Source: Thiohalophilus sp. (GTDB lineage Bacteria > Pseudomonadota > Gammaproteobacteria > UBA6429 > Thiohalophilaceae). Taken from it: a stretch of 64,000 bases of DNA. Location of the stretch: the NCBI RefSeq assembly GCF_034522235.1, contig NZ_JAXHLN010000003.1, forward strand, positions 1,488,001 through 1,552,000. Reading direction: 5' to 3'. The notes under the pieces are model-generated. The model saw nothing but the letters and a program-made list of their open reading frames with translations. It was not told the DNA's origin and ran no database searches. Below, one piece after another: positions 1 through 64,000 of this stretch (its first letter is position 1; every line of letters begins with the position of its first letter). Position numbers and translations under genes: made by a program.

Positions 1-1238
1 GTGCGGGTGTAATCCCCGGCCAGCCATAAACCGCGGATTGCGGTGCGGTGGTCGGGACGTTGCGCATTGATCCCGACCCGGCTGGCAAAGGTGGCGCGTT
101 TTTCACGCAGCACATACGCCTGTTCATGGGCGGGCCAGTCGGGAAACAGGGTGGCCAGCTCCTGCGCCAGCCGGACGATCAGCTGCGGATTTTCCAGTTG
201 CAGATGATCGCCCCGGCTGCTCAGCACCACCGCCAGCAGACCCGGCTGATCATAAACGCCGCGATCGAAAACCCATTGGCCCAGCCCGCCGAGCAGCCCC
301 AGCATGGGTTGCGGCAGTTTCACCGTGGGCGGGTAGTGCAAATAGACGGTACAGATTGGCTCATAGGTAAATGCGTCACACTGTTGCCGCAAACTCGCCA
401 GTGCCGGCTGCGTTCGGCTCAGGGCGCTGAGCGCATAAGGCGGCACGGCGAGTATCACCTGATTGGCGTGAAGCTCACCAGCGGCCGTGCCCACGCCCTT
501 GATTTGTTGATCTTCGATCAGCAGTCGGGTCACACGTTGACCCAGACGGACTTCACCGCCCTGCTGTTCGATATATTGCATGGCCGGTTCGTTAAACAGC
601 GTGCCGAGATCATGTTTGGCATAGAGCAGATCCGAATCTCCGCGCTGCTGCAAAAAGGCATCGCGCAGGACATTCACGAACAGCTCGGCGGAACTCTCCG
701 CCAGCGGCGTGTTCATCACCGCGAGACACAGCGGGTTCCAGAATTTGTGGATCAACTCGGGCGTCTGGCCAGTCTGTTGCAACAGGGCGAGCAGGGATTG
801 ATCAGTTTGTCCACCCAGCCGGTTGCGCCATAACAGCCAGCCGAATTTGAGGGCCTGTCGACGACTGGCGAAGGTGAGGCCGCGCGCCCGGAGCAAGGCC
901 CAGAGCAGATGCAGCGGTGCGGGCAAGCGGGGCGCACACAGTTCAAGTCCCGTTCCCCGGCTGTTGTGGATCTGCAGATGCAGGGGCCGGCGCTCGAAAG
1001 CCGATTCGGCGGGCACACCGATCTGTTGCAGCAGCGCCAGCGTGCTGCGGTACGCCCCGATGAACAGATGCTGGCCGTTGTCCACCGCGTGACCGGCGAA
1101 GGCGACCTTGCGCGCCCGCCCGCCCGGCTGGCGGGCCGATTCCAGCAACAGCGGCCGATGGCCGAGACCGGCCAGCCGGGCCGCCGCCGCCAGTCCGGCC
1201 CAGCCGGCCCCGACGATGATCACCGATTCCTGTTTCAT
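1..1238 (-). CDS. hpnE: Hydroxysqualene dehydroxylase HpnE, C-terminus cut by window edge
   Basis: FAD-dependent amine-oxidase-type enzyme that reduces hydroxysqualene to squalene, the last step of the HpnD-HpnC-HpnE route feeding hopanoids. About 412 codons are visible. The N-terminus has the dinucleotide-binding motif VGAGWAGLAAAARLAGLG, and close to the window edge the frame reads GLWLAGDYTR, the usual FAD-contacting C-terminal motif. Only a few tens of residues should be missing compared with the family's usual 430-460. The ATG (1236-1238) shares one base with the hpnD stop (TAATG), so translation is probably coupled. No frameshift seen. Confidence 0.9.
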   Translation of the reverse strand, partial: MKQESVIIVGAGWAGLAAAARLAGLGHRPLLLESARQPGGRARKVAFAGHAVDNGQHLFIGAYRSTLALLQQIGVPAESAFERRPLHLQIHNSRGTGLELCAPRLPAPLHLLWALLRARGLTFASRRQALKFGWLLWRNRLGGQTDQSLLALLQQTGQTPELIHKFWNPLCLAVMNTPLAESSAELFVNVLRDAFLQQRGDSDLLYAKHDLGTLFNEPAMQYIEQQGGEVRLGQRVTRLLIEDQQIKGVGTAAGELHANQVILAVPPYALSALSRTQPALASLRQQCDAFTYEPICTVYLHYPPTVKLPQPMLGLLGGLGQWVFDRGVYDQPGLLAVVLSSRGDHLQLENPQLIVRLAQELATLFPDWPAHEQAYVLREKRATFASRVGINAQRPDHRTAIRGLWLAGDYTR

Positions 1239-2110
1239 TAATCCATGTCCGTCCCGGGATGATGTCGGCTGCGCCGTTTTTCCCGCCAGACGGTTTTCCC
1301 GGCCAGCCATAACTTGGCGAACGCGGTCAGACTCAGGCGCCGGGTCAGCACATGAAAACCGTCTTTTTCCAGCTCATCGAGCAGGCCTGCATAGATGGCG
1401 CTCATAATCAGCCCGGCGCGCTGGGCGGGACGATCGATCGCCGGTAAATGATCATGGGCGCGTTGGTAGTAGTCACGGGCCCGACGGGCCTCGAACGCCA
1501 TCAATTGATAAAAGCCGGGGCTCTCCCGGCCTTGCAGCAGATCCGCCTCGCTGACGCCGAACTGTTGCAAATCTTCCTGTGGCAGATAGATGCGGCCGCG
1601 TCGGGCATCCTCGCCGACATCCCGCAGGATGTTGGTCAGCTGGAAGGCCATGCCGAGATCCCGCGCATATTTGAGCGTGCGCCGATCGCGATAACCGAAA
1701 ATCTCCGCCGATAACAGGCCGACCACGCTGGCGACCCGGCAACAGTACAGCGACAGTTCCCTGAACGTGGCATAGCGCTGCTGTTCGAGATCCATCTCCA
1801 TCCCGTCGATGATCTCCATAAAATATTCCTGCGCCAGATCAAAATCGCGGATGGCCGGTTGCAGCGCCCGGGTGACCGGATGTTGCGCTTGCCCGCTGTA
1901 GAGACGCTCGACTTCCGAGCGCCACCATTGCAACTTGACCCGCCGGATCTCGGGCATGCTGTCGGCATCCACCACATCATCCACTTCGCGGCAAAAGGCA
2001 TACAACGCGGTGATGGCGCGGCGGCGATGGCGGGGCAAAAACAGGAAGCTGTAATAAAAACTGGAGCCGCTGGCCGCGGTCTTGTCCTGGCAATACTGTT
2101 CGGGCGTCAT
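1238..2110 (-). CDS. hpnD: Presqualene diphosphate synthase HpnD
   Basis: Squalene/phytoene-synthase family protein of 290 residues that condenses two farnesyl diphosphates to presqualene diphosphate. Both Asp-rich metal-binding regions are present: CREVDDVVDAD near residue 40-50 and RDVGEDARRGRIYLPQEDL near 165-185; the YYSFLFLP segment near residue 20 is typical of the family. It lies between hpnC (15-base gap) and hpnE (1-base overlap), in the common hpnCDE order. HpnC and HpnD are paralogues; I assign D here because of its position next to hpnE and the DDVVD form of the first motif. Confidence 0.9.
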   Translation of the reverse strand: MTPEQYCQDKTAASGSSFYYSFLFLPRHRRRAITALYAFCREVDDVVDADSMPEIRRVKLQWWRSEVERLYSGQAQHPVTRALQPAIRDFDLAQEYFMEIIDGMEMDLEQQRYATFRELSLYCCRVASVVGLLSAEIFGYRDRRTLKYARDLGMAFQLTNILRDVGEDARRGRIYLPQEDLQQFGVSEADLLQGRESPGFYQLMAFEARRARDYYQRAHDHLPAIDRPAQRAGLIMSAIYAGLLDELEKDGFHVLTRRLSLTAFAKLWLAGKTVWREKRRSRHHPGTDMD

Positions 2111-2125
2111 GATGCGCTCAGTTTA

Positions 2126-3025
2126 TCAGATTCCGCAGCCGGGTTTGCCTGCCCGGCGGCGTCGGCCCGGACGCGGGAAGGCGGCCTGAACGAGCATGGC
2201 CAACCCGTCGCGGTATGTCAGTCGTGGCCGGGCAAAGGCATCGTTCGGGTCCTCATGCAAATGTTTGAGTATGCGGGCGCCGCCGGCGATGATCAGCCGC
2301 AGTTCAAAGGCGAAGCGGCCACGGAGCCGCAGCCCCAGCGGGGCGCCGGATTCGAGCAGGCGGCGGGCCCGGTCGATTTGCTGGCGCATCAGCGCCTGCA
2401 TGGCAAAATCGGTGGTGCGGTTGGCCAGGTGGGCTTCGCTCACGCCGTGACGCTGCATCTCGTCCCCGGGCAGATAGATGCGGTTGTTTTCCGTGTAGTC
2501 CTGATGCATGTCCTGCAAAAAATTGATCAATTGCAGGGCGGTGCAAATGGCATTGGAATAACCGAGGTTGATCTCACTGGCTGTATGATTGAGCTGCAGC
2601 AGCAATTCACCCACCGGGTTGGCCGACAAGCGGCAATAGTCCATCACCTCCCCGAAATCGGCATAACGGGTTTTTTCCACATCCTGGCGAAAGGCCTGCA
2701 ACAGGCGCTCAAAAGGTTGCACGGGAAGTTGATGCCGATGGATAACATCCTGCAGGGCGATAAACACCGGATCCTCGGATACCGAGCCCTGCTGCAGCTG
2801 TTGCAGGCGGGCCTGGTAGTCATCGAGTTTCGCCAGACGCTGTTCGGCGCTCAGATCGCCTTCATCGGCAAAATCATCCGCAGTGCGGGCAAAGGCGTAA
2901 ATGACCATCACCGCCGGGCGGATACGCGCCGGCAGCAGCCGGCTGGCGACGGGAAAATTCTCGTAATGGTTACGGGCCATTGCCGCGCAGTGGGCGTAGG
3001 CACCGGCCAGGTTATCGCTTGTCAT
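2126..3025 (-). CDS. hpnC: Hydroxysqualene synthase HpnC
   Basis: Squalene/phytoene-synthase family protein of 299 residues, expected to convert presqualene diphosphate to hydroxysqualene. Seen: NHYENFPVASRLLPARIRP near residue 20, first Asp-rich motif TADDFADEGDL near 50, second NFLQDMHQDY near 170 followed by RIYLP. The N-terminal NHYENFPVAS block is characteristic of HpnC rather than HpnD. First gene of the leftward hpnCDE operon; divergent from the small membrane protein gene at 3075, so the 49-base gap must hold both promoters. Start ATG at 3025 chosen because homology begins within the first 20 residues. Confidence 0.9.
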   Translation of the reverse strand: MTSDNLAGAYAHCAAMARNHYENFPVASRLLPARIRPAVMVIYAFARTADDFADEGDLSAEQRLAKLDDYQARLQQLQQGSVSEDPVFIALQDVIHRHQLPVQPFERLLQAFRQDVEKTRYADFGEVMDYCRLSANPVGELLLQLNHTASEINLGYSNAICTALQLINFLQDMHQDYTENNRIYLPGDEMQRHGVSEAHLANRTTDFAMQALMRQQIDRARRLLESGAPLGLRLRGRFAFELRLIIAGGARILKHLHEDPNDAFARPRLTYRDGLAMLVQAAFPRPGRRRRAGKPGCGI

Positions 3026-3074
3026 GACAATCGGCTGTGATATCTTAGGAGCATAAGAATGAAGGAATCAGGAT

Positions 3075-3299
3075 ATGAAAAAGCTTAAATTGATCATTTT
3101 CGGCATTATCATCGGTCTGGCCGTGGGGCTGTGGTTCGGCGTCAACATTGGCAAGGGGAACCCGATATTGAGTAACCCCCTGGATGGGCCGACGCTCAAA
3201 CAGCGGGTTAAAGATACAACCGGCGATGCCGTGGAACGGGCCGGCAAGAAGATGGGAGAGATCGGTTCGGGTATCAAGGGTAACCTCGAGAAGGACTAG
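3075..3299 (+). CDS. Small single-span membrane protein of unknown function
   Basis: A 74-residue protein beginning MKKLKLIIFGIIIGLAVG, with one hydrophobic segment at about residues 5-25 and a lysine-rich hydrophilic tail containing short Gly/Lys stretches (GKKMGEIGSGIKGN). A purine-rich sequence (GGAATCAGGA) precedes the ATG. The positive-inside pattern (KKLK before the span) predicts a cytoplasmic N-terminus. The 3' end overlaps the convergent rmuC stop by 4 bases. I do not recognise the family. The codon use and ribosome site suggest a real gene, not a shadow. Confidence 0.65.
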   Translation: MKKLKLIIFGIIIGLAVGLWFGVNIGKGNPILSNPLDGPTLKQRVKDTTGDAVERAGKKMGEIGSGIKGNLEKD

Positions 3300-4564
3300 G
3301 TTTCTTCGTCGGGGTTGGTTTCGATCTGGCGAACGCCGCTTTCGACCTGTTCCTGCGCCTCGATCTCCTTGCTGGAGCTGATGCCCATTTCGCGAAACTT
3401 CTGTGCACTGGGCAGGATGCGGCTGTCAAACGATCCCACCGTACTGTTGAAATGCTTGACCGTCGTATCCAGGCTGCGCCCCATCTTGTGCAAATGACCG
3501 GTGAAGGTCGCCAGTCGCTGGTATAGCTCTTCACCAATCTTCTTGATGTGTTCGGCATTCTTGGCCAGTTGCTCCTGGCGCCAGCCATAGGCCACCGCGC
3601 GCAACAGGGCGACAAAACTGGTCGGCGTGGCCAGAATGACATTCTTGCTCAGTGCATCTTCCATCAGCTGATAATCGGTTTCCAGCGCCGCGCTCAAAAA
3701 CTGATCGCCGGGAATAAACAGCACTACAAACTCGGGCGACTGACTGAACTGACTCCAGTACGCCTTGCTGTGCAGTTCATTGATACGCTGGCGAACATTT
3801 TTGGCATGGCGTTGCATGTGCTGCTGGCGCTGTTCGTCATTACTGCTTTCGATGGCACTGAGATAGGCGTCCAGCGGGGTTTTGACATCCACCACGATTT
3901 CGCGTCCGTCGGGCATGCGCACGATCATATCCGGGCGCTGGCGACCTTCATCGGTTTTGACGTTTTCCTGCTGATAAAAATCGCAATGCTCGACCATCCC
4001 GGCCAGTTCCGCCAGCCGCTTGAGGGTCAGCTCGCCCCACTGACCCCGCACTTCCGGTCGGCGCAATGCCTGGACCAGGTTATGGGTCTGATCGCGCAGC
4101 GCCTGTTGGGTGAGATTCATGGTCTCGATATGCTTGTGCAGGGCGCCGTAGGCTTCCTTGCGCTCTTTTTCGATATTCTGAATCTGCAGTTCGGTTTTGT
4201 TCAGTGACTCGCGGATCGGCTTGACCAGTTCCTCGATGGCTTTTTCCTTCTGCGCCAGATCGCCTTTGGCCTCGCTTTGAAACTTCTCCAGCTTTTGTTG
4301 CGCCAGCTTCAGGAACTCTTCGTTATTATGCTTGAGCGCCTGACTGGAGAGCGCTGAAAAGGTGTCGCCGAGCTGTTCCCGGGCCTCTTTAAGTGCCTTG
4401 ATCTTCTCGTCGGCGTGCTGGCGTTCCAGTTCCAGCGTGGTACTCAGCTGACTGTTCTCCCGCTGCAGCGCATTGATCCGTCCCTGCAGCCACAGATACA
4501 CCCCCAGCGCCCCGACCAGCAGGGCGCCAACAGCAATCGCGGCGTAAATCAGTTCCTGGCTCAT
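3296..4564 (-). CDS. rmuC: DNA recombination protein RmuC
   Basis: RmuC-family protein of 422 residues. It has an N-terminal membrane anchor (about residues 5-24, AAIAVGALLVGALGVYLWL), a long coiled coil (about 28-130, rich in Gln/Glu/Lys), then the conserved RmuC nuclease-like domain (about 150-350) with VRGQWGELTLKRLAELAGM and PDGREIVVDVKTPLDAY. RmuC restricts inversions at short inverted repeats in E. coli and is structurally related to restriction-endonuclease folds. Its presence in a repeat-saturated window is suggestive but not evidence of a link. It lies upstream of the mupP-like gene on the same strand direction, separated by an inverted AT-rich array. Confidence 0.93.
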   Translation of the reverse strand: MSQELIYAAIAVGALLVGALGVYLWLQGRINALQRENSQLSTTLELERQHADEKIKALKEAREQLGDTFSALSSQALKHNNEEFLKLAQQKLEKFQSEAKGDLAQKEKAIEELVKPIRESLNKTELQIQNIEKERKEAYGALHKHIETMNLTQQALRDQTHNLVQALRRPEVRGQWGELTLKRLAELAGMVEHCDFYQQENVKTDEGRQRPDMIVRMPDGREIVVDVKTPLDAYLSAIESSNDEQRQQHMQRHAKNVRQRINELHSKAYWSQFSQSPEFVVLFIPGDQFLSAALETDYQLMEDALSKNVILATPTSFVALLRAVAYGWRQEQLAKNAEHIKKIGEELYQRLATFTGHLHKMGRSLDTTVKHFNSTVGSFDSRILPSAQKFREMGISSSKEIEAQEQVESGVRQIETNPDEET

Positions 4565-4571
4565 ATTTCAA

Positions 4572-4650
4572 TTTTGAGTTTTGAATTTTGAATGTTGAAT
4601 TGAAGAAAGCGCATTTAATTCAGAATTCAAAATTCAACATTCAAAATTGC
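4572..4650. repeat. Inverted pair of AT-rich heptamer arrays (TGAATTT / ATTCAAA)
   Basis: The left part repeats TTGAATT-type heptamers; after a short spacer (GAAGAAAGCGCATTT) the right part repeats the reverse complement, ATTCAAA. The two arms can pair over about 20 bases, so the transcript would fold into a long AT-rich hairpin between rmuC and the mupP-like gene. The same architecture recurs near 12423, 13715, 25830, 40640 and 50076. Confidence 0.85.
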
Positions 4651-5412
4651 TTAACTTAGCCATTGCAGAATCGCTTCGGGGGATTCCACCAGCCCGTCGG
4701 CGCCCCAGGTGTCCGGTTGTTCATCCTCGCCAATATAACCGAACAGCGCAACCAGTGTCTGCATCCCGGCACGGCGCCCGGCTTCGATGTCCCGCGGGGC
4801 ATCGCCGACATACAGGCATTGATTCGCTTCGCTGCCGCACTGTTCACAGGCGTGAATGAGCGGCGCGGGATCGGGTTTGCATTGTGGCAGGGTATCGCCG
4901 CTGACAATACAGGCCGCGCGTTCGCCAAGGCCCAGCGCTTGCAGCAGGGGCTCGGTCAGCCAGCCGGGTTTATTGGTGACCACGCCCCAGTTATGGCCGC
5001 GGGTCTCGAGGTTGTCGAGCAGCTCGGCCATACCGGGAAACAGGACCGTGTGGGTGGCGAGGTTGGTACGATAAATCTGCAGCAGTTGCCGGCGTAGCGC
5101 CTCGAAATCGACTTGCGGCGCGGATTCACCAAAGCCCAGCTCGATCAGCGCCTTGCCGCCGTGGGAAACCACCGGCCGGATCACCTCGAAGGGCAGGGCG
5201 GGCAGATCATGGCTCAGGCGCACCGCATTGAGCGCATGCGCCAGGTCCGGCGCGGTGTCGGCCAGCGTGCCGTCCAGATCAAACAGAACGGTCCGGATGG
5301 CGCGTGAGCTGGCGAGATCGCCAGGTGGCGAGGTCGATAGATCGCGAGATCGCGAGTTCGATACTTCGTGAGAACGTGGGCCAGTCCTGGCTGGTTTGCT
5401 TTTGTTAGTCAT
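4651..5412 (-). CDS. mupP: HAD-family sugar phosphatase, MupP/Gph type, with repeat-derived N-terminal extension
   Basis: HAD phosphatase. Motif I is VLFDLDGTLADT, motif II VVTNKP, and the C-terminal acidic motif is YVGDAPRDIEAGRRAG. In Pseudomonas the gene next to ubiG is MupP, the MurNAc-6-phosphate phosphatase of peptidoglycan recycling, formerly annotated phosphoglycolate phosphatase; the neighbourhood and the WGADGLVESP tail fit MupP. Family members start only a few residues before motif I. Here about 38 residues of Arg/Ser-rich sequence (for example SNSRSRDLSTSPPGDLASSR) precede it, encoded by GATCGCGA-type repeats, with no start codon closer to the core. ATG at 5412 is my choice; a GTG at 5454, just at the four-helix-bundle stop, is possible. 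Confidence 0.82.
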   Translation of the reverse strand: MTNKSKPARTGPRSHEVSNSRSRDLSTSPPGDLASSRAIRTVLFDLDGTLADTAPDLAHALNAVRLSHDLPALPFEVIRPVVSHGGKALIELGFGESAPQVDFEALRRQLLQIYRTNLATHTVLFPGMAELLDNLETRGHNWGVVTNKPGWLTEPLLQALGLGERAACIVSGDTLPQCKPDPAPLIHACEQCGSEANQCLYVGDAPRDIEAGRRAGMQTLVALFGYIGEDEQPDTWGADGLVESPEAILQWLS

Positions 5413-5462
5413 ATGATTTAACGAACTTCCGCTCTCACTATCTCGCGATTTCACGCCTTCAG
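5290..5462. repeat. GATCGCGA / ATCTCAC-type short tandem repeats
   Basis: Degenerate 7-8 base units (GATCGCGA, GGCGAGGT, CTATCTCG) run from the motif I end of the mupP-like gene to the 3' end of the four-helix-bundle gene. The right side of that gene (5820-5880) carries the same family in the opposite orientation (GTGAGATC twice), so the gene is bracketed by inverted copies. Confidence 0.7.
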
Positions 5463-5807
5463 GGATTGATGCAGTTTATAGAGCATTTTATCAATTCTCT
5501 GGAGGATTTCGTCCAACTGCTCTCGTTGTGATTCTGTGCAATAATTCAGCAGACGAGCAATATCGAGCTGTGTATCCAGTTCACTTAATGAGCCTCTGGC
5601 GATTGCAACAAAATGGCGAAATTCATTATTGCCGTTTCTTGCCGCACCTTCAGCAATATTTGAAGGTATGCTTACTGCAGCTCGTCGTAATTGCTGACTC
5701 AATCCGAATCTCTCGATGTTCGGAAAATGCTGTGTGATTCTATAAATTTCACTAACCAGCTGTGTTGATAAAGTCCATGCGTGTAATTGTTTATGCGGCT
5801 TATCCAT
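5451..5807 (-). CDS. Four-helix-bundle protein (TIGR02436 / S23 type), copy 1
   Basis: A 118-residue all-helical protein of the four helix bundle family, best known from open reading frames in 23S rRNA intervening sequences; its molecular function is unknown. Conserved features: LHAWTLSTQLVSEIYRIT at the N-terminus (the L-W helix 1), LSQQLRRAAVSIPSNIAEG, and ARGSLSELDTQLDIARLL. It separates ubiG from the mupP-like phosphatase, which are adjacent in Pseudomonas, and is bracketed by inverted repeat arrays, which looks like an insertion into an operon. Start ATG at 5807 is well placed. Confidence 0.88.
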   Translation of the reverse strand: MDKPHKQLHAWTLSTQLVSEIYRITQHFPNIERFGLSQQLRRAAVSIPSNIAEGAARNGNNEFRHFVAIARGSLSELDTQLDIARLLNYCTESQREQLDEILQRIDKMLYKLHQSLKA

Positions 5808-6070
5808 GTCCGCGTCTCCCTTGTGAAGTGAGATCGTGAGATCGTTAGAGCGACAGGGCGTGAGATGAGGAAATCATGAGAACACCCGGTAGTTGACAGG
5901 AAGTCCAGCCGGCTCACCATCGTTGCCTAACGCCCTAACGCCCTAACGCCCTAACGCCCTAACGCCCTAACGCCCTAACGCCCTAACGCCCTAACGCCCT
6001 AACGCCCTAACGCCCTAACGCCCTAACGCCCTAACGCCCTAACGCCCTAACGCCCTAACGCCCTAACGCC
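5808..6070. other. Gap between four-helix-bundle gene and ubiG
   Basis: Contains GTGAGATC-type repeats (about 5820-5880), a stretch without recognised features (5881-5926), and the beginning of the octamer array. No gene, promoter or terminator can be supported. Confidence 0.6.
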
Positions 6071-6087
6071 CTAACGCCCTAACGCCC
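5927..6087. repeat. Perfect octamer tandem array (TAACGCCC), about 20 copies
   Basis: The 8-base unit TAACGCCC is repeated head to tail with almost no variation for about 160 bases. The last two units on the right are inside the ubiG reading frame and supply its final residues and stop codon. Eight is not a multiple of three, so array length changes would alter only the few residues after the entry point. Confidence 0.97.
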
Positions 6088-6787
6088 TCTGACTGTGTAA
6101 CAGGTAATTGACGCTGACATCATGACCCAGGGAATAGGTCCTGGTCAGCGGATTGTAACTCATGCCGGTCAACTCGCGAGTCACCAGCCCGGCTTCACGC
6201 ACCCAGCTTTCCAGTTCCGCCGGTTGAATGAACTTGGCGTAATCATGCGTGCCTTTGGGTAACAGCTTGAGCACATACTCGGCGCCGATGATCGCAAACA
6301 GATAGGACTTGGGATTGCGGTTGATGGTGGACAGAAACATATGGCCATCGGGTTTGACCAGTTGCGCGCAGGCGCGAACGATCGATGCGGGATCGGGTAC
6401 GTGTTCCAGCATCTCCAGACAGGTCACCACGTCGTATTGTTCCGGCTGTTGCGCGGCCAAAGCTTCGGCGGTGATCTGTTGATAGTCGACCTCCACGCCC
6501 GATTCATGCTGATGCAGCCGGGCCACACTCAAAGGGGCTTCCCCCATATCAATCCCGGTGACCGTCGCCCCGCGTTGTGCCATGGACTCGGACAGAATCC
6601 CGCCGCCGCAGCCCACATCCAGCACCTGTTTGCCTTCGAGCTTGACCCGGCGATCGATATATTCCAGCCGCAGCGGATTGATCTCGTGCAGCGGTTTGAA
6701 TTCCCCATGCGGATCCCACCAGCGCGAGGCGAGATCCTCGAACTTGGCGATTTCCTGGTGATCGACGTTGGTGTGCGTGGATGACAT
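6071..6787 (-). CDS. ubiG: Ubiquinone biosynthesis O-methyltransferase UbiG
   Basis: SAM-dependent methyltransferase of 238 residues carrying out both O-methylations of ubiquinone synthesis. Seen: [20 protein letters not shown] at the N-terminus, SAM motif [14 protein letters not shown] near residue 58, [11 protein letters not shown] (motif II region), and [20 protein letters not shown] near the C-terminus. The family normally ends about VNYMLHTQ; here VNYLLHSQ is followed by RALGR and a stop encoded by the octamer array, so the native end has been replaced by repeat sequence. The core is intact and should be functional. Confidence 0.95.
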
Positions 6788-6819
6788 ATAATAAGGTGTC
6801 CCGTTGGTAGATAATCATT

Positions 6820-6981
6820 CTACCGCAGAGGCGCAGAGACGCAAAGGACACAGAGTATATTTGTTGACGCAGTTTTGAGGGCTTGCTTTGTGTTGTTAAA
6901 GTGTCTTGTTATAGAAATATGTGGAATAGCAAAAAAATAAATTGGATTTTCTTTGCGTTCTCTGCGCCTCTGCGGTGAGAT
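6820..6981. repeat. Inverted CGCAGAGG-type octamer arms with 100-base spacer
   Basis: The left arm (CCGCAGAGGCGCAGAGACGC, 6823-6850) and right arm (GCGTTCTCTGCGCCTCTGCG, 6955-6975) are reverse complements with few mismatches. The AT-rich spacer shows no gene. It lies between ubiG and mtaD, both leftward, so the ubiG promoter may lie inside or beside it. The same arm family brackets the islands on either side of serC. Confidence 0.85.
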
Positions 6982-6984
6982 ATT

Positions 6985-8301
6985 TTAATCCAGGTGGGCA
7001 AGACGCCGTTGCCAGTCTGATACCCGCTCCAGAACGGTATGCGTGTCGATGGTGGTCAGTTCGCGCTGGTTGAGCAGCTGGCGGCCGGCGACCCAGACGT
7101 CGGTGACCTGTTCGCGGCCGGCGGTGTAGACCAGTTGCGACACCGGGTGATAGACCGGCTGGGTCTCCAGTGTGCCCAGGTCGACGGCAATAACATCGGC
7201 CGATTTACCGACCTCCAGCGAGCCGATCTCCTGCTCCAGCCCCAGCGCCCGGGCGCCGTTGAGGGTGGCCATGCGCAGCACGTCCTCAGCGGGCAGGGCG
7301 CTGGCGTCACCGGCCACGGCCTTGGCCAGCAGCGCGGCGCTGTGCATCTCGCTGAACATGTCCAGATCGTTGTTGCTGGCCGCGCCATCGGTCCCCAGGC
7401 ACAGGTTGATTCCGGCCTGTTGCAGCTGGTGCACCGGGCAGAAACCGCTGGCCAGTTTCAGGTTGGATTCGGGACAGTGCACCACATGCACGCCGGCTTC
7501 GGCCAGGCGCGCGATCTCGTCCGGATTTATCTGGGTCATGTGCACCGCCAGCAGATGCGGATTGAGCAGACCCAGCTCGTCGAGGCGCTGCAGCGGGCGC
7601 TTGCCGTCCTGGTTCTGACTCTCCGCGACCTCGTGGGCGGTCTCATGCACATGCATGTGAATGGGAATGTCCAGCTCTTCGGCGTAGGTGCGAATACGTT
7701 GCAGGGGGTCATCGGAGACCGTATAGGGCGCGTGCGGTGCGAAGGCGGTGGTGATCAGGCTGTGGCTGCGCAGCTGATCGTGCAGGGCGATGCCCTTGCT
7801 CAGGTATTCGTCGGGACTTTGTGCATACGGGGTCGGAAAGTCGATCATGATCAGCCCGACGCAGGCGCGCATGCCGGCCTGTTCCACCGCACGCACGGTC
7901 TCCTCGGGGAAAAAGTACATATCGTTGAAGCAGGTAGTGCCGCCGCGCAGCATTTCGGCGCAGGCCAGCAGGCTGCCGTCGTGAACAAACTCCTTGCCGA
8001 CCCATTGCTGCTCCGCCGGCCAGATATGTTGTTGTAACCACTCCATCAGCGGCAGATCATCGGCCAGGCCGCGCATCAGGGTCATGGCGGCGTGACCGTG
8101 CAGATTGATCAGGCCCGGCAACAGAATATGTTGATCCAGATGGCGGATCGTGTCCGCGCTATAGCATTGCGCGGCTTCCCCGGCAGGCAGGATGGCTTCG
8201 ATGCGTCCGTTATCAATGGCAATGGCGTGGTTTTCCAGTAATACGCCCTGCGGTTCGATCGGCAGAATCCAGCGTGCATATAACAGCGTGTCAATCTTCA
8301 T
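6985..8301 (-). CDS. mtaD: 5'-methylthioadenosine / S-adenosylhomocysteine deaminase family amidohydrolase (MtaD)
   Basis: TRZ/ATZ-type metal-dependent hydrolase of 438 residues. Metal ligands visible: LHGHAAMTLMRG (HxH), HMHVHETAHEV, AVHMTQIN and CLGTDGAASNN (catalytic Asp). In Pseudomonas the orthologue next to ubiG and mtnA deaminates methylthioadenosine to methylthioinosine for methionine salvage, which fits the divergent mtnA here. I start at the ATG at 8301 (MKIDTLLYARWILP), where homology begins. A longer frame up to 8544 reads through the ACACCGAA repeats and is not credible as native protein. Confidence 0.9.
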   Translation of the reverse strand: MKIDTLLYARWILPIEPQGVLLENHAIAIDNGRIEAILPAGEAAQCYSADTIRHLDQHILLPGLINLHGHAAMTLMRGLADDLPLMEWLQQHIWPAEQQWVGKEFVHDGSLLACAEMLRGGTTCFNDMYFFPEETVRAVEQAGMRACVGLIMIDFPTPYAQSPDEYLSKGIALHDQLRSHSLITTAFAPHAPYTVSDDPLQRIRTYAEELDIPIHMHVHETAHEVAESQNQDGKRPLQRLDELGLLNPHLLAVHMTQINPDEIARLAEAGVHVVHCPESNLKLASGFCPVHQLQQAGINLCLGTDGAASNNDLDMFSEMHSAALLAKAVAGDASALPAEDVLRMATLNGARALGLEQEIGSLEVGKSADVIAVDLGTLETQPVYHPVSQLVYTAGREQVTDVWVAGRQLLNQRELTTIDTHTVLERVSDWQRRLAHLD

Positions 8302-8604
8302 GCCGGGAAAGATACAGGGATTGGATTCGTGGCTGCAAGTTTTTTGCGGCTGTCCTGAAAATCCGGCAGTTGTTGTGAATTCACAATTCAGGGAAAGGGA
8401 ACACCGACGACACCGAATACACTGAATTGATTTTTTCGGTGTCTTCGGGGGATTCGGTGTTGTCGGTGTTATCGTATACCCCTCTGTGCAATCTCCCGGT
8501 TCATGAACCCTGAAATCCGGAATAAAACCCCTGAATAAAATCACTGTGTCCTGGCGGGTCCTGACGGATTACAATGGTTAACCCGTAGCAACGCCGAATT
8601 TTTT
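8302..8604. other. Divergent intergenic region mtaD-mtnA with inverted ACACCGAA arrays
   Basis: At 8400-8426 the unit ACACCGAA (with variants) is repeated; after TTGATTTTT the reverse complement (TTCGGTGT variants) runs 8435-8470. The arms can form a long hairpin. The rest (8302-8399 and 8471-8604) holds no gene; promoters for mtaD and mtnA must be here but I cannot point to convincing hexamers. Confidence 0.7.
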
Positions 8605-9654
8605 ATGCTGGAACAATACGACACGTTCAAACCGGTGCTGTGGCAGGACGAGGCGGTCTGCCTGCTGGATCAGCGGCTGCTGCCGCACCAGCACCAGTAT
8701 ATGTACTGCCGTGCCGTGGCCGAGGTGGCGCAGGCGATTCGGGATATGGTGGTGCGCGGCGCGCCGGCCATCGGCATCACCGCCGCTTACGGCGTGGCGC
8801 TGGCGGCGCGGCAACGCTATGCCGAGTCAGCGGCAAACTGGCGTGACAACATCGAAGCGGATTTGCAGCAACTGGAAGCCGCCCGGCCCACGGCCATCAA
8901 CCTCCACTGGGCCATCGCGCGCATGCGGGGCAAACTGGCCGGATTGGACGGTGATCCGTTCGAGGTATTGTTACAGGAAGCCCGCACCATTCATGAACAG
9001 GACATTGCCGCCAATCTGAAAATGGGCGAGTTCGGCGCGTCGTTGATTGAACCGGGCAGCAGCGTGTTGACCCACTGCAATGCCGGGGCACTGGCCACCG
9101 GCGGTCACGGCACGGCGCTGGGGGTGATTCGCAGCGCCCGGGCCGACGGCAAACTGGACACGGTCTACGCCGATGAGACCCGTCCCTGGTTGCAGGGCGC
9201 CCGCCTGACCGCCTGGGAGCTGCTGCAGGATCATATTCCGGTGACCCTGGTGGCCGAAGGCGCGGCGGCCTGGCTGATGCAGCAGGGCAAGGTGCAGTGG
9301 GTAATCGTCGGCTCCGATCGGATCGTGGCCAACGGCGATGTGGCCAACAAGATCGGCACCTATTCGCTGGCGGTGCTGGCGCGCCAGCACGGGGTCAAAT
9401 TCATGGTGGCGGCACCGACCTCCACTATCGACATGGCCGTCAGCGAAGGCGGGGCGATTCCCATTGAACAGCGGGATCCGGCCGAATTGCTCGCCTGTGG
9501 CGGGCAGCGGGTGGCGGCGGAGGGTGCCACGGCCTGGAATCCGGTGTTCGATGTGACCCCGGCGGAGCTGGTGGACGCCATCGTTACCGAACGGGGTATC
9601 ATCGAGCAGCCCAATGCCGAGAAAATGGCCCGGCACATGGGCCAACATCGCTGA
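8605..9654 (+). CDS. mtnA: Methylthioribose-1-phosphate isomerase MtnA
   Basis: Enzyme of 349 residues in the eIF2B-alpha-like family, isomerising 5-methylthioribose-1-phosphate to methylthioribulose-1-phosphate in methionine salvage. Seen: [18 protein letters not shown] near residue 50, catalytic Cys in [18 protein letters not shown] near 155-170, [17 protein letters not shown], and the catalytic Asp in [19 protein letters not shown] near 235-255. Divergent from mtaD, which would feed the same pathway. The ATG at 8605 lacks a clear ribosome site but fits the family's N-terminus. Confidence 0.95.
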
Positions 9655-9839
9655 TTTCCCCCCGCTGGCCAAGCTTTAAAAACAGGCTTTTCGAAAGACT
9701 GTTTTGCACGATACGGCCACACCCGGTTTCTCACGCGCTTTTACAAAGATGCAGTGGGTGACCCTGCTATGGTATAGTAATCGCTCAGAAACGCTTCAAA
9801 AATCAATCGAGCCATTTTTAACCTGACCGAAAGCGACGC

Positions 9840-12392
9840 ATGAGCGAATTTGCCAAGGAAGTCCTCCCGATCAACATCGAGGAGGAGATGAAGCAGTCTT
9901 ATCTGGACTATGCCATGAGTGTCATCGTCGGGCGCGCCCTGCCCGATGTCCGGGACGGCCTCAAGCCGGTCCACCGCCGCGTGCTGTATGCCATGCGCGA
10001 GCTGGGTAACGACTGGAACAAGCCCTACAAGAAATCGGCCCGCGTGGTCGGTGACGTCATCGGTAAATACCATCCCCACGGCGACAGCGCCGTCTACGAC
10101 ACCATCGTGCGCATGGCCCAGCCGTTCTCGCTGCGCTACATGCTGGTCGACGGCCAGGGCAACTTCGGCTCGGTGGACGGCGATGCGCCGGCGGCGATGC
10201 GTTACACCGAAGTGCGCATGGCCAGAATCGCCCATGAACTGCTGGCGGACATCGAAAAAGAGACCGTCGATTACACGCTCAACTATGACGAAACTGAATA
10301 CGAGCCGGAGATTCTGCCGGCCCGTATCCCCAATCTGCTGGTCAACGGTTCCGCCGGGATCGCGGTGGGCATGGCGACCAACATTCCGCCGCATAATCTC
10401 AATGAAGTAATCAATGCCACGCTGGCAATGATCGACAACCCGGACATCACCGTCCAGGAGTTGATGGGCTATATTCCCGGGCCGGATTTTCCGACCGCCG
10501 GCATTATCAATGGCGCGCGCGGCATCGCCGAGGCCTATGCCACCGGCCGCGGCCGGATCTATGTGCGGGCACGAACCAAGATCGAGGAGATGCCCAACGG
10601 CCGCGAGCGGATTGTGGTGACCGAGTTGCCTTATCAGGTCAACAAGGCGCGCCTGCTGGAGCGCATCGCCGAGCTGGTCAAGGACCGGAAAATCGAGGGC
10701 ATCAGCGAACTGCGTGATGAATCGGACAAGGAAGGCATGCGCGTGGTCATCGAGCTGCGCCGCGGCGAAGTCACCGAAGTGATGCTCAACAATCTCTATC
10801 AGCACACCCAGATGCAGACCGTCTTCGGCATCAATATGGTGGCGCTGGTCGAGGGGCAGCCGCAGCTGCTTAATCTGCACCAGATTCTGGCCTCCTTCAT
10901 TCGTCATCGTCGCGAGGTTGTCACCCGGCGTACTGTGTTCGATCTGCGCAAGGCGCGGGAGAAGGCGCATGTGCGTGAAGGTCTGGCCATTGCCCTGGCC
11001 AACATCGACCAGATCATCGCCCTGATCAAGGCGGCCAAAAATCCGGCCGAGGCCAAGGAACAGCTGATGCAGACCCTCTGGGAGCCCGGTGTGGTCAACC
11101 AGATGCTGGAACGCACCGGCGCCGCGGCTTCCCGGCCGGAAGGGCTGGCGCCCGAATTCGGGCTGGTCGACGGCCGCTACCGGTTATCCGATGCCCAGGC
11201 CCAGGCAATTCTTGATATGCGCCTGCATCGCCTGACCGGTCTGGAGCAGGACAAGATCCTCAACGAATATGAAGAGTTGCTCAAACAGATCGAGGAATTG
11301 CTGGCGATTCTGGCCAGCAGCGAGCGGCTGATGCAGGTGATCCGCGACGAACTGGTGGAAATGCGCGATCAATACGGCGATGAACGGCGTACCGAGATCA
11401 TCGCCAGTCAGGAAGATCTGACCATCGAGGATCTGATCACCGAGGAAGACGTGGTCGTGACCCTGTCGCATGAAGGCTACGCCAAGGCCCAGCCGATTAC
11501 CGCCTACACCTCGCAGCGTCGTGGCGGCAAGGGCAAGGCGGCCACTTCGGTCAAGGATGAGGACTTTGTCGACAAGCTGTTCGTGGCCAGCACCCATGAC
11601 ACCATTTTATGTTTCTCCAGTCGCGGCAAGGTCTACTGGCTCAAGGTCTACGAACTGCCGCAGGCCGGGCGCACCGCGCGCGGTCGTCCCATCGTCAACC
11701 TGTTGCCGCTGGAAGAGGGCGAGCGGATCAATGCGATTTTGCCGATTCGCGAATACCTGGAAGGGCAGTTCATCTTCTTTGCCACCAGCAACGGCACCGT
11801 GAAGAAAACGCCATTGACCGATTTCTCCCGTCCGCGCGCCTCGGGCATCATCGCCATCGAACTGCGCGATAACGATCATCTGATCGGCGTGGAACTGACC
11901 CGTGGCGATCAGGATGTGCTGCTGTTCAGCACCGCCGGCAAGGCGATCTGCTTCAACGAGCAGGACGTGCGTGCCATGGGCCGCAGCTCGGTCGGGGTGC
12001 GCGGCATGAAGCTGCAATCCGATCAGCACGTCATCTCGCTGATCATCGCCAGCGAAGGTCATATCCTCACCGCCACCGAAAACGGTTATGGCAAGCGTAC
12101 GCCCGTGGATGACTATCCGCGCCATGGTCGCGGCGGCCAGGGCGTCAAGTCGATCCAGACCTCGGAGCGTAACGGCGAGGTCATTGGCGCCGAACTGGTG
12201 GGCGAAGAAGATGAGATCATGCTCATCACCAGCCGCGGCACCCTGGTACGCACCAAAGTCGACGAAGTCTCGATCATGGGTCGCAATACCCAGGGCGTGA
12301 AACTGATCAGCCTCGGCGAAGGCGAAAAACTCTCCGGCATCGAACGCATCGCCAAAATCAGCGACGAAGAGGATGCCCTTGAAGAAGAGTAA
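9840..12392 (+). CDS. gyrA: DNA gyrase subunit A
   Basis: Type II topoisomerase A subunit of 850 residues. The breakage-reunion domain has the catalytic Tyr122 in [13 protein letters not shown]. The quinolone-determining region reads [19 protein letters not shown] with Ser83 and Asp87, the susceptible residues in E. coli numbering, which matches this protein exactly. The C-terminal part (about 500-830) carries the six-bladed wrapping domain with the GyrA-box-like [10 protein letters not shown]. Start [17 protein letters not shown] is typical. The upstream 185 bases hold no gene; a TATAGT at 9772-9777 is a possible -10 but no good -35 lies at the right distance. Confidence 0.98.
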
Positions 12393-12401
12393 GTGTATTT
12401 A

Positions 12402-12525
12402 ACGCAGAGGCGCGGAAATGCAATGTTGAATGTTGAATGTTGAATGTTGAATTAAAAACAAATCCGCAATTCAAAATTTAAAATTCACCATTCAAAATTA
12501 TCTCATTATGCCTCTGCGGTGAAAA
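12402..12525. repeat. Nested island: CGCAGAGG arms outside, TTGAATG heptamer arms inside
   Basis: From outside in: left CGCAGAGGCGCGG (about 12403-12416), left heptamers TTGAATG repeated four times (12423-12453), an unrelated spacer, right heptamers ATTCAAA (12468-12500), and right GCCTCTGCGG (12510-12522). Two different inverted-array families are therefore nested between gyrA and serC. The serC ribosome site (CAGGAG) lies just beyond. Confidence 0.85.
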
Positions 12526-12559
12526 ATTTCTAAAGAATTGGTAAAAACAGGAGTTGTGT

Positions 12560-13642
12560 ATGTCACGTGTATTTAATTTCAGCGCCGGTCCGGCGATGCT
12601 GCCCCAGGAAGTTCTGGAGCGCGCTCGCGAGGAGATGCTCGACTGGCAGGGCAGCGGTATGTCGGTGATGGAAATGAGCCATCGCGGCAAGGAATTCATG
12701 TCCATCGCCGAAAAAGCCACCGCGGATCTGCGCGAGTTGATGGCGGTGCCGGACAATTACGAGATTCTGTTTTTACAGGGCGGCGCCAGCAGTCAGTTTG
12801 CCATGGTGCCGATGAATCTGTTGCGCGACAAAACCAAAGCCGATTACATCAACACCGGTGCCTGGTCGAAAAAAGCGATCAGTGAAGCGAAAAAATTCTG
12901 TGACGTGAACGTCGCGGCGACCACCGAGGACGACGGCTTCAGCAGCGCCCCGGCACAGGACGAGTGGCAGGTCAGTGCCGATGCCGCCTATGTGCATTAC
13001 ACGCCGAACGAAACGATCGGCGGTGTCGAATTCAACTATATCCCCGATACCGGCGATGTCCCGCTGGTGGCGGACATGTCGTCCACCATCCTGTCGCGCC
13101 CGATTGATGTATCGAAGTATGGCGTGATCTACGCCGGCGCGCAGAAGAACATCGGTCCGGCCGGATTGACCGTGGTCATCGTGCGCAAGGATCTGATCGG
13201 TCAGCCCCTCGACAAGACGCCGGCCATGTTCGACTATCAGGTCCACGCCGAAGCCGACTCCATGGCCAATACCCCGCCCACCTACGGCTGGTATCTGGCC
13301 GGCCTGGTCTTTGAATGGCTCAAGGAGAAGGGCGGTCTGCAAGGCATGGCCGAGATCAACAAGCGCAAGGCGGATAAACTGTATCAGGCGATCGATACGT
13401 CCGAATTTTACACCAATCCGGTTCGACCCGATTGCCGCTCGTGGATGAACGTACCGTTCACCCTGGCCAACCCGGACCTGGATAAGACGTTCCTGGAAGA
13501 GGTCGCCAAACAGGGCATGACCAGCCTGAAAGGCCACCGCTCCGTCGGCGGCATGCGCGCCAGCATCTACAACGCCATGCCCGAAGCCGGCGTCGATACC
13601 CTGGTCGAGTTCATGGCCGACTTCGAAAAACGACATGGCTAA
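12560..13642 (+). CDS. serC: Phosphoserine aminotransferase SerC
   Basis: PLP-dependent class V aminotransferase of 360 residues converting 3-phosphohydroxypyruvate to phosphoserine and serving in pyridoxal phosphate synthesis. Seen: [15 protein letters not shown] at the N-terminus, [18 protein letters not shown], and the PLP lysine in [18 protein letters not shown] near residue 198. Start ATG at 12560 is chosen because CAGGAG lies 8 bases upstream; a TTG two codons earlier is less likely. It is bracketed by nested repeat islands on both sides, with serA next. Confidence 0.96.
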
Positions 13643-13670
13643 TAATCACTACTAGATGGTTGGCTGATTA

Positions 13671-13850
13671 ATAACGCAGAGAACGCGGAGGCGCGGAGAC
13701 GCAGAGGAAAAATACAATTTTTAATGTTGAATTTTAGAATTTGAATTGAAAAGACGCATCTCATTCATCATTTGACATTAATAATTCAAAAATTTTTGTT
13801 CCTCCGCGCCTCTGCGGCTCTGCGTCCTCCGCGATAAATTTACGATAGCA
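13671..13850. repeat. Nested island downstream of serC: CGCGGAGG octamer arms around TTGAATT heptamer arms
   Basis: The left outer array (13671-13708) is built of CGCGGAGG/CGCAGAGG octamers. An inner left heptamer array (13715-13750), spacer, inner right array (about 13770-13797) and right outer array (13799-13840, CCTCTGCG type) follow. The composition and nesting order equal those of the island upstream of serC. Confidence 0.85.
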
Positions 13851-13866
13851 AGAAAAGTGAATAATT

Positions 13867-15033
13867 ATGTACAAGGTTCTGACGTTAAATAATATCTCTC
13901 TCGCAGGTCTGGAACGACTGCCGCGGGACAAGTATGAAATTGCCTCTGAGATCGGTCATCCCGATGCGGTCCTGGTGCGTTCGGCGAAGATGCACGAGAT
14001 GGAGATACCCGACAGCCTCAAGGCGATCGGTCGCGCCGGCGCCGGAGTGAACAACATTCCGGTCGACAAGATGTCGGATCAGGGTATCGCGGTGTTTAAT
14101 GCCCCCGGTGCCAACGCCAACGCGGTAAAAGAGCTGGTGCTGGCCGGCATGCTGATGGGGTGTCGCAATATCGGACCGGCCTGGGATTTTGCCCGCTCGG
14201 TGGAAGGTTCCGATGCCGAGATTAACAAGGCGGTGGAAGCCGGCAAGAAGAACTTCGGCGGTTTCGAGTTGCCCGGACGGACGCTCGGCGTGGTTGGGCT
14301 GGGCGCCATCGGCCGCAACGTGGCCAACATGGCGCTGCAACTGGGCATGCGCGTGGTCGGCTTCGATCCGGGTATTACCGTGGAAGGCGCCTGGCAGTTG
14401 TCCTCGGAAGTGGAAAAAGCCGGCAGCATGGATGAGCTGGTCTCCAAAGTGGATTTCATCAGCTTCCATGTGCCGCTGATCGATGCGACGCGCAATATGA
14501 TCAATGCCGACCGGCTCAAGATGATGCGCGATGGCGTGGTGATTCTTAACTTTGCGCGTAACGGTATTATCGATGACGAAGCGGTCAGTGCCGCGATCAA
14601 GGCCGGCAAGGTTTACGCTTATGTCTGTGACTTCCCGAGTAATCTGTTAAAAAACCACGAACGGGTCATCACCCTGCCGCATCTGGGTGCCTCCACCGCC
14701 GAGGCGGAAGAGAACTGTGCGATCATGGTGGCCGAGCAGGTGCGCGATTATCTGGAGCACGGCAACATCCGCAATTCGGTCAACTTTCCGGAAGTCTATA
14801 TGGAACGCACCGAAGGTGAGCGCATCGCGATCGTCAACCGCAACGAACCGAACATGGTCGGGCAGATTACGGGCGCGCTGGCCAAGCAGAATCTGAATAT
14901 CGTTGACATGATCAACAAATCACGCGGCAACCTCGCCTATAATCTGATCGACATCGACGGTAATGTGGATGAAGCAATGTACGAGCAGTTATGTGGTATC
15001 GGTGGCGTGTTAAAAGTGCGTCTGATCGACTGA
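13867..15033 (+). CDS. serA: D-3-phosphoglycerate dehydrogenase SerA (short form with ACT domain)
   Basis: NAD-dependent 2-hydroxyacid dehydrogenase of 388 residues opening serine synthesis. Seen: GAGVNNIPVDKM near residue 60, nucleotide-binding GVVGLGAIGRNVANMA near 143, catalytic Arg in LNFARNGIIDDEAV, and catalytic His in LPHLGASTAEAEENCA near 275. A C-terminal ACT domain (about 318-388, IVNRNEPNMVGQITGALAKQ) suggests serine feedback control. Same direction as serC and pheA; the combination makes a serine/aromatic block. Confidence 0.96.
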   Translation: MYKVLTLNNISLAGLERLPRDKYEIASEIGHPDAVLVRSAKMHEMEIPDSLKAIGRAGAGVNNIPVDKMSDQGIAVFNAPGANANAVKELVLAGMLMGCRNIGPAWDFARSVEGSDAEINKAVEAGKKNFGGFELPGRTLGVVGLGAIGRNVANMALQLGMRVVGFDPGITVEGAWQLSSEVEKAGSMDELVSKVDFISFHVPLIDATRNMINADRLKMMRDGVVILNFARNGIIDDEAVSAAIKAGKVYAYVCDFPSNLLKNHERVITLPHLGASTAEAEENCAIMVAEQVRDYLEHGNIRNSVNFPEVYMERTEGERIAIVNRNEPNMVGQITGALAKQNLNIVDMINKSRGNLAYNLIDIDGNVDEAMYEQLCGIGGVLKVRLID

Positions 15034-15049
15034 CACCCGGGAGCGGAAC

Positions 15050-16126
15050 TTGAGCGACGACCTTCAATCCCTGCGTCAACGGATCGATGAACTGGACGAA
15101 CAGCTCCAGGCATTGATCACCGAGCGGGCCCGCCTCGCCGAGGAGGTGGCGCGCACCAAGCAGGCGGAAGGGGAGGAGGTCTTCTATCGCGCCGAGCGCG
15201 AGGCCGAGGTGCTGCGCGGTGTCATGCAACGCAACCAGGGCCCGTTGAGCAACGAGGAGATGGCGCGGCTGTTCCGCGAGATCATGTCCGCCTGCCTGGC
15301 CCTGGAGCGGATCATGAACATCGCCTTTCTCGGTCCGGAGGGGACCTTCACCCAGGCGGCGGCGCTGAAGCATTTCGGTCATTCGGTGCAGACCCTGCCG
15401 CTGGGCACCATCGGCGATGTGTTTCGCGAAGTGGAGTCGGGCAACGCCTCCTATGGTGTGGTGCCGGTGGAAAACTCCACCGAGGGTGTCATCAATCATA
15501 CGCTCGACGAATTCATGAGCTCGTCATTGTCGATCTGCGGTGAGGTAGAGTTACGCATTCACCACCATCTGCTGAGTAAAAATCCGGACATCCGCAACAT
15601 TCACAAGGTTTACTCGCACCGGCAATCGCTGGCCCAATGCCGCAAATGGCTGGATATGCATCTGTCGCAAGTGCAGCAGATCGATGTCAGCAGCAACGCC
15701 GAAGCGGCCCGCCTGGCCAGTACTGATCCGGAGTCAGCGGCCATTGCCGGCGAGAGTGCCGCGGATATTTATGCGCTCGGCTATCTGGCGAAAAATATCG
15801 AGGACCATCCGGAGAACACCACCCGCTTCCTGGTAGTCGGCAAACGCGAGACACCGCTCAGTGGCAACGACAAGACCTCGATGCTGGTCTACACCCGCAA
15901 CAGGCCGGGTGCCCTGTACACCATGCTTGCGCCCTTTGCCAAACATAACATCTCCATGTCGCGCATCGAGTCACGACCTTCGCATCAGGGCATGTGGAAT
16001 TACGCCTTCTTTATCGATATCGAAGGCCATATCGACAGCGACAACGTCCGACAGGCCATCGACGAACTCGAACAGACCGCCAGCATGGTCAAGATCCTCG
16101 GGTCCTATCCGCGGGCGGTATTATAA
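15050..16126 (+). CDS. pheA: Bifunctional chorismate mutase / prephenate dehydratase (P-protein)
   Basis: Enzyme of 358 residues for phenylalanine synthesis. Residues 1-85 are an AroQ chorismate mutase (LRQRIDELDEQLQALITERA); the prephenate dehydratase begins at MNIAFLGPEGTFTQAAALKH near 90; the C-terminal ACT domain has NRPGALYTMLAPFAKHNISM and the ESRP phenylalanine-binding motif. The start is TTG at 15050, supported by GGGAGCGG 7-12 bases upstream and by the natural N-terminus MSDDLQSLRQRID. The gap to serA is 16 bases, so co-transcription is likely. Confidence 0.96.
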   Translation: MSDDLQSLRQRIDELDEQLQALITERARLAEEVARTKQAEGEEVFYRAEREAEVLRGVMQRNQGPLSNEEMARLFREIMSACLALERIMNIAFLGPEGTFTQAAALKHFGHSVQTLPLGTIGDVFREVESGNASYGVVPVENSTEGVINHTLDEFMSSSLSICGEVELRIHHHLLSKNPDIRNIHKVYSHRQSLAQCRKWLDMHLSQVQQIDVSSNAEAARLASTDPESAAIAGESAADIYALGYLAKNIEDHPENTTRFLVVGKRETPLSGNDKTSMLVYTRNRPGALYTMLAPFAKHNISMSRIESRPSHQGMWNYAFFIDIEGHIDSDNVRQAIDELEQTASMVKILGSYPRAVL

Positions 16127-17100
16127 ATTAAAGTTGGCAGTTGGCAGTTGGCAGTTGGCAGACTTTTTAGTGCTAAGAACTAAGAACTAAGAACTAAGAA
16201 CTAAGAACTGTTCGTTGTAGGAGGGGCTTACAGCCGCGACTCGAGAGCAGGGGCACGACCGTCGCCGATGGGTCGCCTCCTACCAGAGCGAGGTTTGTAG
16301 GAGGGGCTTGCAGCCGCGACTGGGGAGCAGGGGCACGGCCGTCGCCGATGGGTCGCTTACGGCATCCATGCCTAGCGCGACAGAGCCCACCCCGCGAGCA
16401 AGGCGAGTGTTTTGGGTGTTTGCACTTCCATGTGCTTCAATCGCCTCCCACAAGAGGGGGTTGTAGGAGGGGCTTGCAGCCGCGACTCGAGAGCAGGGGC
16501 ACGGCCGTCGCCGATGGAATCGCCTCCTACCAGAGCGAGGTTTGTAGGAGGGGCTTGCAGCCGCGACTGGGGAGCAGGGGCACGGCCGTCGCCGATGGAA
16601 TCGCCTCCTACCAGAGCGAGGTTTGTAGGAGGGGCTTGCAGCCGCGACTCGAGAGCAGGGGCACGACCGTCGCCGATGGAATCGCCTCCTACCAGAGCGA
16701 GGTTTGTAGGAGGGGCTTGCAGCCGCGACTGGGGAGCAGGGGCACGGCCGTCGCCGATGGAATCGCCTCCTACCAGAGCGAGGTTTGTAGGAGGGGCTTA
16801 CAGCCGCGACTCGGGAGCAGGGGCACGATCGTCGCCGATGGAATCGCCTCCTACCAGAGCGAGGTTTGTAGGAGGGGCTTGCAGCCGCGACTCGGGAGCA
16901 GGGGCACGACCGTCGCCGATGGGTCGCTTACGGCATCCATGCCTAGCGCGACAGAGCCCACCCCGCGAGCAAGGCGAGTGTTTTGGGTGTTTGCACTTCC
17001 ATGTGCTTCAATCGCCTCCCACAAGACCCTTCGGGCCTAGTACCTAGTATCTGGCACCTGGGCAGCCAAACAATGCAGAGATTTTTTGAGTTAAAACCCT
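16127..17100. repeat. pheA-hisC gap: heptamer arrays and an 8-copy REP array of about 81-base units
   Basis: First comes a TTGGCAG array (16135-16162) and an AACTAAG array (16175-16209). Then a palindromic unit starting GTAGGAGGGGCTTGCAGCCG and ending in CGCCTCCTAC is present at 16217, 16297, 16463, 16543, 16624, 16705, 16786 and 16867, mostly at 81-base spacing. A second element of about 110 bases (GCTTACGGCATCCATGCC to CGCCTCCCACAAG) interrupts the array at 16347-16460 and recurs at 16924-17025. Because 81 is a multiple of three, long open frames cross the array; they are not genes. Confidence 0.92.
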
Positions 17101-18237
17101 ATGACACGATTAGCAGAAAAAGTCGATATTTCCGAGCTGGCTGCCCCGGGTGTCCGTCAGCTGACGCCGTATCAGCCGGGCAAGCCGATCGAGGAGCTGG
17201 AGCGCGAATACGGTCTGGATGACGTTATCAAGCTGGCCTCCAATGAAAATCCGCTGGGGCCGTCGCCGGATGTGTTAAAAGCGATCTACGGGCGCCTTGG
17301 CGAGCTGAGTCGCTATCCGGACGGTAACGGTTTTGTTCTCAAGCAGGCCTTGTGCAAGCGTTTCGATCTCGAACCGGGGCAGATTACGCTGGGCAACGGT
17401 TCCAACGATGTGCTGGAACTGATCGCCCGGGCTTTTGTGACGCCGGACAATGAAGTTATTTTTTCGCAACACGCCTTTGCCGTCTATCCGCTGGTAACCC
17501 GCGCTATCGGTGCCAGAGCGGTGGTGACGCCGGCCAGAGCCCGGGGGCATGATCTCGATGCGATGCGCGAGGCGATTACCGGGCGCACGCGACTGATTTT
17601 TATCGCCAACCCGAATAACCCGACCGGCACCTGGCTTTCGAAACAGGCATTACAGGATTTTTTAGAACAGATTCCGCCGCATGTGCTGGTGGTACTGGAC
17701 GAGGCCTATTTTGAATATGCTTCCGATCCGGTGATGGGACTGGCGCAATATCCCGATGGCCTGCAATGGCTGTCGAAGTTTTCCAACCTGATCGTGACCC
17801 GTACCTTCTCCAAGGCCTACGGCCTGGCCGGGCTGAGGATCGGCTATGCTGTCTCCCATCCCGAGGTGGCCGATTATCTTAACCGGGTGCGTCAGCCGTT
17901 TAATGTGAACCATCTGGCGCTGGCGGCGGCGAGCGCGGCCCTGACCGATAGCGCCCATCTGCAACGTGGCGTCGCGCTCAATGCCCGGGGATTGCAACAG
18001 TACTATCAGGCCTTCGATCGGCTGGGACTCGATTACATTCCCTCGGCGGGCAATTTTGTCACCGTGCGGGTCGGACCGGCCGCGGAGATCAACGAACAGT
18101 TATTGCGCCGGGGGATCATCGTGCGCCCGGTCGCCAATTACGAGCTGCCGGAACATCTGCGCATTTCGATCGGCAGCGAGAAAGAGAACCAGCGCTGTAT
18201 CGCGGCCCTGGGCGAGATTCTGCAGGCAGGCGGATGA
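17101..18237 (+). CDS. hisC: Histidinol-phosphate aminotransferase HisC
   Basis: PLP-dependent class I/II aminotransferase of 378 residues. Seen: KLASNENPLGPSPDVLKAI near residue 42, FIANPNNPTGTWLSK near 165, LDEAYFEYA, and the PLP-lysine motif TRTFSKAYGLAGLRIGYAV near 230-248. In Pseudomonas the copy between pheA and tyrA (hisC2) serves aromatic/histidine transamination; the position suggests the same here. The stop overlaps the tyrA start by 4 bases (ATGA). Confidence 0.95.
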   Translation: MTRLAEKVDISELAAPGVRQLTPYQPGKPIEELEREYGLDDVIKLASNENPLGPSPDVLKAIYGRLGELSRYPDGNGFVLKQALCKRFDLEPGQITLGNGSNDVLELIARAFVTPDNEVIFSQHAFAVYPLVTRAIGARAVVTPARARGHDLDAMREAITGRTRLIFIANPNNPTGTWLSKQALQDFLEQIPPHVLVVLDEAYFEYASDPVMGLAQYPDGLQWLSKFSNLIVTRTFSKAYGLAGLRIGYAVSHPEVADYLNRVRQPFNVNHLALAAASAALTDSAHLQRGVALNARGLQQYYQAFDRLGLDYIPSAGNFVTVRVGPAAEINEQLLRRGIIVRPVANYELPEHLRISIGSEKENQRCIAALGEILQAGG

Positions 18238-19106
18238 GCAAACCCGCGATCAATCAACTGACCGTCATCGGCGTCGGCCTCATCGGCGGCTCATTGGCAC
18301 GCGCGCTGCGCCGGGCCAATGCCGTGACCACCCTCGTCGGCGCCGGGCGCAATGCCGAGCAGCTGGAAATTGCACGCAAGCTGGGGGTGGTCGATCGCAT
18401 CGAGACCGATCTGGCCAGAGCCTGTGCCGGGGCGGACGTAGTGGTGCTGGCCGTGCCGCTGGGCGCGATGCGCACGGTGCTCGAACAGATTGCCCCGAGC
18501 CTGTCCCCGAACACGGTTATTACTGATGTCGGCAGCGCCAAGGGCAGCGTGATCGCCGACGCCGGGCAGATTTTCAACGGTCTGCCGGCGCGCTTTGTGC
18601 CCGGCCATCCCATCGCCGGCACCGAGCAGAGCGGGGTGGAGGCTTCGTTCGCCGAGCTGTTCGATCAACGCCGGGTGATCCTTACCCCCGACCCGGCCAC
18701 CGATCCGGCGGCGGTGACCACCGTGGGTCAGCTCTGGGAGGCCTGTGGCGCACAGGTGATGACCATGGACGTGGCCCATCACGACGCGGTGCTGGCGGCG
18801 ACCAGCCATCTGCCCCATGTGCTGGCCTACACGCTGGTCGACAGTCTCGCGCGTCAGGATGACAGCCGGGAGATCTTCGATTATGCTGCCGGCGGTTTTC
18901 GCGACTTCACCCGCATCGCCTCCAGTGATCCGCAAATGTGGCATGACATCTGCGCGGCCAACCGTGAGCCCCTGGTCAAGGCCTTGCAGCGCTTTATCAG
19001 CGATCTGGAACAGCTTACCCGGGCCATCGAGCAGGCGGACAGCGACACCATTAAACAGACTTTTGAACGTGCCAAACAGGCGCGGGATGCGTTTTGTAAC
19101 AAATAA
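18234..19106 (+). CDS. tyrA: Prephenate dehydrogenase TyrA
   Basis: NAD(P)-dependent dehydrogenase of 290 residues for tyrosine synthesis. Seen: TVIGVGLIGGSLARALRRA near residue 10, DVGSAKGSV near 100, and PGHPIAGTEQSGVEAS near 123-138 with the catalytic His. Arogenate as substrate cannot be excluded. In Pseudomonas tyrA and aroA are fused; here they are separate, 23 bases apart. Overlaps hisC by 4 bases, so it is in the same operon. Confidence 0.94.
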   Translation: MSKPAINQLTVIGVGLIGGSLARALRRANAVTTLVGAGRNAEQLEIARKLGVVDRIETDLARACAGADVVVLAVPLGAMRTVLEQIAPSLSPNTVITDVGSAKGSVIADAGQIFNGLPARFVPGHPIAGTEQSGVEASFAELFDQRRVILTPDPATDPAAVTTVGQLWEACGAQVMTMDVAHHDAVLAATSHLPHVLAYTLVDSLARQDDSREIFDYAAGGFRDFTRIASSDPQMWHDICAANREPLVKALQRFISDLEQLTRAIEQADSDTIKQTFERAKQARDAFCNK

Positions 19107-19129
19107 TTCAGGATTGCGAGCTCATTTCC

Positions 19130-20458
19130 ATGACCCAGAGTGATTCACCGGTACGGTTTACCGTCGCGCCGGGCGGCAAACTGAGCGGCCAATTTCGCGT
19201 GCCCGGCGACAAGTCGATCTCCCACCGCAGCATCATGCTCGGCGCCCTGGCGGACGGCACCACCCGGGTCAGCGGTTTTCTGTCGGGGGCCGATAATCTG
19301 GCCACGCTCAACGCCTTTCGCGCCATGGGGGTCGAGATCGACGGGCCCGATGACGGAGAGGTCGTGATTCGGGGCGTGGGACTGCACGGTCTCAAGCCGC
19401 CGGCCGCGCCGCTGGATCTGGGCAATTCCGGCACCTCCATGCGCCTGCTGGCCGGCCTGCTGGCGGCCCAGGCCTTCGACAGCACGCTGAGCGGCGATGC
19501 CTCGCTGAGCAAACGGCCGATGAAACGGGTCACCGATCCGCTGGGGGAGATGGGCGCGCGCATCGACACCAGCGAGGCCGGGACCCCGCCGTTGACAATC
19601 CACGGCGGGCAACCGTTGCGGGGCATTCACTACGCCATGCCGGTGGCCAGCGCCCAGGTCAAATCCTGTTTGCTGCTGGCCGGGCTGTACGCCGACGGCG
19701 AAACCTGCATCAGCGAGCCGGCACCGACCCGGGATCACACCGAACGCATGCTGGAAGGCTTCGGCTATCCGGTCCGGCACGCGGGGGCGACCGCCTGCCT
19801 CGCCGGCGGCGGCAATCTGGTTGCCCGGGATATCGACGTGCCGGCGGACATCTCCTCGGCAGCCTTTTTTATGGTCGGCGCCAGCATCGCCCCGGACTCG
19901 GATATCACCCTCGAGCACGTGGGGATCAACCCCACCCGGCTCGGGGTGATCACGATTTTGCAGCAGATGGGCGCGGACATCAGCCTGCACAATGAACAGC
20001 GCGTCGGCGGCGAGCCGGTGGCCGACATCCGGGTGCGCAGTGCTCCGTTAAAAGGGATCCCGATCCCCGAGGTGCAGGTGCCGCTGGCCATCGACGAGTT
20101 TCCGGCCCTGTTTATCGCCGCCGCCTGCGCCGAGGGCGAAACGGTGCTGACCGGGGCCCGCGAATTACGGGTCAAGGAGAGCGATCGCATCCAGGTGATG
20201 GCCGACGGCCTGCAGGCGCTGGGGATCGACGCCGAGCCGACCGAAGACGGTATGCGTCTTTGCGGCGGCACGCTGGGCACCGGCAGCGTCGACAGTCACG
20301 GCGATCACCGCATCGCCATGGCCTTTGCCATGGCGGCGCTGCGCGCCGGCGGGCCGATTACGATTCGCGATTGCGCCAACGTGGCCACTTCATTCCCCGG
20401 CTTTGTCGAGCTGGCCGCCGGCGCCGGTCTGGCCATCAGCCAGGAGGGCGGGGCATGA
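19130..20458 (+). CDS. aroA: 3-phosphoshikimate 1-carboxyvinyltransferase (EPSP synthase)
   Basis: EPSP synthase of 442 residues in the shikimate pathway. Seen: [19 protein letters not shown] near residue 25, [13 protein letters not shown] near 100, [31 protein letters not shown] near 172, [17 protein letters not shown] near 195, [12 protein letters not shown] and [16 protein letters not shown] near 345. The RDHTERML and [10 protein letters not shown] forms resemble class II (CP4/Bacillus-like) rather than E. coli-type enzymes. The stop overlaps the cmk start (ATGA). Confidence 0.96.
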
Positions 20459-21147
20459 GCGAGGTACCGGTACTGACCCTGGACGGGCCCAGCGGTTCGG
20501 GCAAGGGCACCATCGCCAGCCGGGTGGCGCGCACCCTGGGCTGGCATCTGCTCGACAGCGGGGCGCTGTATCGCCTGGTCGCCCTGGGCGCCGCCCGGCG
20601 GGGGATTCCCATGGAAGACGAGGCGGCCCTGGCGGACTATGCTTCCCAAATGGATGTTGCCTTCGAGGTGCAGCCGGACAGCGGCGAGGTGCTGGCCAAA
20701 CTGGACGGCGAGGCGGTCGGCGACGCCATCCGCACCGAACAGTGCGGCAACGACGCCTCCAAAGTGGCCGCGCTGGGGGCGGTGCGCGAGGCCCTGCTGC
20801 AGCGCCAGCGCGACTTTCGCCAGCCTCCCGGCCTGGTGGCCGACGGGCGGGACATGGGCACCACCGTGTTCCCCGACGCCGGGCTCAAGATCTACCTCAC
20901 CGCCAGCGCCGAAGTGCGCGCCGAACGGCGTTATAAACAGTTGAAAGAAAAGGGAATAAGTGCTAGTGTTGCCGGCCTCCTCCGGGAGATCGCCGAGCGT
21001 GATGCGCGTGATACCGAACGCCAGTCCTCGCCACTGAAACCGGCCGCCGATGCCCTGGTGCTGGACACCTCCGCACTGGGCATTGATGAGGTGGTCGGGC
21101 AGGTGCTGGACCGGTGTCGAGAACGGTTTGGCGTCAACGGTCGGTAA
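20455..21147 (+). CDS. cmk: Cytidylate kinase
   Basis: NMP kinase of 230 residues phosphorylating CMP/dCMP. Seen: P-loop [19 protein letters not shown] at residues 6-24, [15 protein letters not shown], and [19 protein letters not shown] near 127-145. The ATG at 20455 overlaps the aroA stop by 4 bases; a longer in-frame extension upstream lies inside aroA and is not used. Standard cmk-rpsA-ihfB order follows. Confidence 0.96.
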
Positions 21148-21250
21148 TCAAAGTGGGCGGACCCGTCGGGTGCCGCCTGTGTGTTTAATCAACCCCGCAG
21201 TCTCGACTGCACGATACAAGGTCACGCGGTGACCTGAGGTTAAATCCAAC

Positions 21251-22924
21251 ATGAGCGAGAGCTTTGCAGAGTTATTTGAAGAAAGTCTAAACAAGACCCA
21301 GATGCGCCCCGGCGCAATCATTACCGGCACCGTCGTCGATATTAGTGACGATTTCGTGGTGGTCAATGCCGGACTCAAATCCGAAGGTGTCATCCCCCTT
21401 TCCCAGTTTGCCGGTGAAGACGGTGAACTCGAGGTCAACATCGGCGACAACGTCGAAGTGGCCCTGGACAGCGTGGAAGACGGTTTTGGTGAAACCCGTC
21501 TGTCGCGCGAGAAAGCCAAACGCGCCGAAACCTGGACGAAACTCGAAGCCGCTCATGAAGCCGGCGAGACTGTGACCGGTATGATCACCGACAAGGTCAA
21601 AGGCGGGTTTACCGTCGAACTGGATCACATCCGCGCTTTCCTGCCCGGTTCGCTGGTCGATGTGCGCCCGGTGCGCGACACCAGCTATCTCGAAGGCAAG
21701 GATCTCGAATTCAAGGTTATCAAGCTGGATCAGCGTCGTAACAACGTGGTGGTCTCCCGTCGTGCCGTGGTCGAGGAAGAAGGCGGCGCCGAACGCGATG
21801 CCATTCTGGAAAACATGCAGGAAGGCGCCATGGTCAAGGGCGTGGTCAAGAACCTGACCGATTACGGCGCATTCGTCGATCTGGGCGGTGTTGACGGCCT
21901 GTTGCACATCACCGACATGGCCTGGAAGCGGGTCAAGCACCCGAGCGAAATCGTCCAGGTCGGCGATGAGATCGAAGTCAAGGTTCTCAAGTTCGATCGC
22001 GAACGCATGCGCGTTTCCCTGGGCCTGAAACAGATGGGCGACGATCCGTGGGTGGACATTTCACGCCGTTATCCCGAAGGGACCCGCCTGTTCGGCAAGA
22101 TCACCAACATCGCCGACTACGGCTGCTTCGTTGAACTCGAAGAGGGCGTCGAAGGCCTGGTGCATGTCTCCGAAATGGACTGGACCAACAAGAACATCCA
22201 CCCGAGCAAGGTCGTGCAGCTGGGTGACGAAGTCGAAGTCATGGTGCTGGATATCGACGAAGAGCGCCGGCGTATTTCCCTGGGCATGAAACAGTGCCAG
22301 GAAAATCCCTGGGAAGCCTTTGCCGCCATGCACAACAAGAACGACAAGGTCAGCGGTACCATCAAGTCCATTACCGATTTCGGTATCTTTATCGGCCTGG
22401 ACGGCGGTATCGACGGTCTGGTCCATCTGTCCGACATCTCCTGGAACGTGCCGGGCGAAGATGCCGTGCGCAACTACAAGAAGGGCGATGAAATCGAAGC
22501 GGTGGTTCTCTCCGTGGATCCGGAGCGCGAACGCATCTCCCTGGGTATCAAACAGCTCGACAAGGATCCCTTCTCCAACTTCCTGGCCGAAAATGCCAAG
22601 GGCAGTGTGGTCAAGGGCACCATCGGCGAAGTGGATCCCAAGGGTGCGGTGATCGATCTGGGTGACGGCATCGAAGGTTACCTGCGCGCCTCGGAAATTT
22701 CCCAGGACCGCGTTGAAGACGCCCGTAGCGTTCTCAAGGAAGGCGAAACCGTGGAAACCAAGTTCACCGGCGTGGATCGCAAGAACCGTCAAATCTCGCT
22801 GTCGATTAAAGCCATCGATTCAGATGCCGAAAAAGAGGCTATGAAAGATTACAGCGGCAGTAGCAGCGGTGCCACCACCACCCTGGGTGATCTGCTCAAG
22901 GAAAAGATGGACAATAACGAATAA
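21251..22924 (+). CDS. rpsA: 30S ribosomal protein S1
   Basis: Ribosomal protein S1 of 557 residues, binding mRNA on the 30S subunit. Six S1 (OB-fold) repeats are evident, starting near residues 20, 105, 190, 275, 360 and 450; repeats 3-6 carry the motif form [20 protein letters not shown]. Start [18 protein letters not shown] is typical. The 103-base leader after cmk probably holds its own promoter and autoregulatory structure, but I see no decisive elements. Confidence 0.98.
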
Positions 22925-22968
22925 CGCCACAACCGGGAGGGCTGTCAGCCTGGCCTGAAGGACGGATT

Positions 22969-23277
22969 ATGACAAAATCAGAGTTGATTGAGATTCTCTC
23001 GCAGAAACAAAGTCAATTAGCTTATAAGGATGTTGAGTTGGCCGTGAAAACCATGTTGGATCACATGGGGACCACACTGGCGAATGGCGAAAGGATTGAA
23101 ATCCGTGGCTTTGGCAGCTTCTCGTTGCATTACCGGCCGCCGCGTATCGGCCGCAATCCCAAAACCGGGGATTCGGTCGAACTGGCAGCCAAATATGTCC
23201 CGCACTTCAAGCCCGGCAAGGAGCTGCGCGAGCGGGTCAACGAGAGCATGGAACGGGTTGAAATCCAGCCCGGTTGA
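22969..23277 (+). CDS. ihfB: Integration host factor subunit beta
   Basis: DNA-bending protein of 102 residues, HU/IHF family. Seen: [17 protein letters not shown], the beta-ribbon arm with [17 protein letters not shown] whose proline intercalates into DNA, and [19 protein letters not shown] lies 6 bases before the ATG. Follows rpsA as in most gammaproteobacteria and is closed by a strong terminator. Confidence 0.97.
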
Positions 23278-23305
23278 ACTGTTATTCCGTGTTGGCTATA
23301 ACACC

Positions 23306-23341
23306 AAAGGCGGCATGAGCGTGGCTCCTGCCGCCTTTTTT
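23306..23341 (+). terminator. Rho-independent terminator after ihfB
   Basis: The 10-base stem AAAGGCGGCA / TGCCGCCTTT (23306-23315 and 23329-23338) has a 13-base loop and is followed by a run of T, 29 bases after the ihfB stop. It separates ribosomal/IHF genes from lapAB. Confidence 0.9.
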
Positions 23342-23630
23342 AGTATCTAGGCGCTAGTTTCTAGTTGCTAGTATCTAGTAGCTGGATTTGTAGGAGCGGC
23401 TTGCAGCCGCGATTCGGGAGAAGTTGCCCGATACCGCTACGCTATATCGGGCCTACCCGCTGGATTTGTAGGAGCGGCTTGCAGCCGCGATTCGGGAGAA
23501 GGGGCATACCCGGTCTGGATTTGTAGGAGCGGCTCGCAGCCGCGATTCGGGAAAAGGGGTACAGCCACTACGCTATATCGGGCCTGCATGCTGGGCTACG
23601 GGCTGGTGCCTGTCAAAGAATCGGGAAGAT
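23342..23630. repeat. CTAGTAT heptamers and three REP elements between ihfB and lapA
   Basis: Degenerate heptamers (CTAGTAT, CTAGTTG) cover 23342-23382. REP-type palindromes GTAGGAGCGGCTTGCAGCCG (third copy with TCGCAG) start at 23390, 23468 and 23523. Between them lies another palindrome, CCGATACCGCTACGC to ATCGGGCCTAC (about 23428-23455, partial again near 23570), related to the element after the ops site near 40545. Confidence 0.85.
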
Positions 23631-23642
23631 TGAGGATACGTG

Positions 23643-23936
23643 ATGCTGAAAATAATCTACATTGCCGTCATTGTGCTGCTGGTAATCACCGGGCTGGTAT
23701 TTGCCGTGCTCAATGCCGAACCGGTGGCTTTCAATTACTATTTTGACACGCTCTCCATTCCCCTCTCGTTGTCCATGCTGGTGGCCATGATTATCGGGGC
23801 GATCCTGGGCGTGCTGGCCAGTGCCGGTGTAATTCTGCGCCACAAACGGGAGATCGCCCGTCTGCGCAAGGCGGTGGACATGTCCGAAAAAGAAATCAAC
23901 AATCTGCGTTCGATTCCGTTGCGCGACGATCATTGA
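23643..23936 (+). CDS. lapA: Lipopolysaccharide assembly protein LapA
   Basis: Inner-membrane protein of 97 residues (DUF1049). Two hydrophobic spans (about residues 3-22 and 41-64) are separated by NAEPVAFNYYFDT, the family signature, and followed by a cytoplasmic coiled tail. Works with LapB in balancing LPS synthesis. ATG at 23643 is chosen over the adjacent in-frame GTG. The stop and the lapB ATG overlap by one base (TGATG). Confidence 0.92.
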   Translation: MLKIIYIAVIVLLVITGLVFAVLNAEPVAFNYYFDTLSIPLSLSMLVAMIIGAILGVLASAGVILRHKREIARLRKAVDMSEKEINNLRSIPLRDDH

Positions 23937-25105
23937 TGGGTATTGAGATCCTCTTTTTATTGCTGCCGGTGGCAGCGCTGTCCGGCTGGTGGCTGGGACG
24001 GCGTGGCCGGATCGCGCGCTATGACGATAGTGGCATGGAGCTGCCGAGTGACTATATCAAGGGCCTGAATTACATCCTCAATGAACAGCAGGACAAGGCC
24101 ATTGACCTCTTTATCCAGATGCTGGATGTCAACAGTGAAACCGTGGAAACCCATCTGGCCCTGGGCAGCCTGTTTCGCCGTCGCGGTGAAGTCGATCGTG
24201 CCATTCGCATTCATCAAAACCTGATCGCCCGCCCGACCCTCAATAAATCCCAGCGCGCCCTGGCACTGTTCGAACTGGGCCAGGATTACATGCGTGCCGG
24301 TTTGCTGGATCGCGCCGAATCCCTGTTCGGCGAACTGGTCGACAGCGCCCCCCATTCCGAAGCGGCCCTGCGACATCTGGTGGAAATTTATCAGCAGGAG
24401 AAGGACTGGGGCGATGCAGTCAAGGCCGCACAACGATTGGAGCAGACCGCCGGACTCAATCTGGCGTACATGGTGGCCCACTTCTACTGCGAACAGGCCG
24501 AGCAGGCCCTGCGCCAGGGTGAACCTTCCCGGGCACTGAAACTGTTACGCCGCGCCATGAGCGAGGATCGCCAGTGTGTCCGTGCCAGCATCATGGAGGG
24601 CGATATCGAACGCAGCGCCGGGAATTACAAAGCCGCGCTCAAAGCCTATCAGCGTATCGAGCAGCAGGATCCCGAGTATCTGCCTGAAGTCATCCAGCCG
24701 ATGTTCGAGTGTTACAAGGCGCTGCAACGTAAAGATGAGGCCATCGACTATTTTAAATCCCTGCTGGATAAATATGCGGGGATTTCCTGCATGCTGATGC
24801 TGGCGGATTTGATCGAGGAGCGTGACGGTGAACAGGCGGCGACGGAATTTATTACCGGCTTTCTCAAACAGCGCCCGTCGGTGCGCGGCATGGATCGTCT
24901 GATTGAACTCAATATGGGCCAGGCCAGCGAATCCGTGCGGGATAAACTCAATGTACTCAAGGAAGTCACCGATCAGATCCTCACCAACAAATCGGTGTAC
25001 ATCTGCCAGCACTGCGGCTTCAGCGGCAAATCCCTGCACTGGCAATGTCCCAGTTGCAAACACTGGAATACCATCAGACCGATTCACGGGGTAGAAGGAG
25101 AGTAA
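23936..25105 (+). CDS. lapB: Lipopolysaccharide assembly protein LapB (YciM)
   Basis: Membrane-anchored TPR protein of 389 residues that, in E. coli, directs FtsH degradation of LpxC. Seen: short N-terminal anchor ([19 protein letters not shown]), then [20 protein letters not shown], tandem TPR helices (about 35-340), and a C-terminal rubredoxin-like zinc ribbon with [18 protein letters not shown] near residue 360-378. Coupled to lapA by a one-base overlap and to pyrF by a one-base gap. Confidence 0.95.
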
Positions 25106-25106
25106 G

Positions 25107-25826
25107 GTGACGTGTACATCACCGGTGATTGTGGCACTCGATTACGCCAATGCGCGCGAGGCACTGGCGTTTGTCGACAAGGTCTCGCCCGAACGCTGCC
25201 GTCTGAAAGTCGGCAAGGAACTGTTCACCGCCGAGGGACCGCAGCTGGTCCGCGAACTGGTCCGGCGCGATTTTGAGGTATTTCTGGATCTCAAATTCCA
25301 CGATATTCCCAATACCGTCGCCCGGGCCTGCGCCGCCGCGGCAGAACTGGGCGTGTGGATGATCAACGTGCACACCCTGGGCGGGTCGAAAATGATGCAG
25401 GCCGCCCGCGAGGCGGTTGCCCGTTCCGCCAACAAACCTTTATTAATCGGTGTAACCATTTTGACCAGCATGGGAGCCGACGATCTGCATGAAATCGGGT
25501 TGTCCGGCGAGCCCGGCGATAATGTCGAAAAACTGGCCGCGCTGGCCGCACAAAGCGGCCTGGATGGCGTGGTCTGCTCCCCGCAGGAACTCAGCAGCCT
25601 GCGTCGGCAACTCCCCGCCGGTTTTCAGCTGGTCACCCCCGGCATCCGGCCCGCCGGCAGCGCCAGCGGCGATCAGACCCGTATCATGACCCCGGCCGAC
25701 GCCATGACCGCCGGCAGCACCCACCTCGTCATCGGCCGACCCATCACCCGGGCCGACGATCCCATGCAGGCGCTGGAAGAGATAGAACATAGTCTTCAGT
25801 TGGCAGTTGGCAGAAAAAGTGATTAA
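25107..25826 (+). CDS. pyrF: Orotidine 5'-phosphate decarboxylase
   Basis: TIM-barrel decarboxylase of 239 residues producing UMP. Seen: [17 protein letters not shown], catalytic [15 protein letters not shown] near residue 60-74, and [18 protein letters not shown] near 176. GTG start at 25107 has GAAGGAG 6-12 bases upstream and follows the lapB stop by one base. The last residues [11 protein letters not shown] are encoded by a TTGGCAG heptamer array, which supplies the reading frame into the stop; the native protein should end about ten residues earlier. Confidence 0.95.
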
Positions 25827-25916
25827 TGATGAATTTTTAATTTTGAATGTTAAATTCCAGCGTGGCTATGCCACACCAAAATTAAACATTTAAAATTCAA
25901 CATTCAAAATTGCTTT
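25797..25916. repeat. TTGGCAG units followed by inverted AT-rich heptamers
   Basis: CAGTTGGCAGTTGGCAG (25797-25813) lies inside the pyrF end. Then TTGAATT-type units (25830-25857), a hairpin spacer with GTGGCTATGCCAC (about 25862-25874), and the reverse-complement ATTCAAA array (25880-25912). Confidence 0.85.
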
Positions 25917-26039
25917 GTAGTCTTTTTCCTACACATCTTTCCGAAAATTCTGACACGCCGCGGCTTGATTCCGGCCGCCGTTGTGGCAATACTTATTCCC
26001 GTCAGGACGACATCCAATACAAGAGAAAGGAGTCTCATC

Positions 26040-26333
26040 ATGAAAAAACTGATCCAAACCCTGATCTTTACCCTGAGCATGTTGTTCGCCGGTGTCGCCT
26101 TTGCCGGGCCGGTGAACATCAATACGGCCAACGCCGCTGAATTGGCTGCCAATATCAATGGCGTTGGGCAAAAGAAAGCGGCAGCGATCGTCGAATACCG
26201 CAAGCAACACGGCCCGTTCAAAAAGGTCGAGGATCTGATGGAGGTCCAGGGCATCGGACCGGGCATCCTCGCCAGGAACGAAGCCGATCTCAAGCTGGCC
26301 TCCAAACAGGCCAAACTCGGTCACAAAAAGTAA
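26040..26333 (+). CDS. ComEA-like helix-hairpin-helix protein, exported
   Basis: A 97-residue protein with a signal peptide (MKKLIQTLIFTLSMLFAGVA, cleavage after AFA near residue 22) followed by one ComEA-type helix-hairpin-helix domain: VNINTANAAELAANINGVGQ and VEDLMEVQGIGPGILAR. Such periplasmic proteins bind DNA during natural transformation in gammaproteobacteria. Start ATG at 26040 is preceded by AAAGGAG. Longer upstream frame not used. A terminator follows 34 bases after the stop. The FimT-like pseudopilin at 29202 could belong to the same process. Confidence 0.88.
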   Translation: MKKLIQTLIFTLSMLFAGVAFAGPVNINTANAAELAANINGVGQKKAAAIVEYRKQHGPFKKVEDLMEVQGIGPGILARNEADLKLASKQAKLGHKK

Positions 26334-26366
26334 ACCTTGACGTTTATAACCTGTCCTCCTGACACC

Positions 26367-26397
26367 AAAAGCGCAACCATCCGGTTGCGCTTTTTTT
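26367..26397 (+). terminator. Rho-independent terminator after the comEA-like gene
   Basis: Stem AAGCGCAACC / GGTTGCGCTT (26369-26378 and 26383-26392) with a 4-base loop ATCC and seven T after it. Confidence 0.93.
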
Positions 26398-26643
26398 ATT
26401 ATAAAAAAGTTTGCAGTTCGCAGCTGGCAGTTGATTGTCAGGTAGCGCGATGCGCAACCTGACCTGCACTGCTGCCATCGGTCCGGATGATGGGCTGTGA
26501 ATTCAACATTCATAATTCAAAATTCCGCTGCCAACTGCCAACTGCCAACTGAAGGCCGCCAACTTCGCTTTATTGTATAGTTGCCCGAGTGATGGCGTCT
26601 TTGCTATCGTACACACTGGATAAATCCAAGGTATAGAGTACGA
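26398..26643. other. Gap before galU with F5/F1-type heptamers and a candidate promoter
   Basis: TTGCAGTTCGCAGCTGGCAG (26411-26430), ATTCAAC/ATTCAAA units (26501-26523) and CTGCCAA units (26528-26550) are present. A possible sigma-70 promoter for galU is TTGCCC (26581-26586), 18-base spacer, TATCGT (26605-26610). No gene is visible. Confidence 0.6.
26581..26610 (+). promoter_or_regulatory. Candidate galU promoter
   Basis: -35 TTGCCC at 26581-26586, 18-base spacer, -10 TATCGT at 26605-26610, 34 bases before the galU ATG. Hexamers match consensus at four of six (-35) and four of six (-10) positions; it is an inference. Confidence 0.4.
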
Positions 26644-27528
26644 ATGAAACCCATCAAAAAAGCCGTTTTTCCCGTTGCCGGTCTCGGTACCCGTTTTCTG
26701 CCGGCGACCAAAGCCAGTCCCAAGGAGATGTTGCCGGTGGTTGACAAGCCGCTGGTGCAGTACGCGGTCGAAGAGGCGATCTCCGCCGGCTGTGAGCAGA
26801 TGATCTTTATCAACGGGCGCAGCAAACAGGCGATTCCCGATCATTTTGATAAAGCTTACGAGCTGGAAAATGAACTGGAAGAGAAGGGCAAAACCAAGCT
26901 GCTCGAAATCGTCCGCAACATCGTCCCGGACCATGTCAGCTGCATTTACCTGCGTCAGGCCGAAGCACTCGGCCTGGGCCATGCCGTATTGTGTGCCCGG
27001 CCGGTAGTGGGCAACGATCCCTTCGCCGTGATTCTGGCCGACGATCTCATCGACGGCGGCGACAAAACCTGTCTGCAACAGATGGTGGAACAGTACAGCC
27101 GTTACGGCAGCAGCATCCTGGGTGTGGAAGAGGTTCCTGTTGAGGAGACCTTCAAATACGGCGTGATCAAATCCAGCGCGCTGGAAGATCGCTTCTCCCG
27201 CGTCGAGGAAATTGTCGAAAAACCCGCGCCCGACAAGGCCCCCTCCAACCTGGCCGTGGTCGGGCGTTATATCCTGACCCCGCACATTTTCGAACTGCTG
27301 GAAAAGACGCCAAAAGGCGCCGGCGGCGAAATCCAGCTGACCGACGCCATCGCCGAGCTGCTAAAGGACGAACAGGTCCTCGCCTATGCCTTCAAAGGCA
27401 AGCGTTACGATTGCGGCAGCAAACTCGGCTATCTGCAGGCCACCGTCGAATACGCCCTCAAACACCCCGAACTCAAGGACGACTTCCGCGCCTACCTGCT
27501 CGACTACGTTGCGCAAATCAGCTCATAG
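26644..27528 (+). CDS. galU: UTP-glucose-1-phosphate uridylyltransferase
   Basis: Nucleotidyltransferase of 294 residues making UDP-glucose, the precursor of UDP-glucuronate made by Ugd in the EPS locus here. Seen: [20 protein letters not shown] at residues 7-26, [35 protein letters not shown] near 105, and [11 protein letters not shown] near 130. The stop codon lies in the loop of a strong hairpin at 27515-27537. Confidence 0.96.
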
Positions 27529-27537
27529 AGCTGATTT
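27515..27537 (+). terminator. Terminator-like hairpin containing the galU stop codon
   Basis: A perfect 10-base stem AAATCAGCTC / GAGCTGATTT encloses only ATA; the TAG stop (27526-27528) spans loop and stem. The T tract is short (three T), then a REP element begins at 27538, so termination strength is uncertain. Confidence 0.55.
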
Positions 27538-27979
27538 GTAGGAGGGGCTTGTAGCCGCGACCCGGGAGAGAGGGCACGACCGGTCGCCGATGGAATCGCC
27601 TCCCACAAAAAAAGGGGCGAGGTTCTAGTTGCTAGCACCTAGCACCTGAATTTGTAGGAGGGGCTTGCAGCCGCGACTCGGGAGCAGGGGCACGACCGGT
27701 CGCCGATGGAATCGCCTCCCACAAAAAAAGGGGCGAGGTTCTAGTTGCTAGCACCTAGCACCTAGCACCTGAATTTGTAGGAGGGGCTTGCAGCCGCGAC
27801 TCGGGAGCAGGGGCACGGCCGGTCGCCGATGGAATCGCCTCCCACAGGAGAGGGATTGTAGGAGGGCTTACAGCCGCGACCCGGGAGAGAGGGCACGGCC
27901 GGTCGCTGATGGAATCGCCTCCCACCAGTCCCGGCTTGTGGAAAGGCTTGTAACCTCAACACACAAACAAGGAATTGCC
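27529..27979. repeat. REP array upstream of the RAYT gene
   Basis: Four copies of the GTAGGAGGGGCTTGCAGCCG palindrome family, each closed by GTCGCCGATGGAATCGCCTC near its right end, start at 27538, 27654, 27777 and 27859 (the last with a one-base deletion). CACCTAG heptamers and a GGGGCGAGGTTCTAGTTGC segment separate the first three. A further partial right end lies after the RAYT gene at about 28450-28480. Confidence 0.9.
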
Positions 27980-28444
27980 ATGGATGGTAAGCAAAAAACG
28001 CCTCATTCGAGGAACCTCAGGAAAGGACGTTACTCATCTCCCTTTCAGGTTTATCTGATTACGGCCGTAACCTGGAATCGCATGCCGGTTTTTGCGGATA
28101 TATGGGCTGGCAGAAGGGTGGTTCAGATCATGCGAGATTATCAGCGCAGCGCGGAAACGTTGTGTTATGTCGTAATGCCGGATCATTTCCATTGGCTGTT
28201 TCGACTACTTCCCGGTTTCAGCCTTGTTCAGGTAGTCGGTGGCGTGAAAAGAAACTCGACCTGCCGAGTGAATCGATATTTGAATCGACAGGCTCGTCTG
28301 TGGCAGGACGGGTTTCATGATCGGGCCCTGCGGCGGGATGAAGATATGAAGGCAATGGCCAGATACATTGTTGCCAATCCCTTAAGAGCTGGACTTGTGA
28401 GTGATATCGGCGATTATCCGCTATGGGATGCGGCCTGGTTGTGA
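27980..28444 (+). CDS. REP-associated tyrosine transposase (RAYT)
   Basis: A 154-residue Y1/IS200-like transposase of the REP-associated type. Seen: FQVYLITAVTWNRMPVF near residue 23, the metal-binding HUH motif in VMPDHFHWLFRLLPG near 67-80, and the catalytic-Tyr helix MARYIVANPLRAGLV near 125. Single-domain RAYTs process REP palindromes as single-stranded DNA. Here REP copies flank the gene on both sides (27538-27930 and 28450-28480), as expected for a REP-RAYT locus. Start ATG at 27980 has AAGGAATT upstream; a longer frame to 27788 is REP sequence and is not used. Confidence 0.92.
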   Translation: MDGKQKTPHSRNLRKGRYSSPFQVYLITAVTWNRMPVFADIWAGRRVVQIMRDYQRSAETLCYVVMPDHFHWLFRLLPGFSLVQVVGGVKRNSTCRVNRYLNRQARLWQDGFHDRALRRDEDMKAMARYIVANPLRAGLVSDIGDYPLWDAAWL

Positions 28445-28536
28445 CCGGGTTGTCGCCGATGGAATCGCCTCCCACAGACCCTGCCCGAAGGGCCTGAAAT
28501 TGCCGGAAATTTAGGCAGTTAGCCCGGCAACCGGAC
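28445..28536. other. Gap with partial REP downstream of RAYT
   Basis: Contains GTCGCCGATGGAATCGCCTC and a CCTGCCCGAAGGGC palindrome, then the tRNA promoter. No gene. Confidence 0.6.
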
Positions 28537-28565
28537 TTGACCCACCGGGGGTGGGTCAGTAAGAT
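28537..28565 (+). promoter_or_regulatory. tRNA-Asn promoter
   Basis: TTGACC (28537-28542), 17-base spacer, TAAGAT (28560-28565), followed by a GC-rich discriminator (ACGCGG) and the tRNA 11 bases later. The GC-rich discriminator is typical of stable-RNA promoters under stringent control. Confidence 0.8.
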
Positions 28566-28576
28566 ACGCGGCCTGT

Positions 28577-28652
<76 letters not shown>

Positions 28653-29201
28653 TTTCCTAACCCTTCCAGTTTTCCTGATATTGATGTCCTGCTGTAATCC
28701 AGCTGAAATGGCATCGCTGACTGGTTCCAGGTGCTAGCTGCCAGGTCCTGGAAAAAGTTGGCAGACTTCAGCAGTTGCCAGTCGTAAGTCGTTAAGAGGG
28801 GAGGGTAGCCGTAGGTCACATTGGCGAAGCCTATGTGACGATTTCCGTTCTACGAGAGCGAAGTAGGCAGCCTTCAGTTGGCAGAAAAGCGAAGTTGGCG
28901 GTCATCAGCTGGCAGTTGACAGCAAAAGACCCTGAATTAAAATTTCTGCCATAGCAGCACTGAAAATCACGCCGTCATTCCGGCCTTGAGCCGGAATCCA
29001 GAGGTGTGCCCCGGTTTGGAACCTGGGATGCCTGTCCGGGCTTAGAGCATGCCGGGGCAGGCTCTGCGCCGGCATGACGCGGACACTCTAACGGCCGGCT
29101 ATACTCTGCTAACTGCTAACTGCTAACTGCTAACTGCTAACTGCTAACTGCTAACTGCTAACTGCCAACTGCCAACTTCGCTCAGTCTGCCAACTTTCCC
29201 T
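28653..29201. repeat. Gap with several repeat types downstream of tRNA-Asn
   Basis: Holds a near-perfect palindrome GTCACAT-T-GGC-GAA-GCC-T-ATGTGAC (28815-28839), TTGGCAG-type units (28875-28920), a palindromic element with ends CGTCAT / ATGACG (28973-29079, a relative lies at 51802-51851), and nine TGCTAAC/TGCCAAC heptamers (29107-29178). No gene supported. Confidence 0.85.
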
Positions 29202-29801
29202 TCAGCACTCCAGCGGCTCCCCATTGGCCTTGACCCGACTGCTGCGCACGCGACCGGTTTTCATCAGGATCAGGGCGCGGGCATTATCGGGGTAACGTGG
29301 GTCACAGAGGGTGAAGGTGCCGTTGGTGCGGGTCATGCCGCTGGGCCGGTAGGTGATGTAATGCCGGGAACCGAAGGCGGCGTAGGTGAGCGTCTGGTCG
29401 ACGTTACCACTGCCCTGGTGCTGGATAATCGGCTCATCGTCGCCGCGCCGGCGATCGTGATCCCGGTCGACGAAAACAATCCACCCATCGTGCCAGCTGG
29501 CCCCCTTGCGCTGGCAGTATTCTCCACCCGGGCTTTTGCAGAGTACAACATGCTGATTGCGTTTGATCGCTTCGGAACGGGTGAGCGCCAGGCTCGCCGC
29601 CAGGTTGTTCATCCGGGTCACCCCGCGTTCCGAGGAGAGAAACGGCCCCAGTGATGGTACGCCGAGACCGAGTAAAATTGACGCCACCGCAATGACGACA
29701 ATCAGCTCCAGCAGCGTGAACCCACGAGACGTTACAAAAGAATTTGAATGCCCGCCACCGCGATCCGTGCGGCAACGGGACTTGGTGTGTATGACATCCA
29801 T
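29202..29801 (-). CDS. fimT: FimT/GspH-type pseudopilin with GRxR DNA-binding motif
   Basis: A 199-residue minor pseudopilin. The prepilin peptidase site is SRG|FTLLELIVVIAVASIL (Glu at +5), followed by a hydrophobic helix and a GspH/FimT globular domain; two Cys pairs (VVLCKSPGGEYC, and CDPRYP with the C-terminal EC) may form disulfides. The sequence KTGRVRSSR near the C-terminus contains the GRxR motif that, in Legionella FimT, is needed for DNA binding and natural transformation. The leader is long (about 25 residues); ATG at 29801 is preferred to a TTG at 29828. A CCTACA-repeat element lies upstream. Type IV pilus assembly genes are not in the window. Confidence 0.85.
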   Translation of the reverse strand: MDVIHTKSRCRTDRGGGHSNSFVTSRGFTLLELIVVIAVASILLGLGVPSLGPFLSSERGVTRMNNLAASLALTRSEAIKRNQHVVLCKSPGGEYCQRKGASWHDGWIVFVDRDHDRRRGDDEPIIQHQGSGNVDQTLTYAAFGSRHYITYRPSGMTRTNGTFTLCDPRYPDNARALILMKTGRVRSSRVKANGEPLEC

Positions 29802-29865
29802 GTCAACCCCCCACGTCCTTGTTATCAATCAAGGTACGCCACTGCCCCGCGAAGGGGAAGGCCGG

Positions 29866-29925
29866 GCCTGTAGGACAATACAGTCAGTTTGTGTAGGAAT
29901 TGGCTGAAATTTTTGTAGGACAAGG
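29866..29925 (-). promoter_or_regulatory. Triple CCTACA element upstream of fimT
   Basis: On the minus strand CCTACA occurs three times at 22-23 base spacing (TGTAGG on plus at 29869, 29892 and 29914), with TTTCAGCCAATTCC between two of them. A related element without a pilin gene lies at 38440-38497. Its function is unknown; position suggests a leader or control region. Confidence 0.5.
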
Positions 29926-29935
29926 ATTACAAAAG

Positions 29936-31924
29936 AGAAGTTGGTAGTTTGCAGTCGCAGTTGGCAGCCCTGGCCTTCGGCCGGGACGAGGGACGAGGAA
30001 AATCTACACCGTGTTGGCCCTGGTCGGTAGGAGCGGGCTTTGACCGCGATGGGCGTGTCTGTTCCCGTGATCTCTCGCGCCGGAGGCGCTCCTACAATCT
30101 CTGAATGTCGAGTTATAAGATGCTTTCCTCGTACCTCGTCACTCGTCCCTCGACACTGCGTCCGGAGGACGCCGGGAGCGGGCTTTGACCGCGACCCCGG
30201 CACGGCAATCGCGCCCGCGGGGCGCTCCTACAGGTCCTTCAGGCGCTGGGCGCCTGAAGGACAGGGCCGAGGAACGAGGAACGAGGAAGGAACAATCCAG
30301 CCCACCCGATTTGTAGGAGCGACTACGCCGCGATGGGCCTTGCAAGAGCGAAGTTGGCAGTTTGCAGTCGGCAGTTGGCAGCTATGGCCTTCGGCCGGGA
30401 CGAGGGACGAGGGACGAGTTACGAGGGACGAGGAAAATCTACACCGGGTTTACCTGGTCGGTAGGAGCGGGCTTTGACCGCGATGGGCGTGTCTGTTCCC
30501 GTGATCTCTCGCGCCGGAGGCGCTCCTACAAGCTCTGAATGCCGGGTTATAAGATGCTTTCCTCGTACCTCGTCACTCGTACCTCGACACTGCGTCCGGA
30601 GGACGCCGGGAGCGGGCTTTGACCGCGATCCCGGCACGGCAATCGCGCCCGCGGGGCGCTCCTACAGGTCCTTCAGGCGCTGACGCGCCTGAAGGACAGG
30701 GCCGAGGTACGAGGGCCGAGGAACGAGGAAGGAACAATCCAGCCCACCCGATTTGTAGGAGCGGCTGCGCCGCGATGGGCCTTGCAAGAGCGAAGTTGGC
30801 AGTTTGCAGTCGGCAGTTGGCAGCTATGGCCTTCGGCCGGGACGAGGGACGAGTTACGAGGGACGAGGAAAATCTACACCGGGTTTACCTGGTCGGTAGG
30901 AGCGGGCTTTGACCGCGATGGGCGTGTCTGTTCCCGTGATCTCTCGCGCCGGAGGCGCTCCTACAAGCTCTGAATGCCGGGTTATAAGATGCTTTCCTCG
31001 TACCTCGTCACTCGTACCTCGACACTGCGTCCGGAGGACGCCGGGAGCGGGCTTTGACCGCGATCCCGGCACGGCAATCGCGCCCGCGGGGCGCTCCTAC
31101 AGGTCCTTCAGGCGCTGACGCGCCTGAAGGACAGGGCCGAGGTACGAGGGCCGAGGAACGAGGAAGGAACAATCCAGCCCACCCGATTTGTAGGAGCGGC
31201 TGCGCCGCGATGGGCCTTGCAAGAGCGAAGTTGGCAGTTTGCAGTCGGCAGTTGGCAGCTATGGCCTTCGGCCGGGACGAGGGACGAGTTACGAGGGACG
31301 AGGAAAATCTACACCGGGTTTACCTGGTCGGTAGGAGCGGGCTTTGACCGCGATGGGCGTGTCTGTTCCCGTGATCTCTCGCGCCGGAGGCGCTCCTACA
31401 AGCTCTGAATGCCGGGTTATAAGATGCTTTCCTCGTACCTCGTCACTCGTACCTCGACACTGCGTCCGGAGGACGCCGGGAGCGGGCTTTGACCGCGATC
31501 CCGGCACGGCAATCGCGCCCGCGGGGCGCTCCTACAGGTCCTTCAGGCGCTGACGCGCCTGAAGGACAGGGCCGAGGTACGAGGGCCGAGGAACGAGGAA
31601 GGAACAATCCAGCCCACCCGATTTGTAGGAGCGGCTGCGCCGCGATGGGCCTTGCCAGGCGGCACGATCGGTCGCCGATGAAATCGCCTCCCACAAACCC
31701 GGGGCCTGTGTTGCCGTTGTGGGAGGGATTTTCAGCCGCGACACTCTAAATCGTGCGGCACGGTCGCAATTTCTGAGTGTTTGGAAATAAGGTATTTTGC
31801 TCCTCGTCACTCGTTACTCGTACCTCGACACTGCGTCCGGAGGACGCCGGGAGCGGGGTTTGGCCGCGACCCCGATACCGGCACGGCAATCGCGCCCGCG
31901 GGGCGCTCCTACAACTGCCATCTG
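29936..31924. repeat. Superarray: about 3.7 copies of a 435-base composite REP module
   Basis: A composite of two REP-like palindromes (GTAGGAGCGCCTCCGGCGCG type and GTAGGAGCGCCCCGCGGGCG type, here in reverse orientation), CTCGTCC/GACGAGG heptamers, the hairpin CTTCAGGCGC / GCGCCTGAAG, and TTGGCAG units repeats with a 435-base period (equivalent points at 30039, 30474, 30909, 31344). Copies 2 and 3 look identical; the first is slightly diverged; the last ends near 31650 and joins a GTAGGAGGG-type REP (31665-31745), then another partial module to 31915. No gene is supported. Confidence 0.92.
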
Positions 31925-33142
31925 CTAACTGCTAACTTGTTTTATCCTCTTCACCGCCTCCTGCAGGTTATCCAGGCTGGTCGCAAAGGAGAGCCGCATG
32001 TTGCCGGGGCTGCCGAAGGCGGAGCCGGGGACCATGGCGACGCCGGCCTTGTCGAGCAGGAATTCGGCCAGGCCGATGTCGTCGTTGATGCCCTCGATCC
32101 GCTCGATCAGGCCGGCCATGTCGGGGAAGGCGTAGAAGGTGCCCTGGCCCGGCAGGCAGCTGATGCCTTCGATCTGGTTGAGTTCGTCGACCAGGTAGTC
32201 GTGGCGGGTCTTGAAGGCCTGGCACATCTCGGCGATGCAGCTCTGGTCCCCGTCCAGCGCGGCCTGGGCGGCGACCTGGGAGATGGAGGTGGGGTTGGAG
32301 GTGCTCTGGGACTGGATTTTTTTCATCGCCTTGATGATCGGCTCCGGCCCGGCCGCGTAACCGATGCGCCAGCCGGTCATCGAATAGGCCTTGGAGACGC
32401 CGTTGAGCACAATGGTCCGCTCGTACAGGTCCGGACAGGCGTTGACGATGTTGCAGAACGGCTCCTCGCGCCAGAGGATGTGCTCGTACATGTCGTCGGT
32501 GGCGATCAGCACTTGCGGATGGGTGCGCAGCACCGCGCCCAGCGCCTCCAGCTCGGCCTGCGTATAGGCCATGCCGGTCGGGTTGGAGGGGCTGTTGAGC
32601 ACCAGCAGGCGGGTATTGTGGTTGATGGCCGCCTCCAGCTGCCCGGGGGTGATCTTGAACCCCTGTTCGAGTGTGGTGTCCATAATCACCGGCTTGCCGT
32701 CGGCCAGCAGCACGATATCGGGATACGAGACCCAGTAGGGCGCCGGGATCAGCACCTCGTCGCCGCTATCGAGCAGCGCCTGGGCCAGGTTGTAGAAGCT
32801 CTGCTTGCCGCCGCAGGAGACCAGCACCTGGTCCGGCACATAATCGAGCCGGTTGTCGCGGATAAACTTGGTGATGATCGCCTGCTTGAGCCCGGGCGTG
32901 CCGTCGACCGCGGTGTACTTGGTAAAACCGTCCCGGATCGCCTGGATCGCCGCCTCCTTGATATGATCGGGCGTGTCAAAATCGGGCTCCCCGGCACCCA
33001 GCCCGATAATGTCCTTGCCCTGGGCCTTCAGTTCGTTGGCCAGCGTGGTGACCGCGAGGGTGGGGGAGGGCTTGATGCGTTGTACCCGGGCGGAGAGCTT
33101 GATATCCAATGTAGCGGCCTCATCGACAGCGTTGTTTGACAA
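31925..33142 (-). CDS. Class I/II aminotransferase, aspartate aminotransferase-like
   Basis: PLP-dependent aminotransferase of 405 residues, related to bacterial aspartate/aromatic aminotransferases (subgroup Ib). Seen: IIGLGAGEPDFDTPDHIKEA near residue 45, LVLNSPSNPTGMAYTQAELE near 182, DDMYEHILW, and the PLP-lysine motif NGVSKAYSMTGWRIGYAAG near 247-265. The gene is divergent from uvrB, an arrangement also found in Pseudomonas. The last codons and the TAG stop (KQVSS) come from TTAGCAG heptamers, so the native C-terminus has been slightly replaced. Confidence 0.9.
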   Translation of the reverse strand: MSNNAVDEAATLDIKLSARVQRIKPSPTLAVTTLANELKAQGKDIIGLGAGEPDFDTPDHIKEAAIQAIRDGFTKYTAVDGTPGLKQAIITKFIRDNRLDYVPDQVLVSCGGKQSFYNLAQALLDSGDEVLIPAPYWVSYPDIVLLADGKPVIMDTTLEQGFKITPGQLEAAINHNTRLLVLNSPSNPTGMAYTQAELEALGAVLRTHPQVLIATDDMYEHILWREEPFCNIVNACPDLYERTIVLNGVSKAYSMTGWRIGYAAGPEPIIKAMKKIQSQSTSNPTSISQVAAQAALDGDQSCIAEMCQAFKTRHDYLVDELNQIEGISCLPGQGTFYAFPDMAGLIERIEGINDDIGLAEFLLDKAGVAMVPGSAFGSPGNMRLSFATSLDNLQEAVKRIKQVSS

Positions 33143-33183
33143 AGGCGTGTAATATACTGGAAACGTTGTCCTGACTGAATCGC

Positions 33184-35265
<2,082 letters not shown>

Positions 35266-36125
35266 AGAAAGTTGGCAGAATTCTTTAGTTCTTAGTTCTT
35301 AGTTCTTAGTTCTTAGTTCTTAGTTCTTAGTTCTTAGTTCTTAGTTCTTAGTTCTTAGTTCTTAGTTCTTAGTTCTTAGGACTTAGAACTTAGGACTGTT
35401 TGTTGTAGGAGCGCCCCGCGGGCGCGATTGCCGGCCGGTGCCGGGATCGCGGTCAAAGCCCGCTCCCGGCATCCTCCGGACGCAGTGTCGAGGGGCGAGT
35501 GACGAGGTACGAGGAAAGACCTCATAACTCGATATCAGATATTGTAGGAGCGCCTCTGGCGCGAGAGATCACGGGAACAGACCCACCCATCGCGGTCAAA
35601 GCCCGCTCCTACCGACCAGGCCAACACGGCGTGGATTTTCCTCGTCCCTCGTCCCCTGTCCTTCAGACGCGCCAGCGCCTGAAGGACCTGTAGGAGCGCC
35701 CCGCGGGCGCGATTGCCGGCCAGTGCCGGGATCGCGGTCAAAGCCCGCTCCCGGCGTCCTCCGGACGCAGTGTCGAGGTACGAGGAAAGACCTTATAACT
35801 CGATATTCAGAGCTTGTAGGAACGCCTCTGGCGCGAGAGATCACGGGAACAGACACGTCCATCGCGGTCAAAGCCCGCTCCTACCGACCTGGATAATCCG
35901 GTGTAGATTTTCCTCGTCCCTCGTAACTCGTCACTCGTCCCGGCCGAAGGCCAGGGCTGCCAACTTTGCTCTTGTAAGGCCCATCGCGGCGCAGCTGCTC
36001 CTGCAAATCGGGTGGGTTGGGTTGTTCCTGCCTTGTTCCCCGGCCGAAGGCCCGGAGCTACCAACTGCAAACTGAAGTCTGCTAACTGCTAACTTATTTT
36101 CGTTTTGAGCTCCCGAACACGGGTT
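35266..36125. repeat. TTCTTAG heptamer array and composite REP modules after uvrB
   Basis: About 15 tandem TTCTTAG heptamers cover 35284-35395. From 35406 to 36080 composite modules follow in the opposite orientation to those at 30-31.6 kb: GTAGGAGCGCCCCGCGGGCG at 35406 and 35692, GTAGGAGCGCCTCTGGCGCG at 35544 (a variant near 35816), CTCGTCC heptamers, and CTTCAG-type hairpins. 36081-36125 shows nothing recognisable. No gene. Confidence 0.9.
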
Positions 36126-36155
36126 GCTTATTGAACAAAAATGACTACAATAAGC
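36124..36155 (+). promoter_or_regulatory. Candidate promoter/operator of the Phd-PIN module
   Basis: An 8-base inverted repeat GCTTATTG / CAATAAGC (36126-36133, 36148-36155) has a 14-base spacer. It overlaps a possible -35 TTGCTT (36124-36129) and -10 TACAAT (36146-36151, 16-base spacer). A second palindrome TTGTG-AC-CACAA lies at 36170-36181. Phd/YefM antitoxins bind such repeats to autoregulate; assignment is inferred. Confidence 0.5.
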
Positions 36156-36180
36156 GTAACAGCCACAAATTGTGACCACA

Positions 36181-36444
36181 ATGAGCGTCTCTATTCGCGA
36201 ATTCAAAGCTCATCTTTCCCGCTACCTGGCCAGGGTCCGGGCGGGCGAGACCCTGGAAATCACCTCCCACCGTAAGGTGATCGCCCGGGTCATGGCGGCG
36301 GCAGACAAAGAGGCAAAAGGTATCCCCCGCCTGTTGGCTTCCGGCGCCGCCAGGTGGGATGGCCGCAAGCCGGCCGGCTCGGCCATCCGGCTTGCCGATA
36401 CCGGCACACCCCTTTCATCCATGGTCATGGAAGATCGCGGTTGA
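36181..36444 (+). CDS. Phd/YefM-family antitoxin
   Basis: An 87-residue antitoxin: MSVSIREFKAHLSRYLARVR followed by GETLEITSHRKVIARVM, the classic Phd/YefM N-terminal DNA-binding fold, then a flexible toxin-binding tail (LASGAARWDGRKPAGSAI). ATG at 36181 is used; an in-frame GTG three codons upstream is possible. The stop overlaps the toxin TTG start (TTGA), which is typical for paired modules. It sits within a repeat array. Confidence 0.88.
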   Translation: MSVSIREFKAHLSRYLARVRAGETLEITSHRKVIARVMAAADKEAKGIPRLLASGAARWDGRKPAGSAIRLADTGTPLSSMVMEDRG

Positions 36445-36890
36445 TTCTTTATTGCGATACCTCCGCGCTGGTCAAGCTCTATGTTGTCGAGCCGCACAGC
36501 GAGACGCTAAAAGCATTACTTGATCAGGCCAGGGCGGTAGCCGTCAGTCGCATTGCCTGGGCCGAATATCATGCCGCGCTGGCCCGGCGCGCGCGGGAAG
36601 TGCCCGGTGATGCTGCCGCCCTCGATCGGGCGCGGCATCGGCTGGCCGATGAATGGGGCCATTATCTTGTCATGGAAGTCACCCAGGCTGTGGTGGAAAA
36701 AGCGGGGGAGTATGCCGAGGCTTTTGCCCTTCGGGGTTACGATGCCGTCCAGTTGGCCAGCGCCCACGAAGCCATGACACAAACCGATTTACCGGTCACA
36801 TTCGCCTGCTTCGATCGGCGACTGAATCAGGCCGCAAAACTGCTCGCTATGAAAAGTTGGCAGTTTGCAGCTGGCAGCGAGCAGTTGTAG
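36441..36890 (+). CDS. vapC: PIN-domain toxin (VapC family)
   Basis: A PIN ribonuclease-like toxin of 149 residues. Acidic residues expected for the active site are visible: YCDTSALVKLY (Asp near residue 5), WAEYHAALARR (Glu near 37), and FALRGYDAVQLASAHEA with the conserved Asp near 100, plus FACFDRRLNQAA near 125. The start is TTG overlapping the antitoxin stop. The last dozen residues (KSWQFAAGSEQL) and TAG stop are encoded by TTGGCAG-type repeats joined to a GTAGGAGCG REP, so the C-terminus is repeat-derived. Confidence 0.87.
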   Translation: MILYCDTSALVKLYVVEPHSETLKALLDQARAVAVSRIAWAEYHAALARRAREVPGDAAALDRARHRLADEWGHYLVMEVTQAVVEKAGEYAEAFALRGYDAVQLASAHEAMTQTDLPVTFACFDRRLNQAAKLLAMKSWQFAAGSEQL

Positions 36891-38437
36891 GAGCGCCTCC
36901 CGGCGTCCTCCGGACGCAGTGTCGAGGTACGAGTGACGAGGTACGAGCAAAGCACCTTATAACTCGACATTCAGATATTGTAGGAGCGCCTCCGGCGCGA
37001 CCGACGACCCGTGCCGCCCGATTAGAGTGTCGCGGCTGAAAGCCCCTCCCACAATAGTAAAACAGGTCCTGGCTTTGTGGGAGGCGATTCCATCGGCGAC
37101 CGATCGTGCCGCCCGGCAAGGCCCATCGCGGCGTAGTCGCTCCTACAAATCGGGTGGGCTGGATTGTTCCTTCCTCGTAACTCGTTCCTCGTCCCTGTCC
37201 TTCAGACGCACCAGCGCCTGAAGGACCTGTGTAGGAGCGCCCCGCGGGCGCGATTGCCGGCCGGTGCCGGGATCGCGGTCAAAGCCCGCTCCCGGCATCC
37301 TCCGGACGCAGTGTCGAGGGGCGAGTGACGAGGTACGAGGAAAGACCTCATAACTCGATATCAGATATTGTAGGAGCGCCTCTGGCGCGAGAGATCACGG
37401 GAACAGACCCACCCATCGCGGTCAAAGCCCGCTCCTACCGACCAGGCCAACACGGCGTGGATTTTCCTCGTCCCTCGTCCCCTGTCCTTCAGACGCGCCA
37501 GCGCCTGAAGGACCTGTAGGAGCGCCCCGCGGGCGCGATTGCCGGCCGGTGCCGGGATCGCGGTCAAAGCCCGCTCCTACCGACCAGGCCAACCCGGTGT
37601 AGATTTTCCTCGTCCCTCGTCACTCGTTCCTCGTCCCTGTCCTTCAGACGCGCCAGCGCCTGAAGGACCTGTAGGAGCGCCCCGCGGGCGCGATTGCCGG
37701 CCGGTGCCGGGATCGCGGTCAAAGCCCGCTCCCGGCATCCTCCGGACGCAGTGTCGAGGGGCGAGTGACGAGGTACGAGGAAAGACCTCATAACTCGATA
37801 TCAGATATTGTAGGAGCGCCTCTGGCGCGAGAGATCACGGGAACAGACCCACCCATCGCGGTCAAAGCCCGCTCCTACCGACCAGGCCAACACGGCGTGG
37901 ATTTTCCTCGTCCCTCGTCCCCTGTCCTTCAGACGCGCCAGCGCCTGAAGGACCTGTAGGAGCGCCCCGCGGGCGCGATTGCCGGCCGGTGCCGGGATCG
38001 CGGTCAAAGCCCGCTCCCGGCATCCTCCGGACGCAGTGTCGAGGGGCGAGTGACGAGGTACGAGGAAAGACCTCATAACTCGATATCAGATATTGTAGGA
38101 GCGCCTCTGGCGCGAGAGATCACGGGAACAGATACGCCCATCGCGGTCAAAGCCCGCTCCTACAAATCGGGTGGGCTGGATTGTTCCTTCCTCGTTCCTC
38201 GGCCCTTGTACCTCGGCCCTGTCCTTCAGGCGCGTCAGCGCCTGAAGGACCTGCTTCGCCGCACTTTATACTGCCAACTGCGGCTGCGAACTGCCAACTT
38301 TGCTCTTGTAAGGCCCATCGCGGTCAAAGCCCGCTCCTACAAATCTGGCGGATTGGGGTTATCTCCTCGTCCCTCGTCCCGGCTGGGCTGCCAACTGCCA
38401 ACTGCCAACTGCCGACTGCCTACTTCGCTCTTGTAGG
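36855..38437. repeat. Composite REP superarray downstream of vapC
   Basis: Modules run rightward: GTAGGAGCGCCTCCGGCGCG near 36980, a reversed GTAGGAGGG-type REP at about 37028-37100, then GTAGGAGCGCCCCGCGGGCG at 37232, 37517, 37673 and 37957 with GTAGGAGCGCCTCTGGCGCG copies at 37369, 37809 and 38095. CTCGTCC heptamers and the CTTCAGGCGC hairpin separate them; CTGCCAA units close the array. The segments 37232-37516 and 37673-37956 are near-identical. No gene is supported. Confidence 0.9.
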
Positions 38438-38439
38438 TC

Positions 38440-38497
38440 TTGCCCTACAAATCTTTCAGCCAAATCCCACACCAATCCAGGAAACAGCCTACAGGCA
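38440..38497 (+). other. Orphan copy of the CCTACA element
   Basis: CCTACA (38444), CCCACA (38466) and CCTACA (38488) at 22-base spacing with TTTCAGCCAAATCC between the first two, closely resembling the element upstream of fimT. No pilin gene follows; a terminator-like hairpin lies 70 bases downstream. This may be the remnant of a deleted pilin-type locus. Confidence 0.55.
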
Positions 38498-38568
38498 ATC
38501 TTGCAGGGTTGAGGTATGTTTATTCCCAACAAGGAAGTTGTTCGTGACAGGGATGTCACACCCAAAGT

Positions 38569-38603
38569 CCCGCCCGGCAAGGACGCCCGGCGGGCATTTT
38601 TTT
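38569..38603 (+). terminator. Rho-independent terminator with no visible gene
   Basis: Stem CCCGCC-C-GGC / GCC-C-GGCGGG (38569-38578, 38585-38594) with one C-C mismatch, loop AAGGAC, then CATTTTTTT. No convincing gene precedes it. Confidence 0.75.
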
Positions 38604-38889
38604 GGCAGAGAAAAAAGCTGGCAGTCATCAGATGGCAGTTTGCAGTCGTTAATCGTAAGTCATTAATTGGCTGGTTGACGGGGCGTGGGCTCGATTTAGA
38701 ATTTTGGCAACTGCTAACTTTGTTTTCACCCGGCACCAGCTTTTTAATTTGCTGCAAACTGACGACTGTCAACTGCAAACCATTTTTCACTCAGTACTGA
38801 TGCGTCTCGGCACTATTCTTACGATTTACGATGCCTGATTTGCCTGCTAGTATGGTATACATGTCAACCACATGATTTCTGGGATTATC
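38604..38889. other. Gap before the RHH-RelE module
   Basis: Degenerate TTGGCAG/CTGCAAAC-type units cover 38610-38790. A weak promoter candidate is TTTACG (38825-38830), 17-base spacer, TAGTAT (38848-38853), followed by a palindromic GGTATACAT stretch that could be an operator. No gene is supported. Confidence 0.5.
38825..38853 (+). promoter_or_regulatory. Candidate promoter of the RHH-RelE module
   Basis: -35 TTTACG, 17-base spacer, -10 TAGTAT, 36 bases before the antitoxin ATG; GTATAC palindrome at 38855-38860 just after the -10. Inferred from spacing only. Confidence 0.4.
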
Positions 38890-39117
38890 ATGAGCAAGCA
38901 GACTGCAGTCAGGTTACCGGATGAACTGAACGAGCGTCTGGTCGCCCTCGCGAAACGGACGGGACGCCCGGTCTCTTATTATATTCGCGAGGCGATCGAG
39001 GAGCATCTGGAGGATCTGGAAGATATCTATCAGGCCGAACAGGTGCTGGAACGGCTGCGTCGTGGCGAAGAGCAGATTGTAGACGGCGAGGAATTCTGGC
39101 GTGACCTGGCGGATTAA
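38890..39117 (+). CDS. Ribbon-helix-helix (CopG/RelB-type) antitoxin
   Basis: A 75-residue antitoxin: MSKQTAVRLPDELNERLVAL is the ribbon and first helix of an RHH domain, followed by RTGRPVSYYIREAIEEHLED and an acidic tail ending EEFWRDLAD. ATG at 38890 is chosen; six earlier in-frame codons (from 38872) lack homology. The stop lies 17 bases inside the toxin gene, so the two are translationally coupled. Confidence 0.9.
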   Translation: MSKQTAVRLPDELNERLVALAKRTGRPVSYYIREAIEEHLEDLEDIYQAEQVLERLRRGEEQIVDGEEFWRDLAD

Positions 39118-39367
39118 GTACGCCCGGTCAGTTCAAAAATCAGTCAAGAAACTCAATCCCAGGGTTCGCCAGCGACTGCGGGACTACCTCGAGAACCGCA
39201 TTGCCCAACTGGCTGATCCGCGCCAGATCGGCAAACCCCTCAAAGGCCACCATAGTGAGTTATGGCGTTACCGGGTCGGCGATTACCGAATTATATGTGA
39301 AATACAGGACAACTCGCTCGTTGTTCTGGTTGTCCGGATCGGACATCGCAAAGAAATATACCGGTAA
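39101..39367 (+). CDS. RelE/ParE-family toxin
   Basis: An 88-residue toxin: WRIKYARSVQKSVKKLNPRV, a helical hairpin, then GKPLKGHHSELWRYRVGDYR and IICEIQDNSLVVLVVRIGHR, the RelE core with basic residues (Arg/Lys/His) expected for mRNA cleavage at the ribosome. GTG start at 39101 overlaps the antitoxin by 17 bases. The short C-terminus EIYR ends before the repeat array begins. RelE rather than ParE is suggested by the RHH-partner type and the YRVGDYR motif. Confidence 0.9.
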   Translation: MTWRIKYARSVQKSVKKLNPRVRQRLRDYLENRIAQLADPRQIGKPLKGHHSELWRYRVGDYRIICEIQDNSLVVLVVRIGHRKEIYR

Positions 39368-40396
39368 AGAAAGTCAGCAGTTTACAGCTGGCAGTCGGCA
39401 GTTGTAGAAGAACACCTGTGAGAATGACTTCGGGGCGACAGATCGTGCCGCCCGGCAAGGCCCATCGCGGCGCAGCCGCTCCTATAAATCGGGTGGGCTG
39501 GATTGTTCCTTCCTCGTCCCTCGTCCCTCGTCCCTGTCCTTCAGACGCACCAGCGCCTGAAGGACCTGTGTAGGAGCGCCCCGCGGGCGCGATTGCCACG
39601 GCCGATGCCGGGATCGCGGTCAAAGCCCGCTCCCGGCGTCCTCCGGACGCAGTGTCGAGGTACGAGTGACGAGGTACGAGGAAAGACCTTATAACTCGAT
39701 ATTCAGAGCTTGTAGGAACGCCTCTGGCGCGAGAGATCACGGGAACAGACACGCCCATCGCGGTCAAAGCCCGCTCCTACCGACCAGGCCAACCCGGTGT
39801 AGATTTTCCTCGTCCCTCGTCACTCGTCCCTCGTCCCTGTCCTTCAGACGCGCCAGCGCCTGAAGGACCTGTGTAGGAGCGCCCCGCGGGCGCGATTGCC
39901 ACGCCGATGCCGGGATCGCGGTCAAAGCCCGCTCCCGGCGTCCTCCGGACGCAGTGTCGAGGTACGAGTGACGAGGTACGAGGAAAGACCTTATAACTCG
40001 ATATTCAGAGCTTGTAGGAACGCCTCCGGCGCGAGAGATCACGGGAACAGACACGCCCATCGCGGTCAAAGCCCGCTCCTACCGACCAGGCCAACCCGGT
40101 GTAGATTTTCCTCGTCCCTCGTCACTCGTACCTCGTCCCTGTCCTTCAGACGCGCCAGCGCCTGAAGGACCTGTGTAGGAGCGCCCCGCGGGCGCGATTG
40201 CCGCGTCGATGCCGTGTTCGCGGTCAAAGCCCGCTCCTACCGACCAGGCCAAACCCGGTGTAGATTTTCCTCCTCCCTCGTAACTCGTCACTCGTCCCGG
40301 CCGAAGGCCAGGGCTGCCGACTGCCAACTTAGATATAAAAAACAACACTTTACACTCCTGCAACATTTGCCTAGACTTGCGTTCAAGTCTTGAACA
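39368..40396. repeat. Composite REP superarray between relE-like toxin and the EPS leader
   Basis: TTGGCAG-type units (39375-39400), then GTAGGAGCGCCCCGCGGGCG at 39570, 39873 and 40176, GTAGGAACGCCTCTGGCGCG-type units at 39711 and 40014 (303-base period), CTCGTCC heptamers and CTTCAGACGC hairpins, ending with TGCCGACTGCCAACTT near 40328. 40332-40396 shows nothing recognisable. No gene. Confidence 0.88.
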
Positions 40397-40471
40397 TACT
40401 GGCCGCTAAAGGCCAGTAGACCCGCGATGAGTCAGGGCATGCAGCCTTTAGAGGCGCTGCCGCATCGCGGA
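40397..40471. other. Two strong hairpins upstream of the EPS promoter
   Basis: Hairpin 1: TACTGGCC / GGCCAGTA (40397-40404, 40411-40418), loop GCTAAA. Hairpin 2: outer CCGCGATG / CATCGCGG (40422-40429, 40463-40470) enclosing GCAGC / GCTGC (40441-40445, 40456-40460). They lie just before the candidate promoter and may be part of a longer leader or a dispersed element. Confidence 0.65.
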
Positions 40472-40473
40472 AT

Positions 40474-40503
40474 TTGAGCCAAGTTGTTGATTTTATTTAT
40501 GCT
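40474..40503 (+). promoter_or_regulatory. Candidate promoter of the EPS operon
   Basis: TTGAGC (40474-40479), 18-base spacer, TATGCT (40498-40503). Transcription would begin about 40510 and meet the ops element within roughly 10-20 bases. Hexamers are moderate matches; the call depends on the ops position. Confidence 0.4.
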
Positions 40504-40519
40504 GTACCCTGCACGGCAG

Positions 40520-40532
40520 GGCGGTAGCGTGC
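40520..40532 (+). promoter_or_regulatory. ops (operon polarity suppressor) element for RfaH recruitment
   Basis: GGCGGTAGCGTGC matches the ops core of E. coli JUMPStart sequences (GGCGGTAGCGTG) exactly, in the rightward orientation. Preceding sequence (GCTGTACCCTGCACGGCAGG) also resembles JUMPStart. RNA polymerase pauses at ops and loads RfaH, which then suppresses termination. rfaH itself is 620 bases downstream, at the head of a more than 22 kb EPS locus. Confidence 0.85.
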
Positions 40533-40544
40533 CCGAATGCCCGG

Positions 40545-40804
40545 GTAGGCTGATAGAGCGAAGCGGTATCTGGCGGATAGATGCCGGACACCGCGGAGTT
40601 TATGCCCGAAGGGTGCTTTGTCCGGCCTACAACTCTAACGGTAATGTTGAATTTTTAATGCTGAATTTTGAATTGATGTGCCCATTGGGCGCTGTTTTTG
40701 ATCGAAACCACGGGATATAGGAGGCCAGCCGCTCCCTGGCCGAATAGAATTCAACATCCAAAATTCATCACTTAAAATTGCCCTTTACTGCCAACTTCGA
40801 TTTA
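40545..40804. repeat. Dispersed palindrome and AT-rich inverted heptamer arrays in the EPS leader
   Basis: 40545-40630: ends GTAGGC / GCCTAC, with an inner perfect stem GCCGGACA / TGTCCGGC (40583-40590, 40619-40626); related to the element near 23428. 40640-40676: TTGAATT heptamers; 40747-40780: reverse-complement ATTCAAC/ATTCAAA units. The marR-type gene starts at 40805, directly after CTGCCAACTT. Confidence 0.8.
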
Positions 40805-41152
40805 ATGTTAACCGACGAAACCCGCTACAAGCTCCTCAAGCTGCTGGAACAAAACCCCGGCATAAATCAGCGTGAGCTGGCGAGCGAGCTGGGCATCAGC
40901 CTGGGCAAGACCAATTACTGCCTCAAGGCGCTGATCGACAAAGGCTGGGTCAAGGCGGGCAATTTCCGCCAGAACCCGCGTAAAATGCACTATGCTTATC
41001 TTTTGACCCCCAGGGGGCTGGAAGAGAAGGCGCGGGTGACCCTGCGCTTTTTAAAGCGCAAGCAGGAAGAATACGAACAACTGGTCGACGAGCTCGAGGA
41101 GCTGCGCGAAGAGGCCGCCGCCCTCAAGCCGCTCGAAGAAGGGGAGGGATAA
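40805..41152 (+). CDS. EPS-associated MarR-family transcriptional regulator
   Basis: A 115-residue winged-helix protein resembling the MarR_EPS family found at the head of exopolysaccharide loci. Seen: LTDETRYKLLKLLEQNPGIN, helix-turn-helix QRELASELGISLGKTNYCLK near residue 27, wing region GNFRQNPRKMHYAYLLTPRG, then a C-terminal coiled coil (about 75-110, rich in Glu). ATG at 40805 is chosen because homology begins there; an earlier in-frame TTG falls in heptamer repeat. Three bases before rfaH, hence co-transcribed. Confidence 0.88.
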   Translation: MLTDETRYKLLKLLEQNPGINQRELASELGISLGKTNYCLKALIDKGWVKAGNFRQNPRKMHYAYLLTPRGLEEKARVTLRFLKRKQEEYEQLVDELEELREEAAALKPLEEGEG

Positions 41153-41155
41153 CCG

Positions 41156-41656
41156 ATGCATCACTGGTACGTGGTCCAGACCAAGCCCAAAAAAGAAAAC
41201 CAGGCCATCGAAAATCTGCTGCGCCAGGGGTATACCGCCTACTGTCCCAAAATGGCCCAGGCCAAACGCCGCCGCCAGCGCTGGCAGAAAATTATCGAGC
41301 CGCTGTTTCCCCGTTACCTGTTCGTGCAACTGGCCATGGGCATCGATGATTTCGGCCCCATCCGCTCCACCCTGGGGGTCCTGAACATGGTGCGCTTCGG
41401 CAACCAGCCGGCGACCATTCCCCAGCAGGCCATCGACACCATCCACCGGCAGGAACAGGTCCTGCTGGGCGAGCCGGGCGATCAACCGGTCTGGCAACCG
41501 GGCGACAAGGTCCAGGTGGTCGAAGGCGCCTTCGCCGGCCTCAACGGCATCTTCGAAAAAGCCTGCGGCACCGAACGCGTCATCGTCCTGCTCGACATGC
41601 TCGGCCGCCAGAACCGCGTCACCGTCGAAACCCACGACGTCGTCCCGGTGATATAA
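41156..41656 (+). CDS. rfaH: Transcription antiterminator RfaH
   Basis: NusG-paralogue of 166 residues. The N-terminal NGN domain reads HHWYVVQTKPKKENQAIENL, then GYTAYCPKMAQAKRRRQRW and PLFPRYLFVQLAM; the C-terminal KOW part has PGDKVQVVEGAFAGLNGIFE. RfaH (rather than NusG) is indicated by length, the TKPKKENQAIENLLRQGY form and the ops element upstream. It should allow transcription to run through the long EPS operon and recruit ribosomes to genes with poor Shine-Dalgarno sites, several of which start inside repeats here. Confidence 0.93.
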   Translation: MHHWYVVQTKPKKENQAIENLLRQGYTAYCPKMAQAKRRRQRWQKIIEPLFPRYLFVQLAMGIDDFGPIRSTLGVLNMVRFGNQPATIPQQAIDTIHRQEQVLLGEPGDQPVWQPGDKVQVVEGAFAGLNGIFEKACGTERVIVLLDMLGRQNRVTVETHDVVPVI

Positions 41657-41956
41657 AAGTTGTAGGAGCGGCTCGCAGCCGCGATTCGGGAGAAGGGGTA
41701 CTCCCGTCGCCGATGGAACCACCTCCCACAGGCCCTTCGGGCAGGGGCCAGCTACTAGGTCCTGGGACCTGTTCTGTAGGAGCGGCTCCGCCGCGATAAC
41801 CGAATGTTCTGCCAGTTGTCTTTCACTCAGAACTCAGAACTCAGCACTCAGCACTATTTTTTTAGCTTCTGAATTTGCTGCAAACTGAAGACTGCCAACT
41901 GCCAACTGCCAACTGCCAACTGCCAACTGCTAACTGCCAACTGCTAACTGCCAACT
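41657..41956. repeat. rfaH-wzz gap: REP elements and heptamer arrays
   Basis: A hybrid REP (GTAGGAGCGGCTCGCAGCCG at 41664, closing with CGCCGATGGAACCACCTCCC), a CTACTAGGTCC-type stretch, a second REP (GTAGGAGCGGCTCCGCCGCG at 41776), ACTCAGA heptamers (41826-41856), and about nine CTGCCAA/CTGCTAA heptamers (41890-41953). The last heptamer abuts the TTG start of the wzz-like gene. Confidence 0.88.
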
Positions 41957-42694
41957 TTGTTTTATACTAACTACGCTTTAAAATCCGCCCTCGCTGTCTT
42001 CACCCTCGTGGTTCTTGCAGCGGTGATTTATGTACTGCTGGCAAAACCCGTCTACGAAAGCCGGGCGGTGGTCAAGATCGGGCAGGTGGGTTCGGTCGGG
42101 CCGGTGGAAGAGGTTGCTGTATTGGGCCAGCGCCTGTCGGCTGAACACCCGGCGCTGACTGCCGTTGAACACGGCAGCGGTGAGGCGCAGAATGTGCTCA
42201 CCTTGATCGTGACAGCAGATGACAGGGAAACCGCCCGGGAAGATATCAATACCATCGTCGACAAGCTGCTGGAGGAGCACCGCAGCCGCTTTCATGCGAT
42301 GCAAACGCCACTGCGACAACGCCGTGATGCACTCGGTATTCGTCTGGCCGATTACCGGCAACAACTGAATGAACTGGATATCCAGGTCAGTCGGCTGCGG
42401 AGTGAGCAACCGGTTCAGGCCGCCGTCCTGATGATTGAAAAGGGCAACGTGACCCGCGCGATCCCGGAACTGGAAGACAAACTGGCCGAACTGGAACAGG
42501 CGCTCGGTGAGCCGCAAACTGTCCGGACCCGGGTGCTGGGTGAACCGACCACAACGGAGACGCCAATCAAACCCCGATCCGCGCTGATCATCACCCTGTC
42601 CATTGTGTCCGGGCTGATACTCGGCATGGTCGCTGCCTTCCTGGCCAAATTGATCGCCAGGGCAAGAACCCCGGCTGCGGGCAAAGAGATGTAA
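41957..42694 (+). CDS. Wzz-type chain-length determinant protein
   Basis: A 245-residue inner-membrane polysaccharide copolymerase-like protein. A first span at about residues 10-29 (SALAVFTLVVLAAVIYVLLA) is followed by KPVYESRAVVKIGQVG, a periplasmic coiled-coil region (about 80-195), a Pro-rich PTTTETPIKPRSA, and a second span (about 206-230). Members usually have 15-30 residues before span 1; here only about nine precede it, no ATG exists, and the best start is a TTG exactly at the end of a CTGCCAA array, so the N-terminus may have been trimmed or replaced by the repeat. It has no kinase domain. Confidence 0.78.
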   Translation: MFYTNYALKSALAVFTLVVLAAVIYVLLAKPVYESRAVVKIGQVGSVGPVEEVAVLGQRLSAEHPALTAVEHGSGEAQNVLTLIVTADDRETAREDINTIVDKLLEEHRSRFHAMQTPLRQRRDALGIRLADYRQQLNELDIQVSRLRSEQPVQAAVLMIEKGNVTRAIPELEDKLAELEQALGEPQTVRTRVLGEPTTTETPIKPRSALIITLSIVSGLILGMVAAFLAKLIARARTPAAGKEM

Positions 42695-42862
42695 GAAAAC
42701 AAAGTTGACAGTTTGCAGTTGTAGGAGCGCCTCCGGCGCGATAGATAAAAGTTGGCAGTATGTCGAGCGGCTCCGCCGCGACTGCATGCGCTGCAAACTG
42801 ATGACTGCCATCTGCCAACTTTAAATATTGTTTAAATCAAAATTAAAAACTCAAAATTCAAC
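42695..42862. repeat. Gap with TTGGCAG units, REP fragments and AT-rich heptamers
   Basis: GTAGGAGCGCCTCCGGCGCG lies at 42721; TTGGCAG and CTGCCAA-type units flank it; ACTCAAAATTCAAC runs directly into the wzi ATG. Confidence 0.75.
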
Positions 42863-44335
42863 ATGCAGCTTTATCGCGTCCTGCTGGCGGTTATTTATAC
42901 AACCGCCCACAGTGCCGTTGCCTCGCCGTTTATCGAGGTCGGTGACATGCACTTGCGCCATGATATGACTGTATTGGCCGACCACGGGATTATCAGCGCG
43001 CCCGTTACCACCTGGCCAATCAGCTGGAACAGCGTGGCGGACGACATCCGCACCGCCACCGTGAAGTCCGATACGCCCGCGGTGGTCAAAAATGCGTTGT
43101 TGCGGATAAAAAAGCGCTATCGCCGGCAAAGCACACAGGGAAGATTACAACTCTCCGGCCGGTTCGCCGCAAAGACCCGTGATGACACCGTCCCCGAGCT
43201 GAGAAACTTCGCCAGCGCGCCTCGCGAGGAGGCCGAAGCCGGCGTCGGTGTTGAGTGGATGGGCGAGACAGCGGCTTTTAAACTCAACGCCACCTACGTC
43301 GATGATCCGGAAGATGGCAAAGACTATCGCGCCGATGGCTCCTATGCCGGAGTGGTCCTGGGAGGCTGGTCATACAGTGTCAGCACCCTGGACCGCTGGT
43401 GGGGTCCGGGCTATGAAGGCAGCCTTATATTATCCAGCAACGCCCGGCCGGTACCGGCGCTGAGCCTGCAACGCATGAGTGCCACGCCCTTCGAGAGCCC
43501 CTGGCTCAGCTGGCTGGGACCGTGGCAACTGAAATTCTTTACCGGCCAGCTGGAATCCGATCGGCATGTCCCGCAGGCCAAACTGCTGGGGCTGAGAATC
43601 AACTTCAAGCCTTTCGACAGCCTGGAGGTGGGGCTGTCTCGCACCGCGCAATGGGGCGGGGAAGGGCGTCCCGAAGATGTCGACAGCTTCCTCGACATGC
43701 TACTGGGAAACGATAATGCAGGTGAAAATGGCGTCACACCGGAAAACCAGCCGGGCAATCAGTTAGCGGGCTGGGATCTGCGCTGGAAGCCCGGCAAGAC
43801 CCTGCCGCTGGTCGTCTACATGCAGCGAATCGGCGAGGATCAGGCCGGCATTTACCCGACCGCCAACATGTATCAATTCGGCGCCGAAACCTGGGGCAGT
43901 CTCGGGCATTACGATTATCGCCTGGTGGTCGAATATTCCGACACCAGTGCCTACCGGGGCAGCAATCACGACTGGAATGTCGCCTACAATCACGGCAGCG
44001 TCTACGCGGACGGCTACCGGTTTTACAGCCGCTCCCTCGGGCACACGATCGATAGCGACAGCGCAATGACCAGCATCCGTTACAGCCTGTACGGGCACAA
44101 CGCGATAAGCTGGCAATTTGTCGTCAATAACGGCAAAATTAACCGCGATAACGAGGGGCAAAACGCCGTCTCCGCCAACGCCATGGATTACACGGATCTG
44201 CAGGTCAGCCGCCGCCAGCCGCTCTGGCGCGGCGATCTGAATCTGGGGCTCGCCTATATCGACGTCAAAGATCGACAAACCGGTATTGCCAATGACGAAA
44301 TCCAGGCGATGATGCACTGGCACCGGCGGTTTTGA
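42863..44335 (+). CDS. wzi: Capsule assembly Wzi-family outer membrane protein
   Basis: A 490-residue outer-membrane beta-barrel of the capsule-assembly Wzi family, expected to anchor or organise polysaccharide at the surface. A signal peptide (about 1-20, ending AVASP) is followed by FIEVGDMHLRHDMTVLADHG, the N-terminal helical part typical of Wzi, then alternating barrel strands with STLDRWWGPGYEGSLILS and TPFESPWLSWLGPWQLKFF. The ending HWHRRF has a terminal aromatic, as barrels do. The ATG lies within an ATTCAAC heptamer and lacks a clear ribosome site. Confidence 0.88.
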   Translation: MQLYRVLLAVIYTTAHSAVASPFIEVGDMHLRHDMTVLADHGIISAPVTTWPISWNSVADDIRTATVKSDTPAVVKNALLRIKKRYRRQSTQGRLQLSGRFAAKTRDDTVPELRNFASAPREEAEAGVGVEWMGETAAFKLNATYVDDPEDGKDYRADGSYAGVVLGGWSYSVSTLDRWWGPGYEGSLILSSNARPVPALSLQRMSATPFESPWLSWLGPWQLKFFTGQLESDRHVPQAKLLGLRINFKPFDSLEVGLSRTAQWGGEGRPEDVDSFLDMLLGNDNAGENGVTPENQPGNQLAGWDLRWKPGKTLPLVVYMQRIGEDQAGIYPTANMYQFGAETWGSLGHYDYRLVVEYSDTSAYRGSNHDWNVAYNHGSVYADGYRFYSRSLGHTIDSDSAMTSIRYSLYGHNAISWQFVVNNGKINRDNEGQNAVSANAMDYTDLQVSRRQPLWRGDLNLGLAYIDVKDRQTGIANDEIQAMMHWHRRF

Positions 44336-44403
44336 CCCTGATGCCAGAGAGCCGGGCACTGTGCCGCAATTCATGACAGGCCGGGATCGCCGGAGCCGGC
44401 AGC

Positions 44404-44835
44404 GTGTTTAACCGGATTCTGGTCGTCTGCGTCGGCAACGTCTGCCGCAGTCCCATGGCCGAGGCCCTGCTAAAACAGACGCTGGCGGAGCGCAATGTGA
44501 GCATCTCATCGGCGGGCCTGGGAGCGCTGGCAGGCCATGGCATCGAACCCCAGGCCCAGGCGGTGCTCGAGGCGCACGGACTCGATGCCTCCGGGCACCG
44601 GGCCCGGCAGATAACGCCGGACATGGTGCGTGGGGCTGATCTGGTCCTGGTCATGGAAGACTGGCAGCGCACCGAGGTAGCCGGACTGGATCCGACGGCC
44701 CGTGGCAAGATTCACCTGCTGGGGCGCTGGGGCGAGTTTGAAATCGATGATCCTTATCGCCAGTCTGACGAACAATTTAAACGGGCTTATGACGCGATCG
44801 TCAGGGGCGTCACGGAATGGACAACAAGACTGTGA
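44404..44835 (+). CDS. wzb: Low-molecular-weight protein-tyrosine phosphatase Wzb
   Basis: A 143-residue phosphatase expected to dephosphorylate the Wzc kinase. The P-loop is VVCVGNVCRSPMAEALL (C-x5-R-S) at about residues 7-23, and the general-acid loop IDDPYRQ lies near 118. GTG start at 44404. It stands directly before wza and wzc, as in group 1 capsule and colanic acid loci, with 6 bases to wza. Confidence 0.94.
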   Translation: MFNRILVVCVGNVCRSPMAEALLKQTLAERNVSISSAGLGALAGHGIEPQAQAVLEAHGLDASGHRARQITPDMVRGADLVLVMEDWQRTEVAGLDPTARGKIHLLGRWGEFEIDDPYRQSDEQFKRAYDAIVRGVTEWTTRL

Positions 44836-44841
44836 ATAATA

Positions 44842-45936
44842 ATGACTAGGAAACTCATTGTCCTGTTCAGCCTTGTCCTGTTGCTCAGTGGCTGTGCCGC
44901 TGCGCCGGGCATGTACATGGACGACAGCGATCTGCAGAGCAAAGACACCGTCACTGAACCGGCCATAGAGCCCGAGTTGATCCCGATCACCCCCACGCTG
45001 GTACGCAAACAGGCCAGCGCCCGCGCGGAGTCCGGGCGCCGGCAGGGCGCAGTAGCGAACGTCGAGCAGCAGGGTGAGTTCGAGTATCATGTCGGCCCTG
45101 GCGACGTGCTGAACATCACCGTCTGGGAGCATCCGGAGCTGACCATCCCCGCCGGCGAGTTTCGCGATCCGGAACAGGCCGGGCATCTGGTCAGTACAAA
45201 AGGCACGATCTTCTATCCCTACGCCGGCGAGCTGGCGGTGGCGGGCAAGACACTGGACGAGATCCGTTCGCTACTGCAGTCGAAGCTGACCCACTATATT
45301 CAGAACCCGCAGGTGGGCGTGCGGGTGGCGGCGTTTCGCAGCAAACGGGCTTTTGTCACCGGCGAGGTGAACCAGCCCTCCGTGCTGCCCATCACCGACA
45401 CACCGTTGACCCTGCTGGAGGCGATTAATCGCTCCGGCGGCGCCAGCGAGATTGCCGATCTGCGCAACGTGGTATTGTCCCGCGGCGAACGTTCGCAACG
45501 AGTCGATCTGCTGGAGCTGTACCGCGGCGATCAACGTCAGCCGCTATACCTGCGCGACGGCGATCAGGTCTACGTGCCCGATCACTTTGACAACAAGGTC
45601 TTCGTACTGGGTGAGGTCAACAAGCAGTCCGCCCAGCTGATGCGCAACAGCCGGATGACCTTGGCCGAGGCGATCAGCGGCGTCGAGGGCCTGAACCAGT
45701 CTTCTGCTGATCCCAGCCGGATTTATGTTATCCGCGGCAATCTGGAAAAACCGCGCGTCTACCAGCTTAACGCCGAGTCACCCGATGCCCTGTTACTGGC
45801 CACCATGTTCGAACTCCAGCCACGCGATGTAATTTACGTCTCCATCGCCGGGATATCGCGCTGGAACCGCCTGATGAGCCAGATCCTGCCCACGGTCCAG
45901 ACGCTGTGGCAAACCGACAGACTGATCAACGATTAA
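44842..45936 (+). CDS. wza: Polysaccharide export lipoprotein Wza
   Basis: Outer-membrane export channel of 364 residues. The signal peptide ends in the lipobox LLLSGC (Cys near 18). The poly-export domain begins at YHVGPGDVLNITVWEHPEL near residue 85, followed by SLBB domains (KRAFVTGEVNQPSVLPITD near 168 and NKVFVLGEVNKQSAQLMRN near 250). The C-terminal amphipathic helix (RWNRLMSQILPTVQTLW) would form the outer-membrane alpha-barrel. Confidence 0.95.
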   Translation: MTRKLIVLFSLVLLLSGCAAAPGMYMDDSDLQSKDTVTEPAIEPELIPITPTLVRKQASARAESGRRQGAVANVEQQGEFEYHVGPGDVLNITVWEHPELTIPAGEFRDPEQAGHLVSTKGTIFYPYAGELAVAGKTLDEIRSLLQSKLTHYIQNPQVGVRVAAFRSKRAFVTGEVNQPSVLPITDTPLTLLEAINRSGGASEIADLRNVVLSRGERSQRVDLLELYRGDQRQPLYLRDGDQVYVPDHFDNKVFVLGEVNKQSAQLMRNSRMTLAEAISGVEGLNQSSADPSRIYVIRGNLEKPRVYQLNAESPDALLLATMFELQPRDVIYVSIAGISRWNRLMSQILPTVQTLWQTDRLIND

Positions 45937-45956
45937 AGCGCCGCGTTACTACAATA

Positions 45957-48176
45957 ATGCATGAACCGTTAAAACAGGACGAGCTGCGCCTCCCGCAAGG
46001 CCCGAATATTAATGATGACGAGATCGATCTCGGCCAGCTTGTCGCCGTCCTGGTCGATGCAAAGTGGCTCATCGCGGCAATCACGGCGGCCTGTGTGATC
46101 CTCGGCGTGATTTATGCCCTGACGGCAACGCCGATCTACCAGAGCGACGCCCTGCTGCAAATCGAGCAGAAAGAAAGCAGCATCGGCGGTCTGGATCAGC
46201 TCTCCGGGATGTTCGCCGGCGAGACCCCGGCCGGGGCGGAAATCGAGATCATCCGTTCCCGCAAGATCCTGGGGCAGACCGTGGACAACCAGAAGCTCGA
46301 CATCCACGCCCGGCCGGACTATTTCCCGCTCATCGGCGAGACACTGGCCCGCCGCTATGGCGGTGAGGGACCGGCCGGGGCGTTTCTGGGGCTGGACGGC
46401 TACGCCTGGGGCGGGGAGTCCATCCAGGTCCAGCGGCTGGACCTCTCCGCCGACTATCAGGGCCGGCCGTTGACGCTGATTGCCGGCGAAGCCGGCCGTT
46501 ACCGGCTTCTCGGCCCCGAGGAGGAGCCCCTGTTGCGCGGGCAGGTTGATCAGCGGGCCACCGGCAACGGCATCGAGTTGTTCGTCGCCGAGCTGACGGC
46601 CCGCCCGGGCACCCGCTTCATCCTCAGCAAACAACCGCGGCAACAAGCGATCCGCCGGCTGCAGAGCAATCTGACCATCAGCGAGCAGGGCCAGAAATCC
46701 GGCATCCTGCGCCTGACCCTGGAAGGCGCGGATCCGCAACGCCTGGCCGAGACCCTGGACGGGGTCGCCAGTACGTACCTGCGTCAGAACGTCGAGCGCC
46801 GCTCCGCCGAGGCGGAAAAGACCCTGGCGTTTCTCAACGAACAGCTTCCGCAACTCAAGGCCGATCTCAACGCCGCCGAAACGCGCCTCAACGAGTATCG
46901 CTCCAACCTCGGCAGTGTCGATCTGACCCTCGAGACCCAGGGCGTGCTTGAGCGTATGGCGAATGTGGAAAAAGCCCTGCAGGAGCTGGAGCTCAAACGC
47001 TCCGAGCTCAAGCAGAAGTTCACCGCGAACCATCCCGCCCTGATCACCCTGCAGGAAAAGCGCGAGCAGCTGGTGGCCGAGCGTGACGCCCTGAACCGCG
47101 AGATCAAGCAGATGCCCGAAGAGGTACAGCAGTCGGTACGCCTGACCCGGGATGTGAAGGTCGCCAACGAGCTCTATCTGTTACTGCTTAACAAGGCCCA
47201 GGAGATGCGCGTCATCAAAGCCGGCACCATCGGCAATGTACGCATCATCGATCCGGCCATTGTGCCCATCGAACCGATCAAACCGAAAAAGTCATTGATT
47301 GTCGTACTGAGTCTGGTGCTGGGCGTCATGCTGGGCATGTTCACCGTCTTTGTGATCCGCTTTCTCAACCGCGGGGTCGAGGATCCCGACCTGATCGAAC
47401 AGCAACTGGGTATTCCGGTCTACGCCGCGGTACCCCACAGCGTCAAGCAGGCGCGGGAGGCCAAACGCGTGGCCAGAAAGGGCAAACGCCGCGCCTGGCT
47501 GCTGGCGGCCAACGAGCCCGACGATCCGGTGGTCGAAAGCCTGCGCAGCTTGCGCACCAGCCTCCAGTTCGCGCTGATGGACGCCGGCAACAATATCATG
47601 GCTATGACCGGCCCGAGTCCCGGTCTGGGCAAGTCGTTTATCTGCGCCAATCTGGCGTATGTGCTGGCCGCGGCAGGCAAACGGACCCTGCTGGTCGACG
47701 CCGATCTGCGCAAAGGCCACCTGCATGACTATTTCGGCATAGAGCGTAATGAGGGGCTGTCAGGCGTGATCAGCGGCGAGGTGGCACTGGAACAAGCGGT
47801 TCACAAGACGATGCAGGAAAACCTGGACTTCCTGCCCGCCGGTATCGTCCCGCCCAACCCGTCGGAGTTGTTGCTTAACGAGCGTCTGGGTAAAACACTC
47901 AAAAGCCTGTCCAGCGAATACGACTTTGTCATTATCGACACCCCGCCGGTACTTGCAGTAACCGATGCAACGATCATCGCCCGCCTGGCAGGCATCAACT
48001 TCGTACTCCTGCGGTCCGGCGTCCACCCCCTGCGCGAGATTGAACAGACGATAAAACGGCTGCACCAGAACGGGATCAAAGTACAGGGCTTTGTGTTTAA
48101 TGATCTCCCCGTTCGTGCCGGCGGCTATGGAAGTGCAAGCAAGTATGCCTATCACTATCAGTATGAGTATAAATAA
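45957..48176 (+). CDS. wzc: Polysaccharide co-polymerase / BY-type tyrosine kinase Wzc
   Basis: A 739-residue inner-membrane kinase. The Wzz domain has two spans (about 33-53 and 443-463) enclosing a periplasmic region with coiled coils; PIVPIEPIKPKKSLIVVLSL precedes the second. The cytoplasmic kinase shows Walker A (GPSPGLGKSFICANLAYVLA, near 550), Walker A' (TLLVDADLRKG) and Walker B (FVIIDTPPVLAVTD), and a C-terminal tyrosine cluster (GYGSASKYAYHYQYEY), the autophosphorylation target. ATG at 45957 is chosen; an upstream in-frame extension overlaps wza. Wza-Wzc spacing is 20 bases. Confidence 0.95.
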   Translation: MHEPLKQDELRLPQGPNINDDEIDLGQLVAVLVDAKWLIAAITAACVILGVIYALTATPIYQSDALLQIEQKESSIGGLDQLSGMFAGETPAGAEIEIIRSRKILGQTVDNQKLDIHARPDYFPLIGETLARRYGGEGPAGAFLGLDGYAWGGESIQVQRLDLSADYQGRPLTLIAGEAGRYRLLGPEEEPLLRGQVDQRATGNGIELFVAELTARPGTRFILSKQPRQQAIRRLQSNLTISEQGQKSGILRLTLEGADPQRLAETLDGVASTYLRQNVERRSAEAEKTLAFLNEQLPQLKADLNAAETRLNEYRSNLGSVDLTLETQGVLERMANVEKALQELELKRSELKQKFTANHPALITLQEKREQLVAERDALNREIKQMPEEVQQSVRLTRDVKVANELYLLLLNKAQEMRVIKAGTIGNVRIIDPAIVPIEPIKPKKSLIVVLSLVLGVMLGMFTVFVIRFLNRGVEDPDLIEQQLGIPVYAAVPHSVKQAREAKRVARKGKRRAWLLAANEPDDPVVESLRSLRTSLQFALMDAGNNIMAMTGPSPGLGKSFICANLAYVLAAAGKRTLLVDADLRKGHLHDYFGIERNEGLSGVISGEVALEQAVHKTMQENLDFLPAGIVPPNPSELLLNERLGKTLKSLSSEYDFVIIDTPPVLAVTDATIIARLAGINFVLLRSGVHPLREIEQTIKRLHQNGIKVQGFVFNDLPVRAGGYGSASKYAYHYQYEYK

Positions 48177-48353
48177 AAAGTTGGCAGTCGGCAGTTAGCA
48201 GTCGGCAGTTGCCGGAGCGCCTTCGGCGCGACTGAAAATATCTGCAAACTGAAAACTGCCAACTGATGACTTTATCTAAACAAGGGGCGTCCCACACACC
48301 AGAAGCTGCAAACTGAAAACTGCCAACTGATGACTTTATCTAAAACATGGAGG
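48177..48353. repeat. TTGGCAG/CTGCCAA units with a 39-base direct duplication
   Basis: TTGGCAGTCGGCAGTTAGCAG (shown by units) opens the gap; a REP-like GCGCCTTCGGCGCG lies at 48218; the segment CTGCAAACTGAAAACTGCCA followed by ACTGATGACTTTATCTAAA occurs at 48242-48280 and again at 48306-48344, just before copy 2 of the four-helix-bundle gene. Confidence 0.85.
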
Positions 48354-48358
48354 TTAAA

Positions 48359-48706
48359 ATGGCTTTCGAAGACCTGGACGTCTGGAAACGCGCCGCAAGA
48401 CTAAGTTCGGATATCTACACAAACATGCGCGAACTAAAAGATTATAGTTTCAAGGATCAGATAACCCGCTCAAGCTTGTCAGTACCATCGAACATCGCAG
48501 AAGGGATAGAACGCGCAACCGATAAAGAAAAAATGAGATTTCTAAGCATCGCCAAAGGCTCCGCCGCTGAACTACGAACCCAGATCTACATCGGCATGGA
48601 TATCAGCTATATCTCAAAAGATATCGGCACAAAGTGGATTAAAGAAACAAAAGAACTAAGCGCCATGCTAGTCGGCCTGATCAAATCAATAAAAGCAGTT
48701 AATTGA
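48359..48706 (+). CDS. Four-helix-bundle protein (TIGR02436), copy 2
   Basis: A 115-residue member of the four helix bundle family of unknown function: AFEDLDVWKRAARLSSDIYT, FKDQITRSSLSVPSNIAEGI, and IAKGSAAELRTQIYIGMDIS are the conserved helices. GGAGG lies 5-9 bases before the ATG at 48359. The gene is more AT-rich than wzc and ugd on either side and is flanked by CTGCCAA-type arrays on both sides (48177-48345 and 48712-48742). It diverges from copies 1 and 3, so it is not a recent local duplicate. Confidence 0.9.
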   Translation: MAFEDLDVWKRAARLSSDIYTNMRELKDYSFKDQITRSSLSVPSNIAEGIERATDKEKMRFLSIAKGSAAELRTQIYIGMDISYISKDIGTKWIKETKELSAMLVGLIKSIKAVN

Positions 48707-48753
48707 TGACTGCCAACTGCCAACTGCCAACTGCCAACTGAGAACTATCATTT
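48707..48753. repeat. CTGCCAA heptamers between four-helix-bundle copy 2 and ugd
   Basis: Four CTGCCAA heptamers in tandem (about 48713-48740), ending 13 bases before the ugd ATG. Confidence 0.9.
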
Positions 48754-50064
48754 ATGAAGATTGCCATCGCCGGCACCGGCTACGTCGGGCTCTCCAACGC
48801 CATCCTGCTCGCGCAACACAACGAAGTTGTCGCCCTGGATATCGACCCGGAAAAAGTCAAACAGATCAACGCCCGGCACTCCCCGATCATCGACACCGAG
48901 ATCGAGGAGTACCTGCAACACAAAGACCTCAACCTGCGCGCCACCCTGGACAAAAATGACGCCTACGAAAACGCCGACTTCGTCATCATCGCCACCCCGA
49001 CCGACTACGATCCGGTAACCAACTACTTCAACACCAAAACCGTCGAATCGGTCATAGAAGACATCCTGGCCATCAACCCCAAAGCCACGATGGTCATAAA
49101 ATCCACCGTCCCGGTCGGCTACACACGAAGCGTCACAGAACAATTCAAAATTCAACATTCAAAATTCAAAATTATATTTTCCCCCGAATTCCTGAGAGAG
49201 GGCAAGGCGTTACACGATAACTTATATCCCTCGCGCATCATCGTCGGCGAGCAGTCGGAGCGGGCCGAGACCTTCGCCAACCTGCTCAAGCAGGGCGCGC
49301 TGAAAGAGGATATCTCCGTGCTGTTCATGAACAGCACCGAGGCCGAGGCGGTCAAACTGTTCGCCAATACCTACCTGGCCATGCGGGTGGCGTTTTTCAA
49401 CGAACTGGACACCTACGCCGAAACCCACGGCCTGGACACGCGCCACATCATCGACGGCGTGGGCCTCGATCCCCGCATCGGCAACCACTACAACAACCCG
49501 TCCTTCGGCTACGGCGGCTACTGCCTGCCCAAGGACACCAAACAGCTGCTGGCCAACTACCAGGATGTTCCCGGCAACATCATGCAGGCCATCGTCGACG
49601 CCAACACCACCCGCAAGGACTTCATCGCCGAGGCGATTATTCGAAAATTAAACAATGTATCCCCTCTCCCTCAGGGAGAGGGCCAGGGTGAGGGGAGTAA
49701 TAGACCCTCGTCACTCGCCACTCGTACCTCGCCCCTGCCCGAAGGGCTTGCGGGAGAGGGTCAGGGTGAGGGGATCAATAAACGCAAAACCGTCGGCATC
49801 TACCGCCTGGTCATGAAAAACGGCTCCGACAACTTCCGCACCTCCGCCATCCAGGGTGTGATGAAGCGCATCAAGGCCAAAGGCATCGAAGTCGTCGTCT
49901 ACGAACCGGTACTGGAAGAAGACACTTTTTATAACTCGAAGGTCATCCGCGACCTGAACGAATTCAAACAAACCAGCGACGTCATCGTCGCCAACCGGCT
50001 GTCGGATAATCTGAAAGACGTCCAGGACAAGGTGTATACGCGGGATTTGTTCAACAGCGACTAG
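48754..50064 (+). CDS. ugd: UDP-glucose 6-dehydrogenase with in-frame repeat insertions
   Basis: Oxidises UDP-glucose to UDP-glucuronate. Seen: [73 protein letters not shown], and the catalytic Cys in [20 protein letters not shown]. At 436 residues it is about 48 longer than E. coli Ugd (388), to which it otherwise aligns closely. The excess is in two places: about residues 131-141 ([10 protein letters not shown], from ATTCAAA heptamers) and about 46 residues near 300-345 with two copies of a PLP-GEGQGEG segment, both made of intergenic repeat sequence. The frame stays open, and conserved motifs resume after each insertion ([16 protein letters not shown]). Confidence 0.95.
49141..49173. repeat. 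ATTCAAA heptamers inside ugd
   Basis: CAATTCAAAATTCAACATTC followed by two more ATTCAAA units within the coding sequence, in frame, replacing a short variable turn just before the conserved [10 protein letters not shown] motif. Confidence 0.9.
49650..49790. repeat. Composite repeat insertion inside ugd
   Basis: Two copies of a palindromic element (ending GAGAGGGCCAGGGTGAGGGG and GAGAGGGTCAGGGTGAGGGG) flank CTCGTCAC/CTCGTACC-type heptamers. The total is about 138 bases (46 codons), in frame, between the central and the C-terminal nucleotide-binding domains. Confidence 0.9.
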
Positions 50065-50073
50065 AAAAAAAGG

Positions 50074-50185
50074 CAATGTTGAATTTTGAATTTTGAATTT
50101 TGAATGTTGAATTGTAGTTCGGCTACGCCGCGCTGTATTTTGATTCCTTCAATTCAAAATTCAAAACTCAAAATTAAACAAACAT
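50074..50185. repeat. Inverted AT-rich heptamer arrays upstream of four-helix-bundle copy 3
   Basis: TTGAATT-type units (50076-50113), a spacer with GTAGTTCGGCTACGCCGC, and ATTCAAA-type units (50150-50178). The ribosome site GGAGG follows directly. Confidence 0.9.
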
Positions 50186-50196
50186 TGGAGGTTGTA

Positions 50197-50556
50197 ATGG
50201 CAAGGGAAAATGCCGTTCTGAATAAGTCGTTTGAGTTTGCAATACGCATAGTCAAACTGCATCAATTTCTTGTGAAAGAGAAAAAAGAGTACGTCCTGTC
50301 TAAACAATTGTTGCGAAGTGGTACTTCAATTGGAGCTAATGTTAATGAAGCGCAGGCGGGTCAGAGCAGAAATGACTTCATCAGTAAAATGACGATAGCC
50401 AGTAAAGAGGCCAGAGAAAGCAAATACTGGATAGAGCTACTGGTAGCTACAGGCTATTTGGCTAAAAACGACAAATACATAAATTCATTGCTGAGTGATG
50501 TCTTTGAATTGACAAGAATTCTGACAAGTATAGTGAAAACTACACGAGAGAAGTAA
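50197..50556 (+). CDS. Four-helix-bundle protein (TIGR02436), copy 3
   Basis: A 119-residue four helix bundle protein: NKSFEFAIRIVKLHQFLVKE, LRSGTSIGANVNEAQAGQSR, and ASKEARESKYWIELLVATGY are the conserved segments of the subgroup with the GTSIGANV motif. GGAGG lies 5-9 bases before the ATG. It is bracketed by ATTCAAA arrays on both sides and separates ugd from the UDP-xylose synthase gene, which act in sequence. Function unknown. Confidence 0.9.
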   Translation: MARENAVLNKSFEFAIRIVKLHQFLVKEKKEYVLSKQLLRSGTSIGANVNEAQAGQSRNDFISKMTIASKEARESKYWIELLVATGYLAKNDKYINSLLSDVFELTRILTSIVKTTREK

Positions 50557-50564
50557 CTTTGCCT

Positions 50565-50605
50565 GGTCAATTCAAAATTCAAAATTCAAAATTCAAAATT
50601 CCACG
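50565..50605. repeat. ATTCAAA heptamer array downstream of four-helix-bundle copy 3
   Basis: Five ATTCAAA units in tandem (50568-50602), same family as the array upstream of the gene. Confidence 0.95.
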
Positions 50606-50641
50606 TCAATACTACTTCTTATAAAACTGGAGTGACGTAAG

Positions 50642-51607
50642 TTGAAAATCCGAAATAGAAAAAGGGTGCTAGTTACCGGCGGTGCGGGGTTCTTAGGTTC
50701 CCATCTCTGCGAACGCCTTTTAAAAGAGGGCGATGATGTCATCTGCCTGGACAATTTCTACACCGGCACCAAGGACAACATCCAGCATCTGATGGAGAAC
50801 CCGTTCTTCGAGGTGATGCGCCATGACGTGACCTTTCCGCTCTATGTGGAAGTGGACGAAATCTATAACCTGGCCTGTCCCGCGTCACCCATCCACTACC
50901 AGTTCGATCCGGTGCAGACCACCAAGACCAGCGTGCACGGCGCGATCAACATGCTGGGGCTGGCAAAGCGCACCAAGGCCCGGATATTCCAGGCCTCCAC
51001 CAGCGAGGTCTACGGCGATCCGGAGCAGCACCCGCAAACCGAGTCCTACTGGGGACATGTCAACCCGATCGGCAGCCGCTCGTGCTACGACGAGGGCAAG
51101 CGTTGCGCCGAAACCCTGTTTTTTGACTACTACCGTCAGCACAACCTCGATATCAAGGTGGGGCGGATTTTCAACACCTATGGCCCCAACATGCATCCCA
51201 ATGACGGGCGGGTGGTTTCCAACTTCATCATGCAGGCCCTGACCGATCAGCCCATCACCATCTACGGCGACGGCCAGCAATCCCGCTCCTTTTGCTACGT
51301 GGACGACCTGATCGAGGCCTTCGTCCGCCTGATGGCCTCGCCGGCCGAGGTCACCGGTCCGATCAACCTGGGCAACCCGAACGAATTCACCATCCTGGAG
51401 CTGGCGGAACAAGTCATCGAGATGACCCACTCCAGATCAAAAATCGAAAAACGCCCGCTGCCGGACGACGATCCCAAACAACGCCAGCCGGACATCAGCC
51501 TGGCCAAAAAAACACTGGACTGGGAACCGAAAACATTACTGGAAGAAGGCCTGAAAAAAACCATTCCGTACTTCGAAAACCTGGTGAAAGCCGGCATAAA
51601 GCAATAA
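50642..51607 (+). CDS. UDP-glucuronate decarboxylase (UDP-xylose synthase)
   Basis: Extended SDR of 321 residues that decarboxylates UDP-glucuronate to UDP-xylose. Seen: [20 protein letters not shown] at the N-terminus, [20 protein letters not shown] near 80, [19 protein letters not shown] near 115, the catalytic SYDEGKR-like [20 protein letters not shown] near 148, and [18 protein letters not shown]. The product of Ugd two genes upstream is its substrate. The only start that fits the family N-terminus is TTG at 50642, 10-12 bases after GGAG. Confidence 0.93.
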
Positions 51608-51922
51608 ACGGGATGCTGTGGTGAGGAGTGAGGTATGCGGTCAGAATTTATAATTCACACACGCTGCCCACTTTTAACTGTAACTTCGAACTAAGAACTA
51701 AGAACTAAGAACTGTTTTTGTTCTGCCCGCTGCTAACTTTCTCTTCGAACTCAGAACTCAGAACTTAGAACTATTTTTTAATATCCGGCACAAACAACCG
51801 TAATTCCGGTCCAAAGCCTGCCCCGGCGTGCTCTAAGCTGGGGCCGGAATTCAGGCTTGGCACTAAGAACTAAGAACTAAGAACTGTTTTTGTTCTGCCA
51901 ACTGCCAACAACATTTTATTTT
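51608..51922. repeat. AACTAAG/ACTCAGA arrays and a palindrome before manC
   Basis: AACTAAG heptamers at 51690-51712 and again at 51860-51882, each followed by TGTTTTTGTTCTGCC, so a longer segment is duplicated. ACTCAGA units lie at 51748-51768. A palindrome with AATTCCGG / CCGGAATT ends (51802-51851) shares an internal CCTGCCCCGGC-TGCTCTAAGC with the element at 28973. CTGCCAA units run to the manC start region. No gene. Confidence 0.88.
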
Positions 51923-53359
51923 ATGAATAAACGATCAATCAAAGCCATCATCCTCGCCGGCGGCAGCGGTACCCGTCTCTGGCCGCTGTCTCGCCTGCAA
52001 TTACCCAAGCAGTTCCTTCGTCTTCAGGGTGACAAGACGCTATTGGAATCGACGGTGGATCGACTGGCACCTCTGATCGAGCCCAAAGACGTGGTGATTG
52101 TCACCGGTGCCGAACACGCCAAAGGAGAAGCCTATAACAGTCTGCGCCCTTATCAGACCCTGCTCGAGCCGGTCGGTCGCAATACCGCCCCGGCAATTGC
52201 GCTGGCGGCGGCCTGGTTGCAGGATCAGGCGGAAGAGAATGATCCTGTTATGGTCGTATTACCGGCCGACCATATCATCAAGCAGCCCGAGGCGTTCCAG
52301 CAAGCCTTGCTACAGGCCATAGAGGCGGCAGAGTGTGGAAAACTGGTCACCTTTGGTATTGAACCGACCCGGGCTGACACTGGCTTCGGCTATATAAAGG
52401 TAAAGGCACCGGAAAATAACCAGACAATTGGCAGCCCCGAATTGTCAACGCTCGATGTAGTCGAGTTTACCGAAAAGCCGGATCAGGAAACGGCCAACGA
52501 CTACCTGCAAGCCGAAAACTATTATTGGAATTCGGGGATGTTCGTCTGGAACACCTCCACGATCCTGAAGGAGATCACCGATCACCTGCCGGAAGTTGAC
52601 GTTGTTTTGACCAGAATCCGCAACGACTGGCAAGAGTCAGATACCCTGCAGGCGGTAATTGATAATCATTTTGCTGATATGCCCGCTATCAGTATCGACT
52701 ACGGGGTGCTGGAGAAGAGCAGCAATGTGGCGCTGATCCCCTGTAATCTCGGCTGGTCCGATGTGGGCAGCTGGGATGCCGTGCATGAAGTCGCCGACCG
52801 GGATGCTTCGGGCAATGCCCTGCAGGGACGTGTAATTGCTAAAGATTGTAACAACTCCCTGATTCACAGTAACCAGCGGCTGGTGGCGGCGATCGGTGTG
52901 GCGGATCTCTGCGTCATCGAGACTGCCGATGCGGTCCTGATTACCCGTCGCGGCCAGAGTCAGCGGGTACGCGAGATTGTGGATGATCTCAAACAGGAAA
53001 ACGCCCAGGAGCATCTTTATCATCGTACCGTGCATCGTCCCTGGGGCAGTTTTACAGTGCTGGAGGATCATGACGGCTTCAAGATGAAACGAATCACCGT
53101 GGAGCCCGGCGCCAGCCTCAGCCTGCAGCGGCATCAGCATCGTTCCGAGCATTGGGTGGTGGTATCGGGCACCGCCACGGTCACGCGCGGCGACGAATTA
53201 CTGACCATCACCAAAAACGAAAGCACCTATATCCCCATCGGTACCAAACACCGGCTGGAAAACCGGGGCAAAATCCCCCTCGAACTGATCGAAGTACAGG
53301 TCGGGGAATACCTGGACGAAGACGATATCGAACGCTTCGAGGACAACTACGATCGTTAA
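51923..53359 (+). CDS. manC: Mannose-1-phosphate guanylyltransferase / mannose-6-phosphate isomerase
   Basis: Bifunctional type II PMI-GMP enzyme of 478 residues making GDP-mannose. Seen: [20 protein letters not shown] (nucleotidyltransferase motif), [45 protein letters not shown], and in the C-terminal isomerase cupin [19 protein letters not shown] and [20 protein letters not shown] (metal-binding His/Gln) near 395-415. ATG at 51923; the in-frame upstream part is CTGCCAA repeat. The gap to fcl is one base. Confidence 0.96.
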
Positions 53360-53360
53360 T

Positions 53361-54356
53361 ATGACCGACCCGATGACAGCTCAAAAAATCTATGTCGCCG
53401 GGCACCGGGGGATGGTGGGTTCGGCGATTATCCGCCGGCTCCTGGCCCCCAATACCCATTCCCGACTGCCCACTCCCGAGATCATCACCCGGACGCACGA
53501 CCAGCTGGACCTGACCGACCAGCAGGCAGTCAGGGAGTTCTTCGCCGTCGAAAAACCGGACCAGGTCTATCTGGCGGCCGCAAAAGTTGGCGGTATCCAT
53601 GCCAACAACACCTATCCGGCCGATTTCATCTATCTGAATCTGATGATCGAAGCCAATGTGATCGAGGCGGCGTTCCGTCACGGCGTCAAAAAACTCCTCT
53701 TTCTGGGCTCCAGCTGTATCTATCCCAGGCTCGTCGAACAGCCCATGGCGGAGAGCGCGTTACTTACCGGCCCGCTGGAGTCGACCAACGAACCCTATGC
53801 CATTGCCAAAATCACCGGCATCAAGCTCTGCGAGAGCTATAACCGGCAATACGGCGAAAGCCATGGCACCGATTACCGCAGTGTGATGCCGACTAACCTC
53901 TACGGCCCCGGCGACAACTATCATCCCGAAAACAGCCACGTCATCCCCGCGCTGATCCGGCGCTTCCATGAAGCCAGGGAGAATCAGGATCCGGTTGTTA
54001 CCGTCTGGGGGACCGGCACCCCCCGGCGCGAGTTTCTGCACGTCGATGACATGGCCGCGGCCTGCGTGCACGTTATGAACCTCGACAAGGCGAGTTACGA
54101 GCAACACACCGAACCGATGCAGAGCCACATCAATGTCGGCTGGGGTGATGACGTCACCATCCGCGAACTGGCCGAGACCATCGCGCAAGTGGTTGGCTAT
54201 ACCGGTAAAATCGAATTCGACACCAACAAACCCGACGGCACCCCCCGCAAACTCATCGACAGCAGCCGACTCAATGCACTGGGATGGCAGGCGACGATCG
54301 GGCTGAAAGAGGGTCTCATGCAGACGTATGACGATTATGTCAGACAACAAGCTTGA
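53361..54356 (+). CDS. fcl: GDP-L-fucose synthase
   Basis: Extended SDR of 331 residues (epimerase/reductase) converting GDP-4-keto-6-deoxymannose to GDP-L-fucose. Seen: [60 protein letters not shown], the catalytic [20 protein letters not shown], and [15 protein letters not shown]. Relative to E. coli Fcl, the segment [12 protein letters not shown] (about residues 30-41) is an extra of some six residues encoded by CCCACTC/CCCATTC-type 7-base units (53447-53480). The stop overlaps the TTG of the GxxExxY gene. Confidence 0.94.
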
Positions 54357-54754
54357 GCCACGAATTGCACGAAAATCACGAAAAGATTCTTTTTAAGGAA
54401 GAGTCGTATCAAATACAGGGTGCGATTTTTGAAGTATATAATGAAATCGGCCCGGGGTTTCTTGAGGCCGTTTACCAGGAGTGCCTGGAATACGAGCTAG
54501 GTAGTAGAAAAATTCCCTTTACCGCCCAAAAAGAACTCGCTGTTAGCTATAAGGGAAGAAAATTAAATCAGACCTATAAACCCGATCTTGTTTGTTATGA
54601 CAAAATTATCGTAGAAATCAAATCTGTCAGACAGATCAACAATGAGCACCAGGCTCAAATCCTCAACTACCTTAAGGCAACAGGACTCAATCTTGGATTG
54701 CTTGTTAATTTCGGAAGCTATCCAAGAGCAACAATAAAACGATTTGTTTCATAA
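54353..54754 (+). CDS. GxxExxY protein (TIGR04256)
   Basis: A 133-residue member of the GxxExxY family, of unknown function and often described as PD-(D/E)XK-nuclease-like. The signature [17 protein letters not shown] is at about residue 33-49, with [20 protein letters not shown] (conserved D and E-x-K) near 80-100 and [20 protein letters not shown]. The start is TTG, overlapping the fcl stop by four bases. The first dozen codons are CACGAAT-type repeat. The gene is AT-rich compared with fcl. Its final 48 bases are repeated three more times downstream. Confidence 0.87.
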
Positions 54755-55410
54755 AAATGCCACGAATAACACGAACATGCACGAACATGCACGAATCCAT
54801 ACAGATGATAGTCACACAAACCTGGTTAAATAATATGTATCTATTTTTCGTGAATATTCGTGCCTTTCGTGGAAAAAGAGAATGTAAAATTTCGGAAGCT
54901 ATCCAAGAGCAACAATAAAACGATTTGTTTCATGAAAATGCCACGAATAACACGAACATGCACGAATCCATACAGATGATAGTCACACAAACCTGGTTAA
55001 ATAATATGTATCTATTTTTCGTGAATATTCGTGCCTTTCGTGGAAAAAGAGAATGTAAAATTTCGGAAGCTTTCCAAGAGCAACAATAAAACGATTTGTT
55101 TCATGAAAATGCCACGAATAACACGAACATGCACGAATCATATGCAGATGATAGTCACACAAACCTGACCAAATCATATTTATCTATTTTTTTGTGAATA
55201 TTCGTGCCTTTCGTGGCAAAAAGAGAATGTAAAATTTCGGAAGCTTTCCAAGAGCAACAATAAAACGATTTGTTTCATGAAAATGCCACGAATAACACGA
55301 ACATGCACGAATCATATGCAGATGATAGTCACACAAACCTGACCAAATCATATTTATCTATTTTTTCGTGAATATTCGTGCCTTTCGTGGCAAAAAGAGA
55401 ATGTAAAATC
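54707..55410. repeat. Four tandem copies of a 171-181 base unit containing the GxxExxY gene end and CACGAAT inverted arrays
   Basis: Copies begin at 54707 (inside the gene), 54888, 55059 and 55233. Each has the last 16 codons of the GxxExxY gene (reading [15 protein letters not shown] or with F for Y, then stop), CCACGAATAACACGAACATG-type repeats, an AT-rich core, and the inverted TTCGTGAATATTCGTGCC arm. The first copy has a 10-base extra unit. The array ends at about 55410, at the edge of a four-helix-bundle remnant. The 851 bases between GxxExxY gene and gmd contain no other gene. Confidence 0.93.
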
Positions 55411-55411
55411 A

Positions 55412-55609
55412 GAAGGCGCGGCTCGCAGCGGCCAGAAGGAATACGCTCATTTTATCAGTATCGCACGTGGGTCACTGGCTGAGCTGAACACGCAGATCCA
55501 GATTGCAAAAATGCTGGGTTATTACACCGAATCTGAAGAGATTAATAAAAACCTGAACCGACTGGGCCGTCTTCTGACCGGCCTCTATAAAAAATGGAAC
55601 AAATCATGA
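55412..55609 (+). pseudogene. 3' remnant of a fourth four-helix-bundle gene
   Basis: An open stretch of 65 codons without start reads EGAARSGQKEYAHFISIARG, then SLAELNTQIQIAKMLGYY and a helical tail to a TGA. This equals the second half of a four helix bundle protein starting exactly within the conserved SNIAEGAAR motif, close to copy 1 (AEGAARNGNNEFRHF). The first half is missing; CACGAAT-type repeats adjoin the break. The TGA overlaps the gmd ATG (ATGA), which may have coupled translation. Confidence 0.87.
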
Positions 55610-56793
55610 ATTCTACTACCGATTCCCCATTAACCACTTCCGAATCCCGGCGCGTTGCGCTGATCACCGGTATAACCGGCCAGGACGGCGCCTACTTGGC
55701 GGAGTTTCTGCTGGACAAGGGCTACATCGTCCACGGTATCAAACGCCGCACGAGTCTGTTCAATACCGACCGGATCGATCACCTCTATCGGGACTATCAC
55801 GAAATCGAAAAAGAGCAATCCCAATCCCCCACTGCCCACTCCCGGCAGTTCTATCTGCATCATGGTGATATGACGGACTCTTCCAGTCTGATACGGATTA
55901 TCCAGCAGACCCAGCCGGATGAAATCTATAATCTGGCCGCTCAATCGCATGTGGCGGTCAGTTTCGAAGAGCCAGAGTACACCGCCAATTCCGACGCGCT
56001 GGGGACGTTGCGCGTTCTGGAGGCCATCCGGATCCTGGGGATGGAAAAGAAAACAAAATTTTACCAGGCCTCGACCAGTGAACTGTTCGGCAAGGTACAG
56101 GAAATCCCGCAGAAGGAAACCACCCCGTTCTACCCGCGTAGTCCGTATGCCGTGGCCAAGCTCTATGCCTACTGGATTACCGTTAACTATCGCGAGGCCT
56201 ATGGTATGTATGCCTGCAACGGCATTCTGTTTAATCATGAATCACCGATTCGTGGAGAAACCTTCGTCACCCGCAAGATCACCCGGGCACTGGCCAGAAT
56301 CAAACTCGGCCTGCAGGACTGCCTCTACCTGGGCAACCTCGACGCCAAACGCGACTGGGGTCACGCAAAAGACTACGTGGAAATGCAATGGCTGATGCTG
56401 CAACAGGAAGAGCCGGAGGATTTCGTCATCGCCACCGGCCGTCAATACAGCGTCCGCGACTTCGTCAACGCTGCCGCGAAGGAACTTGGTATGGAGATCC
56501 GCTGGGAAGGGCAGGGCGTCGATGAAGTAGGAATACTCAGCACTCAGAACTCAGAACTCAGAACTCGCGGAGCGGAGCGCACGATAGTGCGCGTAGATCC
56601 GCGTTACTTCCGCCCCACCGAAGTCGAAACCCTGCTGGGTGATCCGAGTAACGCTAAAGAAAAACTGGGCTGGACACCGAAGATCGCCTTTGAGGAACTG
56701 GTCGCTGAAATGGTGCGCGAAGACCTCAAAAGTGCCGAGCGGGACGAGCTGGTCGAGAAACACGGATATCGCTCATTGAACTATCACGAATAA
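55606..56793 (+). CDS. gmd: GDP-mannose 4,6-dehydratase
   Basis: Extended SDR of 395 residues forming GDP-4-keto-6-deoxymannose, substrate of Fcl. Seen: [60 protein letters not shown], the catalytic [20 protein letters not shown], and [20 protein letters not shown]. Two variable loops carry repeat-derived residues: [11 protein letters not shown] (about 71-81) and [14 protein letters not shown] (about 308-321; ACTCAGA heptamers at 56535-56565). ATG at 55606 is chosen because it overlaps the upstream TGA; an in-frame ATG at 55594 is an alternative. Confidence 0.94.
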
Positions 56794-56821
56794 TCTCCTA
56801 GCCCAATAAGCCAAGGGATAA

Positions 56822-58021
56822 ATGATAAAGATGTCACATGTACTGATTCTCGGCGGTGATGGTTACCTGGGGTGGCCGACCGCGATGTATTTTTCCAACC
56901 TGGGCTACCAGGTTACCGTAGTCGATAACTATTTCCGTCGCAATGCCTGTACCGAACTCGATACCGGCATGCTCTACCCGGTGCCGACCCTGATTGAGCG
57001 GGCAAAGATCTGGCACGAGCAGACCGGCAGGGAAATCAAGGTTGTTATTGCCGATCTCGCCCAACCCGAGGCGATGCGCAGCCTGTTCGACGGAAGGGTT
57101 AAATACCAGTGGGCGGTCAATGAAGAGTTTACCGGCATCCCCGAAACTGTTGTCCACTATGCCGAACAGCCTTCCGCCCCGTATTCGCTGATGGACTATC
57201 AGCATGCCGATATTACCCTGGTCAACAACCTGCGTGTCACCAACAACCTGCTATGGGCCATCCGTGATTATGCCCGCGACACACACCTGATCAAGCTCGG
57301 CACCATGGGTGAATATGGCACGCCCAATATCGATATTGAAGAGGGCTGGCTGGAAGTGGAGCACAAGGGGCGCAAGGACACTTTCCTGTACCCCCGCCAG
57401 GCCGGCAGTCTGTACCACACGACCAAGGTAATGGACACCGACCTGATGTGGTTCGGGGTGCGCATGTGGGATCTGAAAGTGACCGATCTGATGCAGGGGC
57501 CGGTGTACGGTATTGAGACCGAAGAATCCGCCATCGACGATCGACTCAAGACCATTTTCAACTATGACGAGATTTTCGGCACCATCGTCAACCGCTTCGT
57601 CACCCAGGCCGTGGTCGGTTACCCGCTGACAGTGTATGGCGGTGGAGGGCAGACCCGGGGCTATCTCAATATCAAGGATACCCTGCAGTGCGTTCATGTC
57701 TCGGAACAAAATCCGGCCCAGAAGGGCGAGCTGCGGATATTCAACCAGATCATGGAGACCTTCAGCGTCAATCAGCTTGCAGACATGGTCAAGCGGGCCG
57801 GGGACAAGCGCGGGCACAATGTGGAAATAAAAAGTATTCCGAACCCGCGCAAAGAAGCGGAAGAGCATTACTATAATCCCACATATCAGGGATTGCAGGA
57901 TATCGGCGTCAAGCCCCATTACCTGACTGAAGAGGTGATGGATCGGCTGTTCGAAGTGGTAGAAGCTTATCTGGGCAATATAAGAAAAGATGTGATTTTC
58001 AAGGGGGTAAAATGGGGTTGA
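56822..58021 (+). CDS. sqdB: UDP-sulfoquinovose synthase-like SDR (SQD1/SqdB family)
   Basis: Extended SDR of 399 residues, close in length and sequence to plant SQD1, which makes UDP-sulfoquinovose from UDP-glucose and sulfite. Seen: LILGGDGYLGWPTAMYFSNL, HYAEQPSAPYSLMDYQHADI, IKLGTMGEYGTPNIDIEEGW (the SQD1 signature, with the catalytic Thr), SLYHTTKVMDTDLMW (Tyr-His-x-x-Lys active site), and YGGGGQTRGYLNIKDTLQCV. No SQDG synthase gene is visible, so the sugar may enter the exopolysaccharide; the exact substrate is inferred. Overlaps the next gene by 10 bases. Confidence 0.85.
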   Translation: MIKMSHVLILGGDGYLGWPTAMYFSNLGYQVTVVDNYFRRNACTELDTGMLYPVPTLIERAKIWHEQTGREIKVVIADLAQPEAMRSLFDGRVKYQWAVNEEFTGIPETVVHYAEQPSAPYSLMDYQHADITLVNNLRVTNNLLWAIRDYARDTHLIKLGTMGEYGTPNIDIEEGWLEVEHKGRKDTFLYPRQAGSLYHTTKVMDTDLMWFGVRMWDLKVTDLMQGPVYGIETEESAIDDRLKTIFNYDEIFGTIVNRFVTQAVVGYPLTVYGGGGQTRGYLNIKDTLQCVHVSEQNPAQKGELRIFNQIMETFSVNQLADMVKRAGDKRGHNVEIKSIPNPRKEAEEHYYNPTYQGLQDIGVKPHYLTEEVMDRLFEVVEAYLGNIRKDVIFKGVKWG

Positions 58022-58989
58022 ACTGGTTGATAACCGGAGGGTGCGGCTTTATCGGCACCAGTCTGATCAAACGCTTGCAGGCAGAAGGTGGTCACAACAT
58101 ACGTGTGATTGATAATCTGACTACCGGCACGCGGGATGACCTTGCCGGTGTTAGCAGCTTTCACGAGGTCGCAGCCGACCGTCTTGGTGACAACCCTTCG
58201 GGTGTTGAACTGGTGGTGGGCGATATTCTCGATGAAGAGCTGGCGCTTGACGTAACCAGCGGGGCAGACGTGATTGTTCACCTTGCGGCGAATACCGGTG
58301 TCGGGCCTTCAGTGGAAGACCCGCGCTCTGACTGCTATGCCAACGTCATCGGCACCTTTAACTACCTGGAGGCCGCCAGAAAGAACAAGGTAGACCGTTT
58401 CGTCTTTGCCTCCAGCGGCGCCCCGGCGGGCGAGGTCGAGCCGCCTATTCACGAGGAACTACCGCCACATCCGGTCTCCCCCTACGGTGCCAGCAAGCTG
58501 GCGGGCGAGGGCTACTGCTCTGCCTACAGCAAGAGCTTCGGCATCGACACGGTGGCACTGCGTTTCGGCAATGTCTATGGTCCCGGCTCGGTACACAAAA
58601 ACAGCGTGGTCGCCAAGTTCATCCGTCGAGCGCTGAACGGGGAAGTCCTGGAGATTTTCGGTGACGGCAGCCAGACCCGCGATTTTATTTACATTGATGA
58701 TCTGATCGAGGCAGCCATGCTCGCGGCAACAGTCAAGGATATCGGCGGCGAGACCTTCCAGATCGCCACCAGCCGCGAAACTACAGTGGGTGAAATGGCC
58801 GAACAACTCGTCGGCGTCATGGAGTCACGGGGTGTATCAAACATCAAGGTCGTCAACGCCGAAACCCGCGTCGGCGACGTCAAACGCAATTACTCCGACA
58901 CCACCAAAGCCCGAGCCCGACTCGGCTGGCAACCAAACACCGAACTAAAAAACGGCCTGATCAAAACCGTAGATTATTTTCTGGAGTAA
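58012..58989 (+). CDS. NAD-dependent UDP-hexose epimerase/dehydratase, GalE-like
   Basis: Extended SDR of 325 residues. Seen: WLITGGCGFIGTSLIKRLQA, DNLTTGTRDDL, VIVHLAANTGVGPSVEDPRS, the catalytic SPYGASKLAGEGYCSAYSKS, and GDGSQTRDFIYIDDLIEAAM. It is similar to UDP-glucose/UDP-GlcNAc 4-epimerases, but the usual SSAAVYG is replaced by SSGAPAGEVEPP, so the exact activity is open. It overlaps the sqdB-like gene by 10 bases and is probably translated together with it. Confidence 0.82.
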   Translation: MGLNWLITGGCGFIGTSLIKRLQAEGGHNIRVIDNLTTGTRDDLAGVSSFHEVAADRLGDNPSGVELVVGDILDEELALDVTSGADVIVHLAANTGVGPSVEDPRSDCYANVIGTFNYLEAARKNKVDRFVFASSGAPAGEVEPPIHEELPPHPVSPYGASKLAGEGYCSAYSKSFGIDTVALRFGNVYGPGSVHKNSVVAKFIRRALNGEVLEIFGDGSQTRDFIYIDDLIEAAMLAATVKDIGGETFQIATSRETTVGEMAEQLVGVMESRGVSNIKVVNAETRVGDVKRNYSDTTKARARLGWQPNTELKNGLIKTVDYFLE

Positions 58990-59045
58990 GCAGCATCCCA
59001 CTCCTGACTACTCACTCCTAACTCCTAACTACTGACTAAAACAAA
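58990..59045. repeat. CTCCTAA/ACTCCTA heptamers between the epimerase and capD-like genes
   Basis: Units CTCCTGA, CTACTCA, CTCCTAA, CTCCTAA and CTACTGA run in tandem at 7-base spacing from about 58998 to 59036. Similar units continue inside the 5' end of the next gene. Confidence 0.85.
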
Positions 59046-60173
59046 ATGCCAAACTCCTCACTAAAAACGCCTTACTCCTTACTCCAGGGAAAGCGCATCC
59101 TCGTCACCGGCGCCTGCGGCACCGTAGGTTCCGAACTGGTCCGACAACTATTGACTGACAAGCACTATGCGCCGGATGAAGTTATCGGGATAGATAACAA
59201 CGAGAGCCAGCTCTTCTTCCTGGACCAGGAGTATCTCGATGATGCCCGGGCCAGATTTTTTGTTGCCGATATTCGCGACCGGGATGAGCTCTGCCGGCGT
59301 ATGCGTGGCGTCGATATTGTGTTCCATGCGGCGGCACTGAAACATGTCATTCTCTGTGAGCGTTCTCCCGAGCAGGCGGTGCAGACCAATATCCAGGGCG
59401 TGCAGAATGTCATCGCTGCAGCGACCGAGAATCAGGTCGAACGGGTTATCTTCACCAGCTCCGACAAGGCGGTCAATCCGACCAACGTCATGGGGACCTC
59501 GAAACTGATGGGCGAGCGGCTGATGACCGCGGCCAACAGTCACAAGCGTGGCGACGGGCCGATCTTCGCCTCGACCCGGTTCGGTAATGTTCTCGGCTCA
59601 AACGGTTCGGTCATTCCCATTTTTCATAATCAGATCGCCAAAGGTGGACCCATAACGCTGACCGATCGGGAAATGACCCGCTTCGTGATGAGTATCGAAG
59701 AGGCCGTGCGGCTGGTGATTGATTCCGCCGAACTGGCGCGGGGCGGTGAAGTCTTTATTACCAAGATGCCGGTGGTACGCATCGAGGACATGGCCACGGC
59801 CATGATCCGGATCCTTGCACCGCACTATGGTCACGAAGACAAGGACATTGATGTCACGGTGATTGGTGCCAAGCCCGGTGAAAAACTCTATGAAGAGTTG
59901 ATGAGCGATGAAGAGACCCGCCGCTCGGTCGAACTGACAAATTACTTTGCCGTATTGCCCGCGTTTCGCGGGATCTACCAGGATATTGCTTATGACTATG
60001 AAAATATCATTTCCGAAGCCGTAACCAATCCTTATATCTCAGCAGTGGAAACTTGTATGTCACCTGAAGAAGTCTCCGGATTTCTCGAGGAGAATCGGCT
60101 CCTTGAAAAACCGGAAGAGGATACAGCCCGGAGGTACTGGCCGGGGGATAAGGAAGCAAAAACCGAATCATGA
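59046..60173 (+). CDS. CapD/FlaA1-type nucleoside-diphosphate-sugar dehydratase
   Basis: Extended SDR of 375 residues in the polysaccharide biosynthesis (CapD/PseB) family, probably a UDP-GlcNAc 4,6-dehydratase or inverting epimerase. Seen: RILVTGACGTVGSELVRQLL, VFHAAALKHVILCERSPEQA, TSSDKAVNPTNVMGTSKLMG (here M-x-x-x-K replaces the usual Y-x-x-x-K, as in PseB-type enzymes), STRFGNVLGSNGSVIPIF, and MPVVRIEDMATAMI. The first 14 residues (MPNSSLKTPYSLLQ) are encoded by CTCCTTA-type heptamers and are not part of the family. Overlaps the ABC gene by 4 bases. Confidence 0.88.
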   Translation: MPNSSLKTPYSLLQGKRILVTGACGTVGSELVRQLLTDKHYAPDEVIGIDNNESQLFFLDQEYLDDARARFFVADIRDRDELCRRMRGVDIVFHAAALKHVILCERSPEQAVQTNIQGVQNVIAAATENQVERVIFTSSDKAVNPTNVMGTSKLMGERLMTAANSHKRGDGPIFASTRFGNVLGSNGSVIPIFHNQIAKGGPITLTDREMTRFVMSIEEAVRLVIDSAELARGGEVFITKMPVVRIEDMATAMIRILAPHYGHEDKDIDVTVIGAKPGEKLYEELMSDEETRRSVELTNYFAVLPAFRGIYQDIAYDYENIISEAVTNPYISAVETCMSPEEVSGFLEENRLLEKPEEDTARRYWPGDKEAKTES

Positions 60174-61978
60174 TGGTACGCAAAATACTCTCTTTGCTGG
60201 ATCGCCAGGAAAAGCGTCGCGGCATTCTGATTGTCGCCATGGTGACAATTATGGCTGCACTGGAAGTGGCCGGTGTGGCCTCGGTGATGCCGTTTTTAAG
60301 CGTTGTAGGTAATCCGGAAGTGGTACACAGTAATGCTATTCTCGCCTCAGCCTACAATACATTAGGCTTTACATCTGTTGATGACTTTCTTCTGGCATTA
60401 GGTTTATTTGCATTCGGGCTGATACTAACGTCCGCGATATTTAAAGCATTGACCCTTTATGCAATGAACAGATTTATCGAAATGCGCCGTCATAGCATCA
60501 GCCACAGGTTGTTGGAAACATATTTAAGACAGCCCTATGCTTTTTTTCTAAATCGTCATAGTAGCGATATGGCAAAAACGATCCTTTCTGAAATAGATCA
60601 ACTGATCCATAATGTTTTCCGTCCAAGTATGGACATGTTTGCTTATGCTATAATTTTAGGTTCTATGATTACCCTCCTGGTAATTGTTGAGCCAAAGATT
60701 GCTGCTATCGTAATTACTGTGATAGGGGGGCTTTATATAATAATATATGCGGGGGTGCGTGGGATACTCGGGCATATTGGCAGTGATCTCGTGCGAGCAA
60801 ATAAAGAGCGCTTCACCGCAGCCGGTGAAGCATTGGGAGGAATTAAAGACATTAAACTCCTTGGTCGTGAACAAGCATATAGTTCCCGTTTTCGCAGTCC
60901 TTCCAGTCGTTTTGCCAGACACCAGGCTACCAATCAAACTCTTTCACAGGTGCCCAATTTTCTGGTTGAAGCAGTGGCTTTTGGCGGAATAATCATCTTG
61001 ACCCTTGTGTTACTCAGTAGTAGCGGTGGCGTAACAGGGGATGGAATTGGAGAAATTTTGCCAATGTTAGGCCTTTACGCATTTGCGGGACTAAGGATGA
61101 AACCTGCCGCCCAAAAGATTTATATCGGATTTGCCAAGTTACGATTTGGTTCGGCTTCTCTAAATAATATCTACAATGATTTATACCAGCGAAGTGCGCT
61201 TGCAGAAATCAATGTTCATGACCCCAGACCGTTTAATCCGCAGAGAGCTATTTCCTTGCAGGATATTCACTATAGTTATCCAGGTTCAAAGGAAGAAGCA
61301 CTGAAGTCTATTAACTTGCAAATTAATGTCGGGACATCTGTAGGGCTGGTCGGTAGTACTGGCGCAGGGAAAACAACGTTGGTGGATGTTCTGCTAGGTT
61401 TGCTTCGCCCCACTCAAGGCAGTATTGTTGTCGACAATAAGCCTGTAACAGATGATGAATTGCGAGCATGGCAGCGAACATTGGGCTATGTTCCGCAGGA
61501 TATTTTTTTAATTGATGACTCAGTTAGCAAAAATATAGCTCTTGGTGTGCCGACGCAACAAATTGATTATGATCAAGTTGAGCGCTGTGCGCGTATGGCG
61601 CAAGTTCATGACTTTATCATGCAAGAGATGCCTGATGGCTACGATACTTTAGTTGGTGAGCGTGGAGTCCGTCTTTCAGGTGGGCAACGTCAACGCATTG
61701 GTATTGCCAGAGCACTTTACCATGATCCGCATGTTCTGGTATTTGATGAGGCGACAAGTGCGCTGGATACATTGACTGAGCAAGCTGTCATGGAATCTAT
61801 TGAGGCACTGCACCATAAAAAGACCATTATTATTATCGCTCATCGACTTACTACAGTCCGAGAATGTGAGCAGATATTTCTGTTAGACAAAGGAATAATT
61901 ATTGCGAAAGGTGAATATGATGAGCTTATTAATAATAACATTGCCTTTCGATCTATGGCTGGACAGAATGTTAATTAA
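60170..61978 (+). CDS. ABC-type glycan flippase, PglK/MsbA-like
   Basis: A 602-residue half-transporter with fused domains. About six membrane spans lie in residues 20-310. The nucleotide-binding domain has Walker A VGSTGAGKTTLVDVLLGLLR near 396, Q-loop YVPQDIFLIDD, signature RLSGGQRQRIGIARALYHDP near 503 and Walker B VLVFDEATSALD. The N-terminus (LEVAGVASVMPFLSVV) resembles PglK, the lipid-linked oligosaccharide flippase, which would replace a Wzx here. Codon use becomes clearly more AT-rich from about 60300, unlike the capD-like gene. Confidence 0.87.
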   Translation: MMVRKILSLLDRQEKRRGILIVAMVTIMAALEVAGVASVMPFLSVVGNPEVVHSNAILASAYNTLGFTSVDDFLLALGLFAFGLILTSAIFKALTLYAMNRFIEMRRHSISHRLLETYLRQPYAFFLNRHSSDMAKTILSEIDQLIHNVFRPSMDMFAYAIILGSMITLLVIVEPKIAAIVITVIGGLYIIIYAGVRGILGHIGSDLVRANKERFTAAGEALGGIKDIKLLGREQAYSSRFRSPSSRFARHQATNQTLSQVPNFLVEAVAFGGIIILTLVLLSSSGGVTGDGIGEILPMLGLYAFAGLRMKPAAQKIYIGFAKLRFGSASLNNIYNDLYQRSALAEINVHDPRPFNPQRAISLQDIHYSYPGSKEEALKSINLQINVGTSVGLVGSTGAGKTTLVDVLLGLLRPTQGSIVVDNKPVTDDELRAWQRTLGYVPQDIFLIDDSVSKNIALGVPTQQIDYDQVERCARMAQVHDFIMQEMPDGYDTLVGERGVRLSGGQRQRIGIARALYHDPHVLVFDEATSALDTLTEQAVMESIEALHHKKTIIIIAHRLTTVRECEQIFLLDKGIIIAKGEYDELINNNIAFRSMAGQNVN

Positions 61979-61996
61979 AAGTAAAGTTTCAAATAA

Positions 61997-63094
61997 ATGA
62001 AGTTGTTAATAACAGGTGGTGCGGGATTTATTGGGTCAGCGGTAGTGCGGCAATACATCGCAGAGACAGAGGCCACAGTCGTAAATGTCGATGCCCTGAC
62101 TTATGCCGGTAATCTCGATTCTCTGGCCGAAGCACGTTACCACCCCCGCCATCAATTCGTACAGGTGGATATTCGTAACCGTGGTGCCGTGGAAAACTTA
62201 TTCCGTGAATACCGACCTGACGCGATCATGCACCTGGCAGCCGAGTCCCATGTTGACCGCTCCATCGAAGGACCGGCGGCATTTGTCGAGACCAACATTA
62301 CCGGCACTCATAACCTCCTTGAGGTGGCTCGTGGCTACTGGAGCGAGCTGGAAGGTAAGGACAGGGAAGGCTTTCGTTTTCATCATGTCTCCACGGATGA
62401 AGTCTATGGCGATCTTGGACCGAACGATCCAGCTTTCACTGAAGAGACCCCATACGCGCCAAGCTCGCCTTACTCGGCCAGCAAAGCCGCGAGTGATCAT
62501 CTTGTTCGAGCCTGGCATCGTACCTACGGATTACCAGTGGTTATTACCAATTGCTCCAACAACTACGGGCCTTATCAGTTTCCGGAGAAACTGATTCCGT
62601 TGATGATTCTGAATGCACTGGAAGGTAAACCACTGCCTATTTATGGTAAGGGAGAGAACATCCGCGACTGGCTATATGTCGATGATCATGCCTACGCCTT
62701 GCGAAATGTATTGGCTACTGGGCAGCTGGGCCGGACCTACAACATAGGAGGCCGTTGCGAGCATACGAATCTGGAAGTGGTCCACGCTATTTGCGCAATT
62801 CTGGATCGCACTGTACCCGACTCAGCCGGCCCCTATGAACGGCTTATTCAGTTTATATCCGACCGCCCCGGCCACGATCTCCGTTATGCTATCGACGATA
62901 CACGTATTGCCACTGAACTCGGCTGGCAACCAAAAGAGAGCTTCGATAGCGGCTTGCAAAAGACCGTGCAGTGGTACTTGAATAATCCTGCCTGGGTTGA
63001 AAGAGTACGATCAGGAGAATACTGCGAATGGATGAGACAGAATTATACAAATCGCGAGACAAATACGACAGAATCAAAGGCAACGAAAAAATGA
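61997..63094 (+). CDS. rmlB: dTDP-glucose 4,6-dehydratase
   Basis: Extended SDR of 365 residues making dTDP-4-keto-6-deoxyglucose. Seen: [73 protein letters not shown] (catalytic Tyr and Lys), and [20 protein letters not shown]. The C-terminal tail is Thr/Lys-rich ([12 protein letters not shown]). The stop overlaps the rmlA ATG. Confidence 0.95.
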
Positions 63095-63963
63095 GCTGGA
63101 AGGGGATTATTCTAGCCGGGGGTAGTGGCACACGTCTTCATCCCATTACCCTGGGAACCTCCAAGCAACTGTTGCCCATATACGACAAGCCTATGATCTA
63201 TTATCCCCTGTCTGTTTTGATGCTGGCAGGAATTCAGGAAGTTCTTATCATAACTACTCCGGAGGATCATGCAGCCTTCCAACGCGTCCTGGGCAACGGA
63301 AGTCGGTTTGGGATAAGTATCACCTACGCCGAACAACCCAGTCCAGATGGACTGGCTCAGGCTTTCATTATCGGTGAAGAGTTTATTGGCGACAGTAATG
63401 TCTGCCTCGTGCTGGGTGATAACATCTTCTACGGTCAGGGTTTTACGCCAAAACTCCAGCAGGCAGCGGCAAGGGCCAAAGGGGCTACTGTCTTCGGCTA
63501 TCAGGTCAAGGATCCAGAGCGTTTCGGTGTAGTGGAATTCGATACTGACAAGCGCGCTCTTTCCATCGAGGAAAAACCGAGTAAACCAAAATCACACCAC
63601 GCAGTAACCGGCCTCTACTTCTACGACAATGATGTTGTAGAAATTGCCAAACAGGTCAAACCCTCTGACAGAGGAGAGCTCGAGATAACTTGTGTAAACC
63701 GCGCCTATCTCGAACGTGGTGATCTCAGTGTAGAACTGCTTGGCCGCGGTTTTGCATGGCTCGATACAGGTACTCACGAGAGCCTTCTGGAGGCGGCACA
63801 GTTTGTGGAAACTATCGAGAAACGCCAGGGTTATAAAATCGCCTGTCTGGAAGAGATCGCATGGCGTAATGGCTGGATGAGTAGTGAGCAGCTATTTAAA
63901 ATTGCAGAGGAGATTGCTAAAAATAGCTATGGCGAATACTTAAAAGATTTATCGAATGAATAG
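63091..63963 (+). CDS. rmlA: Glucose-1-phosphate thymidylyltransferase
   Basis: Nucleotidyltransferase of 290 residues making dTDP-glucose. Seen: [76 protein letters not shown], and [22 protein letters not shown] at 63091 overlaps the rmlB stop by 4 bases; a longer in-frame start at 63028 lies inside rmlB and lacks homology. rmlC and rmlD do not follow directly, so the product could go to a sugar other than rhamnose. Confidence 0.95.
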
Positions 63964-63964
63964 T

Positions 63965-64000
63965 ATGAGTAAGAAGGTGCTTCATATTGGTAGTACAGAT
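63965..64000 (+). CDS. Start of the next EPS gene, truncated by the window end
   Basis: ATG one base after the rmlA stop opens 12 codons (MSKKVLHIGSTD). The form KKVLHIGS is common at the start of GT-B glycosyltransferases, but too little is visible for an assignment. Confidence 0.4.
   Translation, partial: MSKKVLHIGSTD

Follow-up and report, generated by a model that had tools for sequence, protein, structure and literature searches.

A putative two-lock head of a long EPS locus in Thiohalophilus: a proposed MarR_EPS operator and an ops element

The locus described here resembles the RfaH/ops system of E. coli in that its ops 12-mer is identical and stands ahead of a long surface-polysaccharide locus. 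In contrast to E. coli, for which a passage of PMC7819879 counts 16 ops sites in MG1655, the present genome has one rfaH, within the locus itself, and one ops, which lies behind a proposed MarR_EPS operator. The locus is also akin to the Bacteroides capsule operons with UpxY, and to the TaA and LoaP systems, in which a NusG paralog is encoded within the operon that it serves (sections of PMC7593976). It differs from UpxY in that its protein belongs to another subfamily and would be recruited by a recognisable ops; the Pfam scans of the locus gave no UpxZ match. Sections of PMC7593976 also describe two RfaH clusters, CL4, whose genes adjoin an HTH regulator, and CL7 of Shewanella, which lies within EPS operons; these sections give neither an HTH family name nor the relative position of ops nor an operator. 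The regulator next to rfaH in our locus belongs to MarR_EPS (TIGR04176), a family found, as here, beside EPS genes, and the operator is apparently the new part. A passage of PMC10599003 reports that MarR_EPS is up-regulated under salt, and the family phrase is also contained in PMC8007912. Among open-access papers, judged mostly from listings, we found no described operator for the family. While resident NusG paralogs have been described before, three features discussed below appear to be new: the operator, the layout with two locks and the altered ops-contact residues. The palindrome is thus a proposed DNA site for a named regulator family without a described target in the literature searched, and the layout would unite the control of initiation with antitermination by RfaH in one module for EPS loci.

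The features on which the analysis bears are given below, with coordinates in the window, that is, the whole 64-kb stretch of DNA analysed.

40349–40377, + strand: sigma70-like promoter, TTTACA-17-TAGACT, upstream of ops, with 9 of 12 consensus matches
40380–40396, no strand: palindrome C-GTTCA-AGTCT-TGAAC-A, the proposed MarR_EPS operator, its core common to relatives
40520–40532, + strand: ops element, the likely RfaH loading site, an exact match
40805–41152, + strand: marR gene, MarR_EPS (TIGR04176), 115 aa, by profile score and structure model
41156–41656, + strand: rfaH gene, 166 aa, by TIGR01955 score
41957–63963, + strand: EPS biosynthesis and export genes, which go on past the window (L116) for about another 17.5 kb

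The sequence-only reading of this DNA had placed a marR-type gene, rfaH and EPS genes after ops, and this arrangement is borne out by the profile scores and by a long run of EPS genes. According to the Pfam scans, these genes all lie on the + strand; they begin at 41957 and reach about 18.5 kb into L116, some 41 kb from ops. They include genes of the Wzz/GNVR-like, Wzi, phosphatase, Wza, Wzc and UDP-glucose dehydrogenase types, as well as sugar-nucleotide enzymes, an ABC transporter, and glycosyl- and sulfotransferases. An Rfam scan returned seven matches up to E = 1, every one under its gathering score and none within 40349–41656. RfaH, MarR_EPS, ops and the extended operator each occur once in the genome, and the nearest named relative, Thiohalophilus thiocyanatoxydans (NZ_SOQX01000002.1), retains the ops-marR-rfaH order.

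Is the ops element real? The ops core GGCGGTAGCGTGC at 40520–40532 (+), picked out in the sequence-only reading, is indeed an exact match, and it includes the 12-nt ops12 GGCGGTAGCGTG listed in a section of PMC5995543. A single short motif within 64 kb is, taken alone, weak evidence: GGCGGTAGNNT has one match in the 64-kb window against 0.29 expected, and genome-wide, the looser GGCGGTAGNNTNC does not exceed background, with four matches against eight for the reversed control. A search of the genome for other ops copies finds the full 12-mer once and its reversed control not at all. Across the class sample of 274 genomes, drawn evenly, the 12-mer is present somewhere in 111, and whole-genome counts alone are uninformative, because reversed controls are also common there. 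What decides is the position relative to marR. In 117 distinct MarR_EPS loci (1,035,983 bp; 53 above the family cut-off, 63 further named-record loci and the window), we count 40 exact ops 12-mers, every one of them on the marR strand and none on the opposite one, as compared to a mean of 0.175 and a maximum of 2 for 200 letter-shuffled 12-mers in the same loci. The ops at MarR_EPS loci is not a chance match. It stands near marR in 38 of the 117 loci and is absent near marR in 79.

What does ops do at these loci? MarR_EPS is found over its cut-off in 34 genomes of the class sample. We took RfaH as present at 100 bits or more and as absent where there were NusG-level matches only or none, and scored the 34 genomes by hand for an exact ops on the marR strand, from -700 to +1400 of marR. 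By this score, an exact ops lies near marR in 14 of the 17 genomes with RfaH and in none of the 17 without it, two of which (G275 and G157) have a contig that begins about 250 nt before marR and no exact ops anywhere (Fisher 9.8e-7 by genome; by family, 11/14 vs 0/14, 3.4e-5). The RfaH-positive exceptions are a genome with a one-mismatch ops (G254), one whose contig stops just past rfaH (G137) and one with no ops and a divergent RfaH (G177); a one-mismatch ops also occurs in G229, in which no RfaH was detected. Since ops at MarR_EPS loci accompanies RfaH, recruitment of RfaH is its likely role.

The same comparison bears on the idea that ops is the binding site of MarR_EPS itself. This idea draws on the inverted CACG...CGTG that flanks the ops core in the window, and on the 15 of 38 loci in which ops lies near marR with rfaH not close; it is disfavoured by the lack of any exact ops near marR in the RfaH-less MarR_EPS genomes of the class sample. 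Nor is the flanking repeat general: beside the core, relatives have only GGYAG before it and CCTGAA after it in common, and the idea that CACG...CGTG is a conserved hairpin or a MarR site was discarded because the repeat is not general outside the family. Of the JUMPStart-like surroundings noted in the sequence-only reading, likewise no more than these two strings is common to relatives. A MarR_EPS site at ops is extremely improbable.

Within the window's own family, 22 loci besides the window were compared. Twelve have an exact ops near marR and two a one-mismatch ops; five end too early to tell (L066, L067, L069, L071 and L079, the last about 0.27 kb past rfaH). In L077, L078 and L084, marR-rfaH is present with no ops within 5 kb, and their genomes each carry one exact ops elsewhere; in the genome of L078, this copy is some 13 kb further along and follows another operator by 97 nt. 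Such a second operator-ops pair in a relative, 97 nt apart and away from marR-rfaH (L155:1404–1512), hints at another promoter subject to both locks.

The rfaH product scores 158.1 bits to the TIGR01955 RfaH model (cut-off 144.5) and 86.8 bits to the UpxY model NF033644, below the cut-off of 100; it is the sole RfaH of the genome besides one NusG-level match. In comparison with the E. coli protein, it keeps the equivalents of K10, R23, Q24, T72, E48, F56, R138 and F130. The ops-contacting side chains of E. coli RfaH are K10, H20, R23 and R73, as set out in a section of PMC5995543, and the contacts are changed here, with N20, R70 and L73 in place of H20, N70 and R73. An alignment of 24 sequences shows N20 in 20 of them, R70 in 22 and R73 in 1; in another set of 25 sequences, which overlaps the first in part, the corresponding counts are 19, 21 and 12. 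The ops-contact residues characterise the E. coli protein and are no part of the TIGR01955 family model; the present protein scores above the cut-off of this model with its changed contacts, and we therefore regard it as a variant and do not exclude it from RfaH. With ops unchanged beside N20, L73 and R70, the same element is probably read by an altered contact set, and the recognition of ops may not strictly need H20 and R73. As regards an autoinhibited alpha-hairpin C-terminal domain, E48 and the equivalents of R138 and F130 are retained, whereas AlphaFold2 predicts a beta KOW for this domain, a model that speaks neither for nor against a fold switch.

The marR product scores 157.2 bits to the TIGR04176 MarR_EPS model (cut-off 88). 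Its start is taken as the ATG at 40805, in a reading frame open from the TTG at 40778. The structure model (mean pLDDT 87.9) consists of a winged helix and one long C-terminal helix, and the structural matches listed are MarR-type regulators, with modest TM-scores of 0.65 at best. With this single protein as the query, no relative was found in viral contigs.

Where does MarR_EPS bind? Just 3′ of the sigma70-like -10 box lies the palindrome YGTTCA-N5-TGAACR, at 40380–40396 in the window, which we propose as the MarR_EPS operator, apparently unreported. It was first seen by eye in five of the 54 discovery loci, in the leader aligned with that of the congener and read beside four others. The core, GTTCA-N5-TGAAC, is exact in 52 of the 54 loci, the exceptions being L085 and L111. 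In one of the 52 (L103), the exact copy follows marR, and the copy that precedes marR has one mismatch. In 459,575 bp, there are 57 exact copies with spacer 5 and one with spacer 6, which rules out the latter version, and the counts for spacers 4, 7, 8 and 9 are 0, 0, 1 and 2. When all 5-mer palindromes with spacers of 0–14 are scanned in the 600 bp upstream, GTTCA-N5-TGAAC ranks first, with 50 of 54 loci. It is followed by its own overlapping versions, with 24 and 12, and by the next unrelated motif, with 7; the best motif in each of 20 shuffles reached 2–3 loci.

The core recurs in 63 hold-out loci, namely the 79 loci from the best 80 of 362 matches, minus 16 that have the marR core in common with the discovery set (at least one pair of records, L203 and L206, looks like a single sequence). 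In 57 of the 63, it lies no more than 600 bp upstream of marR, as compared to none for the other spacers from 0 to 12, save spacer 4 with two. In L183, L184 and L213, the core stands ahead of an rfaH that precedes marR; L195 has one mismatch, and L191 and L254 have no core. Likewise in the discovery locus L087, a copy of the core also stands before rfaH, which is first or separate there. In 116 sites chosen for an exact core, the flanking and central bases read YGTTCAAYNRTTGAACR. The sequence-only reading had described the locus as gated by the MarR-type protein; with the discovery and hold-out loci together, this gating gains a candidate operator.

The distribution of the site among genomes points in the same direction. 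The 17-bp form occurs in 31 of the 34 MarR_EPS genomes (49 sites vs 5 for the control) and in 29 of the 30 genomes whose TIGR04176 match is weaker, at 57–79 bits (45 vs 7); these matches are mostly longer winged-helix relatives, along with three short ones (G113, G138 and G214) that are possible MarR_EPS fragments. It occurs in 76 of the 210 remaining genomes, with 103 sites vs 94 for the control; in genomes without MarR_EPS or its relatives, the site is at background. In the window's genome, YGTTCAN5TGAACR has one site, as does its reversed control. The shorter palindrome has one further match in the genome (C3:709418), which was set aside, since it is within an ORF and its flanking bases fail.

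Might the palindrome belong to another regulator of EPS genes? In favour of this, 13 genomes with longer winged-helix relatives, compared by hand among the matches listed, carry the same site: in 9 it directly precedes the regulator gene, and in 4 its rfaH. However, marR is preceded by the site in nearly every locus, across many families, and genomes lacking MarR_EPS and its relatives are at the control level. Moreover, the longer relatives have the same winged-helix domain: the two tested score 61 and 68 bits to TIGR04176, with 37% identity over 83 residues. We consider a separate owner of the site quite unlikely. In a broader reading, to which we give moderate confidence, MarR_EPS and its longer relatives, here mainly in gamma- and betaproteobacteria, would form one regulator group with a fixed operator at the start site of EPS promoters. 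In this group, ops would lie on the same transcript where RfaH is present, both factors would often be operon-encoded, and the N20/R70 branch of RfaH would recognise the unchanged ops through rewired contacts. Two of the longer relatives (L122:771–1409 and L132:864–1460) have, besides the same winged helix, a C-terminal domain without a Pfam match, which looks Rossmann-like by eye; their loci show the order rfaH-wHTH-ops and the same palindrome.

Does MarR_EPS repress or activate from this site? In the window, the GTTCA core begins 3 nt after the -10 box. The congener (L065) has TTTACA-17-TACTAT ahead of the operator, and TTTACA also occurs in L107 and L073. In 52 of the 116 sites, the -10 box of a promoter-like pair with at least 8 of 12 matches ends 0–12 nt before the operator, as compared to a mean of 7.2 (sd 2.4, maximum 11) in 50 shuffles. 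At such sites, the operator covers the start region and therefore fits repression, as an operator across the start region is in a position typical of repressors. Some winged-helix regulators act as activators, and activation by MarR_EPS from the palindrome would be in keeping with this; the site, which often starts a few bases after the -10 box, argues against it, and we regard activation as unlikely. The ops starts 139 nt downstream of the start of the operator core, and the operator-ops gap is 63–155 nt in the four loci in which, as in the window, ops leads.

From these elements, their positions and conservation, and their co-occurrence with both genes, we infer a single transcript, as well as binding, repression, recruitment and feedback. 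It is quite probable, as judged from the DNA, that the region is a two-lock head of one long EPS locus, with MarR_EPS acting at initiation and RfaH/ops at elongation. In the first lock, a MarR_EPS dimer on YGTTCA-N5-TGAACR would lie across the transcription start and repress the promoter, its own gene included. In the second lock, once initiation is freed, the polymerase would pause at ops in the leader, where RfaH would load. The loaded RfaH would exclude NusG and Rho and aid translation, which would allow the polymerase to complete the co-directional locus of about 40 kb. Both regulator genes sit inside the cluster that they would lock, and MarR_EPS would thereby exert negative autoregulation and RfaH, to some degree, positive feedback. 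As ops precedes both marR and rfaH in this genome, RfaH would also act on its own message.

How strong could this feedback be? The sequence-only reading had proposed that rfaH lies inside the operon it activates and forms a positive feedback loop; in the strong form of this model, RfaH would be required for its own expression. The first part gains support in that rfaH is downstream of ops, and ops is upstream of rfaH in the congener and two other loci as well. UpxY proteins, too, work on 5′ leaders upstream of upxY, according to a passage of PMC7819879. The strong form is unsupported: the distance from ops to rfaH is no more than some 0.6 kb, without a conserved terminator in it, and the Shine-Dalgarno of rfaH is itself strong (-12.1 kcal/mol). 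A terminator-like hairpin at 40678–40692 is not supported as an antitermination point: the 2-kb region has one such hairpin, as compared to 2.4 in shuffled sequence, and the leader of L065 has none. A second promoter-like sequence at 40751–40778 could supply marR-rfaH without ops; a scan of the congener leader gave no counterpart of it.

Gene order also weighs against the strong form. Among the 38 loci with ops near marR, the order is marR-rfaH-ops in 16, rfaH-ops-marR in 3 and ops-marR-rfaH in 4 (the window, L065, L073 and L107, two of them in one genus); in the other 15, rfaH is not close, with no rfaH start between -1300 and +1000 of marR. Only a minority of loci thus show ops-marR-rfaH, the sole order in which a neighbouring rfaH follows ops; in the 16 and the 3, rfaH is ahead of ops. 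A strict dependence of rfaH on its own product thus seems rather doubtful, and feedback of some degree would follow from the gene order. The orders with ops before and after rfaH offer a natural comparison for when RfaH feeds back.

A further claim, that many genes of the locus lack good ribosome sites, did not hold up as a special trait of the locus. With longest-ORF starts, marR excepted, ribosome sites weaker than -1 kcal/mol precede 7 of the 20 starts from marR on and 4 of the 18 in the rest of the window, and the medians are -2.8 and -3.75 kcal/mol, respectively (p = 0.58).

Some other observations concern the surroundings of the locus. Many 7-bp repeats (e.g. CTGCCAA) occupy intergenic gaps, and one lies directly 5′ of the gene at 41957. 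Long tandem repeats occur at 29986–31655, 37623–38163, 39512–40237 and 54707–55409, with units of 435, 285, 302 and 174 bp, respectively. Two 23S rRNA intervening-sequence proteins (S23, PF05635) are encoded among the EPS genes, at 48347–48706 and 50104–50556, and an IS-type integrase gene lies inside the EPS locus beyond the window, at L116:8799–9626.
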